Assembly (NCBI GenBank): GCA_947172415.1 | Contig: OX359193.1 | Span: 2,226,501-2,290,500, forward strand | Reading direction: 5' to 3' | DNA from: Chondrosia reniformis | Taxonomy: Eukaryota; Porifera; Demospongiae; Chondrillida; Chondrillidae | Length of the DNA stretch: 64,000 bases | Shown: piece after piece, positions 1 through 64,000 of the stretch | Layout: every line of letters starts with the position of its first letter | Position numbering within the stretch: position 1 is the first letter of the stretch | Program-made: the position numbers and the translations under genes | Notes under the pieces: generated by a model | The model's input: the letters and a program-made list of their open reading frames with translations, nothing else | The model's database searches: none | What the model was told of the DNA's origin: nothing

Positions 1-280
1 ATCATTCCATATACACGTTACACAACATTTTGCCTATCACAGACTTCTTCAGGTGTGATAACAAATAGTCTAAGTGAGAAAGCTCTACCTATAAACACTC
101 CTAATAGTCACTGATGCATGTAGCAAGTGACATCAAAAAATGGTGACCTCAACTCCCGATCATAGGGTCTGTGATGTCATGGAGGTCCATCCCCTTGTCT
201 GTATTAAAGGTGAAACACTGTGTATATTCTACACTTATGGGGTGCCAAACTGGTCAAAATAAGTTAGCAATTTAAAGTAT

Positions 281-1213
281 ACTCACAAGTGGGGCGGGCA
301 CACTCACAAGTGGGACGGGCACACTCACAAGTGGGGCGGGCACACTCACAAGTGGGGCGGGCACACTCACAAGTGGGGCGGGCACACTCACAAGTGGGAC
401 GGGCACACTCACAAGTGGGACGGGCACACTCACAAGTGGGACGGGCACACTCACAAGTGGGACGGGCACACTCACAAGTGGGACGGGCACACTCACAAGT
501 GGGACGGGCACACTCACAAGTGGGACGGGCACACTCACAAGTGGGACGGGCACACTCACAAGTGGGACGGGCACACTCACAAGTGGGACGGGCACACTCA
601 CAAGTGGGACGGGCACACTCACAAGTGGGACGGGCACACTCACAAGTGGGACGGGCACACTCACAAGTGGGACGGGCACACTCACAAGTGGGACGGGCAC
701 ACTCACAAGTGGGACGGGCACACTCACAAGTGGGACGGGCACACTCACAAGTGGGACGGGCACACTCACAAGTGGGACGGGCACACTCACAAGTGGGACG
801 GGCACACTCACAAGTGGGACGGGCACACTCACAAGTGGGACGGGCACACTCACAAGTGGGACGGGCACACTCACAAGTGGGACGGGCACACTCACAAGTG
901 GGACGGGCACACTCACAAGTGGGACGGGCACACTCACAAGTGGGACGGGCACACTCACAAGTGGGACGGGCACACTCACAAGTGGGACGGGCACACTCAC
1001 AAGTGGGACGGGCACACTCACAAGTGGGACGGGCACACTCACAAGTGGGACGGGCACACTCACAATCGAGGCAGGCACACTCACAATCGAGGCAGGCACA
1101 CTCACAATCGAGGCAGGCACACTCACAAGTGGGACAGGTACACTCACAAGTGGGGCAGGCACACTCACAAGTGGGGCAGGCACACTCACAAGTGGGACAG
1201 GCACACTCACAAT
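281..1213. repeat. 21-bp minisatellite, about 44 copies
   Basis: This is a head-to-tail array of a 21-bp unit (ACTCACAAGTGGGACGGGCA plus C). Most inner units are identical. The left edge has GGGGCGGG variants, and the right edge has ATCGAGGCAGG and GGGACAGG variants. Because 21 is a multiple of 3 and the unit has no stop in some frames, it reads as a 7-residue peptide repeat on both strands, so the long open frames here come from the repeat and are not genes. Degenerate copies in the opposite orientation follow at about 1252-1300. Confidence 0.95.
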
Positions 1214-1300
1214 CTAGATGATGATGAGGTCAAAATGTGTCAGAAGATTTCAAGTACACTTACAAGTGTACCTGTCCCACTATTGAGTGTGCCTACCTCA

Positions 1301-2238
1301 TATATTTTTACCTGCTTTGCACCCCATATATACGTACATTAATGTATTGAATGGTTTAAGCTCAACATTATTCAGAATCCCATCCAAAAATACAAATGTA
1401 ATTCAAAATTTGAACTGGTTGGTTCTTGCAAATTGGATTACTAATGCTTTACAGTGATAGTTCTCTGTCACAGTGATTTGTCGATCAATTATGTGATTTA
1501 ACCTTTTGCCAATTATAACACAAATGAAGATTCGATAATAGAGAAATAGATAAGTAGATATGTACACAGGCTGTAGCAGGAAGGTAGATAGAATCATCAC
1601 TAACTGGTATGAATGTGGCTCTACTTAGTTTGTAGCTAGGGCAAGACAGCGGTATGAATGGAGCTTTGCTAGATGGCAATTATATTTTTACAACCCACTT
1701 TACTGATATCTTCAATTGAATTTTTTGAAATCAAACTAGACTGCCTTTCAAAAACTTTCAAAGGATTGAAATAATCTTGAGACAGTTGTTCTGTAGGGAG
1801 ATGTTTAATAACAGTACAGTCTTGCGAAATTGAAGTGAAAATCGAAACAAAAATATCATAATTCCATAGATGATATAAACCTAATTATGCACCTTTACCT
1901 AGAAAAACTATAAATGTATAACAGAAGGAAAATTACCCTCTATATTGAACAGTGCAGGTCGTAACTACATTTCTAAGCTCACCATACAGTTTTGGTCTTT
2001 TATTGTACAAGTTATATGTAAGTACACAGATCAGTAATAACAAACTACACGAATAACAGCAGAATTTTCTGTTAGAAAGCAGCGAACGTCCCATTTCTTG
2101 TACGTGACCGATGCCTACTGTAGCTTGTCTGGCTCATCTGATCATATAAGATCTATGTATAGACTTGTGGCGACTAAATGGAGTTTACGGATGTAAACGG
2201 AGTTAATGTACGAGTGGAGATCACGGCTGCAATCCGGG
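1301..2238. other. spacer, nothing recognised
   Basis: This is AT-rich sequence with only short random open frames. I see no repeat, splice pattern or domain. Confidence 0.5.
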
Positions 2239-2368
2239 AGAAACCCGCAAGAATGGGAGCCGTACATGATCGAATGTTTGGAATGGTTAGGTAGTTACTA
2301 TAGGTTACTATCATTAGCTGACGTTAAACGAACGAAGGCAACAACTACGAGAGCTCGAGCTAAATTTA
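2239..2368 (+). repeat. 130-bp direct repeat, left copy
   Basis: This block recurs at 3571-3700 with only a few mismatches, starting AGAAACCCGCAAGAATGG and ending GCTCGAGCTAAATTTA. The pair flanks the 152-bp tandem array. It could be the ends of a retroelement or a tandem duplication. Neither copy shows TG..CA ends, so I do not call it an LTR. Confidence 0.85.
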
Positions 2369-2391
2369 TCTATTAGACACGAGAGGTTACT

Positions 2392-2658
2392 TTGACTATG
2401 GCCACGGGTGAGGTACCAGAGGTTCCCGCTACTTCCTGCAATTCTATGGAAACGGCTATTAAGTCGTTGACGCAGGTGGTGCAGAATTTGCAGCAGCAGC
2501 AGTCCACCTTTAACAAGTCGTTATTGGAGCTATCCGGAAAAGTTGCCCAGCCCTCGGTACAACTATCAGGGGATACGCAGCAAGCTCTAGTAGTCGAAGT
2601 TGCGTTTGTAGTGTTTTGTATGCTTCTATGTATATATGTGTTGTTTTTGTATAATTGA
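2392..2658 (+). CDS. hypothetical small ORF (88 aa)
   Basis: I do not recognise this ORF. It starts MTMATGEVPEVPA, runs through a Gln-rich, probably helical stretch (around residues 25-45) and ends in a hydrophobic segment (around residues 70-86) that could be a membrane helix. It begins 24 bp after the left 130-bp direct repeat, so it may belong to the same repeated structure. It could be a chance frame. Confidence 0.15.
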   Translation: MTMATGEVPEVPATSCNSMETAIKSLTQVVQNLQQQQSTFNKSLLELSGKVAQPSVQLSGDTQQALVVEVAFVVFCMLLCIYVLFLYN

Positions 2659-2898
2659 CTATACATGTAAGTGTTATTGAGTCCAAGTGTTATAGCTGTT
2701 TTTAGTTGTAGGCTATTTGGCAGGAATTTAGTCGGTTACAGAAGTGGTGAATTCTATTGCTGTTGAATGTCAGTATGAAATTCAGTTATGAGTTGAGGTT
2801 TTGTGTATTCGGCGTTTCTCAGTTTATTCAAGAGTTTCTAGTTTAGTTTTTTGATGCTATGAAATATGATAGTCAGCAATGTAGTAACAGTGACAGTT

Positions 2899-3495
2899 TC
2901 AGTTCAAAGTTTGTTTGAAGTCAAGTGAGATGTCAATGTGTCAGTATTTACTGATTGAACACAGTATTTGTTTTAAGGAGTTTGAAGTTGTTGCACTTGT
3001 ATGATAGTGCTTTTGTTAACAAGTTGGAGATGGTGGTAACAGTTATAGTTTCAGTTCAAAGTCTGTTTGAGGTCAAGTGCGATGTCATTGTGTCAGTATT
3101 TACTGATTAAACACAGTGTTTGTTTCAAGGAGTTTGAAATTGTTGCACTTGTATGATAGTGCTTTTGTTAACAAGTTGGAGATGGTGGTAACAGTTATAG
3201 TTTCAGTTCAAAGTCTGTTTGAGGTCAAGTACGATGTCATTGTGTCAGTATTTACTGATTAAACACAGTGTTTGTTTCAAGGAGTTTGAAATTGTTGCAC
3301 TTGTATGATAGTGCTTTTGTTAACAAGTTGGAGATGGTGGTAACAGTTATAGTTTCAGTTCAAAGTCTGTTTGAGGTCAAGTGCGATGTCATTGTGTCAG
3401 TATTTACTGATTAAACACAGTGTTTGTTTCAAGGAGTTTGAAATTGTTGCACTTGTATGATAGTGCTTTTGTTAACAAGTTGGAGATGGTGGTAA
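2899..3495 (+). repeat. 152-bp tandem repeat, 4 copies
   Basis: The motif TCAGTTCAAAG recurs at 2899, 3051, 3203 and 3355, giving an exact 152-bp period. The first unit is the most diverged; the other three are nearly identical. Each unit ends with AACAAGTTGGAGATGGTGGT, and the last breaks off there. Homogenisation of the inner copies suggests recent tandem duplication. Confidence 0.9.
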
Positions 3496-3570
3496 AATGA
3501 GATGGTGAAAATCCTCCTTGAGTGGAGCCAAGCCAGAGTGATGGAGAGGGAAGAGAACTGGTACAGAAGA

Positions 3571-3700
3571 AGAAACCCGCAAGAATGGAAGCCATATGTG
3601 ATCGAATGTTTGGATTGGTTAGGTAGTTACTATAGGTTACTATCATTAGCTGACGTTAAACGAACAAAGGCAACAACTACGAGAGCTCGAGCTAAATTTA
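3571..3700 (+). repeat. 130-bp direct repeat, right copy
   Basis: This is the second copy of the block at 2239-2368. Here it lies inside a small open frame (3502-3759, 85 aa) that I do not recognise and do not call as a gene. Confidence 0.85.
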
Positions 3701-3759
3701 TGCCCACCCTATTAGTTAAATGTTCCCACCCTCTTTACTATGATTTACGACTGGTATAG

Positions 3760-4444
3760 TGTTAGTTGGTGAATTTGTGCATGCATAAGGCATCTTGTGG
3801 GGCTGGTAAGTAGCTTTCGTAGCTTCATACTAGTCAAGCTGGAAGTATTTCAGGGAGAACAGAATAGGGGTAAGGGCAAGGGCTATGTGAGTTGCATTTA
3901 TTTTGTCTAGCAATTTGCAAGTAGGTGAAACCCCTCATCCTATTTCTCCATGGTCTATGACCATGTGACACGGTCCAAGGAAGGAAGCGTTGCATGCCCC
4001 TAAGCAAAACCCTTCAACGGGGTACTTCCGATGTTGGACCGGACCGCCAAAGCCCTAGGCATGCATCATACTATGATACCAAAGGCAAATGGGTGACAAA
4101 GGGGGGAGTAGCCGAAAGCCATGTTGAGCAAGGAACATCGCACCAACAGGAGAGTATTAGGTGAGGAACTCACCTAATCATTATCGCAACAATAGTATAT
4201 TAAACTACTAATGTGGTCACCGTTATTAGTGACACATGCATGTGTATACACTAGGCCAAGCTGGGCCCATGAGTCATGCACTAATTATATATTTATATAG
4301 TCTAGGAGGTACAAATATCTGTCTGTAGTTCCATGAGAGCTTCTTGCTAATTCCTTCACTTTGTCTTCAATGCTTTACATGACTATATCCTTAACAAATG
4401 TATGTTTCTTATTCGTCATTTTTTAATTGGTACACGCAATAGCA
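3760..4444. other. spacer with a short perfect hairpin
   Basis: There is no gene here. The part at about 3940-4190 is more GC-rich than its surroundings and ends with a perfect hairpin at 4156-4178 (arms ATTAGGTGAG / CTCACCTAAT, loop GAA). A LINE endonuclease remnant follows, so this could be the 5' part of that element, but nothing proves it. Confidence 0.4.
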
Positions 4445-4700
4445 GTTGATGAAATTAGAATTTTTTCATGGTATAAATAAAGATTTAAAAGCTAAGATAA
4501 CAAAAGACATGGAACCGGATGTAGTAAAAATCTGTGAAACATGGTTACTAACACAAGAGATTATTTCAGTAGAGGGATAAACTCGGATTGGAAAAAGTTA
4601 AGGCATCTAATAGAGCTAAACATAATTCTGGGGGAGTTTTGAAAACTGTCAATAATTCAATTATTCTAGGCAATCAACAAGATCATGCAACAACAATGAC
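4445..4700 (+). pseudogene. LINE endonuclease remnant
   Basis: This is a broken fragment of the apurinic-type endonuclease of a non-LTR retrotransposon. One frame reads MEPDVVKICETWLLTQE up to a stop at about 4578. After a +1 shift it continues through a Gly-Tyr-like turn to SNRAKHNSGGVLK. The pattern PD-V--I-ETWL followed by NR----GG-VL is the conserved endonuclease core of L1/CR1/RTE-type elements. The frame break and the missing reverse transcriptase make it dead. Confidence is limited by its short length. Confidence 0.55.
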
Positions 4701-4707
4701 AGGTGCA

Positions 4708-7700
4708 TTAGTTACTACACAACTTATCACAGAACAGTGTATCAGAAGCTATTGCAACATTCCTAGGTGATATTGCATCATCAAAGAGTGGTTCCAACTT
4801 GGCTCCTATGCCATGCTCCTTCAAATACAATAATCTATCCAACAAGACCAAACTCTCTATAGCACCTTGCAAACAGACCTGCAAAGACTGTAGAGATAAA
4901 AATATAGTGTATAGTGTACTAGTACATGACAGGTGATGACAATTTCCCACACTCTGCATCCTAGGTCCTATTTTAGGGCTTTACATGCTAGTATATATAG
5001 CTTCTAGCATCCTAATTTTAACTTTACCACTGTTCAGGTACGTATTTGTCTACTGCTTCCTGATTAGTTAGCTTAAACTGTGACATGTAATATATGTTCA
5101 CAGCAAGAAAGCACTCACTGTGTGATCAAACAGGGATGTATAGTTAAAATTTGAAATGTGAAATTTGCACAACGTGAAGGGTCACAAACAATACAGTACA
5201 GTATACCCTATGCCTATATACATTGCAAGTTACAATATACTAAGGTAATCTAATATAATCTAATATAATTAATTAATTCATATGACTCCAAGAAAGGACC
5301 TAGAAACAAAATGGGCATATTATCATAAAGTTTAGGGTATAAAACTCATTTTAAATTAAGGGATTTTTTCAGGCCTTTGTTTGGTAGAAAACGGAGGACA
5401 AAGTCTGCATATAAAATGGAAATTTATATTGAAACAATGTGTTATATTGATACAAATTTCAATTGGTCAGATCACTTTGAATCCAACATATATGATGGTA
5501 CATGCGTATAACAAACGTCTGGCGAAATTTAGCTTAATTAAAATTGCTAAATAATCGAGGTATAATGAAGAATTCAAGGTTATGATTGCACACTTTGGTG
5601 ATGTGGAGTGATATCTTTCTATTGTGTCACCGAGCTTAAATTACTAAAGTTTTAATACTTTAATATAGGAACAATTCTGCCTCAAACTTAACGAAAACAA
5701 ACCTTAACTATATAACTCGCTTATTCGGTAGCTCCTTCTCGTAGGAGAGCATCAACTTGTCATAACCGTTCGCGCAAGGATGATCTTATTTTGCAACGAG
5801 TCAGCACTTAATTATCAATATAGATACATTAGCACTCACTGTAAACACTTCTACAAATGGAACATATTCTTTAAACTCCCTATATGTTTCCATGACAACA
5901 GTATTATACACTGAAAGGTCAGGAAGACCTACAAAACAAAACACAACTACATGTAGTAAGGCTTGAAAGAAGTACAAAGAGAAATGATGGCTGTAGCCAA
6001 AGCTGTTACTTGGATCACATACCTGCTGTCATGTAACTTCCTCTTAGAACTTCTTCAAAATAATTTTCAAATGTTTCCATGGCAACATCTTTTATTGGTC
6101 TCCTTTTAGTTCTTTTAAGAGCATTAATACAGTTTGCTAAAAAGAAGAATGCGAGTGCTGGTGTATTTACATGTAGCTACAATGAAACATCTACTGAAAG
6201 AGTCTCCAAGCAAAGGGTATACTCTTTACATTGGGTGCTTTTAAATCCATGAATTAGTTTTCCTTTGAGCTATGTTAGTGGTACATACCCCAATAACACT
6301 CATATTGATATAATCTTAAATGCTTCCTAAAGTAGATAGGTTTACCTCTGAAAGTAAACAAACTTCAAATATTGGCAGGTCAACAAGTCAAGCATAACAG
6401 ATATGATGAAATGGTAAATTTCTGTTATGACTTTCTACCACTAAGGTTGTTGAAATAGTAAACACACCAACCAATGGGGGGGGCTGAGATTTCAATGGTT
6501 ACCTCAAAATTTCCATTTCCATAAAGTTTTGGTCAATATCCCAAACTTCCTTACCAGTGATGCTTGAGTTTGACCAGGCAACTCCAACTCCCAAAATCCT
6601 TATTAATGTAACAAGACATACTTTGCCATATTAGCCTGCCTGTTAGCTACACACTCATACGTAATCTATATAGGATAATTATTATAGTACAAGTTTTATC
6701 TTTATATGTTAGTCAATCAAAATGGTGGTATAGACTGGTCAAAACGCATTAAAAACAAGTTTGTGTGGTATGACATTGTTCCAATTTACAAATAGACATC
6801 TGTTTAAAGGGGAATTTTTCAATGTAAAATGTCGGTTTCCATTGATATCCAGTTTGAATCCCTATTGACCAAGTTCTGATTAACTAGCTTCTACTGTGCT
6901 AAGAAAACACTTTAACAAAAACATTATTCTAATTGATAGACTGACAACTATAAAATGGTACTGGATATGTGCATACAAGTGATTAGCACCTCTTTCCATT
7001 CCAACTTCAAGTATTGCTCTGTACGCTACTCTTTTTGAGTGTAAAATGTGATCTCTTTCATCTTGACCTAACCATCTAATTTATAATAGACACAGTTAAT
7101 CTCAAGACTTGTACTAACGGAATAGAGTGAAAGTATTGGAGTTTAACGAGTAAGTGCACATTCCCTTAGAAGACTAACTTAGAAATAGTTTCCTGAGCTG
7201 CAAGTCTCATTCCAAAAATATTAATACTGAAGTTGGGACTTTTCTTACTGACTAGGGAGAATTCCTGTCTCAAAACTGAACTCAATGGAAAATATTTGAA
7301 GCTTGACCCCGGACAGGATGGTTGTAATGTCATCTTATGGTAACAACAGCTGATAAGAACAAAGGGAATTGTTAGACCTGATTTCCTTAGATCAATCAGA
7401 GCATTTAGAGCTAAAGGTGTTAAGTCTGCACAGCTATGTAGACCAGCAATGAAAACATTTCCACCTATTAATAGAGGGTATCAGAAAGGAGATTTGTACA
7501 GGCACCACTTACTGTACGTATATTATGTACAGCATATACAAAGGTAAAACACTGTATACTGTGTATAGCATATACAAATGTAAACACTATATACTGTGTA
7601 CAGCATATACAAAAGTAAAACACTGTATACTGTGTATAGCATATACAAATGTAAACACTGTATACTGTGTATAGCATATACAAATGTAAACACTGTATAC

Positions 7701-10700
7701 TGTGTATAGCATATACAAATGTAAACACTGTATACTGTGTATAGCATATACAAAGGTAAACTCTGTATGCTGTGTATAGAACATACGTACAAAGGTATTA
7801 CACTGTATATTGTGTACAGCATATACAAAGGTAAAATAATGTACATATATATTGTGTATGTCCTTCGAGAAAATCGGAGAGCACTCAGGAACAGGGAAAT
7901 GATGGCCTCAAAACCTGCTGAACATGTGTTCATCTCAAGTCACCAGAAGGACTTATCCAAAGCCAGGGTGATAGATGCCCACCCCCTCACCCAGACCTGT
8001 TATTTGTTGGAGTCCTGGTATATCCAACATGAGCCTCTCAATAGGGGAAGGGGCCTAATGCCAGGAATCTACGCCACCCTATTGGACTGATATCACTCTC
8101 TACTTACTATTATTTGATTTTGCCAACTTGTCATTTTACGTATTAAGGTTCAATGTATTGTTTTACTTGTACTTCCCATTTTTCCCCTTATTTACCACTG
8201 TATTGTATCTCACGTGACCTATCACTATCTGTCTGCATTTTGTACTTATACACTAGTGCTTGTATTATTGTCATTACTGATGAAGGTTGTCCAAACGTGT
8301 GAGGGAACCATTTCATGTCAGCTAGCGTTTACGAGTAATCGAATTCAAATAAGCTTTCCTAGCCACTTAGGATTATAAAAACAATGTATATTGTGTGTAG
8401 CATTATATATATACCATACAAAGGTAAAAATTTCTAAACTGGTGCCATTGTTATTTAGTACAAAACACACAGCAAATATGTAAAAAATATACGTATGCCT
8501 CAGTATGCACAAGAATAACCCAATATCATCCTGAACCTACGTATAATAACCTGCAGCTGACAAGGCAAAGGAGTATATGAATAGAACAGACTGAAGGGTA
8601 AGCATATAGAGTATCAGATATGGAATAGACTTCCTTACTTCCTCTCTACACCAGGACAAATGCACACTCATAGAGAAGGAAGTATATTACACATACTCTC
8701 GCTAGGAGTGCATGTTACATACATAGAGACTCACTTTTACTAGCCTCTCTAGCTATCAGCTGTATAAAGGTTCTTTTTGAGGATTCACTATCATCCAATA
8801 TCAATGACACAGTGGAAAAGCTGCCAGGATAACCAATCTGATTGCCTTTATCCTCGTATTCATCTCTATCCTTTTCTATAAAACTACATTTGGCGTGTTC
8901 CCTGGCGTGAAAATTTAAACAGTGACAGTAGCTATGAATGTCTTTATCTGTGGGGCTATGAATATCCATTTGTATGGCACTATGCTCATCAACCAGATTG
9001 AGAGAACTCTTCTCATTTTGACTAGTGTCTGTTGAAGACAGACTGATACAGCCACTTGAAGGATTGCTACTATTATCAGTCAATTTGCTTGATGTAGCTA
9101 TCAATTTTTTCATTCTATCTGCTGCCACAGAAACACGTCCAGGTTCACATTCTATGCCAACCACATTCAATCCACACTGTACTGCTAAACATTGTCCAAG
9201 GTACCCCTGTACACAGCATACAAAGAGGAAATGAAAATAATAACAGGTATGGAGGAATGCTAATCAACTGAGTCATTAAAAATTTTAAATTGTCATGAAA
9301 CATGAAATTTGTGCATATGTACATGGTTAATGAAACAGCCAATGCAAAGTTGGTATATACAGTCGACTCCACTTGTAACAAACTCGCTCATAATGAATTT
9401 TGGGTTATAACGAACGATTGTCTAAAAACCATTTCCTGTCCATTCAATTCCTTCTGTTTATAACAAACAAACTTCTATTATAACGAACGTGTTAACTTAT
9501 GATTATGTACGTATGTGTGAAGCCAAAAACGGCTTTATTTATCAATCTTAAACCAAAGTTACTGGACAAAGTGGATAAAGGGAGGAAGGAGAAGGGTATT
9601 TGTGATGAATTTTCAGTTGAAAAGTCCACCCTGAGTACCATTAATATACTATTTTACGTAATTTTAATTTTGTAAGCATTCTACAGCTGTTTACTGTATT
9701 CATACTGCACTGATGAGTAGTTTATTTGTATAGTTATATACAAATAAAGTACATTTGGTTATAAAGAACTTCTTTTATAAAGAACAATTATGCTGGGGTT
9801 TTGGTGTTGTTATATCAGGAGTCGACTGTACCAGAAATATTTGTAATGGCAGATAGGCAAGATTAGTGAACATACCAGTCCTGATCCTACATCGACAACA
9901 CTGTTACACTTTGCCTTTTGGCACATATTGTTGATGTAGCCTGATAACCTACTGACCTAATGAGGCAAGAGCAAACACACTACACTATATGAATACTTAC
10001 AATGTAAAAGATTAGGCAGTGGGAGCTAATGGTAACTGTAAGAAATTTGTTGAACACTAATATCCCTGATAGAGTAGAGTGCCATGGCTACATTTCTAGG
10101 ATGATCTCAAAGTTCACCCTATATAAGTGTTTTGTCTCAAGTGCAAGTAAGGTTAAATTCAGCTGTGGAAGGTCTATTGACCAAAACGTCCTCAAACTTA
10201 TGTAAATTGTTTCACTCTGCTACGGAAAGCTCATATTGTAAACTTCATTGACATTCCTGTTTTGGTAACCATTTTGTTTCATCTAGAGATCTTTGGCAAC
10301 AACATTTGAGTAACCAACCGCTGGTACATGGGGGAATAACTTAAGGTCACTTGAGTGATACCACCAACAAATTTACACCATTAAGAGCTCCATTCTAACT
10401 CACTTCATGTAGTTTCTTTGGGTTCATTCCTCGAGCTACATCTTTGCCAATAACCAGCTCACAATGTTTCACTTCCTGACTTACCTCCCTAACAACAGAG
10501 AACATGCGACAGGCAGTGATGAAATGTTCCAATGACTTAGGACAGCCATCGGGAGGTTTCACAGGTAGAATACTCAATTCTTTTATAGACAAACCGTATA
10601 GGTAATCAGACCACTAGATATGAGAGAATAATGAGACAGAATAATGAGACAGAGGGTGAACACCACAGATAGTGAATATCAATGGGTCCATTCACGCATT

Positions 10701-10973
10701 TAGTCTTCACTACACCTCTTTAGGTAAGCGTTTCCATGTCTTTTCTTTGAAAATATGTGTCAGCTGTACATCATATATCCACTGATGGTCAGCTATTACG
10801 TTTAGCAACTGCTTTGCCTGCCACTTAGAATCCATCCAAGTATTGCGTAACAACGTAACTGCTGATGTGGTCGTAATATGGTGAAGACTAAACGTCATCG
10901 CTTCGACATTTGTACGTATTCGAAACGGTGGATGGTGTGTGTTGTTCGAAGGATTGGCCACGGCAGAATTCAT
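4708..10973 (-). CDS. METTL25: METTL25-like methyltransferase-like protein, 10 exons, 607 aa
   Basis: Exons (transcript order): 10973-10716, 10613-10404, 9956-9876, 9206-8735, 7464-7179, 7075-6977, 6598-6555, 6136-6023, 5928-5840, 4878-4708. All introns are GT-AG, every phase agrees and the total is 1824 nt with a stop, close to the length of human METTL25. Visible features are GMNPKKLHEVSRL before a Rossmann motif I (VVDVGSGLG, about residues 176-184) split by intron 3, then GLHSCADLTPLAL, the Cys-Cys-Tyr-His motif with a downstream FPLSS, and a C-terminal LDRLLYLKE...FDDAISPRN block. Known family: METTL25/METTL25B are Rossmann-fold methyltransferase-like proteins; the substrate is not evident from the sequence. 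The smallest exon (44 nt) fits the phases but is the least certain. The introns hold a pogo-type element, a minisatellite and a Penelope-like fragment. Confidence 0.9.
7514..7855. repeat. 35-36-bp minisatellite in METTL25 intron 4
   Basis: About nine copies of a unit built on ACTGTATACTGTGTATAGCA followed by TATACAAATGTAAAC are arranged in tandem. Another diverged copy lies at about 8379-8430, beyond an inserted fragment. The many overlapping open frames here come from the repeat. Confidence 0.85.
7862..8378 (+). mobile_element. Penelope-like retroelement 3' fragment
   Basis: The open stretch reads AEHVFISSHQKDLSKARVID, then a Leu-Glu-Ser-Trp-Tyr-Ile motif, a Leu-Asn-Arg motif and a terminal Tyr-Ala-Thr-Leu-Leu. 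The order H...D...A.VID...LEsWyI...NR resembles the C-terminal GIY-YIG-side tail of Penelope-like elements. A short 3' UTR with ACTGATGAAGGTTGTCCAAA follows. The reverse transcriptase is absent, so this is 5'-truncated. It splits the minisatellite, copies of which lie on both sides. Confidence 0.5.
9360..9828 (+). mobile_element. pogo/Tigger-type element (internal deletion derivative)
   Basis: Inverted ends CAGTCGACTCC.../...GGAGTCGACTG are each flanked by TA, the Tc1/mariner-pogo target. The interior keeps a transposase scrap (about 9548-9642: KLLDKVDKGRKEKGICDEFS) that matches the CENP-B/pogo N-terminal helix-turn-helix pattern. At 469 bp it cannot encode a transposase and would have needed one in trans. 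It lies in intron 3 of the METTL25-like gene. Confidence 0.85.
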
Positions 10974-11584
10974 TTTGACAGTGACATTAAGTTAGTTGGA
11001 GAGATAATGACTGAGTACGAGAAGCTTTCAGGTGGGTTGAGCATTTAGAGTAAGCAATCAATAATCGTATCTCGAAAGCTATAAACTTCAAATGAACATA
11101 ATTCCAAAGACCTTTCTAAGAGAACATAGTGTGCACCATCAGGGGTTCCTATCTCACTGCATGTTTGCGCTAGAGACGAATGAAGAGGTGGCCGAAAATA
11201 TCGATATTCATCGATCCGCTGTAACTAAAAATGGATATGTATATTAAAGCCTTCGGGCTGCGAAGCTACGCTAAATATTCCGCAGCTGTATTCTTTTTAG
11301 AAGTGAGAGCTATAACGTTATTATTGAGCATGAGTCGTTTTTCGTGGCTCTAGAGTCAAGCCATGATCAACAAATTTACTTAATTAGCACGAGAGGGGTG
11401 TGAGGAATTTTAATTAGGGGAGGGGGGAATATCAATTATTGAAATGTTATAATGAAAATAAGAGTTATATGGTGTTGCTTGTGCCTAGGACACAGGTTTA
11501 ATAATGGTTTAAAAAGAGCATTAAATCCTGGCAAGGCTGATAATATATATAGGGTGCAATATAACAAGTACAATTAACATTATG
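10974..11584. other. METTL25 upstream region, no other gene seen
   Basis: This region upstream of the METTL25 start codon should hold its promoter and 5' UTR. It has no obvious TATA box or gene. A short palindromic run (AATATCGATATTCATCGAT) lies at about 11198. Confidence 0.4.
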
Positions 11585-11995
11585 CTAGATAAAGGGACTG
11601 GAGGAGATCTTGAGCAGGTCTTGGTCTTTTTCCCAGAGTGTACTTGATCTTGACCAGAAGATAATTTGGGTGCATGTGATGGAAGTCTTAGCTGCTCTGT
11701 CGAGGATGTTCCTAGCTGTACTTTGGCTTCCAGTTGCTTGGGCTACTGCATCCTTAGTTGACTTAAGATAGTGACCTAGGGTGCCGATTTCTACCGTATG
11801 GTAGGTGATCTTCAGGTTGGGGTGGTTTGCTTGGATGTCACTAAGGGTGTTGTCATATTTCCTTAATTTCCAAAGCTTTACCTTTGTGAGGCCTTCCATG
11901 GAGTTTTGTGGGATGGTGAGCTCAAGTATCAGGGCTGAGTTCGGTGAGATGATCACTATGTCAAAGACAGTTCTGTTGGGAAAGCAGCTATTCAA
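11585..11995 (-). pseudogene. retroelement C-terminal fragment (nuclease-like)
   Basis: The open stretch contains DIVIISPNSALILELTIP, a Lys-Leu-rich helix with KLRKYDNTL, then TVEIGTLG. The spacing D-IVI----I-ELT-P-----K--KY-------VEIG resembles the C-terminal nuclease-like domain seen at the end of some LINE-type polyproteins in invertebrates. It is a 136-residue fragment without the reverse transcriptase. Assignment to a clade is not possible from this sequence. Confidence 0.4.
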
Positions 11996-12430
11996 TTCCC
12001 AATATACGGTACTATCACTTCATCACTCAATCATTTTTTATCATTCTGTTTGCTGTTTAATGCACAAGTCACTGAAACAACCACTGGCACTTGCTCAGGC
12101 TCGCCCCTTAATGCCTTGCTTTCACTAGTATACCTTAGTACCCCAATTTGTGAAATTTTCGTGTTAAAATATTTTGTGGTTTGGGGGCAACCACGAAAAT
12201 ACGGTACAAATTTTGAAACCCGAACGTTGGTCGCGCTTTGCACGCACGTATCCGTACACATTCCTTACACATCCTGTTCATGGTCCTTTTTGAAGGCAAA
12301 CGTCTTTACCGACTGGCTTACGGATTGTGTTAATCGCCGAGAATGTGAATAACCGTTAACAAGTTTGACGGTGAAGTGTGAAATCAATTTCAAAAGTCAT
12401 GTAGTTTTAATCGTTAGGAGATTTGTCGAA

Positions 12431-13370
12431 AATGCCTTATTCCGTCTACGTTAAGCAACGGATAATGGAGTATTTTGATTTGGGAAAAACATATGGAGAT
12501 ATCGTTCGAGAATTATCGATAGAAGGGCACCAGGTATCAAAATCGGGAGTCTATCAATTTTGAAAAAATATAAACAGACTGGATTAGTCCAAAGAAAACC
12601 AGGATCTGGTGCAGCTCCAAAGGTTACTGATGAAATATTAAGAATAATTGATGACCAAATGGAAACTGATGATGAAACAACTACAATAGAACTACAGCAA
12701 CTGTTGAAGAGTAAAGGCTGCAATGCATCTTTTACATCTATTCTTTGCTGGAGATCTAATTTGAGTTGGAGTTCAAAGGGAACAAGATATTGCCAGATGA
12801 TCCGAGAGGCAAATAAAGAGAAGAGATTGCAATGGGCTAAGGAAAATGTTGGACTTTGGCAATGTTATATTTTCTGATGAGACCACTGTACAGATGGAAA
12901 CTCATAGACGAACCTGTTGTTTTAAGCGGGGTAGGAAACCTCGGTATAAGCCAAGATCTAATCATCCTCTCAAGCTGCATGTTTGCGGAGGCATCAGTAT
13001 GCGTGGAAGGACCAGCATTTGCATTTTTGAGGGTAAAATGAATGCTCCTTTGTATGTCTCAATTTTAGACTAAGCACTGGTACCATTTATATGATGGACA
13101 TCGCTTCCAACAGGATAATGATCCTAAGCATTGTTCTCAATTTGCAAGAAAGTTCTATGCAGAAAAAGGGATTAACTGGTGGCCAACACCACCCAAGTCT
13201 CCTGACTTGAACTCCATTTGATAATCTATGGCACGAGTTAAAAGAATATATACAACTAGTTACAAAGCCAAAATCAAAGGAAGAACTCATATGATCACAA
13301 TGATTTAATGAATTTTGGGAAACTGTATCCATGTAAAAGTGCCAAAAGTACATTGACCATTTGCAAAAGG
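12431..13370 (+). pseudogene. Tc1/mariner transposase remnant, copy 1
   Basis: A start (MPYSVYVKQRIMEYFDLGK) leads through a helix-turn-helix, an in-frame TGA at 12559, the linker KKYKQTGLVQRKPGSG, a frameshift near 12850, the first catalytic Asp (FSDETTVQ), the second Asp (QQDNDPKHC) and SPDLN, where the pattern usually continues to the third acidic residue but a stop intervenes. The stops and the frameshift make it dead. Related fragments occur four more times in the window. Upstream sequence (about 12270-12350) is shared with the small element at 48692-49064. Confidence 0.8.
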
Positions 13371-13546
13371 TTGTACGTACCTGAAGTAATTAAATACCAG
13401 GGTGATGCAACTGGATTCTATCTCATTTTTTATTGACTGACTCTGTATAATTTCACTTATTTATATATTTACTTACTGCATGATTGTCCAAATTTTAACC
13501 ATTCAATGTTCATAATATACGTGTATAAGTGTATAATGTATGTACG

Positions 13547-13932
13547 GTACGTACACAAAAAATCTTGACCTTCAAAGTTACGAATATGCAAAAGTCGGTT
13601 TCGAAGTAGCGAATGAAATTCGAAAAAAATCAAAGAAATTTAAAGAAGATCAAAGCAGTAACGAAAAGATTCGAAGATCATATTGCTTCGAAAAACTTTG
13701 AAAATATTTAAATCAACATGCGCTAGATTTTACTTTAACACTATCGTTCTTAGCGTTTTCGTAGGCATCTTAAATTAGAAAATATTTGTCAGGTATTTTA
13801 CCTTCGAAACTTAGCAAAGAAAATAGTTTTGAAGTAGCTTTGAAGGTTTTCCAAGATTTTCGCAGAATTTTGAAGCGAAAAAACAACATTGCGAACGAAG
13901 TAACGAAGAGTCAAGATTTTTTGTGTGCGTAC
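13547..13932. mobile_element. 386-bp MITE
   Basis: Inverted ends (left CACAAAAAATCTTGAC, right GTCAAGATTTTTTGTGTG) match at about 22 of 23 positions. The interior is rich in short TTCGAA-like words arranged partly as inverted copies. It has no coding capacity and the family is not identified. Confidence 0.7.
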
Positions 13933-14076
13933 TGTAAGTGTGTAGATGTGGAGTTAGGAAGTTACCTACGCCTATATATGCATTTCACACCCCCAAGATA
14001 TAAGATTAACTTACATTCTTCTTTAGAGTTCTCAACTTCAATCATGCAACCCAAAATGATTGTGCAATTTAGTTAA

Positions 14077-15026
14077 GGTAGTAGGGGGGGCTAAAGGCTT
14101 TCTTTGGGGTACATTGGTCTTAGTGATGTATCTCACTGACCATAATTCCGACTAACTCGAATTTTACATGCAAAATAACTAGGTAAATTACGCATTATTT
14201 AGTGTCAACCATAATTTGATTGGCTACTCTGTTACCAAGATATTTTAATTTAAAGTCGAGAAATGTCACCTCAAAAAGTGTCAAATAGCTCCACAAAAAG
14301 CTATCTACTTCTGCATAAATAAGCTGAGAAGCACCAAATTTGGTATATATATAATCTACAAGCATGGTTCACAGGACTACGGGAGTGAATCGCCATTCTT
14401 GCTTGTATTCTGGAATAATTCCTGTTTTCCAAAAAATCGCAATATCTTCGTCAAAACTTCGGGTATTCCAATTCACTCCCGTCAGTTTGTGCACGCTTTG
14501 GGTGCCTTTACAGGCAAGTTGTCCGCATTCGAATCGGTTGCAACCCAACGGACTAGTTAGATTTGCAACACCTTCGTTAACACTGATTCTATACAAATTA
14601 ACTACGGAAAAAAACATCTTACCATATTTTCGCCTTAAACAAACATCAAATCATAGAATTATCCATATTGTATACAATAATCAGTTAGTTAAAGGCCAGC
14701 GACTATAACGTTTATTCACCAGAGGAGAATGTTAACTCGGTCGAATTTGGCCCCATTAATTGTTGATTTCACACCTAATTTATCTATCACCTCCGTAAGT
14801 GTTTCTGAATGAATCTGTCGTGCCGAAAGTAAAGAAGAGAGTCACTCAACATCAAGTAGGCAATTAACGCTAAAATTTAACACAAGATAACACTTTCTTA
14901 TTCCTTTAATAATTCAAGTTTAGAAGTACAGACGGGTTTAAAAATCTAGATATCAAAAATAGACCACTAACCTAGCTGCTATACCAAAATTCATGTCGTT
15001 TCGACCCGATGGCCCCCCCTACTACC
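14077..15026. mobile_element. non-autonomous TTAA element, copy 1 (950 bp)
   Basis: The element starts GGTAGTAGGGGGGGCTA and ends with GCCCCCCCTACTACC, with TTAA directly outside both ends. A second copy of nearly the same sequence lies at 33974-34929. TTAA duplication is known for piggyBac and Kolobok superfamilies; the short GGTAG end does not decide between them. The open frames inside (for example 14364-14708) are repeated in the other copy and show no domain. Confidence 0.9.
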
Positions 15027-15984
15027 TTAAAATGGATGTTAAACCTAATTTCCTATTCAAAAGTGTCTAACTGGTGGGTTTAAAGCGCTAGCGATCGCTG
15101 GTACAGCGAGCACATCAGAGTCAAAAAAATCCATCAAGAGAAAATGTCTTGAAAGTTTGTCGGTCGCTCGACTGCTGTACCCAGGTTGAAGGAAGATAAC
15201 GCCCCTAAGAATCCTCCCCTGCCTTACAGATCAAAAGGATCAGCCAAACGTTGGAGTTGGACTATCGCCTGTGTGGCAGCCTCTGTCAACTTGACACACA
15301 GACTTTTTTGAAACATTCCATTTTACCAATAGTAGCTAATCCTTATTAATTTCATGGGTTTATTAATGTTAATTTTTCTTTACTGAATTAATCTCTTCTA
15401 GTAATGTAACAATTGTTTTATTAACATTTATAAATGTATGAATAAATAAATAAGCTGCATAGTGAATTAATAATCTATGTAATTGTTTGGAATTAAATAA
15501 TTTGGTGGCAATTTTAGACATACTAATTAAGTCTATAGTCTTGAGAGAGACTGTGGATATGTGCTATATGAATATACCCCATCCTGAAAATTGTGGTCAT
15601 TTTTTGTCTGGGACTGGGCTGACTATCAGGTTGCTTGCAGGTTGAGGTTTCCTTAAAGAAAACTATATCATCAATGCATATATGTAATCCATAACTATTT
15701 AAACTGAGAAGCCATGCATATGGAAGCAACCCAATTCCTAGGACAAGCTTCAAGAGAAGACTTGTTTCGCCCAATGCCAGGGCTCATCAGCTAGGATGGG
15801 GTAATGATAGTACATTATGTTGCTGTTTGAGGTGTGACGTTCACTTTAAAGACAAGGTGTGATCAATCACACCTATGGTATGATTGTCGAAGGGTGTGAC
15901 GTTCACACTAAAATATTAACAGTGCATGCATGTACAAGAAGAAATAAATAAAATATGTAAATAGTCAGCAGAGGTTTTTTCTTT
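15027..15984. other. spacer with small palindrome
   Basis: I see no gene. The palindrome AGGTGTGATCAATCACACCT lies at 15855-15874, between two direct copies of GGTGTGACGTTCAC (about 15831 and 15895), which could be a protein-binding cluster or an element end. Confidence 0.35.
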
Positions 15985-16390
15985 TTAGTCTTTTGCAAGC
16001 CTGGGCAAGTGCCTCCTGTATTTTAACCCAAGCTTTCTCAAAGGCTGCTGGTTGGTTTCCAAAGCGAGGGGAAATATTGAAAAGTGTCTTCTTCAATTTG
16101 TTCAGCTCTTTTTGGGGCAAAGCTGGACAATCCTTCCATTCTGTAGGAGTACACTTTCTAAGAACTACATGCCCAAAAACACTTCTCTGGCCAACTTAAT
16201 GTCGAGAAGGGTTATCTTGTCCTCACTTTGTAGTTAAGGGTACAGCTGTAAAACTTCTTCCACACTTTTTAAAGTGCTGCTGTTGATAACTTCTGATGGT
16301 AACTCTCTATATTTATACTTGGGTATAACAGGCATTAAATGTGGAGTAAGAGGAGATGAAATATCCACAATTGCTTGATAACCTTAGGTT
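15985..16390 (-). pseudogene. BEN-like domain protein remnant, copy A
   Basis: In three frames the minus strand reads IVDISSPLTPHLMPVIPKYK, ELPSEVINSSTLKSVEEVL, then CTPTEWKDCPALPQKELNKL and EALAQACKRLKRK at the end. This matches, block by block, the C-terminal region of the loci at 33308-35370 and 38605-39400. The order K-AREAIFG...CTP-GW-D-PALP...FP-FW...W---EA-AQACK-L is reminiscent of BEN DNA-binding domains. Internal stops and shifts show that it is dead. Confidence 0.5.
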
Positions 16391-17082
16391 GAATGCTTTC
16401 TGGAGCTAGTGTTGTATTATAATATTATCCTGATTGTATAATCAAATCAAATTTATTTTCCAATGACTGCATTCTACTATGCTAATCATCCTTTGATTGA
16501 GATGTGCTGTCTCTTCTTGAATGGTACCTATATAGAATTCCTGTCATCACCTGAAGTGGCTGTAGCAACTGTTCATGAGGTCCACTGCTTATCAGTATCT
16601 AACTGGGATGTGCTTCAAGCTGTATTACTGGGCAAAGAGGTTCTGGAGAATCCTCTAAAATCAACTTGCTGTGTATGTATCTGTCCACCATGTAGAGAAA
16701 CACACAAGATATTCCCTGTTTTTTCTACCACTTTATTTGCCTTCCGATGCTTATTGCTTCTTTTTTCGCCTTTCAAAAAAAGAGTTTGGCTCAAGTAGCC
16801 AATGGAATGTGTTCAAACTGCTATTCCTTTTCTGGGTGGGAAACAACTGTTTCCACTAAATTTTCTTCTAATGTTGAACTTGCTTTCATTACTTTAATTG
16901 GGACATAAAAATTCCCGACTAAATAATTGTCCTCTAAGAAAGTCATATTCTGTTTTGATCCTGAGAGAGGTTTACAAAACTATAAAACTTGCCAATAAAG
17001 CAGAATATATTATCACACATAAATATGCCGAGTTTGAAATTTAATTTCCAGATGTATCAGTCATTAATTGATACACCCTTGC
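16391..17082. other. spacer, nothing recognised
   Basis: A 111-codon open frame (16463-16798, plus) lacks any recognisable domain and has no matching splice or codon signal. I do not call it as a gene. Confidence 0.35.
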
Positions 17083-17930
17083 CTAACACCCTGGGTAATT
17101 TGAAAAAAAATCACTTATGTGTGAGTTATCCAACTTCACACAGCATGACACTCCATCATACAGGCTTTTTATCATTATGATCATTTTCTTTGATATACCA
17201 ATTCTTTGAAGCTTCTTCCATAGCAAATTCCTGTTAACTGAATCATATGCTTTACGTAAATCAATGGAAGCTACAGAACTACTCTTGTTACCCTTTAGTC
17301 TATTATGAATCACGATGATCAATGCACCCCCTCCATGGCCTAAACCCATTTTGTGCCTCACTGAGAACCTCCCTCAACTGTAGCCAATTCATTAATCTTC
17401 TGTTCAAAAGTAAACAAAATGTTTTATAAATAGTTGAAACTAACGTAATGCCTCTGAAATCATTTAAATCAATACTACTACTTTTCTTTGGGATAGGGAA
17501 AATCACTTCTTTCCTCCATTCTTTTGGTGAACATGCCTTTAGATAACACATATTAAATAACTTTACTAAGAATCTACAAGTTAAATCTTTCTTAATTGCT
17601 TCTGCTGGGATTCCATCAAATCCCATTGTCTTATGCTGTTTTAAGGTTGCTAATGCCTCCATCACTTCCTCTATTCTGATTTCATTATTTAGTAAGTCAT
17701 TATCATGCTCTGCCCAATCATGGTTATCACTCGCATTATTCTGAGAGGCTTGGCCTCCTCTGGAGAGCAGTTGTTGGAAATGATCCTTTAGATAGTCTTT
17801 GATTTCCGATTTATTTGTCTTAATTTCTCCTTTGTATTCAATTTTTGTAATATTATTACTCTTATTTTTATTACTATTAAAGTATTTCCAGAATTTCCTT
17901 GGATTATTTTAATCATGTTATTGATGTACC
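17083..17930 (-). pseudogene. LINE reverse transcriptase remnant
   Basis: Motifs in order on the minus strand are PRKFWKYFN (about 17900), GFDGIPAEAIKK, FPIPKKSSSIDLNDFRGITL, then SEAQNGFRP, a frameshift near 17310, and VASIDLRKAYDSVNR. These are the classic fingers and palm blocks of non-LTR reverse transcriptases (K-----G-DGIP-E, the I-K-----D---RGI-L block, then the first catalytic Asp in IDLRKAYD). The frameshift and the missing FADD box downstream make it a dead fragment. Confidence 0.85.
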
Positions 17931-18217
17931 TATTTCTTCTTATACTACGGTACAAGTCAGAAAAAAGTTGACGTATTACACCCGTAGATAAACCCGTAAT
18001 AGGATACGCACGGCTGTTTCCATTCCTATTCTGCCTGTCAACTTAGTTTTTCACGTGACTATTACGCAATATTTTTCTCCTTAGAGAAGCGAGAAATACC
18101 CCCTTTTAATATTTGTTATTTTGCCGTTTTTGGAGTATTTTTTTCTTTTATCAGATGGTGAGTATATTTACTACTACTTTTAAAAGAGTTTGGCACCATA
18201 AATTCGTTTCTTGGGAG
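17931..18217. repeat. CCCGTAGATA/GGAAACAGCCGTG repeat block
   Basis: This stretch (about 17960-18060) is a diverged inverted copy of 26690-26830. Shared words include CACGTGA, AACTAAATTGAC/AACTAAGTTGAC, GGAAACAGCCGTG and CCCGTAGATAA. It probably represents a short repetitive element linked to Tc1/mariner copies. Confidence 0.4.
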
Positions 18218-19037
18218 TTAATTCATTATTAAAATGTGAATTTTATCATTATGCTGTTTTCTCCCTTTTATAGGATCTTCCGACTTTTTGGATAACTTCT
18301 GACTGAGCTGAAGTAATCTTCTAAATATTAAAAGTGAGTCTACAATTGCTTGTTTCTGGGCCTCTTCATGTAAGGAAGAAATTCCGAAATTTTCTTTCAT
18401 AATCGGATTGCACCGGATATACGAATATGTGTATGTATATAGCGCTATCATTCAATGAAACTAAAGTAAGTAGTGTATATGCATAGCTTGAGTTAAACAT
18501 TTAGCTGGCCTACTTTTCCAGGTTTGTCTCACTCACTGTGCTGATATCTGACCAAGGGATAATTAAGAGTTAAGTTGTGTTAATACAACTATAGGCATGT
18601 AAATACCTGTTTCTGGAATTACTGCAATGCTGTCATCTAAAGAATCTGTGCACACGCTGTTGTCACTCACTTCAGAGTCTGTTTCAGGCACAAAAATTGA
18701 CTCGGATGTTTCTGCATATACATATAGTGTTACATATATGCTTAAGATTCAGTTTATTAGATAATTACTTACCTTCAAATATCAATGATGATTCATTAGA
18801 TGATGGCCCTGTTAAAAATCATAATCACATCATTCTAAAGATATAACATCACGTGACTTATATAACTTGCCATCAGAAAATAAATCTTGTGATATTTCTG
18901 GATCTATATACACAATACATTTGAATAGATCTATATAAGGTATTTAAAATACATAACTGATGGAATTGTAGAGATACTTGCCCTGGTTCTCCATTTGTTT
19001 GTCTTTGGGTTTAGGTTTAGGGTTTTCTTTTGATGAC
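18218..19037 (-). CDS. hypothetical acidic protein, multi-exon, partial
   Basis: Predicted exons are 19037-18982, 18903-18871, 18808-18773 and 18711-18607, then possibly 18443-18218. Their phases join exactly into one acidic, Ser-rich peptide (SSKENPKPKPKDKQMENQ, then DPEISQDLFSDG, SSNESSLIFEE, ESIFVPETDSEVSDNS). The last exon adds a helical segment (EEAQKQAIVDSLLIFRRLLQ) and a stop. The first two introns begin with GCAAGT, so they would be GC-AG introns. No domain is recognised. A 5' exon must lie upstream; a candidate near 19131-19190 does not fit the phase. The gene lies downstream of the RAG1-like gene on the same strand. Confidence 0.4.
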
Positions 19038-19683
19038 CTAAATAGCCAACAATTACCATATAGCAATTAACTACCTTGTTTAAGCCTTATGGTAAATTCA
19101 TGATCCTTATGGAACTGTATACATAGCTAGCTGCTTACATTCTGGATTAGACACAGCTGACTTCAGATTAGATGAAGCCTTTGAAAGCAACAGCTTATTT
19201 TATACTCTACAACATGGGAAACAGGAAGTAGGCAGTGTGTTAATTTCTAAACAGGACATATTTATCAGGTTTAGGCCTAAAAAAATTTTCTTTTATTTAT
19301 ATTTTTGTTATGCAATAAGTATTTGATGTATTTTATAAACAAGAGCCTATGGATATAGTGTTATCTAGTCTCATGCTCCCCAGAGTCCTCACACATGCAC
19401 TTTTGAGACTAGAAAACTGAGTTCACATGCCATGATCACTTAACTAACCAACTGTGCATGCATAATTTCTGGTGATCTGATAATATATTTAAAATGTTTT
19501 CATGCTGTAATCTCTTTTCTAGCAATATTATTGGACATAGCATAAAGATATTGGTAATGACACATCATGATATCAGAATTTTGGCAATTTTCGGTATATG
19601 CATGGCTGTTAAAACCTTACAGTATATGAGGATACATGCATAATTAAACTACATAATTACTAATTATTTCATTAAGTAATTAT
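19038..19683. other. spacer between acidic gene and RAG1-like gene
   Basis: This region probably holds the 3' UTR of the RAG1-like gene (on the high-coordinate side) and an unresolved 5' exon of the acidic gene. I see no repeat or terminal inverted repeat. Confidence 0.35.
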
Positions 19684-22600
19684 TTAAGTCTTTCGTTGCT
19701 TTATTGTTGGCCTTTCCTTTGTAGCCTGTGGGCAGATTTGTAGGCAATGTTCTCTCAGCATGGCTTTTAACTTTTCCGTAGGCTTCCTTAGGTTAGCATA
19801 AGTTCTTTCTAGCGCATTGAATAAATTGTGAATGGATTCAGCACCTTGTTCGCCATGCAAACCCAGACTGCATTGCCACCTTGTCATCATTGAAACAGCA
19901 TGATCCTCCAGCATATGCATTTTTGGTGTAATAGTTTCATCCGGGAAGGATTGCCTATAGCAACTTAGGAATAGATCCACTTTTGTTCCTGTAGATATAA
20001 ACACATGCATAAATGTTATGATTGGTTGAGGCCTATCACATCCTCAACAATTAACTAGTTAAGTGAACTCTTTTGCAGACCTATTTACCTTCAAAAACTG
20101 ACTTAAAAAGTGGTACAAAATGTCAAATTTTATACTGTGTCTAATATAACTTACTAAACGATTCAATATTGTCATCAGACATTGGAGATGCTGTAGTATA
20201 GATACCATAGCAATCAGAAAATAACAAGAATATTTTTTTGAAGTTTTCGGCTATTTGAAAAGCCTCCTCCCTGATTTCAGGAGAGTTATTTGTTGATACG
20301 GTGGAAAGGCTGCTGCACAGTTTGATGATGTTTTGATGCTATATGTAGGTAACAATAATTATGAGTGAGTCTATCTACAACATAGTTGCTTCATGTACGT
20401 ACGCACCTGACAACATTTGTGGACATGGTTACCCACAAATGTTCCACCAAAATAGGCTTGCCTTTGTACACCAATGGTAGACAGTGTCTGGTCTAAAGCT
20501 TCAATGTAAGGTCCATTGTGCTGTCTTATGTTATTATTTTGCAAGTGTTGTATCTGTTCCTTCTATAATACATGAGAGGATTAAGTTGTCTCATGCATCC
20601 AAGTGCTAAATACTAACCAATCTTTTAGCCTCCTGTCTGAAATCTTCGCATTCTTTTAGTAACATTTCTGCCTGACCACTGGCTTCCTCATCATCATCGA
20701 TTGAAATCCAAAGAGCTATTTCTTCAGCAGTTGTAGCATTATCCTCACATTGAGCTAATTGTTCTTGAAATTGTTGTAATTTTTGTAAGGTTGATACATA
20801 GTTAGTAAATTCAAGGGAGGCATTTTCTGGTATGTTTCCACTTGCAGCTGTCTTAGCATCTAACTTGTAGCAGGCATTTTCCAACATTTTAAATAGCTTA
20901 TTGAATATTCCAAGGCTCACGTGCAGTGCTGGAATAGCTACCTTCAAATGAACAGTTAATCATTGTATTCATTATTAATTAGGCATCATCAGGTGTTTAC
21001 AGAAAATACTGAATGATATGCATGTAACCATTTTGAGACCGTATGTACCTGTAACAAGCCCATAGTGAACCTCCTCATATTCCTACACATATATATTACA
21101 TTCAATTTTTCTATTTGATACCATATACATGCATGCTTAAACGTTCACTGGATATTCTGTTTGTATAGCAGGAATACATAGCATGTAGACTTTAAAATTA
21201 AAGCACGAAACATTTGTGGAGGGCAGAATAGCTGTAGAAGTTTAACATGTACAATAAGAGAGACCTTATTTAGACATTTTATATACTATTAATCTTTACT
21301 TACTTGATCTATTGGAATGTTGAGTATGATGTCATCTATTACGTTATTGTAGTATTTTGCATTCTTTTGTTTGCATCCTGCTGCTATAAATCTTTGAAAA
21401 TCACTTTGTAAAGTTGACAAGGTTCTTGAAGTAGCACAACCTCTCTCTGATCTTGGTTTTTGCATTTCCTTACCATCAATATGACACCATAAGCAACAGT
21501 GTTTACCTTAAAATGTTGATTAGTAAAATACAACACTTTTATTAGATTAACTGCTTGTGTTTCAAAGGCATACATACCATTTGCACCAGATATTCCATAT
21601 ATGCGAGAGAGGTACTCATAGTCTCCAAAGTGAAATACTCGTATTCGTTTACCACTGTGTAGGTAACATCTAATATGAAGCAGTTTTTATCAATTATACT
21701 ATAACTCACTTCCATTGTGTTGACTGAAGACTATCAATGTCTTCTCTGTACTGTAACAAAGCAAGCCTTAAATTTGGGCGGGAGTCATTAGCTCGGAAGA
21801 TACAAAAAACGAATGTGTTTCTTGGTGAATTTGGACTTTTTACATTGACAATCTGTTTAATCAGATGGCACAAATAGGAATATGTCCAGCGCCAAAGAGG
21901 AATGATAGATTAGTGCTCACTTGAAATGAACTTTTGAATGTTCCACCACCTTTGTCTCCACCAATTTTAACCCAGATTTCATCTTCAGGAATGACACTGT
22001 GCCAGCTCAATGCTTTTTCTCTATACATGAGTTAGGTTACAGAGTTTACCATGCATATGTATTAGCTGACCCAATGCCAGATTTGTATACCTGTCCAATT
22101 GATCAAGCTGTGATAAAACTGTTATCTTTAGATCTGCAAAATATGCCATAGGGGCTTGGCATAACTCCATACCACGTGATGGTAATGAACGAGAAAATGG
22201 CATGTTTTCTACCAGAATCTCTTCAGGAAGCCAATTATTGACTGTCGTTTTCATTGCCTTTTCACCAGCCATGTGTACTCCCCATTTGGACAGCCATCTA
22301 AACATAAAAATCACTGAATAGTTGGTAATACGGAACTGTTTTCTGTTAATAATTATTTGTTTAAATAGTGTACGTACCTCCTTATATGTCGCATCTTATG
22401 CCATGGTATGGCTAGATCAGCTTTGAAGGCCACACCTTCTTGAGAACTGATATCTATTGGATCCTGTAGTCCAGCTTGCTTCAATAAAGCTTCTCTCTCT
22501 GTTCGACAACATCTGTTTATCTCTGCTCCCATTTGGAACTGTTGTGAACTTGAACTTTTCCCACTTATTTCTTGTCTGAAACTAGAAAGTAGGATGCTTC

Positions 22601-24239
22601 TTGCCTTAACTGTTGAATGACTTGCTGACTGACTGGAAACACGGGATCTTGTTATCCGCTGGAAACAAAGTGGCTAAAAGGATTAAGATTATTAATTATA
22701 TAATCACAATCCTTTCTGGAATAATATGCCAAATTGAAGTTTATCTTACTTGGCCACCAGTTGGTAATTTTATCATACTTGATGTTGCATAGGCACTGGA
22801 TGATTTAATCATACGCTTAACTAGATGACTAGCTACTCTACGTTCCACTGTGTTTGGTGTCTTGGTTATTGGAACATTTAATACATGGTGTAAGGTGATA
22901 CTTGAAGGTGTTTGGTCACAAGATGGAGTAATTACTGGGGATTGCCTGGGTGTATTTGCTATATCTAATACCGATGTGTCTGGTGGTAATTTATTCTGGA
23001 CTCTATCTGCAGCTGGTGGTGAAGAGGCACATGGTGAGTAGAGAGAATCTGGACAAGGTGTGACAACATTTGATAAACTTTGTATTGGAAAATCAGTAAA
23101 AGGTAGTACTGATTCAGTGGATGTAGGTGGAATTGCTATATTAGGTGTAGTAGACATTGGTATATCAGGAAGCTGCATTATTGAAGAGGATGGAGCCAGT
23201 GGATTGAGTGATGTTGGAGATGAAGGTGTTATTTCTGAAGGCCTTGGAATGTTGTGTCTCTCCAAGTGAGTAATTAGGTTACTGAGATTCATTGCTTCTT
23301 CACATCCAGCTATGGGGCACTGTATTTGTAATTCTTTGAAAACTGAAAGAAAAAATGCTGTTGGCTTGGTAATAGAATATGTACCTTCTATAGTTGTATT
23401 GCAGATAGGGCACCTTGGCTCATTTAGTGAATAGGAGTAGTTAATGGACTTAACTAAACATCCTCCACATGTAACGTGGTTACACTTTAGTTGCACTGGG
23501 GTGATAAGTATTTCCAGGCACACGGCACAAGTAAAATTTGCTGCCATTCCAGTTGATGAAAATTTTGGGGTCACATATTGTACTTGGGGAGGGTTGTATT
23601 TTGGAACAGTTGATGCTACCCTTTCTGTATGTACCAATAATGTCATTCGTGTTCTCAGTTCCATTTCCAAGTATTTACCACTTGATTTTGATGGTCTTCC
23701 ACCTCTCAGTTGAATGTTTACAGATCTAGATTTATGATATAGTTATGCATGATGCAATAGTTGTATATTTATTTAGTGCATGAATATCACATTAGTCACA
23801 GAAAGAATAAGTATTCCATTTTTATTGTTAATAGAGTGGAATTAAACAAATAGACTACATTTTATCAACTCCACCTGCATGTAAGGCAGTCGTTGTCATG
23901 TTTTTCCCACGGATAAACATGCATCTGAACCTTTTGAGTAATATTCCTGTTAGATTTATAAGCTTCTTCATATCTGAAATTTATGAGATTGAATGTAGTC
24001 ATTTTATAGTACACTCTACCTCTATTCTTATATTCTCACTTTGTCATAGCTCTATAACATGTATGACAGAAACCTTTTGGGTGTACATCTTCTCTATCAA
24101 GAAAAACTGCCTGTCTTAATGCCATCTCCAGTCTATTGGCATAATCTGCAACAATATGAAGACGTATTTTCTTGGTCCTACTCAACAAAGTTCCACAAAT
24201 GCGACAGAGTTGTTTTAAATTGTCCATATGAATATCCAT
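19684..24239 (-). CDS. RAG1 N-terminal-like RING / DDE transposase-like protein, 13 exons, 1089 aa
   Basis: Exons: 24239-24040, 23973-23875, 23725-22750, 22673-22378, 22297-22091, 22020-21921, 21852-21710, 21654-21578, 21506-21304, 20941-20618, 20562-20407, 20338-20155, 19988-19684. All introns are GT-AG, all phases agree and the sum is 3270 nt. Seen: a Cys/His motif (LCRICG ... GFCHTCYR, residues 10-65), W-x2-H...C-x2-C, a C3HC4 RING (from Cys166), a C2H2 finger (CPIAGCEE..HLERH), a Ser/Pro linker, then GGDKGGGTFK (Asp615), FGDYEYLS (Asp685), a KHCCLWCH zinc motif, PRSERG, and LGLHGEQGAESIH (Glu1035/1038). Known: this is the arrangement of RAG1's zinc-binding dimerisation region, also found in N-RAG-TP/Chapaev-type transposons. 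Inference: an intact DDE enzyme or a domesticated derivative. Exon 4 has a second in-frame acceptor 15 nt downstream. More 5' exons are possible. Confidence 0.9.
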
Positions 24240-26438
24240 TTTTGTACTTTCCAGGATATACTCTTTATTCTAAAATGAGCTAATTGTGACTATAGTTTTG
24301 GTCTTTTATACCCATGGATCGTGTGACCAGCATACCATGTAGTGACTGTGTTTTATACTTATAACAACACATGATTGTAGTACATTTTTATATTTCATCA
24401 TGGTAATTGTATATTTACCCAAAGATAGGTTTACTACAGTCCTAATTAAAGCATCACAGTTAAGATTATAGATTGTGGAGAGGATGTATTTCAGGATGTA
24501 CTTCCAACTAATGATAACCTAATCAAGTGTGAAGTTAATAACAGTCCACTAATAGCATGTACTGTATATAGATCGGATAGGAACTGTGATAGCACTATAT
24601 ATAAGAGGAAAGATGCATGTAATGAATATATACGTACATGAACCAGTATGTCACCATACCAGATTCCAACCAGTGGTTATGACCACCACCTTTTTACAGT
24701 GTATGGTATACATTACATGGGCTCCAGGATGGTTTGTTAGACTTACCCTACATTCTTGGTAGTACCACCCATTGATATATATTAGATTCTATGCTTAACT
24801 GTATAGATACTTGACACATCTCTAGAGACTTACAAGAATGCCCATACAGTTGATACCAACAAGTCAACCAATAATTGTTAAAGTTCAAGCTATATACATA
24901 CTGCAGCTGCCAATAGGTTTAAGTTTCTACAGCCGTAGCCAAATTACAGAACTATGCATTCAGAATAAATAGAATTGACACCCGTTATGGGTCAGTATAT
25001 AGAAGGCCTACATATAACTTATACTGTATCTCCATCTATATATATTTCATATTTCACATATACCTGCAACATGGATTGTACTCAGTTGCCAATAAAGAAA
25101 ACTTACTGAAATTGTAACCATTGGTGTAAAGAAAAAGCTTAGCAGCAATAACAGCTATCAAATATATACATTATAAATGTCATAAATTAGGTCTTACAAG
25201 TATTAAAATTATTTTTTAGATTCAGAAGATACAGAGAGCGAGAGTAACTTGTTTTACCCCTCCAATCTCTCAGCAACTGAGTATACTGAATATATGAAGT
25301 CCAGGTAAAGGACTGTAGTTGCATGTTTAGAAGGGTGAGTTGAGCCTCTGAACAAAACTGCCTTTTTATGACCTCAGCTACGTGCTTATGCCCATTAACA
25401 TTTGACTTTTATGGCATGTTTCTTCTTATAGTCCTGGATAAAATCATTACTTACTTATGAATTATATATAAATAAGCTAATGTCTATTCCCTGACTGTCT
25501 CCTTGGTGCATGCAACACATGAAATCCAACTTAAGAGACTGTTGTTGTGTGTGCTGGTGAGAAGGTCTGGGCTAGGAACAAACAACAACTCAAGTGTGTT
25601 CTTTGGCACAGCTTCTTAGACACAGTGTCCAAGGTCACCTTCAATTGTGTATGGCTTTTGTTTAGTAATGTCTTACTTTGGGAGATCTAATGGATATTGT
25701 CCATTGTGTGCAACATTATTTTTTGTTTCTATATGCAACTGATATCGTAAATGCATAAAGAAGATTGATTAATAACCTTAAGTCAACTCAATCATTAAAT
25801 CCATATGACCAATCCATCTTAGGATGTCAAGGGTAATATGAAAGTAAAAAAAGAGTTCACAGTGGTCATCTAAGTGGGTGTCAATATGATAATAATTTTA
25901 CCTACCTACCTTTATAGATGCTCTACAAGTTGAAATATGATATATACTTTCTAAAGATGAGACTAATGTTAATAATTACTTTAACTGAACGCTTACAAAC
26001 GAACATGTACTTTATAACTCTTCAGTTTTTTGAAGTTTGTATGTAAATGTACTTTTAATTAATAATTATTTGCTGTAGGAAGTGCATGACACCACTGATT
26101 AACAAACATGCATGGTGATATATTAAATAAGTGCACTTTTTCGGTGACAACGTATATGATGGAATATAAGCCCATCACAACATGCAAAATATAGGTATAA
26201 CTAAATTTACATTATAATTTAGTAATTATAGTATTATATGTAATGTCCATCAATTGCTATATAAACCTGTTTTTTGATCAAAGTACAGTAGTATATGGAT
26301 ATCAAAATTCATAAGAGGACATGCAGTGGCACTGTTGCTTGCCATAGCTTATAATATGCAGGACAGATTTTTTAGAATCCTACAGTTGACAAATATATAT
26401 ACTTGAGTTTGCATGGTAAAATGTGCAACCAGCATTTT
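24240..26438. other. long spacer with two exon-like segments
   Basis: Two open segments bounded by splice-like signals stand out on the plus strand: 24473-24643 (reads IIDCGEDVFQDVLPTNDN..., closed by a stop) and 25218-25303 (reads DSEDTESESNLFYPSNLS, with TTTTAG before and GTAAAG after). They cannot be tied into a gene. The rest shows nothing. Confidence 0.25.
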
Positions 26439-26588
26439 ATGTTTAATCTATTTCTATGCTTATTATTATCTAATATATGCAATAACGGAAATAAACGGAT
26501 ATTTCACGAACAAACTTTGGAAAACAATTTCTCTAATGACTTGATAGGCCCAAGAAACCGGAGTAGTTTTAATGAAAGCGTGAATCGT
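26439..26588 (+). CDS. possible signal-peptide first exon
   Basis: An ATG opens with MFNLFLCLLLSNICNN, a plausible secretory signal, followed by a polar Asn-rich stretch, and reaches a consensus donor (C|GTAAGT at 26589). No continuation is found before the transposon that begins at 26934. It may be the 5' exon of a gene interrupted by the insertion, or a chance frame. Confidence 0.2.
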
Positions 26589-26689
26589 AAGTAATATAAA
26601 TGTTCAAACGGAATAATCCAGAAAACTGGGAGAAAGTGGTTAGACTCTCTATAGGAATTTATACAGTTTCAACTGTTCACGTGACTAAG

Positions 26690-26830
26690 AGGCGGCCATT
26701 GTTATTACGTCAGAGAATGATTGCGCAAAAACTAAATTGACCTAAGGAAACAGCCGTGTACGTAGCAAAAGCGTATACGTTTTTATCTATGCCCGTAGAT
26801 AAGGCGTAGACATAAACGTACGTAATATAA
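26690..26830. repeat. GGAAACAGCCGTG/CCCGTAGATAA repeat block
   Basis: This matches the inverted block at 17960-18060. It immediately precedes the left end of the Kolobok-like element, whose right flank enters a Tc1/mariner remnant. It may therefore be the 5' non-coding part of that mariner copy. Confidence 0.4.
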
Positions 26831-26933
26831 CCGCTTACCGCAGATTAAATAAGCACCTTACGCGAATCCTTTTGAGGTGTCATATTGCGACTACTTTTTG
26901 CGAGCGTTCTTCTTTCGAATCTTCTTTTGTTCA

Positions 26934-27118
26934 AGGGTATATGACATGAAAATTTTTATTCACTTAATCGTTAGTATATACCTAATAAACAACCTACGTA
27001 ATAATCTTAGGCGCCACTCCCGACGTTAAAGTAGAGAAAATCAAAGATTTCATTCGAAAAAACAGCCATTTTCGTCAATTAATCACCCACGCATTCGGGT
27101 TTCGTCGTGACGTCACAA
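26934..27118 (+). repeat. long terminal inverted repeat, left arm (Kolobok 1)
   Basis: This is complementary to 32330-32494 with scattered mismatches. Best-conserved words are ATATGACATGAAAATTTTTA, ATCGTTAGTATATACCTAAT and AACAACCTACGTA. The inner part (about 27106-27125) carries GTGACGTCACAAGGGGAACG. Confidence 0.85.
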
Positions 27119-27263
27119 GGGGAACGGAAGCCGCTATTCGTATAAACCACTTGCATAAATACGTCACAAAACGTCTGAAAAATTGCGTAATACCGGATAT
27201 GTTGGCAAAAGAACTGCAACTGCTATATCCATCGTACGATTTTAACCTATTTTCGAAGCGAAG

Positions 27264-29078
27264 ATGCAGCGCGCACAGTCCATATTAAGTCTAGAAACGT
27301 CGACTACAGAAGATGAGTTGCTGAATGTACTAAGGAAACTCACAGTTGCCAGCCTCAAGACTCTCTGCAAGGAAGCGTTCGTGAAAGTGTCGGGAAACAA
27401 GGCCGAATTAATCGGACGGCTAGTAACTCACTGGGAACGCAAGTGCACTGGCAGTGACAGTTTGGCAAGGCCATGTGGTAGTAGATCTGGCGCTGCTATG
27501 GCTTTGGGTGTTGCTGATTTGCCAGTTCTTGCTGAAATCCGTACGTGGAGCAAGGACCTCTCTTCATTAAAGGACTTCACATTCATGCAGCTATATCACT
27601 ACCTCGTAAACAGCCGAGATAAAACCTTTGACAAGGACAGTCTGAAAGCTTTTAAATCCTTGAAAGCCTACAAATATTTTAGTGATAACCTTGTTCAAAA
27701 TGTATGGCTTAACGAAGTAGAAGGGAAAGATCTGGTAATTGTAAGGGGATATTGCCACTCATCACTCAAGGCCAAGACCACCTACACTGTCTATGTAATT
27801 CTGCAGTCAACTGGGGATATTCTGGGTGCACAGTGTAAGTGTATTGCAGGGAAGGGAGAAGCATGTAGCCATGTAGCTGCTCTGCTGTTTTATATTGAAG
27901 ATATTAAGAGGAGAGAAGGGCCACTTCCTTCAGACAAAACAGTTACTGACCAACTACAGCAATGGCATGTGCCTCCTCAGAGAACAGTAACGCCGCAACC
28001 ATTATCTAAAATGGAATTCCATAAGGCAGCTTATGGGAAGGAATTACACACGGCAAAACATCCGGATACCACACAACTCCCTTTCCATCATGATCAGGCA
28101 TCCCTGACACAGTTTGTCGAGAAAGTGAGTCAGATCTATCCTGAGAGTGGTTTAATGCACTTTTGGACTGGCCCTGAAATGGAAGAAGGGAAGGACAGCA
28201 GCGAAACAACTGGACAATTAGCACCTGAGGTTGATGTTACTGATGGCCTCATGCTCTTGGCAAAGAAACTAGTTGTCAACACATCAGTCCCACAATTAGC
28301 CTATGATTTACAGCTGATTAACACTGATAGTGAATATTTTCGGGAACTTTGCCATTCCTATGTTTGTGAACAGGTGATTGACCAGCAATTGTCTACCTTT
28401 ATTGAGAAAGCAACCATCAAGCAAAGTGATAATGAACTGTGGAAGGAGTTACACATTGGTATAATTACTAGCTCTGTATTTGGTGAGGTATATGGTAGGA
28501 GGGATGAGACCAGTCCTCTATCCATATGCAAGCGTTTGATGGGGTACACTTATGTCAGTGCCAATCTGCCACAGCTGCAGTGGGGTAAGAAGAATGAAGC
28601 CAAGGCAAGAGATGCCTACCTCAGCAAGATGAAGTGCTTGGGTCACAAAGACATTGAATGCCAACCCTGTGGTCTGACATTAATGCCTGCACATTCTTAT
28701 CTTGGAGCATCAGCTGATGGTATCATCAGAAACCATAAGCATCATATTGATGAAGGCCCAGGTGTTCTGGAAATAAAATGCCCATTCTCAATTAACAAAA
28801 CATTGGTCACTGGAAGAAGTCCAATTGATTTGGCCAAAGAGGACAACAACTTTTGCCTAGAGTATACTGAAGAGGGAAAAGTGAGACTAAAGAGGACAAG
28901 CCCATACTACATGCAAGTTCAAGGAGAAATGGCAATCAAAAACTACACCTGGGCACATTTTGTAGTATGGACAGCAGCTGATGTCAACAATTTATACATT
29001 GAAGAGATTTGTTTTGACCAAGACCTATGGGAAAACCGCATGTTGCCAAAGCTTCAATCAGTTTACTCAACATTTTAG
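27264..29078 (+). CDS. SAP-SWIM-YqaJ exonuclease-like protein (604 aa)
   Basis: This is a single intact open frame starting MQRAQSILSLE. An N-terminal SAP-like helix pair (about residues 20-55: ASLKTLCKEAFVKVSGNKAE) should bind DNA. A SWIM zinc motif follows (about 195-212: QCKCIAGKGEACSHVAALLF, pattern C-x-C-xn-C-x-H). The C-terminal half is a YqaJ/PD-(D/E)XK nuclease: HIGIITSSVFGEVYGRR, LQWGKKNEAKARDAYL, LGASADGII (catalytic Asp), VLEIKCPFS (Glu-x-Lys) and YYMQVQGEMAI (Gln motif). The catalytic residues appear present. Known: YqaJ proteins accompany ISL2EU transposases. Inference: processing of transposon DNA ends or repair. It converges on the transposase gene with a spacer of about 200 bp. 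Confidence 0.9.
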   Translation: MQRAQSILSLETSTTEDELLNVLRKLTVASLKTLCKEAFVKVSGNKAELIGRLVTHWERKCTGSDSLARPCGSRSGAAMALGVADLPVLAEIRTWSKDLSSLKDFTFMQLYHYLVNSRDKTFDKDSLKAFKSLKAYKYFSDNLVQNVWLNEVEGKDLVIVRGYCHSSLKAKTTYTVYVILQSTGDILGAQCKCIAGKGEACSHVAALLFYIEDIKRREGPLPSDKTVTDQLQQWHVPPQRTVTPQPLSKMEFHKAAYGKELHTAKHPDTTQLPFHHDQASLTQFVEKVSQIYPESGLMHFWTGPEMEEGKDSSETTGQLAPEVDVTDGLMLLAKKLVVNTSVPQLAYDLQLINTDSEYFRELCHSYVCEQVIDQQLSTFIEKATIKQSDNELWKELHIGIITSSVFGEVYGRRDETSPLSICKRLMGYTYVSANLPQLQWGKKNEAKARDAYLSKMKCLGHKDIECQPCGLTLMPAHSYLGASADGIIRNHKHHIDEGPGVLEIKCPFSINKTLVTGRSPIDLAKEDNNFCLEYTEEGKVRLKRTSPYYMQVQGEMAIKNYTWAHFVVWTAADVNNLYIEEICFDQDLWENRMLPKLQSVYSTF

Positions 29079-29280
29079 TTCCTGAAATTTTGACTAGAAA
29101 TATCCAGCAAACTCTATAATGTGCATGCATAACCCTAATAGGAGTCTATAGGAGACTCGGTGTATACATTTAATTCAAATTTAAAATTTAAATTTAATTC
29201 AAAAACATGCATGTAGATGACAAAAATGAATCATGGATGCATGCATGAAGAAAACAGTTAACCATGTGCATGTTAGTTAC

Positions 29281-30732
29281 TCATGGATCATCAGTAGGTA
29301 TAATAGGTTTACAAAAGTTTGTTAAATATGAGCAAACACAGACAATGTCTGATGCTAAATCAGCCAGAGTAAGCGGGAAGGGCAATTGAAGAAGTCGATA
29401 ATTCTTAATTCTGCCAATGGCACGCTCCACATGGATCCTCAGTGATGCAATTCTTCTTGTTGCTTCTACCTCCCAAATCGCTAGCTGATCTCACTGTCCC
29501 AGGAAAGGAGGAATGTTCAGGGTGACACCTCGATGTTGTAGTATATTACCCACATCGAATCCTCGATCAGCCATGACATTGTCTCCAAGTTCCAGTAGGT
29601 CCAACAATCCTGACTTCTCAGTAATAGCTTGGTCAGAAATTCTTCCACCCCAAAGTTCGGACACAAAGGTAATTACACCTCCTGGAGATATGCCAATTAG
29701 AACTTTAAATGTATTGTGGTGTTTATAATGGGAGAAGGTAAGTGCTTGCCCTTGTAGTGATGATGGTCTTTGTATGAAAAATTCACTGCAGTCAATAATT
29801 ATGCGAGTATTAGGGAACGTTTTAAAAGATAATGGTGTTCTGGCCATAATTTGCTGCTTTGATGGCCATGGGAAAATTCTTTTTAATTCCACAGCTAAAA
29901 TCTTTATCCATGTTTTGAAGATCCTCGAAATTGTGCTAGGGTGCACTTCAAATCTATTTGCAAGGTCTTCCAACAGTAAACCTAGCCGAAGCCTCAGTAA
30001 AATAGCAAGAAACTCTTCTTCATAGGTTAAACTCCTTTTTCGACCCTGATTAGTGTCACTTGAAGTTTGATGTGACATCTCAACAAGTGGTTGAATATAT
30101 TCTAACAAGGCTGTAAATACAGCATAAGTTGGAAGGCCAGTGTAAAACTTAGTACTGTCATCATTCCCCTTAATAACACTGACCATTTGCCTCTTCAAGT
30201 TCGTCTTCACAGTAAATAGATCCTGCTCCAATGTCTCCACCTGAAGCTGTAGTACCTGATTATCTACCTTTAAACTAGCTTCATTTGACTGCAGTGTAGG
30301 AAAAGAACTTAATTCAGTCTGAACTGCACTATCCTTGTGTGTTGTTCTAGATACAATTACACTTGGAGTCGATGACAGAGCAACTAGTACATCAGCGGCC
30401 TCTTCTACTTGATTTCGTTCGTCCCTTAGCCGCGCTCGTTTAGCTATCCTCTCTAGTCGATTATAGTCGACGGTCGGCGTGTTAATTCTTCTTTTCCCGT
30501 CATCAAAAAGGGTAGGAACGTAGTTCACATCCTTGGGGTTCGTTGACGATTTGCCACCAACAAAGTGCCTGCTGCAAATACGGTCAGATGCCTTGGGTTC
30601 CCACTTGTCCCGTGAAACTGCTTGCACCCAAAGCCGTCTCCTTTCCTTGTCTGCGGGAAACACGTAGAATGCTACGCCTGAGCCCTTCTTGAATCTGTTT
30701 GTACACCCTACGGCGCAACAACTGACTGACAT
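29281..30732 (-). pseudogene. THAP / DDE_Tnp_4 transposase with one in-frame TGA
   Basis: The frame starts MSVSCCAVGCTNRFKKGSG, a THAP zinc finger (Cys5, Cys10, then CSRHF and the VPTLF box). A coiled region around residues 145-170 and a helix-turn-helix (FEVHPSTISRIFKTW) follow. The DDE_Tnp_4 core shows IIDCSEF (Asp1) and MADRGFD (Asp2). A single TGA at about 29491-29493 interrupts the frame. The same frame then continues with RIHVERAIGRIKNYRLL, which should hold the catalytic Glu, and stops at 29281. Without readthrough the product lacks that Glu. An upstream in-frame Met (30777) exists, but the start at 30732 places the THAP cysteines at the usual position. It is the transposase of the nested ISL2EU-like element. 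Confidence 0.85.
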
Positions 30733-30948
30733 TCTCAAAAAATGCTTCCGCCTAACCAGAAATACGTAGCGAGACACTTAAAACCGTTGTGGTCGTTCAT
30801 CCAAGGCACGCAAAACGATGTGAAATAGTTTATTTACTATTCTTCATATACGCGTAATGGTCTTTTTGCCAACAGATGAAAACGCGGGAATAACGCGCGC
30901 AGTTGTAACGTATTTATGCAAGTGGTCTATACGACAAACGGGCCCAAA

Positions 30949-31330
30949 ATGAGACGTTCTTCGAGCGAAAATGATTATTCGAGTAGCTCAGAAGACGATT
31001 ACAGCGTGTCTAGCGATACTCAAGACGAGGAAGGTATTCAAAGTGGTAATGAAACGCTAAGGATGCAGCCATACCAGTTTAAGCCTCTATAGGAAATATA
31101 ATTGAGTCAGATAATAGCTATCCCAACCTTATACCCTGAGGGATGATGAAGTGCCAGTTTCAAGGCCAATACAACTGACTGTTATGCAAAAGCTATATCT
31201 ATTTGTGATATCAGAGCTTGATGATATTTAGGTGTATTTGTGGGAACTGTCAAACAATTCCCACAGAGGAGGAAAGTATATATTTCCAAGAGGTTATGCA
31301 GGTTGTAGCTAAACTGGATGATTTCAATGG
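30949..31330 (+). pseudogene. P2X7-ballast-like gene remnant, copy 1
   Basis: Exon 1 encodes an acidic Ser-rich leader (MRRSSSENDYSSSSEDDYS) ending MQPYQFKPL and a TAG. After an intron ending TATTTAG at 31229, the next exon begins CICGNCQTIPTEEES. The Q-PY-FEPL box followed by C-x-C-x2-C-x3-P is the start of the zinc-containing ballast domain known from P2X7 receptor C-termini. The C-terminal part is missing, replaced by a LINE fragment. The usual paired Cys (ECICC) reads SIYFQ here, so the fold could not form normally. Confidence 0.6.
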
Positions 31331-31334
31331 TGGT

Positions 31335-31760
31335 TCTCCATCTGAGTCCCTGATATGTATATCAGGGACTCAGAGAGAGGACAAATGCATGTCGGGAGTG
31401 TCAGGCAGGGAAGGTGGAGGATGTTACCCATTGGCTGCTTGAGTGTAATGCATGGTGCACCGAACGCCAGCCTCTCTTACAGACAATGAGGCATATAGCC
31501 AATGATTTTAACAATCTGTATGAAGACGATAAGTTAGTTCTAGTTCTGGACAAGGGATGCCAGCATTTGTCAATACTGAAGAGTATTATGAAGATGTGGA
31601 CTGCTCGGTTTTAGTTATGGAGCAATGGCCTCTATTTGTTGTTGCTGAACTGACTGTTGAGTTTATGTATTATTGTATTACTAAGACATATGTTGTTGCT
31701 TTGTGCTGTTTGGCCCTAGTACTGGTGAGCATGTGGTAAATCAATAATAATAATAATATA
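31335..31760 (+). mobile_element. LINE 3'-end fragment in Kolobok 1
   Basis: The frame reads CQAGKVEDVTHWLLECNAW, then ERQPLLQTMRHIANDFNNL. The pattern C-----EDV-H-LLEC-----R--L is the zinc-like tail at the C-terminus of many LINE reverse transcriptases. It is followed by a short (AAT)n tail at about 31745, typical of CR1/L2-type 3' ends. A 15-bp-arm perfect palindrome lies at its left edge. Confidence 0.6.
31341..31374. repeat. perfect hairpin, 15-bp arms
   Basis: Arms TCTGAGTCCCTGATA and TATCAGGGACTCAGA are separated by TGTA. It marks the junction between the P2X7-like remnant and the LINE fragment. Confidence 0.95.
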
Positions 31761-31910
31761 ACAGGACATCAGGGATTCAACTCTATTCATAAGTTGGTTT
31801 AATATATGAATGGTATATAGTATATGGTTTTCACAACATTTGCTAATCATATTCTTAGGACCTTAAGAACACTATATGTATTATTATTAATTATATATCA
31901 TTGTTGTTTA

Positions 31911-32236
31911 TCACTGGCTAAAGCGAGTGCGATGAGCTGCTATGGCTTCCGATTTTGATGGGTGCTCAACACAGTGTTTAGAAATTCTTCTACAGTATAT
32001 AGAAATGCATATCATGAAAGATTTTAAGGACCACCAGAGGAAGTTTCAAAGCATTCCCTGTTAAAGTGCAAGCTGCAGATGACTGAATGGCCAGTAGGTC
32101 CTGTCCAGCCTACTCTCTGCAGTGCCACTTGCTGTAACCATTGGGTCCTTCTGATAGGATCCTTTGGGAAAGTGTGAAGGCTGATTCTCGCCTCAGTTCC
32201 TCTGGAACATCCTCCAGCCACACATCGTTTAGGCAT
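31911..32236 (-). pseudogene. Kolobok THAP transposase remnant, copy 1
   Basis: The start (MPKRCVAGGCSRGTEARISL) is a THAP finger with FPKDP and CSLHF, ending abruptly at about 32024. At 31911-31960 the last codons remain (SKSEAIAAHRTRFSQ and a stop), matching the end of the longer copy in the second element (EAIAEHRTRFSQ). The whole catalytic region is absent, so this copy is non-autonomous. Confidence 0.75.
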
Positions 32237-32329
32237 CCTACTAATACGTGCTATTATTACTTTGAATTCCAAAAACGATCGTATTAAATAGGTACGGTAA
32301 TACGGTATACGAACGACAAAACCGTTCCC

Positions 32330-32494
32330 GTTGTGACATCATAACAAAATGGCTGATTTCGATCAAGAAATGGCCGGAAGTAACGCTTTTTCAACTACTT
32401 GCGCGCAGTTTGAAAGCCTAAGATTACTACGTAGGTTGTTTATTAGGTATATACTAACGATTATGCGAATAAAAATTTTCATGTCATATACCCT
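32330..32494 (-). repeat. long terminal inverted repeat, right arm (Kolobok 1)
   Basis: This is the partner of 26934-27118. The inner part reads CGTTGTGACATCATAAC and also resembles the inner part of the right arm of the second Kolobok-like element (about 63380-63395). Confidence 0.85.
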
Positions 32495-32499
32495 TTCAA

Positions 32500-33110
32500 T
32501 ACGAAATACAATGTTTTTTTCAGACTACGTAAAGTAAGAATTCTTCACCATTACCAATTGGGAAAAATCTTCAGCGCGATCTCCTGTTGCTTGGAAGAAG
32601 AAGGCTACAAGGTTTCTAAGTTGGTGTGATTAAATTCCTTAAAAGATACAACGAAACTGGAACCATGCATCCTTCGAAAACCAGGCAGTGGCAAATCTTC
32701 TAAATTCGCCAGCGATGCTAAGAAGATTGTCGAGCAAAAAATGAATGAGTTCTTTATTTTAATTTTGGGTAAATCGTTGGTTCCATTCATCAGGGATATT
32801 TACCCAGATGGACATAGATTTGTCCAGGACAGTGATCCTAAACATTGTTCCAGGTTCGCCAGGGAATATTATAAGGTGAATGGGACCAATTGGTGGCCGA
32901 CACCACCAGAATCCCCAGATTTAAACCCAATTGAGTTGGTTTGGCATGAGATGGAGTACTTAAGAAGAACGACCAAACCCAAAACAAAGAAGAACTTATC
33001 TATGGAATTAAGGCCTTCTGGGACACTGTGACTCCAAAGAAATGCCAACAATATATATATCATTTAAGGAAAGTCATTCCAGCAGTTATCGAGTGCCAAG
33101 GAAGTGCAAC
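32500..33110 (+). pseudogene. Tc1/mariner transposase remnant, copy 2
   Basis: Broken frames read SDYVK at the N-terminus, then the linker scrap KFLKRYNETGTMHPS, jump over the first catalytic Asp, and resume with IRDIYPDGHRFVQDSDPKHC (second Asp) and SPDLNPIELVWHEMEYL (third acidic). The Kolobok-like element lies in its 5' leader: the right TTCA duplication is directly followed by mariner sequence. Confidence 0.75.
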
Positions 33111-33307
33111 TGGCTACTGAAGAAATATTTACATTTGTGTATTATTTTGTTAATATGTAACCAAAAAGCACTTCACCCCTTCTTATCAATATTTGACCTC
33201 CCTATTGTAACATTATTTGGCAGTAAACATGTGGTTATAATATTTCTATTAGCTCAAAACAGAGAAATAACAAGAGAATAGGAAAAAGAATAATAAAAGG
33301 AGTATAA

Positions 33308-35370
33308 TTACTTATGTCTCAGATGCTTGCAGGCCTGTGCAAGTGCCTCTTATGCTACAGCCCACTTCTGCTCAAACTGTTCAGAGCAGCTCCAAAAGTG
33401 TGGAAATTGCTTGTATATTGTCCTCTTCAACAGAGCAAGCTCTTCTTGGGGTAATGCAGGGAAGTCTTTCCAGCCACGTGGCATACATTTCTTCATAATT
33501 TCATTCCCAAATATTGCTTCCCTGGTTAGTTTAACAACCAGCATACCGATCTTTGCTTCAGTCCTCAGACCAAAGTGCTTTTGTAAAGTCTGAGGAATAG
33601 ACGCCAGCTTTTCCCTTGGTATCTCTTCTGACGGGAGTGCAATTATCTTGGCATTTAGTGGAGGCAGATGCATAGGAATATGCTGCTCAATACTCTGACA
33701 TGGAGGATGACCTTGATTATCGACATTGGTTGCCAAATTAGACGATGGATGAGAGGGCAGAAATGGGATATGCAATGAAAAGGGACTGGTCATGGGAGTA
33801 ATAGGTGGCACTTGTGACAGAGATGAGGCAGCAGAGATATCTGAAACATCAGAGCTGGTTGGTATAGAGCAACTGAAAATGTGATTCCTAATTATTTCAG
33901 AGTTATTATCCACTGAGTCTTGAAAGCGGTGTACTGCTTCCTCCAATTTCCTTATCATTTGAATCACACTTAAGGTAGTAGGGGGGGCTAAAGGCTTTCT
34001 TTGGGGTACATTGGTCTTAGTGATGTATCTCTCTGACCATAAATCCAACTAACTTGAATTTTACAAGCAAATAACTAGGTATTTGCGCATTATTTGGTGT
34101 CAACCATAATTTGATTGGCTACTCTGTTACTGAGATATTTTAATTTAAAGTCGAAAAATCTCACCTCAAAAAGTGTCAAATAGCTCCACAAAAAAGCTAT
34201 CTACTTCTGCATAAATAAGCTGAGAAGCACCAAATTTGGTATATATAATCTACAAGCATGGGTTCACAGGACTACGGGAGCGAATCGCCATTCTCGCTTG
34301 TATTCTGGAATAATTCCTGTTTTCCAAAAAATCACAATATCTCCGTCAAAACTTCGAGTATTCCAATTCACTCCCGTCAGTTTGTGCACGCTTTGGGTGC
34401 CTTTACAGGCAAGTTGTCCGCATTCGAATCGGTTGCAACACAACAGACTAGTTAGATTTGCAACACCTTCGTTAATACTGATTCTATACAAATTAACTAC
34501 GGAAAAAACGGTCTTACCATAATTTCGCCTTAAGCAAACATCAAATCGTAGAATTATCCATACTGTATATAATAATCAGTTAGTTAAAGGCCAGCGACTA
34601 TAACGTTTATTCACCAGAGGAGAAAGTTAACTCGGTCGAATTTGGGCCCCATTAATTGTTGATTTCACACCTAATTTATCTATCACCTCCGTAAGTGTTT
34701 CTGAATGAATCTGTCATGCCGAAAGTAAAGAAGGGAATCACTCAATATCAAATAGGCAATTAACGCTTAAAATTTAACACAAGATAACGCTTTCTTATTC
34801 CTTTAATAATTCAAGTTTAGAAGTACAGACGGGTTTAAAAATCTAGATATGAGAAATAGACCACTAACCTAACCTCTGTACCAAAATTTGTGTCGTTTTG
34901 ATTTCGACACGATAGCCCCCCCTACTACCTTAAGGTTGACATATTTTCATGTATCCTCTTCTCTTCATCTCTCCTCTTCTCTGCCTCTCTCCTCTTCTCC
35001 TCATCTCTCCTCTTCTCTTCATCTCTCCTCTTCTCTTCATCTCTCCTCTTCTCTGCCTCTCTCCTCTTCTCTGCCTCTCTCCTCTTCTCTTCCTCACTTT
35101 TTATCTCCTCAACTCTAACAAGAGAATCATCATATCCTACAAGATCCAAAGTTGTTCCACTTTGTGATCTATTTTCTTGACCCTCTTCTTCTTTTGAGGC
35201 TGTGGAAGCCCCTGATTGCTGGTATTTACATCTCCCACAGCAGTCTGTTTCCTTTTGGGAGTAGAAGTCTCTGGTGCCTTGGTATACTCTTGAGGTAAGT
35301 CCATTAAATCATTTAGATATTTTTCTTCTTCCCTTTCCATCTCTTGACGTGTTCCTGTAGTTTCAAGCAC
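33308..35370 (-). pseudogene. BEN-like domain protein, copy B, split by a TTAA element
   Basis: The 5' part (35370-35137) is basic (PKRKQTAVGDVN...QKKKRVKKIDHK). Next comes a charged coiled coil of EEKRRDEEKRR-type repeats (to 34934). Coding resumes at 33969 with SVIQMIRKLEEAVHRF, a Ser/Pro-rich stretch and a BEN-like C-terminal domain (LVVKLTREAIFGNEIMKKC, GWKDFPALPQEELALLK, W..EALAQACKHLRHK). Between the two lies the 956-bp TTAA element. Removing it with one TTAA leaves both sides in the same frame. A TAA at about 33348 precedes the last 13 codons, and the 5' part changes frame near 35150, perhaps at an unrecognised intron. Neighbours do not suggest a pathway. Confidence 0.55.
33974..34929. 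mobile_element. non-autonomous TTAA element, copy 2 (956 bp)
   Basis: It has the same ends and interior as 14077-15026, with few differences, and TTAA directly outside both ends (33970-33973 and 34930-34933). It sits in the coding frame of the BEN-like gene. High similarity of the two copies suggests recent activity of a source in trans. Confidence 0.93.
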
Positions 35371-35763
35371 ATGTTCAAGATACGTACACCATGATAAAAT
35401 GGATTGAATAAATATTTGTTATTGAAGGTTAACATACTGATTCCAATAGTTTCCCATCGACAAATTGTCTCCCGACTCGAATACTAGATTCCTTCCCAAA
35501 AAACAGGAGGTCCGGCAAATTTCGGGAGAGCTACAACACTCACACTATCTTCTATGGGCCAGTATACAAGTGCATAGTCCTCCTGCTGTGTCAGCGTGCT
35601 GCGTAAACTCATTCTTAGACGTTTTCGACGAGATCTATTCCTTGATTCTGACTAATATCACACCTAGGAGAAGTACGTTAACACGTCTTTCATTATTTCA
35701 AATTGTCGATTAATACTACTTTAGTATGCCTGTAGCGATAACCGTAAGAAAGGCGTAGCAAAT

Positions 35764-36333
35764 TTATTCTACACCCATAGTTAAACCGTAGGAAGACACG
35801 TAGGCGCATGCGTAATACACACGTATTCCGTCAACTTTATTCATTCTAGTACCGTATCTAAGAATCTCTGCTTTGTATTTGTTTCTAATTTGAACGTAAT
35901 CACATCTTAATACCTTAGGAAGAATTATTGCCTCAAAGAGGTATCTATTTACAAGCTTCAAATTTGTCCAGCCAAGTTCCTTTCTACCTTTCAATATGGT
36001 TGTGCGAGCTAGCTTATGTCCAGATTGTGACAACATCTGCTGTAATTCTTTTAAGGTAGCTTCATCATCTGATTCCATTTTGTTTTCTATTAAGCTTTTA
36101 ATCTCTGATGTCAACTTTGTTTTTCTTCCATTTCTTCTACCTTCATAATCAATTGTTCCTGTAGCCTCATATTTTTTCTGAAACTTTAGCACTCCTTGAC
36201 TACGGATTTTGAGGTCCTCATCAACAAGCAATTTCACAATTGTTGGTGCATTATAGCCATCTTTGGCAAGTGAAAGGATCCTTAGGCATTTATAAACGCT
36301 ATACATATTTACTACTGTCAAACAGTAGAGCAA
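35764..36333 (-). pseudogene. Tc1/mariner transposase N-terminal remnant, copy 3
   Basis: It reads a helix-turn-helix half (SLAKDGYNAPTIVKLLVDED), then GVLKFQKKYEATGTI, the GRRNGRKTKLT linker, EIKSLIENKMESDDEATLKE and ARTTILKGRKELGWT. The order matches the other mariner copies up to the region before the first catalytic Asp, then diverges. It is truncated, with no catalytic core. Confidence 0.75.
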
Positions 36334-36339
36334 AATACC

Positions 36340-36580
36340 CTTACGACTCCTGCTTCCTTACAAATTATCGACTACTAGTTAATTCGAAAGTTTCACACCC
36401 ATTGTTAGTCCTCGTTGTCACTTTGTGTTTATTTCTAGATCGCATAGGAATGCCTTCACAACTTCAGTAAAAAAGCGATCAAACTTCGGCTAAACTGCCA
36501 TCGAACTGCTGTCGAACTTTGCTTTAACTTCGCTTGAACTTCACTTGAACTTCACTTTAACTTCGCGAAGTTCACATGGA
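36340..36580. repeat. TTCG-rich repeat shared with 50440-50530
   Basis: The phrase TTTATTTCTAGATCGCA, followed by AAACTGCCAT and several GAACTT/AACTTCG words, occurs here and again at about 50449-50530. It is a short interspersed repeat of unknown type without coding capacity. Confidence 0.45.
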
Positions 36581-37002
36581 AACTAATTTTCCACACGTAC
36601 CATATATAGATATATAGTATATTGTAACTTTTAGTGTATATATATTTCCGTAACATGAAGCCCTACAACGTAGCCGGCTAATGAAAAGAATATTAGGGGC
36701 TGCTTGAGACGGGTATACACACGTCTGTACCCTGATCTGTTTTACGTCCGTATGTTTCTCCCTGTACACCCGTATATTGCTACGTGAGAGACCCGTACGT
36801 AACCGTCCTATGGCCGTATCCAAAGTATGTTAATGCCAAACACTAATGGTGTAAATCGTAAGGAATGTCAAGCCCCTCATCATCATATCTATACGTCGTT
36901 GGCTGTGCCGAGGTGTTGCCCAGTCTAGTTCTCCCGAATATTTTTGCCTTCTGTACGTCGTTCTCCAGTGTATCCGTGTCTCTCAACTACAAAGCGTAAT
37001 TA

Positions 37003-37960
37003 GATGGTGTATTCGGACTACATCAAACAGAGGATTCTCTCCTATCGCCGTTCAGGGAAGTGCTATCAAGAAATCATCCAATGTTTGGCAGCAGAGGGGC
37101 ATGCAACCAAATTCCTCCAACGTTATCAGGAAACTGGGAGGACCTCGCGCGCCTGGAAGTGTTCAAGTGTCTAAAATGACAACTGAAGCTCAGAGAATCA
37201 TCGAGGAGCAGATGCAAAGAGATGACAAAACAACGGGGAAGGAGCTACAGAAGTTGCTCAGCCAGAACGGCATTAGTGTTGCTTCAAGTACAGCTGTCAT
37301 GATCAGGTGGCAAAGAGAGTTAGGTTGGACTTTTAAAGGGACCAGTTACTGCCTAATAAAACGGGATGGAAACAAAAAGAAAAGACTTGAGAGGGCAAGA
37401 AAAAAACAAGGACATGTCATTTGAGAATCTTATTTTTACAGATGAGACTACCGTATAAATTGAGATGCACCCCCGAACCTGTTGCTACAAGAGAGGGCAA
37501 AAGCCCAGGTTAATGTTCACGTTTGGGCAGGGATCAGCTTTCGAGGCCGCACAAATCTGTGCATCTTTATGGGGAAAATGAATACACCCCTTCATCTCCA
37601 TATTGGACAAATCGCTTGTACCCTTCATCAAGGAAATCTATCCAGATGATCATCAATTTATCCAGGACAATGATCCCAAGCTAAGCATTGCTCCAATTTG
37701 GCCAGAAAGTATTTTGCACATAATGGAATCAACTGGTGGCCAACACCTCCATGCAGAGTCCCCGGACCTAAATCCGATAGAATGTGTTTGGCATGAACTG
37801 ATAGAATACATCCATAGAGAGGTGAAGCCTAGGAGCAAACAAGAGCTCATCACTGGCATCAAAGCTTTTTGGGAAACCTTCACCCCAGCCAAGTGTCAGC
37901 GATACATTGGGCACTTTAAGAAAGTCATTCCCAATATTACTGAAGAGAGACTTGCATGTA
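37003..37960 (+). pseudogene. Tc1/mariner transposase remnant, copy 4
   Basis: The start is MVYSDYIKQRILSYRRSG. After a shift it reads KLGGPRAPGSVQVSKMTTEA and IRWQRELGWTFKGTSYC. After another shift it reads IFTDETTV, with the first Asp followed by a stop, and then the C-terminal part VPFIKEIYPDDHQFIQDNDP (second Asp) and SPDLNPIECVWHELIEYI. It is nearly full length but carries several breaks. Confidence 0.8.
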
Positions 37961-38155
37961 ACTGTACAATTGACCTTGATATTCTGATATGTCTTACTGT
38001 ATTGTTACATTTATATTCCTTTAAAACCTTTAATTCCTCAATCCTTGTTACTATAGGATCAAGAATCTACGTATGCTTTCCGAACGTACAGTAATTGCTT
38101 TCTTCGATGACGCGGGTATTCTGTGGTCACCAATCGCCCACGTAACTGCACACTG

Positions 38156-38198
38156 TTTGTTTATACAGCAAACATTGATTGTTTGCTGTATAAACAAA
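38156..38198. repeat. perfect hairpin, 19-bp arms
   Basis: Arms TTTGTTTATACAGCAAACA and its exact complement are separated by TTGAT. It is about 200 bp downstream of mariner copy 4. It could be an element end, a recent inverted duplication or a small hairpin RNA; the sequence does not decide. Confidence 0.95.
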
Positions 38199-38604
38199 AA
38201 TTCAAAGCACAACTTTAAAGGCTTGTCCAGCGGTACGTTATAACGCAGAGTACGACGATTGTTTGAAGGTAAATGCAAGTCAATGAAGACGATTGGATTA
38301 GCGACGTACATACGAACGTATACAGGTTGAAATAGACGCAGTGATGGTAGGTTGCTCATCATTTGTTGGCATTGCAAATGTGATTTTTGGGTAAAGGAAA
38401 CAGGTCTTCGTCACGTGATTGATTTAGTTCAAATATACGTATGTGCATAAACGTTTAATCTACTTGATGAGAGGGCAAGCTGCATTCCCAAGTATTCCAG
38501 GTTCTCACTTTATAAGGGTACCAGTGCAAAACATAATTTGAATTTATCCTAATATTAATAAAAACAGGACAAAATATAAGAAATAACTAGCTTGCATAAG
38601 TTCA

Positions 38605-39400
38605 CTTCGGCTTTATCTTGTCCTCAGGTGCTTGCATGCTTGAGCAATTGCTTCTTGGGCTACTGCCCACTTCTTCTCAAATTCTTCAGGGCAACGCCAG
38701 AAGCGTGGAAATTGTCCAAAGAGTGTGGTTTTAGCAAAGTCAGTTCGACTTGAGGCAATTGCTGGCAAGTCGTTCCATCCTCTTAGTGTACATTTCTTCA
38801 TGACTTTGTCTCCAAAAATTGCTTCCCGTGCCCATTTGACAACCAGCACGCCTACTTTGCATTTACTGGTGCAATTGGAAACGGAAGTTGAGGTGACTCA
38901 GTGCCTCTACGTGTGAGTTGGTTCAGCAAGGGGCATCAAAGGTGACTGGACGATGGGCATTGGAGATGGCTGGTTGATGGGCAGCGGAGATGGCTGGTTG
39001 ATGGAGAGTGGAGATGGCTGGTTGATGGGTAGCGGAGATGACTGGACAATAGGAAGCAGAGGTGACTCAGCACTGTACATCTGGGAAGGCTGATCATAAG
39101 GTGGAGACAGTGATGGCATCTCCATTTCATTGAATGGTGTTGAGAAAGTTGAACCAGCAATGTGTTGGTCTAGCTTTTCGGCCATCTCTCCCATCATCTC
39201 CTTCAGATCATCCACAGCTTTTGCAAGTTGTGCCACTGTTTGCAAGAATCCTTGCATGTCTCATCAACTACTGTTGTCTTCTGTGCTTCATTAACCTCTG
39301 CTAGATCCAGAATTGTTCTGATTGCTTCACCTTTATCCTTGCTCTTTCTTTTCTTCTTGGGTGTATCTGTGTCTTGAGGCACTTCTTCCACTCGCTTCTT
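38605..39400 (-). pseudogene. BEN-like domain protein remnant, copy C
   Basis: The N-terminal part is basic (PKKKRKSKDKGEAIRTILDL), then a short coiled stretch (AQLAKAVDDLKEMMGEM), then Pro-rich 9-mers (SPLPINQPSPLSINQPSP). The C-terminal BEN-like block (LVVKWAREAIFGDKVMKKCT, GWNDLPA, FPRFWRCPEEFEKKWAVA, EAIAQACKHLRTR) follows. Compared with copy B, a segment of about 45 codons before LVVK is missing and the frame shifts there (about 38850-38905), so the gene is probably dead. Confidence 0.5.
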
Positions 39401-41149
39401 TTGTTCTTGGGGTCTGCTTGCTTGCCTGCCTTTTATGGTAGAGATACTGGGCTCTGTTCAGCGTTAGTGTTAATGTCAGTCAAAGGCCTGCACTGGTACC
39501 TCATGTCTGATCCTGAGACAGCGCTTGTGTTATAGTAATCGTTGCGTTGAGAGTGTTAATTGCTTAGGAATGTCTGATTTTAAGCAGTAATGTTGAATGC
39601 GTTTATTGGTGTTACCTATCGATAACGTATTTGATTACGTAACAGTATTTCTGGAAACGTGAAACTACAGAGAGGTGCAAAGGAGGTGTCTGACTTCGTA
39701 TCTTATTTATGTCTTGTCTAATCGTCTCACTTCGTATGTATTGTATCATATAATTAATGTCTAATATAATGTTGAAAACGGATTTTCATGCAGGGGCTCT
39801 AGTAATGCATTGCATAGTAGCTATAACACGATTCACTTCTCCAGATATCATCAACTACTTAGTTTTTACACACCTTTTGTTAACAAATAATTCGTATGTA
39901 GCAACTCTTGGAAAGCCGCAGCTGAACTTCAGAGCAATCTGATTAGTGACTGATATTCATCTTGGCTTTTTTGGGGGGCATAATCTTCTCAGTAATTACT
40001 ATTGTAGACGAAAATTGGCCATCCTCAGTGTGAATAATACCTTTCGGCAATCCTCAACCACTTGCGTCAATGTATGTATACATGTATATATATCCCAGTT
40101 ACACAACTTAGGATTTGCGCAATATTAACATTTGGCTATAAACTTTCACCATTTGCGTTTCACATATGTAAATCATCCCATGAATATACTTATTTGCTAA
40201 TGAATATGATTTAAATGTTGAAAAATGGTGTCTATTACAGAAGTGAAGGAAAGTTGCCTATGTGCCTAAGTTAGAATATCCTCATAGTCATGTAGTCAGC
40301 TTCAATGCATGGATTCAGTGAGTCTCATTTAGTAAGAATTAAGTCTATTGGCATCTGAGCTTTGCTTCCCAAGATATGAAAGATTAAATAGCACTTACTA
40401 ATCTACTAAAAGTGTTTTTTCAGTTTTCTTCTCAACAGATGGACGAATCGAAGTGCATAGTGTCTGAGTGTTTTAAATCAACCCTTTTTAACACTTTATA
40501 TCTTCGATATTGGTTGTTCAATCTCGCTCAAATTTTAGACTTTGCTGATATTTAAATATAAGTGGTTCGATGTATACCAGTTTAAGGTAGTAAATCATTT
40601 CTGGTAGAACAAAATTTACTTTTACCCTTAGCTTTTGCACACCCGTAGAACGTTAACTTTTTTATAAGATGTATTGCACGTTTTCTTTATGAAATTCACT
40701 GGATTACGAATGGGATCATCCTTGCACTACAGGTATAGCAGTAGAGCCATTTGCAGTGGTTTGTGTAAACGTATATTATATACCATAAAGTAACAATTGT
40801 ATCCATGAGTTGTATTTATGCGAATTGTATATGTGAGTCAATTCCTGGGCACATAAATTTCTATTCGCACTATATTAATATTGCATACATTACGTGATCA
40901 TATTTGTGGCTGATTTTCACACGTACATACGTTAATGCAGTGAATGAAGGCTTAGTTTCGTTACTTCCAACCTGCAATTTTTTGCCAACAGCCAGAGAAT
41001 CACAGCTCAGAGATGTTGTTGTAACACAGTCTGATAGGCAAAAATAATAACTATAATATACATATAACATTATTATTATTAATACTATCATTGTACAAAT
41101 ATAGTAAATACCTATATAAGTAATGTTCATTTTTTGAAATGGTTACTAG
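39401..41149. other. spacer, nothing recognised
   Basis: AT-rich sequence without a recognisable gene, repeat array or element ends. An isolated TTAAGGTAGTA at 40583 resembles the TTAA element end, but the rest of the element is absent. Confidence 0.4.
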
Positions 41150-41520
41150 TATTTTCTAATGTCCTGTTGCACCTCCTTTGCATTTTATAACAGCTGAAAT
41201 AACTTTCTTCAGGTGTCCAATATACCTCTGACACTTATCAACAGTCACTGTATCCCAAAACTCTTTAATACCATTGATGAGCTCTTGCTTTGTTCTTGAC
41301 TTAGCTTCTCTCCAAATGTACTCTTTCATCTCATGCCAGAGGTTTCAGGGGACTCAGGGGGAGTGAGCCACCAGTATATTCCTACTTCAGTATACAAATC
41401 TCTGGCTACCTTGGAACAATGTCTGGGGTCACTATCCTTGACAAAGTAATGGCCATCTGGGTATACTTCCTTAATGAAAATAGGTTTGTGAGCATGCAGA
41501 GTAGCACATGCTACACACAT
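41150..41520 (-). pseudogene. Tc1/mariner transposase C-terminal remnant, copy 5
   Basis: It reads IFIKEVYPDGHYFVKDSDPR (second Asp), YWWLTPPESP, then broken frames through SKNKARAH-like and the QRYIGH-like end. It is a 3' fragment of the same family as the other four copies. Confidence 0.7.
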
Positions 41521-41540
41521 GGGACATATGGTTTAGTAAA

Positions 41541-41998
41541 ATGGGTGAACACCCTACTATTGAGTTGGACTTAGACAATGTGAAATATCTTTTGGCATTG
41601 GAATACAAATTGGAAGACATAGCAACAATATTGAATGTCAGCAGTTCAACTCTTCATAGGCACATGAAGAATGCTCACATTTAGAAATATTCAAATATTT
41701 CAGATAGAGTTCTTGATGAAACAGTAAGAAGAGTAAATAGTAATCATCCCAATGATGGTGAGGTTCTCATGCAAGCCCATTTACTAAGGCTTGGAATTCC
41801 AGTGCAGAGACAAAGGTTGCAATTATCAATACATCGTGTAGATCCAGTAAATATTTCTCTACATCGTACAGCAACTGTAAGGAGGAGAGTTTACCGGGTG
41901 GCAGGACCCAACAGTGTATGGCACCTTGATGGCAACCACAAACTGACATGTTGGCGATTTGTAATATTGTATAATGCCGGGCTAGACTACAAAATATT
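41541..41998 (+). pseudogene. integrase-core-like protein remnant
   Basis: It reads MGEHPTIELDLDNVKYLLAL, a helix-turn-helix (YKLEDIATILNVSSSTLHRH), an in-frame TAG at about 41682, then LGIPVQRQRLQLSIHRVDP, RRRVYRVAGPNSVWHLDGNH and KLTCWRFVI. The arrangement R-R-----I-RVDP...GPNS-WH-DGNHKL--W-FVI matches a DDE integrase-like core found in many animal genomes, with the first catalytic Asp in WHLDG. It is cut off after about 150 residues. Confidence 0.5.
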
Positions 41999-42190
41999 TC
42001 ATTCTCGCTGACAATATTGAGTGCAGATGTTGGTTTGGTATATCCACACTCATATCTGAAATTGTAATCATCTGAAGACAAGAGTCTGCCAATTGGCTGT
42101 TGTGGTTGTCTCTGCAATCTACATAATATATGAAAGGGTTAACAGTAGTATATACAAATATCAACACAAAATGCAATATACAAGATACCC

Positions 42191-42603
42191 TCATATGTAT
42201 ATGTATGGCATACACACCCTTTGCACTTTGCCTTTTATATCAGGGTGAGGTATGTCGTCTATTCTTGGCTGAAATCTGTCACTGCCATATACCAGATAAT
42301 GAGCAATTGTAGGGGCCAGATAGCAAGGAGCTGTTCCACCACCTGCAGGATCGACATTGCAAAAAAATTCCAACATCCTGGTATTCCTTACTGCAGAGAA
42401 GTTGAATGTTGTGTAGGTACATGTGCATTCTGTTGGCCCTGGAAAATTGAACTGTTGTCGAAGATTTCCAGCATTCCCCACCTAAAACATTCCCTCCTTG
42501 GACCTACAGCAGCTTCTCCAATGAATTCAACTTCCAGCCATTTTGTTGTGGTGAAATTAGGCTGCCTTAAGGCACGTAAAGTGTCCATATTTTCTTTCTT
42601 CAA
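42191..42603 (-). pseudogene. HECT-domain-like fragment
   Basis: One frame reads LRALRQPNF, WLEVEFIGEAAVGPRRECFR and NSSIFQG. After a frame change the sequence continues with GGGTAPCYLAPTIAHYLVYG and IDDIPHPDIKGKV. The order V-FIGE-AV--GPRRE-F...GG--P-FL-P----YL--G...I-DI-D-DIK matches the N-lobe of G2E3-like HECT ubiquitin ligases. The catalytic C-lobe is not seen. It lies between an integrase-like fragment and the end of a P-element-like pseudogene, so it may be a captured gene piece. Confidence 0.45.
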
Positions 42604-43202
42604 ACTTGGATTTTGATGGTTGCATCGTCTAAGAAGTCATGGAAGTTTGTGTTGATGGTGCATCTGTAATATGATGGTTTCAATTAATCTATATAAAAAC
42701 AGAAAAGTTTTGAGCAGGAATTAATTACTATTTGAGTGACATTTTGAGGGCAAAATATAATAAAAATTGAACCCTCAAATTTGTGATACCTGCACTTTTA
42801 ACTACCCTCAATGTAGCAGCATTATCAATGAACTGCTTAGCAGTTGGATATTCTGTTCTTCTCCCTATGGCCCTTTGTTTTCCAAAATATTCCTCTAGAG
42901 GATCCTGGTTAAATTTAGAACTTATGTATTCAATACGAGGCTGTTTTAAGAGGAATCTGACCATGTCCACAAATGACAAACTACAGCAATATATATTTTA
43001 TAGATTCCTGGATGTATAAGTTAATATGTGTATAGATATTAATTAACTTTGTGCAGTACATATGCTGGATTAAAGTTCACCTGAGATTTGTAAGCCTTCC
43101 TCAGTGCTTTGGCTTAACAGCATCTTTTGCTGTTCACTTCGAGTTAAAAATTGGTACCTGACTTGTATGTTCTTCCCAATCATGAAGATATACTAAGAAT
43201 TC

Positions 43203-43342
43203 TGTCGTGACTTCGCTCGTAACTAGCTTGTTGGATTCACCAACGTCTTATCATCAATTATCAAAACTGAGAAAGTACAAACCCAATTCTATATTAATTG
43301 AATAAGTCTAACACACAACATTAGTTAATCACAAACACTACA
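43203..43342 (-). repeat. gypsy 3' LTR
   Basis: 140 bp, TG...CA, preceded on the minus strand by the polypurine tract. Confidence 0.9.
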
Positions 43343-43421
43343 TTCCTCTTCCCTTAAGTGAGGAACTCTAAAAGAAAATGACCACACAACACAAAGAAAG
43401 TCAATGTCATCCACGGTCCCA

Positions 43422-44668
43422 TTACATAAGAGATGGATCATAACGAACAACCAGTTTACGGTTTCTCTTAGGATAAGCGTGAACTTCAGTTGTGGGAGCA
43501 TCGACAACCGTAGGTTCAGGAGCTTGAACGTTTGCAGGTGACACAACAACCGTCTCAGGCGTGTGTGTCCCAGTCTGAGGCATACTCTCAATTTGTGACA
43601 AGGTAGGCTCTGGAAGTTGAGGTAGAACTTCCATTGGACCGTGGATCGCAGTTTCTTCAGGGTGCACTAGGGGTGCATCTACTGTCCTGGTTCGAACTTG
43701 GTCCAGGTGGCATCTAAGTAACTGACCATTATTCATCCTCACTCTAAATGAAACTGGTCCCGCTTGGTCCTGCACAACACCAGGTAACCATAGTTCACCC
43801 TGATGATAGTTTTGAACAAATACTTTATCTCCAGCCTTAATTGTCCTTCCTCGAGCTTGCTCATCATGTCTTTGAACTTGTTTAGCTTGTTGACATTCCA
43901 CCCGTTTTTCGGTGTTTGGTCTCAACAGATCGAGCCTTGTTCTGGGACAGCGCCCCAACAACAGTTCATTTGGCAAAATTCCAGTAGTTGACTGAGCTGT
44001 AAGCCGGTAAGTAAACAAAATAATAGCAATCCGACTACGCAAGGAGCCATCTATGACTTTACGAAGTCCACTCTTAGCAACCTGAACCGCACGTTCAGCA
44101 AGTCCATTTGTAGATGGATGATATGGAGCTGACAAGATCTGAACAATCCCGTTCTTTTTCAAGAACTGCTTAAACTCAACACTTGTAAAACAGGTACCAT
44201 TGTCAGAGACAATCGTTTCAGGTATCCCAAACTGCGAGAATAAAACTCTTAGTTCCTCAATGACAGCACGGGAGGTTGCACTGGATGTGGGAATAGCCTC
44301 TATCCATTTTGAATGGGCGTCTATAACAATCAGAACCATCTGACCCTTGATAGGTCCTGCAAAATCTATATGCAGACGAGTCCAAGGACGTGTTGGCCAT
44401 GACCATGGATGTAGAGGTGCAACAGGGGGCTTAGATTGATGCTGTTGACACACTTGGCAACCTTTGACAGCCACCTCAACATCTATGGTAATGCCCGGCC
44501 ACCGACATACATCCTTGAAAAGCTTTTCATCTTAGTTGTTCCTGGATGTCCTTCATGAAGTTGGGCAAGCACTGCTCGCTGAAATGGTTGTGGCACAAAA
44601 ACTCGATTACCCCATAAGATGCAACCATCATGTAGCGACAACTCTTTTCGTCTCTCAAAATAGGGCAA
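43422..44668 (-). pseudogene. gypsy integrase
   Basis: The zinc-binding N-terminal part (LHEGHPGTTKMK ... VKGCQVCQQHQ) is split by a frame break near 44490. The catalytic core is open: HIDFAGPIKGQMVLIVIDAH (first Asp), ETIVSDNGTCFTS (second Asp) and HPSTNGLAERAVQ (Glu). A C-terminal chromo/SH3-like stretch (AGDKVFVQNY...GELWLPGVV) and a Pro-rich tail follow. The DDE triad is present. Confidence 0.9.
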
Positions 44669-44704
44669 GAGAGCATCTCCAACCGCATCCTTATGAGGCC
44701 ATCC

Positions 44705-45930
44705 TCACTGGATGTACTCCATTACTACAGCCAATTTAGGGTCTCGCCTAGTAGCTTCCTTGATCTGTCTCGATGTAACAAGTGATGAGTCTAGATGGTC
44801 AAGCAACAACACCAGTTCAGGTGGAGTAACTGGATCAGCAACCGTGTCCGTTAGCGGGAAGCGACTCAATGCATCAGCATTTGAATGAGCTTTGGTGTTC
44901 CGGAACTGAAGGTCATACTCAAACATGGATAGCTGCAAGGACCCAGGATGAATCCTAGCTGAGGCTTGGGCAGATGTTGGTTTCTGTCAGCGATCGTAGC
45001 CAGGGCTTGTGATCCGTAATGATGGTGAACTTCCGGCCAAACAGATAGGGGTAGAATTTCTTTACACCAAAAACACACGACAAGCCCTCCTTTTCAAGTT
45101 GGGAATAGTTTTTTTTCCACCGGGTTTAGTGTCCTGGACGCATAGGCCACAGGCTGTTCTGTCCCATCAGGCATCTTATGAGCTAGGACCACACCAATGC
45201 CATAGGCAGACGCGTCACATGCCAGCACAATTGGCAATTGGGGGTTGTAAAGAGTTATTAGCTTTGCTGACATCAACATTCCTTTGGACTGTTGGAAGGC
45301 CTTTTCTTGATCCAAGGACCACTGCCATACCACATCACTGTTCAGTAGCTTATACAGTGGTGCCAGGTGATTTGATAAATTTTGCAAAACCTTAGCATAA
45401 TAGGAAATCAACCCAAGGTAAGATTTGAGTTCAGTGGTGTTAGTTGGTGGAGGTGCATCACATATGGCACGAACCTTCTCTGGTAGTGGACTAATGCACT
45501 TGGCATTGACAAGGTGTCCCAGAAATTCAACTGTGGAGGCCATAAACTTACACTTGTTTTTCTTTGCTCGAAGTCCTGCTTCTGAAAGCCGTTGCAGCAC
45601 TGCCTCAAGAGATCTGAGCTGGGCATCTTTGGTAGGACTAGAGATTAGAATATCATCCAAATAGACTACAACTCCAGGTATGTCTCGTAGTAGGTCCTCC
45701 ATAACCCTCTGGAAATTACCAGGGGCTAATGATACACCAAAGGGGAGTCTAGTATAGCGAAACAATCCCCTATGAGTGTTAATCACAAGGTATTTCTGGG
45801 AGGTACCGTCCAGCTTCAGTTGTTGGTATGCTTGACTAAGGTCTAGTTTAGAAAACACCTTTCCCTCAGCCAAGGAGGCTAACAAATCTTTTACTTTCGG
45901 CAGGGGTCATCTATTGAGTTTAGACACAGG
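44705..45930 (-). pseudogene. gypsy reverse transcriptase and RNase H
   Basis: Reverse transcriptase motifs are FSKLDLSQAYQQLKLD (first Asp), LPFGVSLAPGNFQRVME, VVYLDDILI (YLDD box) and FLGHLVNAKCISPLPEKV. RNase H begins at LACDASAYGIGVVL. After a frame break near 45080 it continues with LSMFEYDLQFRNTKAHSNAD. Upstream linker sequence (to about 46110) has further breaks. The catalytic residues of the reverse transcriptase look intact but the polyprotein is not continuous. Confidence 0.9.
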
Positions 45931-46116
45931 ATTCACATTTGTATGGAAATCCCCACATATCCTTACGCTCTTCTGGTCACTTTTCAAGACTGCCACAATT
46001 GGAGCTGCCCAGTCTGAATAGTCCACTGTTTCCAGCTTACCTTCTTCAACCAGCCTGTCCAGTTCAGAGCTAACTGCCTCTCGCATGGCATAAGGAAGGG
46101 GCCTTGCCTTGTTGAA

Positions 46117-46510
46117 TCAGGGTGTTGCATCAGGATGGACCACCAGCGAAACTTCAGGTCCCTTGAAAGTCCCCAGCCCCTTTTGAAATACATCAGGGTA
46201 CCTTCTCAGAACATCTTGCAGCCCTGTACTTTGAGTGTAATGAATGTTAGACCAATTAAGTTTAATTGCCCTCAGCCAGTTCCTATCAAATAGAATAGGG
46301 CCACCTCCCTTAACAACAACAAGTGGCAAGGTCACCTTTTGGCTTTCATACTCAACTGTACCTAGCACTATCAGAGGTTCCTTTGAGTAGGTCTGTCACT
46401 GAATATCTAAGGTGCTAAGTCTCCTATCACCCCACAATTGTCTGTATTGGGTTTCTGAAATCAGAGACACAGAGGCACCCGTATCTAATTCCATGGCAAC
46501 ACTAATACCA
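46117..46510 (-). pseudogene. gypsy aspartic protease region
   Basis: MELDTGASVSLIS (Asp-Thr-Gly active site) continues directly from gag. An in-frame TGA lies at about 46397. LGTVEYESQKVTLPLVVVKG and ILFDRNWL follow. The second strand motif is typical of retropepsins. The stop would prevent a full Pol product. Confidence 0.85.
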
Positions 46511-47470
46511 TCAATTCTCACCAGAACCTTGATTGGAGGTTGATACACTGTTCACTTCACCCATTTCTTCCACCAGCCAGAGATTGGCCTCCTCTTCTGA
46601 GTCTGACTCTTGTGACTCTTGAATCTGGCTTACTCCAATCTTGTCATGGTGCTTCCTTGGCTTGGCACTCAGCTGGAACTCCCTGGGATTAGTACAACCA
46701 CCTGCTGAGTGACAGACCTTCTGCAGGTGTCCCACACATCGACAACTTCGACAAACATAGTCCTTATATGGAGAATCGGTGCCACTGTGACCTGTTTTGC
46801 CACATCTATGACACTGTCCCTCTGATGGCTTACTTGCTGTCTTCTTGACAACATTGACTCCCTCCTTGTCTTTGAGAGTCTCTCCAGCACTCATTTCACA
46901 GAGGTTCTTCTCTGCAGTCTCTGCACCTTTTGCTATCCGAATAGTGGAAGCCAAAGTCAGATCGTGCTCTGCCAGTAATTTCTTCTGGGTGTGAGGGTCC
47001 TTTATACCCCAAACCAGTCTATCCCTGAGCATCTTGTCTAGGGAAGCTCCGAAATTAAAAAATTCAGCAAGCTTGCGCAATTCCGCAATATAGTCAGGGA
47101 CTGACTCGCCTTCTTTTCGGCTTCGCGAGTTAAACCTGAAGCATTGCATGACCTCAGTGGATTTCGGACTGTAGTGCTCTGTTAACACTTCCACCAGCTG
47201 GCCGTAGGTCTTGGCGGTCGGCTATTCAGGCACGATCAGACTTCGAAGTAAATTGTAGGCGCTTCGCCCCACTACCGTCAGGAAAGTTGCTCTTCTTTTC
47301 ACAGCATTATCCTCTCCTGTTATATCGTTTGCAACAAAGAACTGTTCCAATCTCTCCACGTACTGCGGCCATTCTTCTGCAACTGAGTCGAAAGGTTCGA
47401 TATGGCCTAGTAATCCTGTAGCCATCAATCTGAGTTCTTGATCCTCGACCCCGTCGCCAGTATATGTCAT
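46511..47470 (-). pseudogene. gypsy gag (one premature stop)
   Basis: The frame opens at MTYTGDGVEDQEL at the LTR edge and contains capsid-like EEWPQYVERLEQFF and SVPDYIAELRKLAEFFNFG. It ends with two zinc knuckles (CHRCGKTGHSG and CRSCRCVGHLQKVC). A TAG at about 47222 splits the frame after LIVPE. Gag would form the particle and bind RNA. Confidence 0.9.
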
Positions 47471-47626
47471 GACTTCGCTTGTAACTAGCTAGTTCAATTC
47501 ACCAATGTCTTAACATCAATTATCAAAACTGAGAAAGTACAAAACCCAATTCTCTATTAATACTTGGACTTCCTGTACAAAGTGAATAAGTCTAACACAT
47601 AACATTAGTTAATCACAAACACTACA
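47465..47626 (-). repeat. gypsy 5' LTR
   Basis: 162 bp, TG...CA. It carries the 22 bp (including CTTGGACTTCCTGTAC) missing from the partner. Confidence 0.9.
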
Positions 47627-48691
47627 AATTCCTTCTCAAGCCACTACATACATATATAAAAATTGAGTGACTGATTAAAAGATACTAAGTCCTATGCCTT
47701 CCAAGTGGCTTATCACCTCCCAGTTTAGGGTGTACAGCTGCTTATTAGTCACACTCCTTGTAGGAAAATGAGCATAAGGAAGTTCCAAATTGCCACAAAC
47801 GGACCTTACAAGGAATGTCAACATTTGAGTAGCTAATTTCTTTTTCGGATGTATGTCTTCCGATTCCTTCAATTCCGCTGAGGCTCCTTGCAGGTTACAA
47901 AAACCAACTAATGTGCCAGATTCTTTGTCATACACCAAATCCTCCTTTATCTTCATTTCATCGAAGATCACAATGACCCATTTCTCACGATCTTGTAGAT
48001 GATTTACATCATCTGCCAACTGTCTCAATATGTCGACTTGAAATCCTGCAGGTAGGTACATATAACACAACAAGGAATAAAATGCAAGTGCATTGATGCA
48101 AATACTATATAACATAATAGAGACTAGCCTGACTCTGCTTTGAAAAAGTGAGTATAATCCCTTAATGAATGAGTAGATGGAAGTTTTATTACTCTGCTCA
48201 TATTTTCATAGGCAGCTGTTGACAAACTCTTCAGACTTAGGCTCCAGCTTATTATTAAGGGATCCCAACGCATGCCTTGGTTGCCTTTTACCTTGCTGAC
48301 TTTCTTCTATACTCGTGCAGGATGCATGCATAAAATATTAACGTGTATATATTTATACACACCTGCTGTTCCCAAAAACTTTGCCTAAAATTAGTCTTGG
48401 GAAGATCAAGGTTGGCAACTTCTTCTAATTCTTTTTAGAAGAAAATATCTTTTTAGAACAATTTTTTTGCACATCTTCCTTAATAGAAGAATCTGTACAG
48501 CCATCCTCAGTCATAGTCATAGCTTTACATTGTAATCTCTTGATTTTCCTCAGTGTGTTGTAGCGTTCCAGCCTTAAATCACAAATTGTATTGTCCTTTT
48601 GAGGTGTCTTCAAATATTTCTCATTTCTAACGGTACTCCGTCCTATCATCCATCAAATACATTTTATAATACAGACCATTAAAATTACATA

Positions 48692-49064
48692 CACTCACTC
48701 CTCCCTTATCCGGGCACCTTGGGACCAGGCACTGTCCGTAACTCAGAAATGCCAGTAACTCAGAAAACTCTAAGAGTATAATTGCTTTATTCAAATCGTT
48801 AAGGTACGACGCTTGCTGTGTGAGGAAAATTAATTTCGAAATCGACTTCACACTTTTTCGCCAAAGTTGTTAATTATTATTCACATTCTCGGTGACTAAC
48901 AAGATCGGTAAACACGTTTTCCTTCAAAAACAGCTGTGAAAAGGACACGTGTGGAACTGTTGCCATCACCATTTTGTTAACTTGCTGACTCAGCGACCAC
49001 TTCATGCTGCCCGGTAGAGGGACATGCCCATATCTGGGGACTCCGGATAAGGGAGGATTGAGTG
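48692..49064. mobile_element. 373-bp non-autonomous element, TA target
   Basis: Inverted ends CACTCACTCCTCCCTTATCC / GGATAAGGGAGGATTGAGTG (one mismatch in 22 bp) are flanked by TA on both sides. The interior shares a block with 12270-12420 (TTTTTGAAGG..AAACG, CCGAGAATGTGAATAA, AAGTGTGAA), so it is related to the leader of mariner copy 1. It interrupts the P-element-like pseudogene. Confidence 0.8.
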
Positions 49065-49329
49065 TAATCAGACAGAACTGGTACATGAGCTCACTTCTTG
49101 TTGATGCCAGCCATAAGTTTTTTCAACGATTGTTGCAGGCTTTGCATTTCACAGTGTCCTTATCAACCAGGAGATCACATTGTGTATGTCTAAATGTACG
49201 TTCATTCTTTGCAGTAATGTGTTCATAGGCCACACGTGACTTCTTGGCATAATAAAAGTATTTACTGAGAGGATTTCCCTGGCATACCCTGAGTACATTT
49301 ACCTGTTTAATCAATTTAAGTGTTACCAT

Positions 49330-51530
49330 GCATGCTTAACATCAAACAGGTAGAGGTTCATTAAAAATTCAATTTCATTGTAAGTACTCTTAAGCTTTGT
49401 AGTAAGTCAGATAAGGCTTTGGAATTTTTAAGCACCATTTTCCCCATTACAGATAAGGTCCAATGCCCATTCTCCTTTATAATAATCACATGTGTTGGAA
49501 TCAGGGTGTCTTGGACTCTCACTAAATTGCAGAGTTGATAGTTATTGCCTTTTAGTTGTATCCAGTTCAGTGGTAGTTAGGTAACACCTTTTTAGAGTAC
49601 ATAAGTCTGGTGAACAAGATGGCCATATCTCCACTACACACAGAAGGTTCAACCCACTCTGCATAAGTTTTTTGATTTTTTATGTCAACCTATTCTCTTT
49701 AGACTCCTTCTTGTAGGTCTTTTCACTGCCTTCCTATCTCTGACTGAGTTCACCGAGTCCATTCCAAAAAATAATTAAAATTCAACACCCGAAAATACAT
49801 AATAATAACAAGTGTCATTTAATAACGTCATAATACGTAACAACTTTTCGTGCTAGATGAGGCAATATCCAACTGTTTTTGTACGTTTTCAAAGGAATAA
49901 GGCACAAAACGCCACGTCCCTACCTAGAGTGTAAATGGCATTTTCGAGTGAAGCAAAATTTGCTTCCATCGAGGCAGAGAAAACCTGTTTACAGTTTATG
50001 TGAATATCCTGTATAAAACTAGACATTTTCAGTGTTTTTTTCCTCTAGCTAAGCTTTTTAAAGAAAAAAGTCGACGTCATTACACGAGGTTTGTGATGTA
50101 CGTGATACTGGGAAACCGTTTGTATATAGCCATTCATAGTTCTAGTGCTGTGTATTTCTGTAAACTACTTTTATTTTAATCATCTTCTGTGTAAAAGACT
50201 CGTTTTAAACCTTCACAGAAGAGAATTTTATCTTTGGTGCCTATTTTCCTTTGCATTTGCCTTTTGTTAGAATTATCATTAGGAAATTGTCTCTTGCTAT
50301 GCAATCTGTGTCAAGTTATTCGGTTTGTTTCCAGTACACATTTCTCTTGTGTGTGTATTCCCGGTCTATCAGCCTCTGACCATCCTTCTTACGCAAAACG
50401 ATCATTTATATTGTTGCGTACGTGATGTAACATATATGTATTTGCGCGTTTATTTCTAGATCGCAGAGGACATTCGTGAAAAAGCCATTGAACTTTGGGT
50501 AAACTGCCATTTGACTGCTGTCAAACTTCGCGAGTTTCTGCACATACTGTAGCTCCTCCCCTAACAGCAGTTGAAAGGAATCCTTTGCTAACGTAATCTA
50601 AATAAACCATTCTTCAACTCAATCCTAAAGAAATCTCAACATTTTCTGTATCAACATCAGTTTGGACACTCCTTTTGTCAGCTTCATTCTCTTCACTAGG
50701 TTCCCCAACATCACCATTAGATTCACCTTGCTCTCCATCAACAGAAATAGCTGCTGGATTATAACCCTTTACCGGTTGCAGACCACTTTAGCAGACCTGC
50801 CAAGACACACGCATTAGGCATGTGTCACACGCATTTCTGCTACACCTCCATCTCACACGCACACCAAGCTCAATCTCCAGCAAACTTCAATAGAGCTGGA
50901 TAGGTGTACAAAATTTAACTAAATTTAAATATATTTATGTGAACCACCTGAGATGAACATTAACAGCCTTAGATAGAAGTCTGAGTTACAGCAGAGCAGG
51001 TATGCTAATCCTAATGTAGCCGCACTCTGGTCTTCCTGCGACTTTTGTTCTGCTCAGACGATCTAGCCTCCATTTTTTGCTGACGTCACAAATTGATAAA
51101 TATGGCTGCCCGTCATCCCAGCACCTTTGAATATATGGGTAGGGTTGAATCTCCAGCATCCTCACTAATGTAACTTGGCAGCTCTGCTTTAGTGGCTCTA
51201 TAGGCTCCTGGTTGCGAAGCCAAACATTTGTAATTTGTATTGATACTTTCGCTAATTTGAGTATATGAAATCATAAGTCTTTTAATATAGTTCAATGTAG
51301 CGCTATACGTTCTATAATTACGGAAATACAGGCCTTTAAAAATATAAATATACGGCTAATTACGGCAGTTATACAGATAATTTTACAGTTTCGTTAAGGC
51401 AACAGAAGTCGATAAAATGGCTGACTGTTTGTTGATCACAAGCCATTAAGCAGAGGAAATTAGCATGTGTCTTATGACTATTGTGTAATAGTTGTTATGC
51501 AATAGACCTTTACAAAAAGGTGTGTTCTGT
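49330..51530. other. spacer with repeat scraps
   Basis: Apart from the short repeat at about 50449-50530 shared with 36420-36580, I see only weak traces. A minus-strand reading near 49690-49760 (DSVNSVRDRKAVKRPTRRSL) looks like a Tc1-type helix-turn-helix but is too short to call. Confidence 0.35.
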
Positions 51531-51535
51531 GTAGA

Positions 51536-51585
51536 TCATGTAGATGGTATATATATTGTAGACACTGTAGATGGTGTAGATGGCT
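51536..51585 (+). repeat. GTAGATGGTGTA-type minisatellite, outlying patch
   Basis: This is a short run of the same GTAGATGGTGTAGATGG-like repeats that form the larger array further right. Confidence 0.6.
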
Positions 51586-52267
51586 TTGCTGAAAATAACT
51601 ATTTGGTTATGCTAGGACATATGTCAAAACAAACTCAATTATGGTCGGACGCTCAGATAATTTGGTCCGACGTTACATTTTCCTAGCAGCATCATTGCAT
51701 GCAGGAGCTGATCAGACTGAGCATGGTCTTTGACGTTGCTTGTACGAACTGAATCGGCACCATTGATCCATCATTCGCTGAAATTGCATCGGCCCCTGAT
51801 GCTCGCCTTAAACTTGCTGCAGACGGAGAACTTCAGTCGCTTCTCTGCTTTCTTTCCGCTTTCTGTAACTGTGTTGCAGTCGAGCCACTATACGGTTTGA
51901 TACTCATGATCCAAGTCCGTGCGCCACTTCTTTAATGTTTCGTAGCTGAAAGCTCGCTTCTGCGCAGGTTTGCTCTCAGATCTGTTGAAAAGTCCCCTCT
52001 TAATCTTACCACTAATACTCAATTCAAGTTCGAACAAAGTAACAATGGGTAAAATGTGTGAAACTAATTTACAGCTTCCTCCATTACAGATTAACCGTCG
52101 GCCATTTTGTGCTCAGTTCATAGCTTCCAATTTCCGAACCAATGACTTTTTGCGCGGAAATTGACCGACCGTTATTTTCAACACTGAGATGGTGTATATA
52201 TCGTAGACACTGTAGGTGGTGTAGATGACATAGATGGTGTAAATACTGTAGATGATGTAGATGGTGT

Positions 52268-53078
52268 ACCATAAATCTATAAATTCGTGAACTTTTGAGA
52301 CTTTTCAATTCTTACTTTTCGAAGTTTTAGGAGGAAATATGTGCCTCTTTGTTCGCGTCTTGCGAAAATTAGAGACTTCTTGCGAAATTAGAGGCGTTCT
52401 GATGCCATTTTAGGGAGATACAAAATGGCTGCCTCTGGCTCGTTCTTTGTCACGATATCTTGTGTTATTCGTGGGTATCATGTCTACAAAGAGGTTTGGA
52501 GCCCCAATATTGGAGAGAATTTCGTGTGCTTCGACGAGGAAGAGAACGTTCATTACAGGAAAGCGGTAGCTGTGACCTGCGCGGAAGGATTTGTTGTGGG
52601 CCATCTGCCGCGTGAGATATCTAGCGTTTGCTTCCATTTTATCAAGCATGGAGGAGAAATTAATGGGACTACGACTCGCTGGCTTGAACCTCTGCAGAAA
52701 CACTGGTCACGATGACGATGACCCTGACGGTCCTGGCGAGACGCTGGCGAACTCCAACAGAGATCTCTGCCTAGTCTTCACCTCCTTCGTCAGGTTGACG
52801 CGCTCTGGAGATGGCGGTGGTTCCTCATAACCAGTTATCTCAACGTCCGACGACATCTCCCAGTGCAACACTGCTTCTAGGTGCGATTACCGTTGCTAGG
52901 TACAAGTTCCAAGGTTTACAGCTGGTATTACAATACCCATTTTACACGCGTTGCCGAAATTAGAGGACGTTTGCGAACTTTAGAGTTCACGAAAAGTTCG
53001 AATTTTTAGAGCGTGTCAGTGCAAGATCGCAAAATGTTTACGAAAATTAGAGTTTCGAATTTATAGAAGATTTACGGT
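52268..53078. mobile_element. 811-bp element carrying a HIRAN-like ORF
   Basis: The ends are inverted copies with a small gap: left ACCATAAATCT then ATAAATTCG, right CGAATTTATAGAAGATTTACGGT. The element lies inside the minisatellite, so its borders are clear from the change of sequence. It encodes one open frame (52425-52715). The superfamily is not identified; duplicated target bases cannot be separated from the repeat. Confidence 0.7.
52425..52715 (+). CDS. HIRAN-like small protein (96 aa)
   Basis: The frame is intact. It reads CVIRGYHVYKEVWSPNIGEN, FDEEENVHYRKAVAV, then VVGHLPREISSVCFHFIKHG and GGEIN. The order G-Y-Y---W-P-IGE---C--E--N--D--AVAV-----VGH-PR-----C--F---GG-I resembles a HIRAN domain, the module of HLTF/Rad5 that binds 3' single-stranded DNA ends. 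It stands alone, without helicase or nuclease, inside a small transposable element. A role in binding the element's DNA ends is inference. Confidence 0.5.
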   Translation: MAASGSFFVTISCVIRGYHVYKEVWSPNIGENFVCFDEEENVHYRKAVAVTCAEGFVVGHLPREISSVCFHFIKHGGEINGTTTRWLEPLQKHWSR

Positions 53079-53499
53079 ATATATGGTAGACACTGTAGAT
53101 GGTGTAGATGGCATAGATGCTGTTTATGGTGTAAATGTCATGGATGGTGTAGATGGTGTATATATCGTAGACACTGTAGATGGTGTAGATGGCTTAGATG
53201 GTGTAGATGGCTAGATGATTTAGATGGCGTAGATACTGTAGATGGTGTAGATGACGTAGATGGTGTAGATGGTGTATATATCATAGACATTGTAGATGCT
53301 GTAGGTGATGTAGGTGGTGTATATAGATGGTGTAAATGACGTAGATCCTGTAGATGCTGTAGATGGCGTAGATGACGTAGATGGCATAGTTGGCATAGAT
53401 GGTGTACATGCTGTAGATGGTGTATATATCGTAGACACATAGATGGTGTAGATGACAATCTGTAATGTTTGTACATGTATTATATATTCATACATTCAT

Positions 53500-55051
53500 A
53501 CATAAAAGTGTATACATGCAATGAACCTCTATGAGATAAAAGTACATGTATACATACGAAATATATGAAAGCTATGTATATATGCATATATAGTTTCAAT
53601 GATCACTAGAATTACACATTTCAATAGGATTTGGTGCAAGCAAAGATAAGAGATTGTTCATTTGGCTGGCTTGGAGTAATTTCAGTGATTATCGTAATTT
53701 CATCATACAATCAACTATACCTTTCATACACATATATTGATATTGCATGATTTGATTATCCTAGGAGTCACTTGCGTCACTTTAAATTTGTAACTCATAT
53801 ATACCTTGTTACAGAACTACTTCAGTGCTACATATTGTGGTATGACACGGTGGAAGCATTCTGATGGAAAAACGCATTCTAACTCAGGAATTATGCTCTT
53901 ATCCATCTGTTGCATTCCTTCTTTCCGAAATAATGTTCCCAGGCTGCTTAAGTATGCAATACCTCCTGATGATTGAAGCTTGCTGAGCTTAATGTGCCCT
54001 GTTATCTTGTTTGATATGGAAGGTGCTTATAAGGAATTAAAAGACCCCTAGTAGCACTCCTGCATATTGGTTTAAGAAGAAAACAAACATTATTATCTCA
54101 TTTTCTTATCTTATATACATCGGTTATTGCTATCAAGTGGAAACATAACACACCTTGAAGATGAATTTAGGGGGAAATTATTTGTCAGTATTAACCGATT
54201 AACTGCCGCTTCCGGCAAGGGCACGAGACCGGTAACTGCTGTAAGCTTTTGCCAGCAAAATACACATGGAAGAAATTTTTAACCTTGTGTCTTTAACCGG
54301 TTACAGTCTTGAAGCGAGACGATTTTTGTATAGGCAACTTTTGTTTTTTAAAGAGATAAAAGGCCAAAGAATTCGACAATCATTGCAAATGGTGAGCGCT
54401 CATAATTCTTTCACGATAACAAATGTGCATATTGATGGACTATAGTAATATTCTTCTCCCGAAGTTAAACGTATATACGCTCTATTGTACCTGACCTTGT
54501 CATTTTTGCCACTGCCACTGTACTAATAATAGTAGACACGAACGGGCATATGTTTAAGTCCATCGCCGAGGCAATTTCAAAGAAAGAATGCCTAGAAAAA
54601 TAAATGGGTTTTACATATGAAAAGGGGTCTTAATGGTGAATTAAAATCATCGGAAAAACCGCTGTCGCTTTAGTAAGGGCATTTTTCCTACATATAATGA
54701 CCCACTTGTCTATTGAAATTTTCAACAATGCGAGACAGGTCTTGGTATTAGAATGATTCCATCCTTCTCTGATTTAAGTGGCTCTAATATACCTTTACTT
54801 TTGTCACTTCTAGTTTAGCCAAGGTTAGAGCAGTTAGAAAGCTCTCCAAAGACAAAGCAGTCGCTACAAAGCCGAATTTAGCAGCCGAATATCTGTTTAC
54901 TTTCAATTATAACTTGCGCGTATCAGAAATTGCATTAGTAATTTGATGTCATCTTATCTCCGTAGTTTCCTATTACGACACACAGTCAAAGTGTATCAAA
55001 AGACTCTTACGTAGTGTGTTCTAAGTTACCTTGCTGACAGGTTCATCGCGC
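53500..55051. other. spacer, nothing recognised
   Basis: No gene, array or inverted ends are seen. ACCGGTTA-like words around 54190-54310 occur as scattered inverted pairs without a clear structure. Confidence 0.4.
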
Positions 55052-55760
55052 TTAACAATGAAGCGGCAGAGGCGCCTTAAATTCTAATGGTAAGTGTGTC
55101 GCATTAATGTGACAGTGGCGTTTCGAGCGGCTGTATTTTCTGTCACATACTTTGGGAATTTGCATACCATGAGTGACACTGTGTACAGTTTCCCCCTTGT
55201 ATAACTGCACCACAACTTCCTCAATGTCCTTTTTGGAGCTGGGATCATCAATACAAACGGGGACATGGGACTCTGATAAAGTAGTATGTATTGATGCACA
55301 TGTCACTTTACTGTATATACGCTGTGGTGCACATAGTGCACTCATCACACATCTTATGGTGGTTGTCTTTCCTATACCTGGTGGACCATAAAATACAGGA
55401 ACAGGAAAGGTGGATAGTACCTCCCTGATAGTTTCATAATGCAGTGTGAGGGCCTACTGCTACAGTTATCAGAGTTGCACAGGCATTGTTTCCTGTGCAG
55501 TCCATTAGGGCCATAATCATCCTCTTTAGTGGTTCTGTGGACAGTGGCTTGATGACCAGAAAAAGTTGACATAAGTCTGGGCAGTATCGGCTACAAGATG
55601 TTGAATCCAAATATACTGTGCCTCATTTCTTGTGATTTCCTCACCTCTGGCACTGATGTATGTGTCTTCATTTAATATATACCCATGTGCCATCCATTTG
55701 TCTACCTGGGAATAAAACAGGATTCTTACCTCACAGGCAGCTGATTTTTTGAACTGGAAA
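55052..55760 (-). pseudogene. P-loop NTPase remnant
   Basis: The minus strand reads KWMAHGYILNEDTYISARGE, then after a frame change a Cys-rich stretch (QCLCNSDNC). Then come YETIREVLSTFPVPVFYGPP, GIGKTTTIRCVM (Walker A), a possible Walker B (VPVCIDDPSSKKDIEEV) and a stop at 55052. It resembles helicase or ATPase modules of large repetitive gene families. I do not recognise the exact family. It is next to the piggyBac-like gene but nothing links them. Confidence 0.4.
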
Positions 55761-56070
55761 TATTTGGTGACTTCTTTTTCTGTGAAGTTTCAGAGCAGAT
55801 TGCCAATCTTGTATCACTTTTCCACTCTTTCATTAATTAATTTTTGACATGGACACCATCATATCCGAACTTTTCAATTATCCGAACACTTGTTTCAATT
55901 CAACTGACCACAGGGGTTCGGATAAGTGAGGTTGCACTGTAAATATATATACAAGTATACATACACAGTGTACCTATGTCCATTGGCTGGGACACTACGT
56001 ATATACATACAATATATGAATAATGTGTGTACATCATCCACACCATCTGTATGATCTACACAGAAAAGGT

Positions 56071-56746
56071 TCATTGCATAACAACAATTGCAATTGTGTA
56101 ATGGCTTCCTAAAAGTTCAGTTTTCTTTAGTGTGGTAGATTTCAAACAAGGAATGGGACAAAGATGGTAAAACTGTTCTTTAAACAGGACTCGCAGCCAA
56201 ATAAGGTACGTTTTCCCCTGAAGCTTTGCCAACCACACATTTACTCTTGTTTTCAGATCATCTAGGAAAATGCCTTTCACAGAATCGGGAAGAAGGAGGA
56301 CCGTCTCTTGGTTGTGCAGGACGTTAGCGGGAGTAAAAGGAGGCAATTAAGTCCCTTGAAGCTTCGATCACGAACTCTTTTAGAGTGTTTTTGGCGACGT
56401 GTGGTGTTTATTGGCTTAGTATAAAACCGTTCACCAGACTTACATCTACTAAATAATAGAATAGGCAAAACCACCATTTCTTGCCTCTCCTATTGCAACT
56501 GTATGATTTCCTTCGCATGTCAGCCAGGTACACACCACCCATGAATTTATTATAGCTTCACAGACTCGGAACATTCAATAAAGTGGATGATCCATTTATA
56601 TTTTTTTCGTTTTACGTTGGTAATGGACAGGGGATCAGTAATTGTGTTTATTGGTGGAACACATTTTTTGTCTCTCTAGATTAGACATTCCACATTGCCA
56701 CCAATAGTCACGCTAATGTGGTCACCCCTCTTCAATTTACCATTAA
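56071..56746 (-). pseudogene. piggyBac-like transposase, C-terminal half
   Basis: The frame from the insertion point reads NGKLKRGDHISVTIGGNVEC, a stop, then RDKKCVPPINTITDP, and further YNKFMGGVYLADMRRKSYSC and KWWFCLFYYLVDV. Next, in other frames, comes the tail LIASFTPANVLHN. In piggyBac proteins the MGGVD motif carries the third catalytic Asp; here it is MGGVY. The other half lies at 63557-64000, on the far side of the Kolobok-like element. Confidence 0.75.
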
Positions 56747-56983
56747 AGGTCCTATGACGTGAAAAATGTTTTGGCCTAAATCGTTGGTATATCATTAGTT
56801 ATAACTTACTGTATAATACCTTTTTTGAAAAATTTGCCGTTTCTTTAGAGATAGAAGGCGAAGAAGTTGCCAAAATCAACCATTTTTCAATTAAAACCCT
56901 ACGCTATCCTGTTTTAAAATGACGATTTAGTGACGACACAACAGGAACGGACGTTTCCTTCAGTACAGTAATTTGTATAGAAA

Positions 56984-57857
56984 ATGAGCCGTGAATCGAG
57001 TGTTGTTTCGAATAGGGATGACTATTCGACCAATTCAGAAGACAGCAACGATCTTAATGGGTACATCGAAGAAGAAGAAGAACCGGAAAGTACCACGGAA
57101 AGGATGGGAATCCAACCGTATCAGTTCGAGCGGCTGACACGAATTAGTACCGAAACGTCAGTTGACAGCTCACCTTAGAGCGAAGAGGAGCCTACATGGA
57201 GACTAAATACTACTCAATGGTATTTATTATTTGTATATATAACGATGTATGATGGATTTAAGCTGGAAAATCGCCTCAACACTATGATTATTATTTCCTG
57301 CTACAGTATTGCTCGAAAATCGCTAATAGTATGTAGCAATGAGCCTCTGCAATGTTAATATTTTGAAGTTGCTACATTTATCTAGGTGCACTTGTGGAAA
57401 TTGCCAAACCATGCCAACTGTAAGAGAAAGCTTGTGTTGCCAGGAAATATATGAAGTTATGGAGACAATTAATGAGGTGGCAGTTGATGGGGCAGTACCA
57501 TTGTGCATTACAGTACATGAGGGGTTTGAGTCTGTATGCCTAAACAGGTGGGTACTACGGACAGCTGCCTACCAAACCCGACAACAGTATGGCAGTGAAA
57601 GTACTGATGGACCCCCTCACAAGTTTGTTGGATTATCCTATTAAAATTATTTTTGCTGTCTCACTCTGCATGCATACCCCATATATATAATGCAACCATG
57701 TAGGACATTACGGTACATGGCGTATAGACAGCTGGCTAGATGGTGTTGGGGGTATCTTGGTCGTGAAGTACGTGTTGTCCTACCTGCATGTGCTATGAAA
57801 AAGATCGGAGACACCTTTCCATCTGGGGAGTATGTTGGATTTAAGCTGAGGATTTGA
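56984..57857 (+). pseudogene. P2X7-ballast-like zinc protein, copy 2
   Basis: Exon 1 has an acidic leader (MSRESSVVSNRDDYSTNSED) leading to GIQPYQFERL and an in-frame TAG before SEEEPTW. Exon 2 (from 57386) reads CTCGNCQTMPTVRESLCCQE, VCLNRWVLRTAAY, with a donor at CACAA|GTTTGT. Exon 3 (57704-57857) reads YMAYRQLARWCWGYLG, VVLPACAMKKIGDTFPSGEY and VGF. The series I-PY-FE...C-x-C-x2-C--MP----C-CC-E...CL-W-L...Y-AYRQ---W--G-LG---R-V-P-C----I---FP matches the cytosolic ballast domain of P2X7, here without any channel part. The TAG makes it probably inactive, or exon 1 has an unrecognised splice. Confidence 0.65.
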
Positions 57858-58008
57858 AAACATATACATTGTAAATAATAACAAATTAAATTGCAATCCC
57901 TGCATTGAAGCGAATCAAAGTCGAGATTACTATCATGATTCATGCGCTTAGCGATTGATGTATATCCGTAATTACAAATTAACAGGAATTCGATTGTGAA
58001 TTAAGTTA

Positions 58009-60922
58009 CTACTGGCTGAAGCGAGTACGATGTTCTGCTATTGCTTCAGCTTTGGATGGTCGCTCATAGCTGCTGCAAAGTGGCAATGGATGATTGCTGG
58101 AAGTTGGCTGGGCCTCACGCTGAGAATTTACAGTTGTGTAAATGTCTTCCAAAAGGGTAAAGATATAATAATTTATACATATCAAACAGAGAACAATATT
58201 ATAATTAATCTCCAGCATGAGTGGCATGTATATAACCATGTATCACAGCTTACTGTAAGATGCAGAAACGGGGAGCTCCTTAATGCTATAGCCTCCTAGT
58301 TTGTATTTAGGGAAGCTAAGTTTATACTGTTTCTCTCCAGCCGATGTTACTGCCTGAGGTCTGTTTGCATTCTCATTGTAATGTAAAGCAACCAGAAATA
58401 ACCTATTATTATTTTACAGATGCATATATTGAAAGAAAGGAGAGAATATAGCAACTGCATACCTGCACTGTATTCCAGCATATGTAAAAGCCAGTTGCTT
58501 TGGAGCAAAGTGATTTACAACACTGTGGTATGACTCCAAACCACTGGTCTGGTGCTGTGTGGACATCTTCCTGATATCACTAATGAGCTGTTTGCTTGAC
58601 ATGATATCACACATGACTTCATAAGATTGGGTTCCTGCATTTGGATGAACCAAAAAATATTTTTTAATGCAATTTAATTCAATATAGTATATAGCTATAT
58701 ACCTGCAGTCATCCACTGCACTCTTTCATCCTGGACTGTGTCATACCTGCCATGAAGGCATTTTGGAAACAAGGGGTGGTGGCCAGTATGTTTATTTCTT
58801 ATGTGATTCATGACAGACAGCCATTTTGCCTCCATGATGTTACTGTTCCCATCTTGAGTTGAGCTTGCACACCAGTAGAGGTGGTTGATAATGCTTCTCA
58901 TCCAAACTCCAACATCACCACAACTGTTCTTCTTAGATAGGCAAGTATTTTTTCTTCAAACCTATGCATATATACATGTATAAATGTATTAGGCATGCAT
59001 GCATAAAGTGAATATTCATGCATGTCTGACTAATATTTATATATGAACTGACCTTTTTCTATATGCCAGACATCATAGAGGTGAGTTGTGTCTGGTAGAG
59101 TATTTCTGATCCACTTTTGAATAGTTTTGTGGTGATCTTTTATTATGTTTCCAATAGACAACTGTTGTTCTTGCAAAAACAAAACACTTCGGGAAAGACG
59201 CTCCTTCTCCATATGATAGCTACCACCCACTTCATTGCTCTGCATACATAAATGGAAATTAATTATGTAAAATGGCAAAGACTCAACAATTTATGCTTTT
59301 GTGCATGTGCATGCAGATATTATATACCTGTACAAGTTGTACATCAATCACTTTTTTCGGGTCCAAATCCATGACACTATATGACCCAAACTTGGCTGAA
59401 TATCCAGGACTGTCGCATCTGCCATCTCCACCAATATTGAGTGGAGTGTTTCTTCTCCTTGCCTCACCAATAAGTGCCATTTGCTCTTGCTTCCACAGTT
59501 TCAACACAGAAGGAAATAAAAACTTCTGTTGATGTCGAAAGAATATCCTCAATGTTATTGCAGGCACAGACAAAAAGTCAAGTAAGCGGAGAATTTTTGA
59601 GGCAGATGCTCCAGAAAAAAGAATGGCAGAAGAAAGAAGAATATTCCCAGTAGGCTTTCCCTTACTAATGGGTTGACTGTACCATGTCCTCTGTAGGCAC
59701 AATTAGTACTATTGCAGCATTGTGTAATAGTAACTAAGGTGCCCTTTTCCTACACTTAATGAATGCACTGAAGAGCTCCAGCAATGCAGAAAAGAACACT
59801 AGAAACTTTGGTTCCCTTGGAGTTCCTACCTTACTGGTATATGTGGAGTATCTGCATATATAAGGATAATGTGCAAATTGAATTAATGGTAATTTATAAT
59901 CTATATATCAACATCAATCCTTACTGCTGCATTACGTCATCTTCACTGTCTCCCTCAGTGTCTCCCTCAGCATCCTCTGTGATATCATCTTCCTGGCTGT
60001 CATTATGATCTAGGTGTTCATCCATTAACCTAAAGAAGCTTCAGTCTAAGTCATTGTCATTTTCTGATTCTACTTCTGAATCTATGTTGTGAATGACTGG
60101 AGTTGATGTAATAGGGTTGGAGAAGCTGATGTCACCTATAGTTTGGCAACCTGTTTCTATGGTGACAATGTTCCTGTTGTCACTGCTACTTACTGAACAC
60201 ATAATGTTGACATTCACACCTACATACATACAAGGCACAAGACAGCTGAAATTAATATCAATAATTATATAACCATTAAGACTCTTACCTTGATCTTTAA
60301 CTATCTTCACTCTTGGCAGCAGGTCTGACTCACTGACCTGGCATGCTACAGATGGGCTGGTGCACATGCTAATCTCTGGCACAGCAGTAACCTGCTCAAA
60401 GCTAGTCTCCATTTCTTCTTGAAGCTGTGGTATTTCCTCAAGAATCTAAATTAAATGTATAGTGTATATTAATTCCTTTTATGAATTTATATATAATTGC
60501 AGCCACATAAAGGTATATATCTATATAAATGATCGCACCTGTGCCCTGTGTCTCTTGGCTACAGCAGGTCTAACTTCCTCTCGAATAAAATGAATTGATG
60601 CTTTAGCCCAATCCATTGATCCAGTTGTGGAATCGCTTGCTCTTGGAAAAAGTGTTGGCAATGCTTTAGACTTAAGTCTCCGCTTCTGACTATAGGGCAA
60701 TGCCATCTCTTCTGTTAACAAGGAAGAAGCCTCATAGCAGTCTTTAGTGAAGTGTAGACTGCAAAGAACAGAGTGCTCAGTAGGCCCAGGCCATCCACCG
60801 CAGTATCTTGCAACTTCCTTTGTCCACTGTGCTCTTAAAGCAGGATCTTTAGGGAATGTGTGAAGGCTATATCCACCCTCAGTGGTAATTGAGCAACCTC
60901 CAGCCACGCAACGCTTAGGCAT
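58009..60922 (-). pseudogene. Kolobok THAP transposase, multi-exon, broken
   Basis: Exons: 60922-60539 (THAP finger MPKRCVAGGCSITTEGG...FPKDP...CSLHF), 60445-60289, 60219-59935 (acidic; one in-frame TGA at about 60042), then from about 59850 REPKFLVFFSALLELF, frame breaks near 59740 and 59700, WYSQPISKGKPTGNI, NIGGDGRCDSPGYSAKFGSY (first Asp) and KKVIDVQLVQ. Next come SNEVGGSYHMEKERLSRSV and IIKDHHKTIQKWIR, LYDVWHIEK, a 1-nt break, WMRSIINHLYW, LESYHSVVNHFAPK (Glu) and YSIKELPVSASYSK. The end is AEAIAEHRTRFSQ and a stop. Phases agree at several introns. The stop and frameshifts indicate an inactive copy that retains the expected catalytic blocks. Confidence 0.8.
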
Positions 60923-61310
60923 CGCCCTTAAGCAAGCTAAATTCGACCGGTAATCGTTTTACAGGGCAATTACAATACTAATTGAGGTGATTTTTGTATT
61001 TGGGGCGAGCCTGAGCGAGCCCCACACTTACGATGAGTGCGCTTCCGCTGTCTGTATGTGTGTATATATATATATATATGTGCCGTACGTCATGCCGTAA
61101 AGTTCTATTTGCTCATTCGCAATGGCTGCACAGGCGCAGCCAGCTAGCGGACAAAGCTACTAGCCCAGACAACATAAAGCACAATGGGCACGCACACTGT
61201 GTTGATTAACCACATAGCTCCTTCAGCTTCACACATTTCAGTTGCTGTAGCTACCGTCACTAGCCTACATTGTGCAAAGAGCCATGAGATTGCCTGACTA
61301 GCGAGCTAGC

Positions 61311-61847
61311 ATGAATCCCGCGGAGCATCATACCGCATTCGGTCATTCCGACTCGCTAGATGATAAAGAGGAATGACTACGGCGGAGAAGAGAGCGAGAC
61401 AGGGACCGGCGCGCAGCAGAGACTGATGAACAGAGAGGAGAATGGTTGCGGCGGCGGTGACAGCGAGACAGGGCTCGGCGCGCTGCCCTATCCAGCGTAG
61501 AGAGAGATACTGCACTACGGCACAAGAGTGCACTCCGGCGGGAGAGACTGACAAATGAAACAGCTGCACAGACACAGGCCAGACTGCAGCAGATGAGCGA
61601 TTATCAGAAAGAGAGACTAGCACACGAAACTGATGAGGAGAGACAGGCCAGGCTGCAGCAGATGAGCGACTATCAAAAAGAGAGACTAGCACACAAAACT
61701 GATGAGGAGAGGCAGGCCAGGCTGCAGCAGATGAGTGATTATCAGCAAGAGACTCCATTACTGCCTTCAATGGACTGCCCTCCCACTCCATCACCGCCTA
61801 CAATGAACCCCTCCATTCCATCACTCTCTTCAACGGACTATCCTTAA
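61311..61847 (+). pseudogene. Helitron polyprotein N-terminal repeats
   Basis: From MNPAEHHTAFGHSDSLDD the frame runs into Arg-rich repeats (LRRRRERDRDRRAAETDEQR) and then three copies of a 20-21-residue unit (MSDYQKERLAHETDEERQAR). It ends in a Pro-rich tail and a TAA. Two TGA codons (about 61374 and 61458) stand where neighbouring repeats have Arg (CGA). Such RERLA-ETDEER repeats are found at the N-terminus of Helitron helicase proteins in lower metazoans. The rest of that protein is missing. Confidence 0.6.
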
Positions 61848-62052
61848 ATGCCATCACCCCCTCCAATGGACACTCTCATTCCATCACAACCGCCATGCCA
61901 ATAGACTACACTAGACATTCAGAAATTGTCTTATAAATTGATACTGTCTAATATCATAGTAAATGCAGTAATAATGGATAGTATAAATTGCCTCTAGGGT
62001 ACTTAACAGTAGTTACACTGTTTCAGTAACAGGTGCCATACATTACCAGTAG

Positions 62053-63138
62053 CTACATAGCAGTGTTAACAGCACAAATGACATCTTTGTGGTTCATGGT
62101 GAATGTCATTTCTGGAGCACAAAGCAGCTTGTCCTCAATCTCTTCACCATTCAGGCCATCTGCAATCTTCTCCACTACCTCATCAAACGAAGTGACTTTG
62201 TACTCGTGCCCGTTGCCATCTTTAATTACAAAGCGTGCAGTACGACTTCTATTGGACTTGCTCATCTTTGCCTTAGCCTCACACTTGGAACATTTCCCAA
62301 TCGACTCGCTCAAAGCAATGACCTTTGCCCTGCATGTGCGGCAGCTGTCATACATGTCACACTTTTCCACATGAACAATCTCTCCTTTCACTATCTTTAC
62401 TCCAACTGAATCATCAGCATCCTCTTCCACGACCTCTCCTATGTCTTCAACTTCTTCTATAGCAGAATTCTCAGATAAGGACAGATACTTTGCACCGCTG
62501 AAACTCCTTATTGTTACATTACAAAACTTGTACGAACAGCCCACCTTCACCACTCCCACATCTTTCTCCCAGGCAACACCTCTAATGACACCAGTACCAT
62601 CAGCCAACACAAAGGCTTCCTTTTTCAATGTGATACTCCTCGCCTTAACATGCACCATTTCAGAAGTTTCAATGGACACAACTTTCCCACTCACTGACAC
62701 ATGCTGGTTGACAGCAAGATGCTTAACTTCTTCCAGGCACTTAACATCTACTACCCCAGACACACTCAACACAGCTGCCTCTTTATCAACCCTAAACTTC
62801 TTTGCTGAAGGCTTCACACTGCTCCTGCAGCCTGCAACTATCTCCAGAGTCTCACCTCCAGACATCTTGCTCCTTTTAATACAACAATTCACTAGCTCCA
62901 CTCCTTTGCCGCTCTTCCTAAACCTGTCCAAATCACTTCGCAATTTGGGCTCGAAAGAAACCATTCGCACTGTCTTTTTACCGTCGCTCAACTGCCCTTC
63001 AAAGTACCGCACTCCTGCTTTACCACGGCTGTCCTTGACAGGTGACAACTCGCCAACTACCACGCCATGGACTGTTGCGCCCTGACTCTCACACACCTCC
63101 GAAGTGTCCATTCCGCTACACTTGCCCGCCATTGCCAA
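62053..63138 (-). CDS. RPA1-like OB-fold protein (361 aa)
   Basis: An intact frame starts MAMAGKCSGMDTSEVCESQG. It appears to hold three OB-fold-like strands sets (about residues 20-110, 125-215 and 240-355): GVRYFEGQLSDGKKTVRMVS; VSVSGKVVSIETSEMVHVKA and VLADGTGVIRGVAWEKDV; VKGEIVHVEKCDMYDSCRTC. The last contains a zinc ribbon C-x6-C-x2-C-x15-C-x2-C (CDMYDSCRTC...CSKC), as in the C-terminal domain of RPA1. Known: Helitron/Helentron elements often carry RPA-like genes. Inference: single-stranded DNA binding during rolling-circle transposition. The start was chosen as the first Met of the frame. Confidence 0.7.
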   Translation of the reverse strand: MAMAGKCSGMDTSEVCESQGATVHGVVVGELSPVKDSRGKAGVRYFEGQLSDGKKTVRMVSFEPKLRSDLDRFRKSGKGVELVNCCIKRSKMSGGETLEIVAGCRSSVKPSAKKFRVDKEAAVLSVSGVVDVKCLEEVKHLAVNQHVSVSGKVVSIETSEMVHVKARSITLKKEAFVLADGTGVIRGVAWEKDVGVVKVGCSYKFCNVTIRSFSGAKYLSLSENSAIEEVEDIGEVVEEDADDSVGVKIVKGEIVHVEKCDMYDSCRTCRAKVIALSESIGKCSKCEAKAKMSKSNRSRTARFVIKDGNGHEYKVTSFDEVVEKIADGLNGEEIEDKLLCAPEMTFTMNHKDVICAVNTAM

Positions 63139-63556
63139 AATCCACTTTCGCCGTCTGTCTCAGTGGCACCTTGAGCCGAGTTGCCTACTGCGTTGCCATG
63201 CCGCACACTTAACACATCCACATAGCTACACTGCGTGGCAAGTACACAATTCCGACCATAGATAGTTCCGATGAACATTCCCCTCCATTTTTCAGATTGC
63301 GCCATCACGCTCAGGCTCGCCCCCACGATGATCATCATCTGCCTAGTATAATTATATTATTTACCGTAGGAAAGGTTCCCGTTGTGACGTCATAACGCAT
63401 CATCCTACAAAAATGGCCGATTTTACAAAAGTCGGTGCCAGAAGTGGAGACTTTTCGACTGTTTGCGATTGATTTGGACAAATTTCACTATCATAGTCAT
63501 TCTAAAGTTTATGTTCCTCATCGATTTAGACAAAAAAATTTCATGTCATAGGACCT

Positions 63557-64000
63557 TTAAGAGATTTTATGTTCTTGATGGAGGCTGGCCATTTTTCCTT
63601 ATGGATCTACTGGTGGCAATGGAGAATGTTTTGTTGGTTAGAAGGTAAGAAAATAAGTCTACACTGGAGCAAAAGTTGTCAAAAAAGATCCAATAAGACT
63701 TATTCAGCTGGGGTGAAGACAATGATTTTACTACCTTTCTGTCATCAGTGCTAGCTTCAGATGCCCCAGTGTAAACAGAAAAAATGAATGTGTAGCCGTT
63801 GCTTAAATCGCATAGGCTCCAAACTTTAAAACCCCTTATTGTTGGTTTCATGGGCATATATTGTTTCATGCTGCTTCTCCCCTTGAACCCAACCATTTCC
63901 TCCTCAATAGATATATACCCCACAGTGAGGGCATATTCCTTCATACAGTTATTCTTTACGGTATCTAAAAGAGCCCTCAAGTATGAAGCCTGTCATAGCC
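63557..64000 (-). pseudogene. piggyBac-like transposase, N-proximal half (runs off window)
   Basis: It reads VGYISIEEEMVGFKGRSSMK, QYMPMKPTIRGFKVWSLCD, GYTFIFSVYTG, SYWIFFDNFCSSVDLFSYLL and TSRSIRKNGQPPS. This is the DDE_Tnp_1_7 core: the first catalytic Asp normally stands in (I/V)DE-M but is Glu here; the second (FFDNF) is present. The frame ends at about 63567 next to the TTAA target, where the Kolobok-like element begins. The two halves need one further indel to share a frame. The protein start lies beyond 64000. Confidence 0.8.

Follow-up and report, generated by a model that had tools for sequence, protein, structure and literature searches.

A 4-bp target-site duplication is a hallmark of Chapaev DNA transposons. 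These elements are described as carrying a Chapa domain, with a RING domain in two subgroups, and in 2015 they were the subject of an argument for a common ancestor with RAG1, in which joint ancestry of zinc region and core was proposed (PMC4411706). DUF1280 has been equated with the Chapaev transposase and placed in one group with RAG1 (PMC3985635), and the CMCT clade is described as having a DDE core with C2C and H(3-4)H motifs and CA..TG termini (PMC12730594). As for the ends, a 2021 account names some Transibs as the only known case of 12/23 asymmetry beyond V(D)J recombination and says that RAG-like transposons do not obey it (PMC8355894), while a 2022 account gives asymmetric ends for all subgroup I Transibs and a 4/13 spacing for AanRAGL (PMC9435367); end asymmetries of 4/13 and 27/31 are reported among RAG-like elements in these two sources. 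In the literature that we searched, which did not extend to the original Chapaev accounts in Repbase Reports, we found no description of 12/23-type spacing in Chapaev ends.

The locus analysed here lies in a 64,000-nucleotide stretch of the Chondrosia reniformis genome, referred to as the window. We read positions 18009-26758 as a young, structurally complete cut-and-paste DNA transposon of the Chapaev family, encoding a 1084-residue RAG1-like transposase, and assign this reading a probability of about 0.9. The element and its insertion site are as follows.

18009-26758, minus strand (gene orientation): complete Chapaev-type transposon, 8,750 bp, delimited by sister copies with sharp edges, ends and duplications
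18005-18008, unstranded: left copy of the target-site duplication TACG, single in the empty repeat copies
26759-26762, unstranded: right copy of the target-site duplication TACG
17946-18008, unstranded: left part of the host repeat of insertion, from joined-flank matches
26763-26857, unstranded: right part of the same host repeat (to the limit of the query), from joined-flank matches

The ends were first recognised by eye and then established from sister copies; an inverted-repeat finder run on 16.5-29 kb did not place them among the longest 25 of 67 pairs. One sister copy, L007, is 98.3% identical to window positions 18009-26768, and a second, L011, matched in two pieces, is 95% identical to the window element, both with sharp edges. 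Inverted CACGGCTG blocks lie at the edges of all three copies (in L007, one of the two has a changed letter) and are adjoined by 4-bp duplications, TACG in the window and AAGT and GGGG in the L007/L011 pair. Joining the flanks around a single TACG gave a 170-nt query with 34 genome matches, including two to the flanks in the window itself; 18 of the matches span the query from 8-13 to 167-170 at 84-96% identity, and all six that were inspected have a single TACG and no element. The transposase would cut at the CAC of CACGGCTG, and insertion would proceed with a 4-bp stagger.

Relatives of the transposase occur at 15 places in the 117-Mb genome (66 matches grouped). Family A comprises the window copy, L007, L011 and two incomplete copies; family B has three copies that are 98.9-99.1% alike; family C occupies three places, with both ends present at two, and family D two places, while two further remnants belong to none of these families. 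Searches for the left end of family D, for the right end of the family C copy C6 and for the ends of locus F found none of them. Both ends are available for eight copies (three in A, three in B and two in C), and in these the target-site duplication is 4 bp in six, 5 bp in one (B1) and without an exact duplicate in one (B3). Among the three full-length copies of family A, the window copy alone is intact, L007 and L011 being broken. The insert that breaks L011 is about 400 nt long, and window positions 36637-36706 match part of it at 87%; this is probably a small mobile repeat. An earlier note, made from the window sequence alone, had offered a recently active element with many introns as one of two options, and the ends, the duplication, the empty sites and the sister copies bear this out. 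Several copies with inverted ends, which it had named as the mark of a live transposon, were indeed found, but its search ranges were partly off, with the left end at 18.0 kb and the right end at 26.76 kb, outside them.

The transposase gene was re-derived with the following structure, all on the minus strand.

19684-24239, minus: transposase gene, 13 exons, 1084 aa; ATG at 24239, TAA ending at 19684
24040-24239, minus: exon 1, zinc region
23875-23973, minus: exon 2, zinc region
22750-23725, minus: exon 3, end of the zinc region, RING, C2H2 and linker, including the coding 42 nt 23343-23384
22378-22658, minus: exon 4, helical region preceding the core
22091-22297, minus: exon 5
21921-22020, minus: exon 6, first catalytic Asp, D610
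21710-21852, minus: exon 7
21578-21654, minus: exon 8, second Asp, D680
21304-21506, minus: exon 9, C699 and C702
20618-20941, minus: exon 10
20407-20562, minus: exon 11
20155-20338, minus: exon 12
19684-19988, minus: exon 13, H1008, H1013, E1034 and stop

An initial model had 14 exons and 1070 residues, with GT-AG introns throughout, consistent phases and no stop. Its 42-nt intron at 23384-23343 was dropped and is now coding, because relatives have a loop of similar length and a family D match runs across it in a single frame; the frame is kept with these nucleotides included. A 34-nt microexon at 21082-21049 was also rejected, since it disrupts the frame and relatives are uninterrupted across its position. 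The final model is one open frame of 13 exons and 1084 codons plus stop. The coordinates, strand, 13 exons, agreeing phases and stop-free frame given in the earlier note thus hold, as does its intact frame, but not its length of 1089 codons. Comparison between families, the only kind of support drawn on here, favours the splice model: the intron that splits the Gly codon before the CLWC motif (phase 1, GT..AG) has the same position in families B, C and D (all eight places inspected), and DNA matches between families A and C take in the coding exons, with two matches extending across short introns, as well as stretches near the ends. The donor of this intron, at 21577-21507 in the window, is GT in the window and in families B, C and D and TT in L007 and L011, an odd distribution given that the window is a closer relative of L007 than L011 is; parallel loss and exchange between copies are the options.

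Downstream of the transposase stop, at 18221-19199 on the minus strand, are exon-like open pieces, perhaps the remains of a second coding part. We do not claim a second gene from these pieces (18.2-19.2 kb), which are similar only to the family A copies and broken there, and they have no counterpart in the family B, C or D copies searched. Comparison with the other families likewise gave no conserved second gene in the element that could be a RAG2-like partner. A genome-wide search with the RAG2 family gave zero matches, equalled by the zero matches of its control search.

The encoded protein starts with Cys/His motifs (C12/C15, H53/C58/C61 and C96/C99), followed by a C3HC4 RING at residues 166-208 (C166, C169, C181, H183, C186, C189, C205 and C208) and a C2H2 finger at residues 236-257 (C236, C241, H253 and H257). 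A linker and a helical region then lead to an RNase H-like DDE core (D610, D680 and E1034), in which a C2C zinc motif (C699 and C702) and an H4H zinc motif (H1008 and H1013), of the H(3-4)H type, lie between the second D and the E, as in Chapaev and other CMCT transposases. Pfam places RAG1_imp_bd (E 2.7e-11) and RING (E 5.1e-6) in the window protein, which together provide the Chapa-type zinc domain, with the RING of some Chapaev subgroups, and DUF1280 (PF06918) at E 5.7e-14, with a score that exceeds the curated cut-off. The top match in a PDB sequence search is RAG1 (E 2.6e-8, residues 36-245 in the numbering of the 1070-residue model), and a profile built from 40 relatives matches RAG1 at E 6.5e-28 (residues 101-416). 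The relatives, 46 at E <= 0.001 with identities of 25-42%, include named proteins of Ephydatia, Sycon, Hydra, echinoderms and amphioxus; among the 40, DUF1280 is present in 39 and RAG1_imp_bd in 13, and the DDE, C2C and H(3-4)H columns are conserved in the alignment. The predicted fold of one relative is nearest to RAG1 and HzTransib, with 14-15% core identity to RAG1 in the structural alignment. The helical region before the core gave no significant match, by profile or fold, to the nonamer-binding domain of RAG1. The pairing of a RAG1-like zinc region with a Chapaev-type DDE core in one protein, as proposed in the earlier note, is confirmed by the zinc motifs, the Pfam matches and the core residues.

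Since DUF1280 is given as the Chapaev transposase, the element belongs to Chapaev, with which it shares the transposase family, a Chapa-type zinc domain, CA..TG termini and duplications that are mostly of 4 bp here. It is very improbable that it belongs instead to Transib/RAG1L, i.e., RAG proper: the predicted fold nearest to RAG1 and HzTransib, the 12/23-type ends described below, the CAC termini and the RAG1-like zinc region would all suit such a placement, but DUF1280 is found in the window protein and nearly all relatives, the Pfam RAG1 core (PF12940) has no match in the window protein (to E 1) or in the 40 relatives (to E 0.01), duplications are mostly of 4 rather than 5 bp (5 bp in just one of the eight complete copies), and comparison with the other families gives no RAG2-like frame in the element. 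Unlike the element, Transib and RAG-like transposons (HzTransib, ProtoRAG and AanRAGL) have 5-bp duplications; the end spacing of ProtoRAG is 27/31, and the RAG1 N-terminal region is absent from Transib. N-RAG-TP of Aplysia is, by its description, similar in that it too is a transposable element whose protein resembles the N-terminal part of RAG1.

The earlier note had overlooked the shape of the ends, in which two blocks are separated by spacers of different length on the two sides of the gene.

18009-18051, plus strand: 23-type end (3' of the gene), CACGGCTG, 23-nt spacer, AACTTAGTTTTT; from the edges and a pattern scan
26727-26758, minus strand: 12-type end (5' of the gene), CACGGCTG, 12-nt spacer, AATTTAGTTTTT

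Counted by hand, CACGGCTG is exact at 14 and the inner block AACTTAG at 13 of the 16 ends of the eight complete copies. The spacer 3' of the gene measures 23 nt in families A and C and 22 in B, and the one 5' of the gene 12 nt in A, B and C and 11 at two 5' ends of a family D locus. Expressed as the distance from the element end to the start of the second block, which does not depend on where the border of the outer block is set, the values are 31 bp (A and C) or 30 bp (B) on the 3' side, and 20 bp (A, B and C) or 19 bp (D) on the 5' side. Genome-wide scans returned 16 matches when 31 spacer lengths were admitted and 18 when 16 lengths plus one free base were; every match has a spacer of 11, 12, 22 or 23, and the reversed end pattern gave zero matches genome-wide. 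The inner block at the 5' end in the window, AATTTAG, is one letter off AACTTAG, and this end is hence absent from both exact-pattern scans. In one decayed copy, whose outer block is altered, the spacing is 25. The 23-type end at G000:C13:2088421 (L043:122), which has no transposase match in the adjoining 9.9 kb and is possibly from a non-autonomous or unrelated element, is included in the 16 and 18 matches and excluded from the eight complete copies. Locus L035 of family D holds two 12-type ends with spacer 11, both in one orientation and separated by about 1.55 kb (C13:4186656 and C13:4188211), representing either nested or truncated copies or a duplicated end. The end anatomy is known from one genome only; an end-sequence search in collections without animal genomes gave one 51-nt match, in a sponge-symbiont record, and none in viral contigs.

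Resemblance to the vertebrate RAG1/12-23 RSS system extends from the zinc region and the predicted core fold to the CAC start and the two-block ends. In the RSS, the second block starts at 30 and 19 bp (heptamer plus spacer), as compared with 31 or 30 and 20 bp here. Differences are the core identity of just 14-15%, the 4-bp duplications and the lack of a RAG2 seen here; further, the RSS nonamer is A-rich and AACTTAG is unlike it.

From the end anatomy, 12/23 pairing by the transposase is the likeliest way of working. The specific proposal that the enzyme pairs one 23-type with one 12-type end, with AACTTAG as a candidate second binding site placed one helical turn nearer one end, by analogy with the 12/23 rule, we hold at just under an even chance; the helical region before the core would occupy the position of RAG1's nonamer-binding domain. 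The spacing could instead reflect shared descent only, with no role in pairing, the difference of about 11 bp being a frozen indel, and this we consider a real possibility at somewhat less than even odds. Families A-D form a single lineage, with 13/23 positions still identical between A and C in the 3' spacer, and the equal lengths are therefore not independent; the 5' spacers of A and D, identical at 6/11, fit the same reading, as do the end asymmetries of other sizes in RAG-like elements. Against a frozen indel, the spacers of A and B are nearly unrelated (2/12 identical on the 5' side; 7/22 or 10/22 on the 3' side, according to which edge is taken), yet their lengths agree to within 1 nt, and the exact pattern matches include no intermediate spacing. 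The 5' spacers of A and C are identical at 3/12. In the A-B comparison, spacer length is better kept than spacer sequence.

With respect to host use, the gene is almost certainly the enzyme of a mobile DNA element and not a tamed host gene. Domestication would leave a single locus with its mobile ends lost and selection as for a host gene; here the ends and the duplication are intact and there are several copies. The window element and L007, its nearest copy, differ by 0.4% in exons and 0.84% outside them (14/3243 vs 45/5353 substitutions, p 0.03), a contrast too weak to argue for host use. Co-option of a transposon-derived window copy by the host, which would then keep the frame intact, is highly unlikely: the window holds the sole intact copy of the three full-length ones in family A, and exons changed less than the rest on its branch (6/3243 vs 23/5353, p 0.08), but exons have a similar count on the L007 branch (8 vs 21 in the rest, p 0.34), both ends and the exact duplication persist, and the empty repeat copies indicate a simple insertion. 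Because divergence from L007 is so low, an intact frame is expected from youth alone, without host selection, and because an intron is shared by families B, C and D, many introns are no sign of domestication. The domesticated-gene option raised earlier is thus not borne out, nor is host selection needed for an intact 13-exon frame, as that note had supposed, with six exonic substitutions on the window branch. Between families, pN/pS is 0.39-0.55, the pattern expected of transposases kept functional while spreading.

The chimera of a RAG1 zinc region and a DDE core is an already known class, described in 2015 for Chapaev elements (PMC4411706); the bearing on the origin of the RAG1 zinc region that the earlier note saw had already been argued in that account. 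What appears to be new, judged from the literature searched, is the shape of the ends, i.e., 12/23-type spacing in Chapaev. A Chapaev whose ends are complete and of this type, and whose RAG1-like transposase is intact, extends the occurrence of such ends to a more distant branch, and their likeness to the 12/23 signals of RAG1 could help explain where those signals, and the 12/23 rule, came from. It is conceivable, albeit doubtful, that the common ancestor of Chapaev, Transib and RAG already possessed 12/23-type asymmetry and the whole RAG1 layout (zinc region, core and nonamer-binding-like region), and that the elements described here still work in this manner with one protein. If true, the 12/23 rule of the RSS would go back to a rule for pairing transposon ends that predates the partnership with RAG2. 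The element also offers an apparently single-protein system for asking whether 12/23 pairing needs RAG2.

Other features of the window include, at 27246-29078 on the plus strand, an intact frame of 610 residues with matches to YqaJ, viral alkaline exonuclease and SAP; its protein has 25 relatives at E <= 1e-30, up to 53% identical, of which the three named ones are all from bivalves. Another DNA transposon is represented at 29494-30774 on the minus strand by a frame with a THAP domain and a DDE_Tnp_4 transposase. A short-period tandem repeat at 263-1342 is open in several frames (HTHKWDG-type), and positions 43422-47221 on the minus strand hold retroelement pieces with frames that, by eye, are integrase-like, reverse-transcriptase-like and zinc-knuckle-like.
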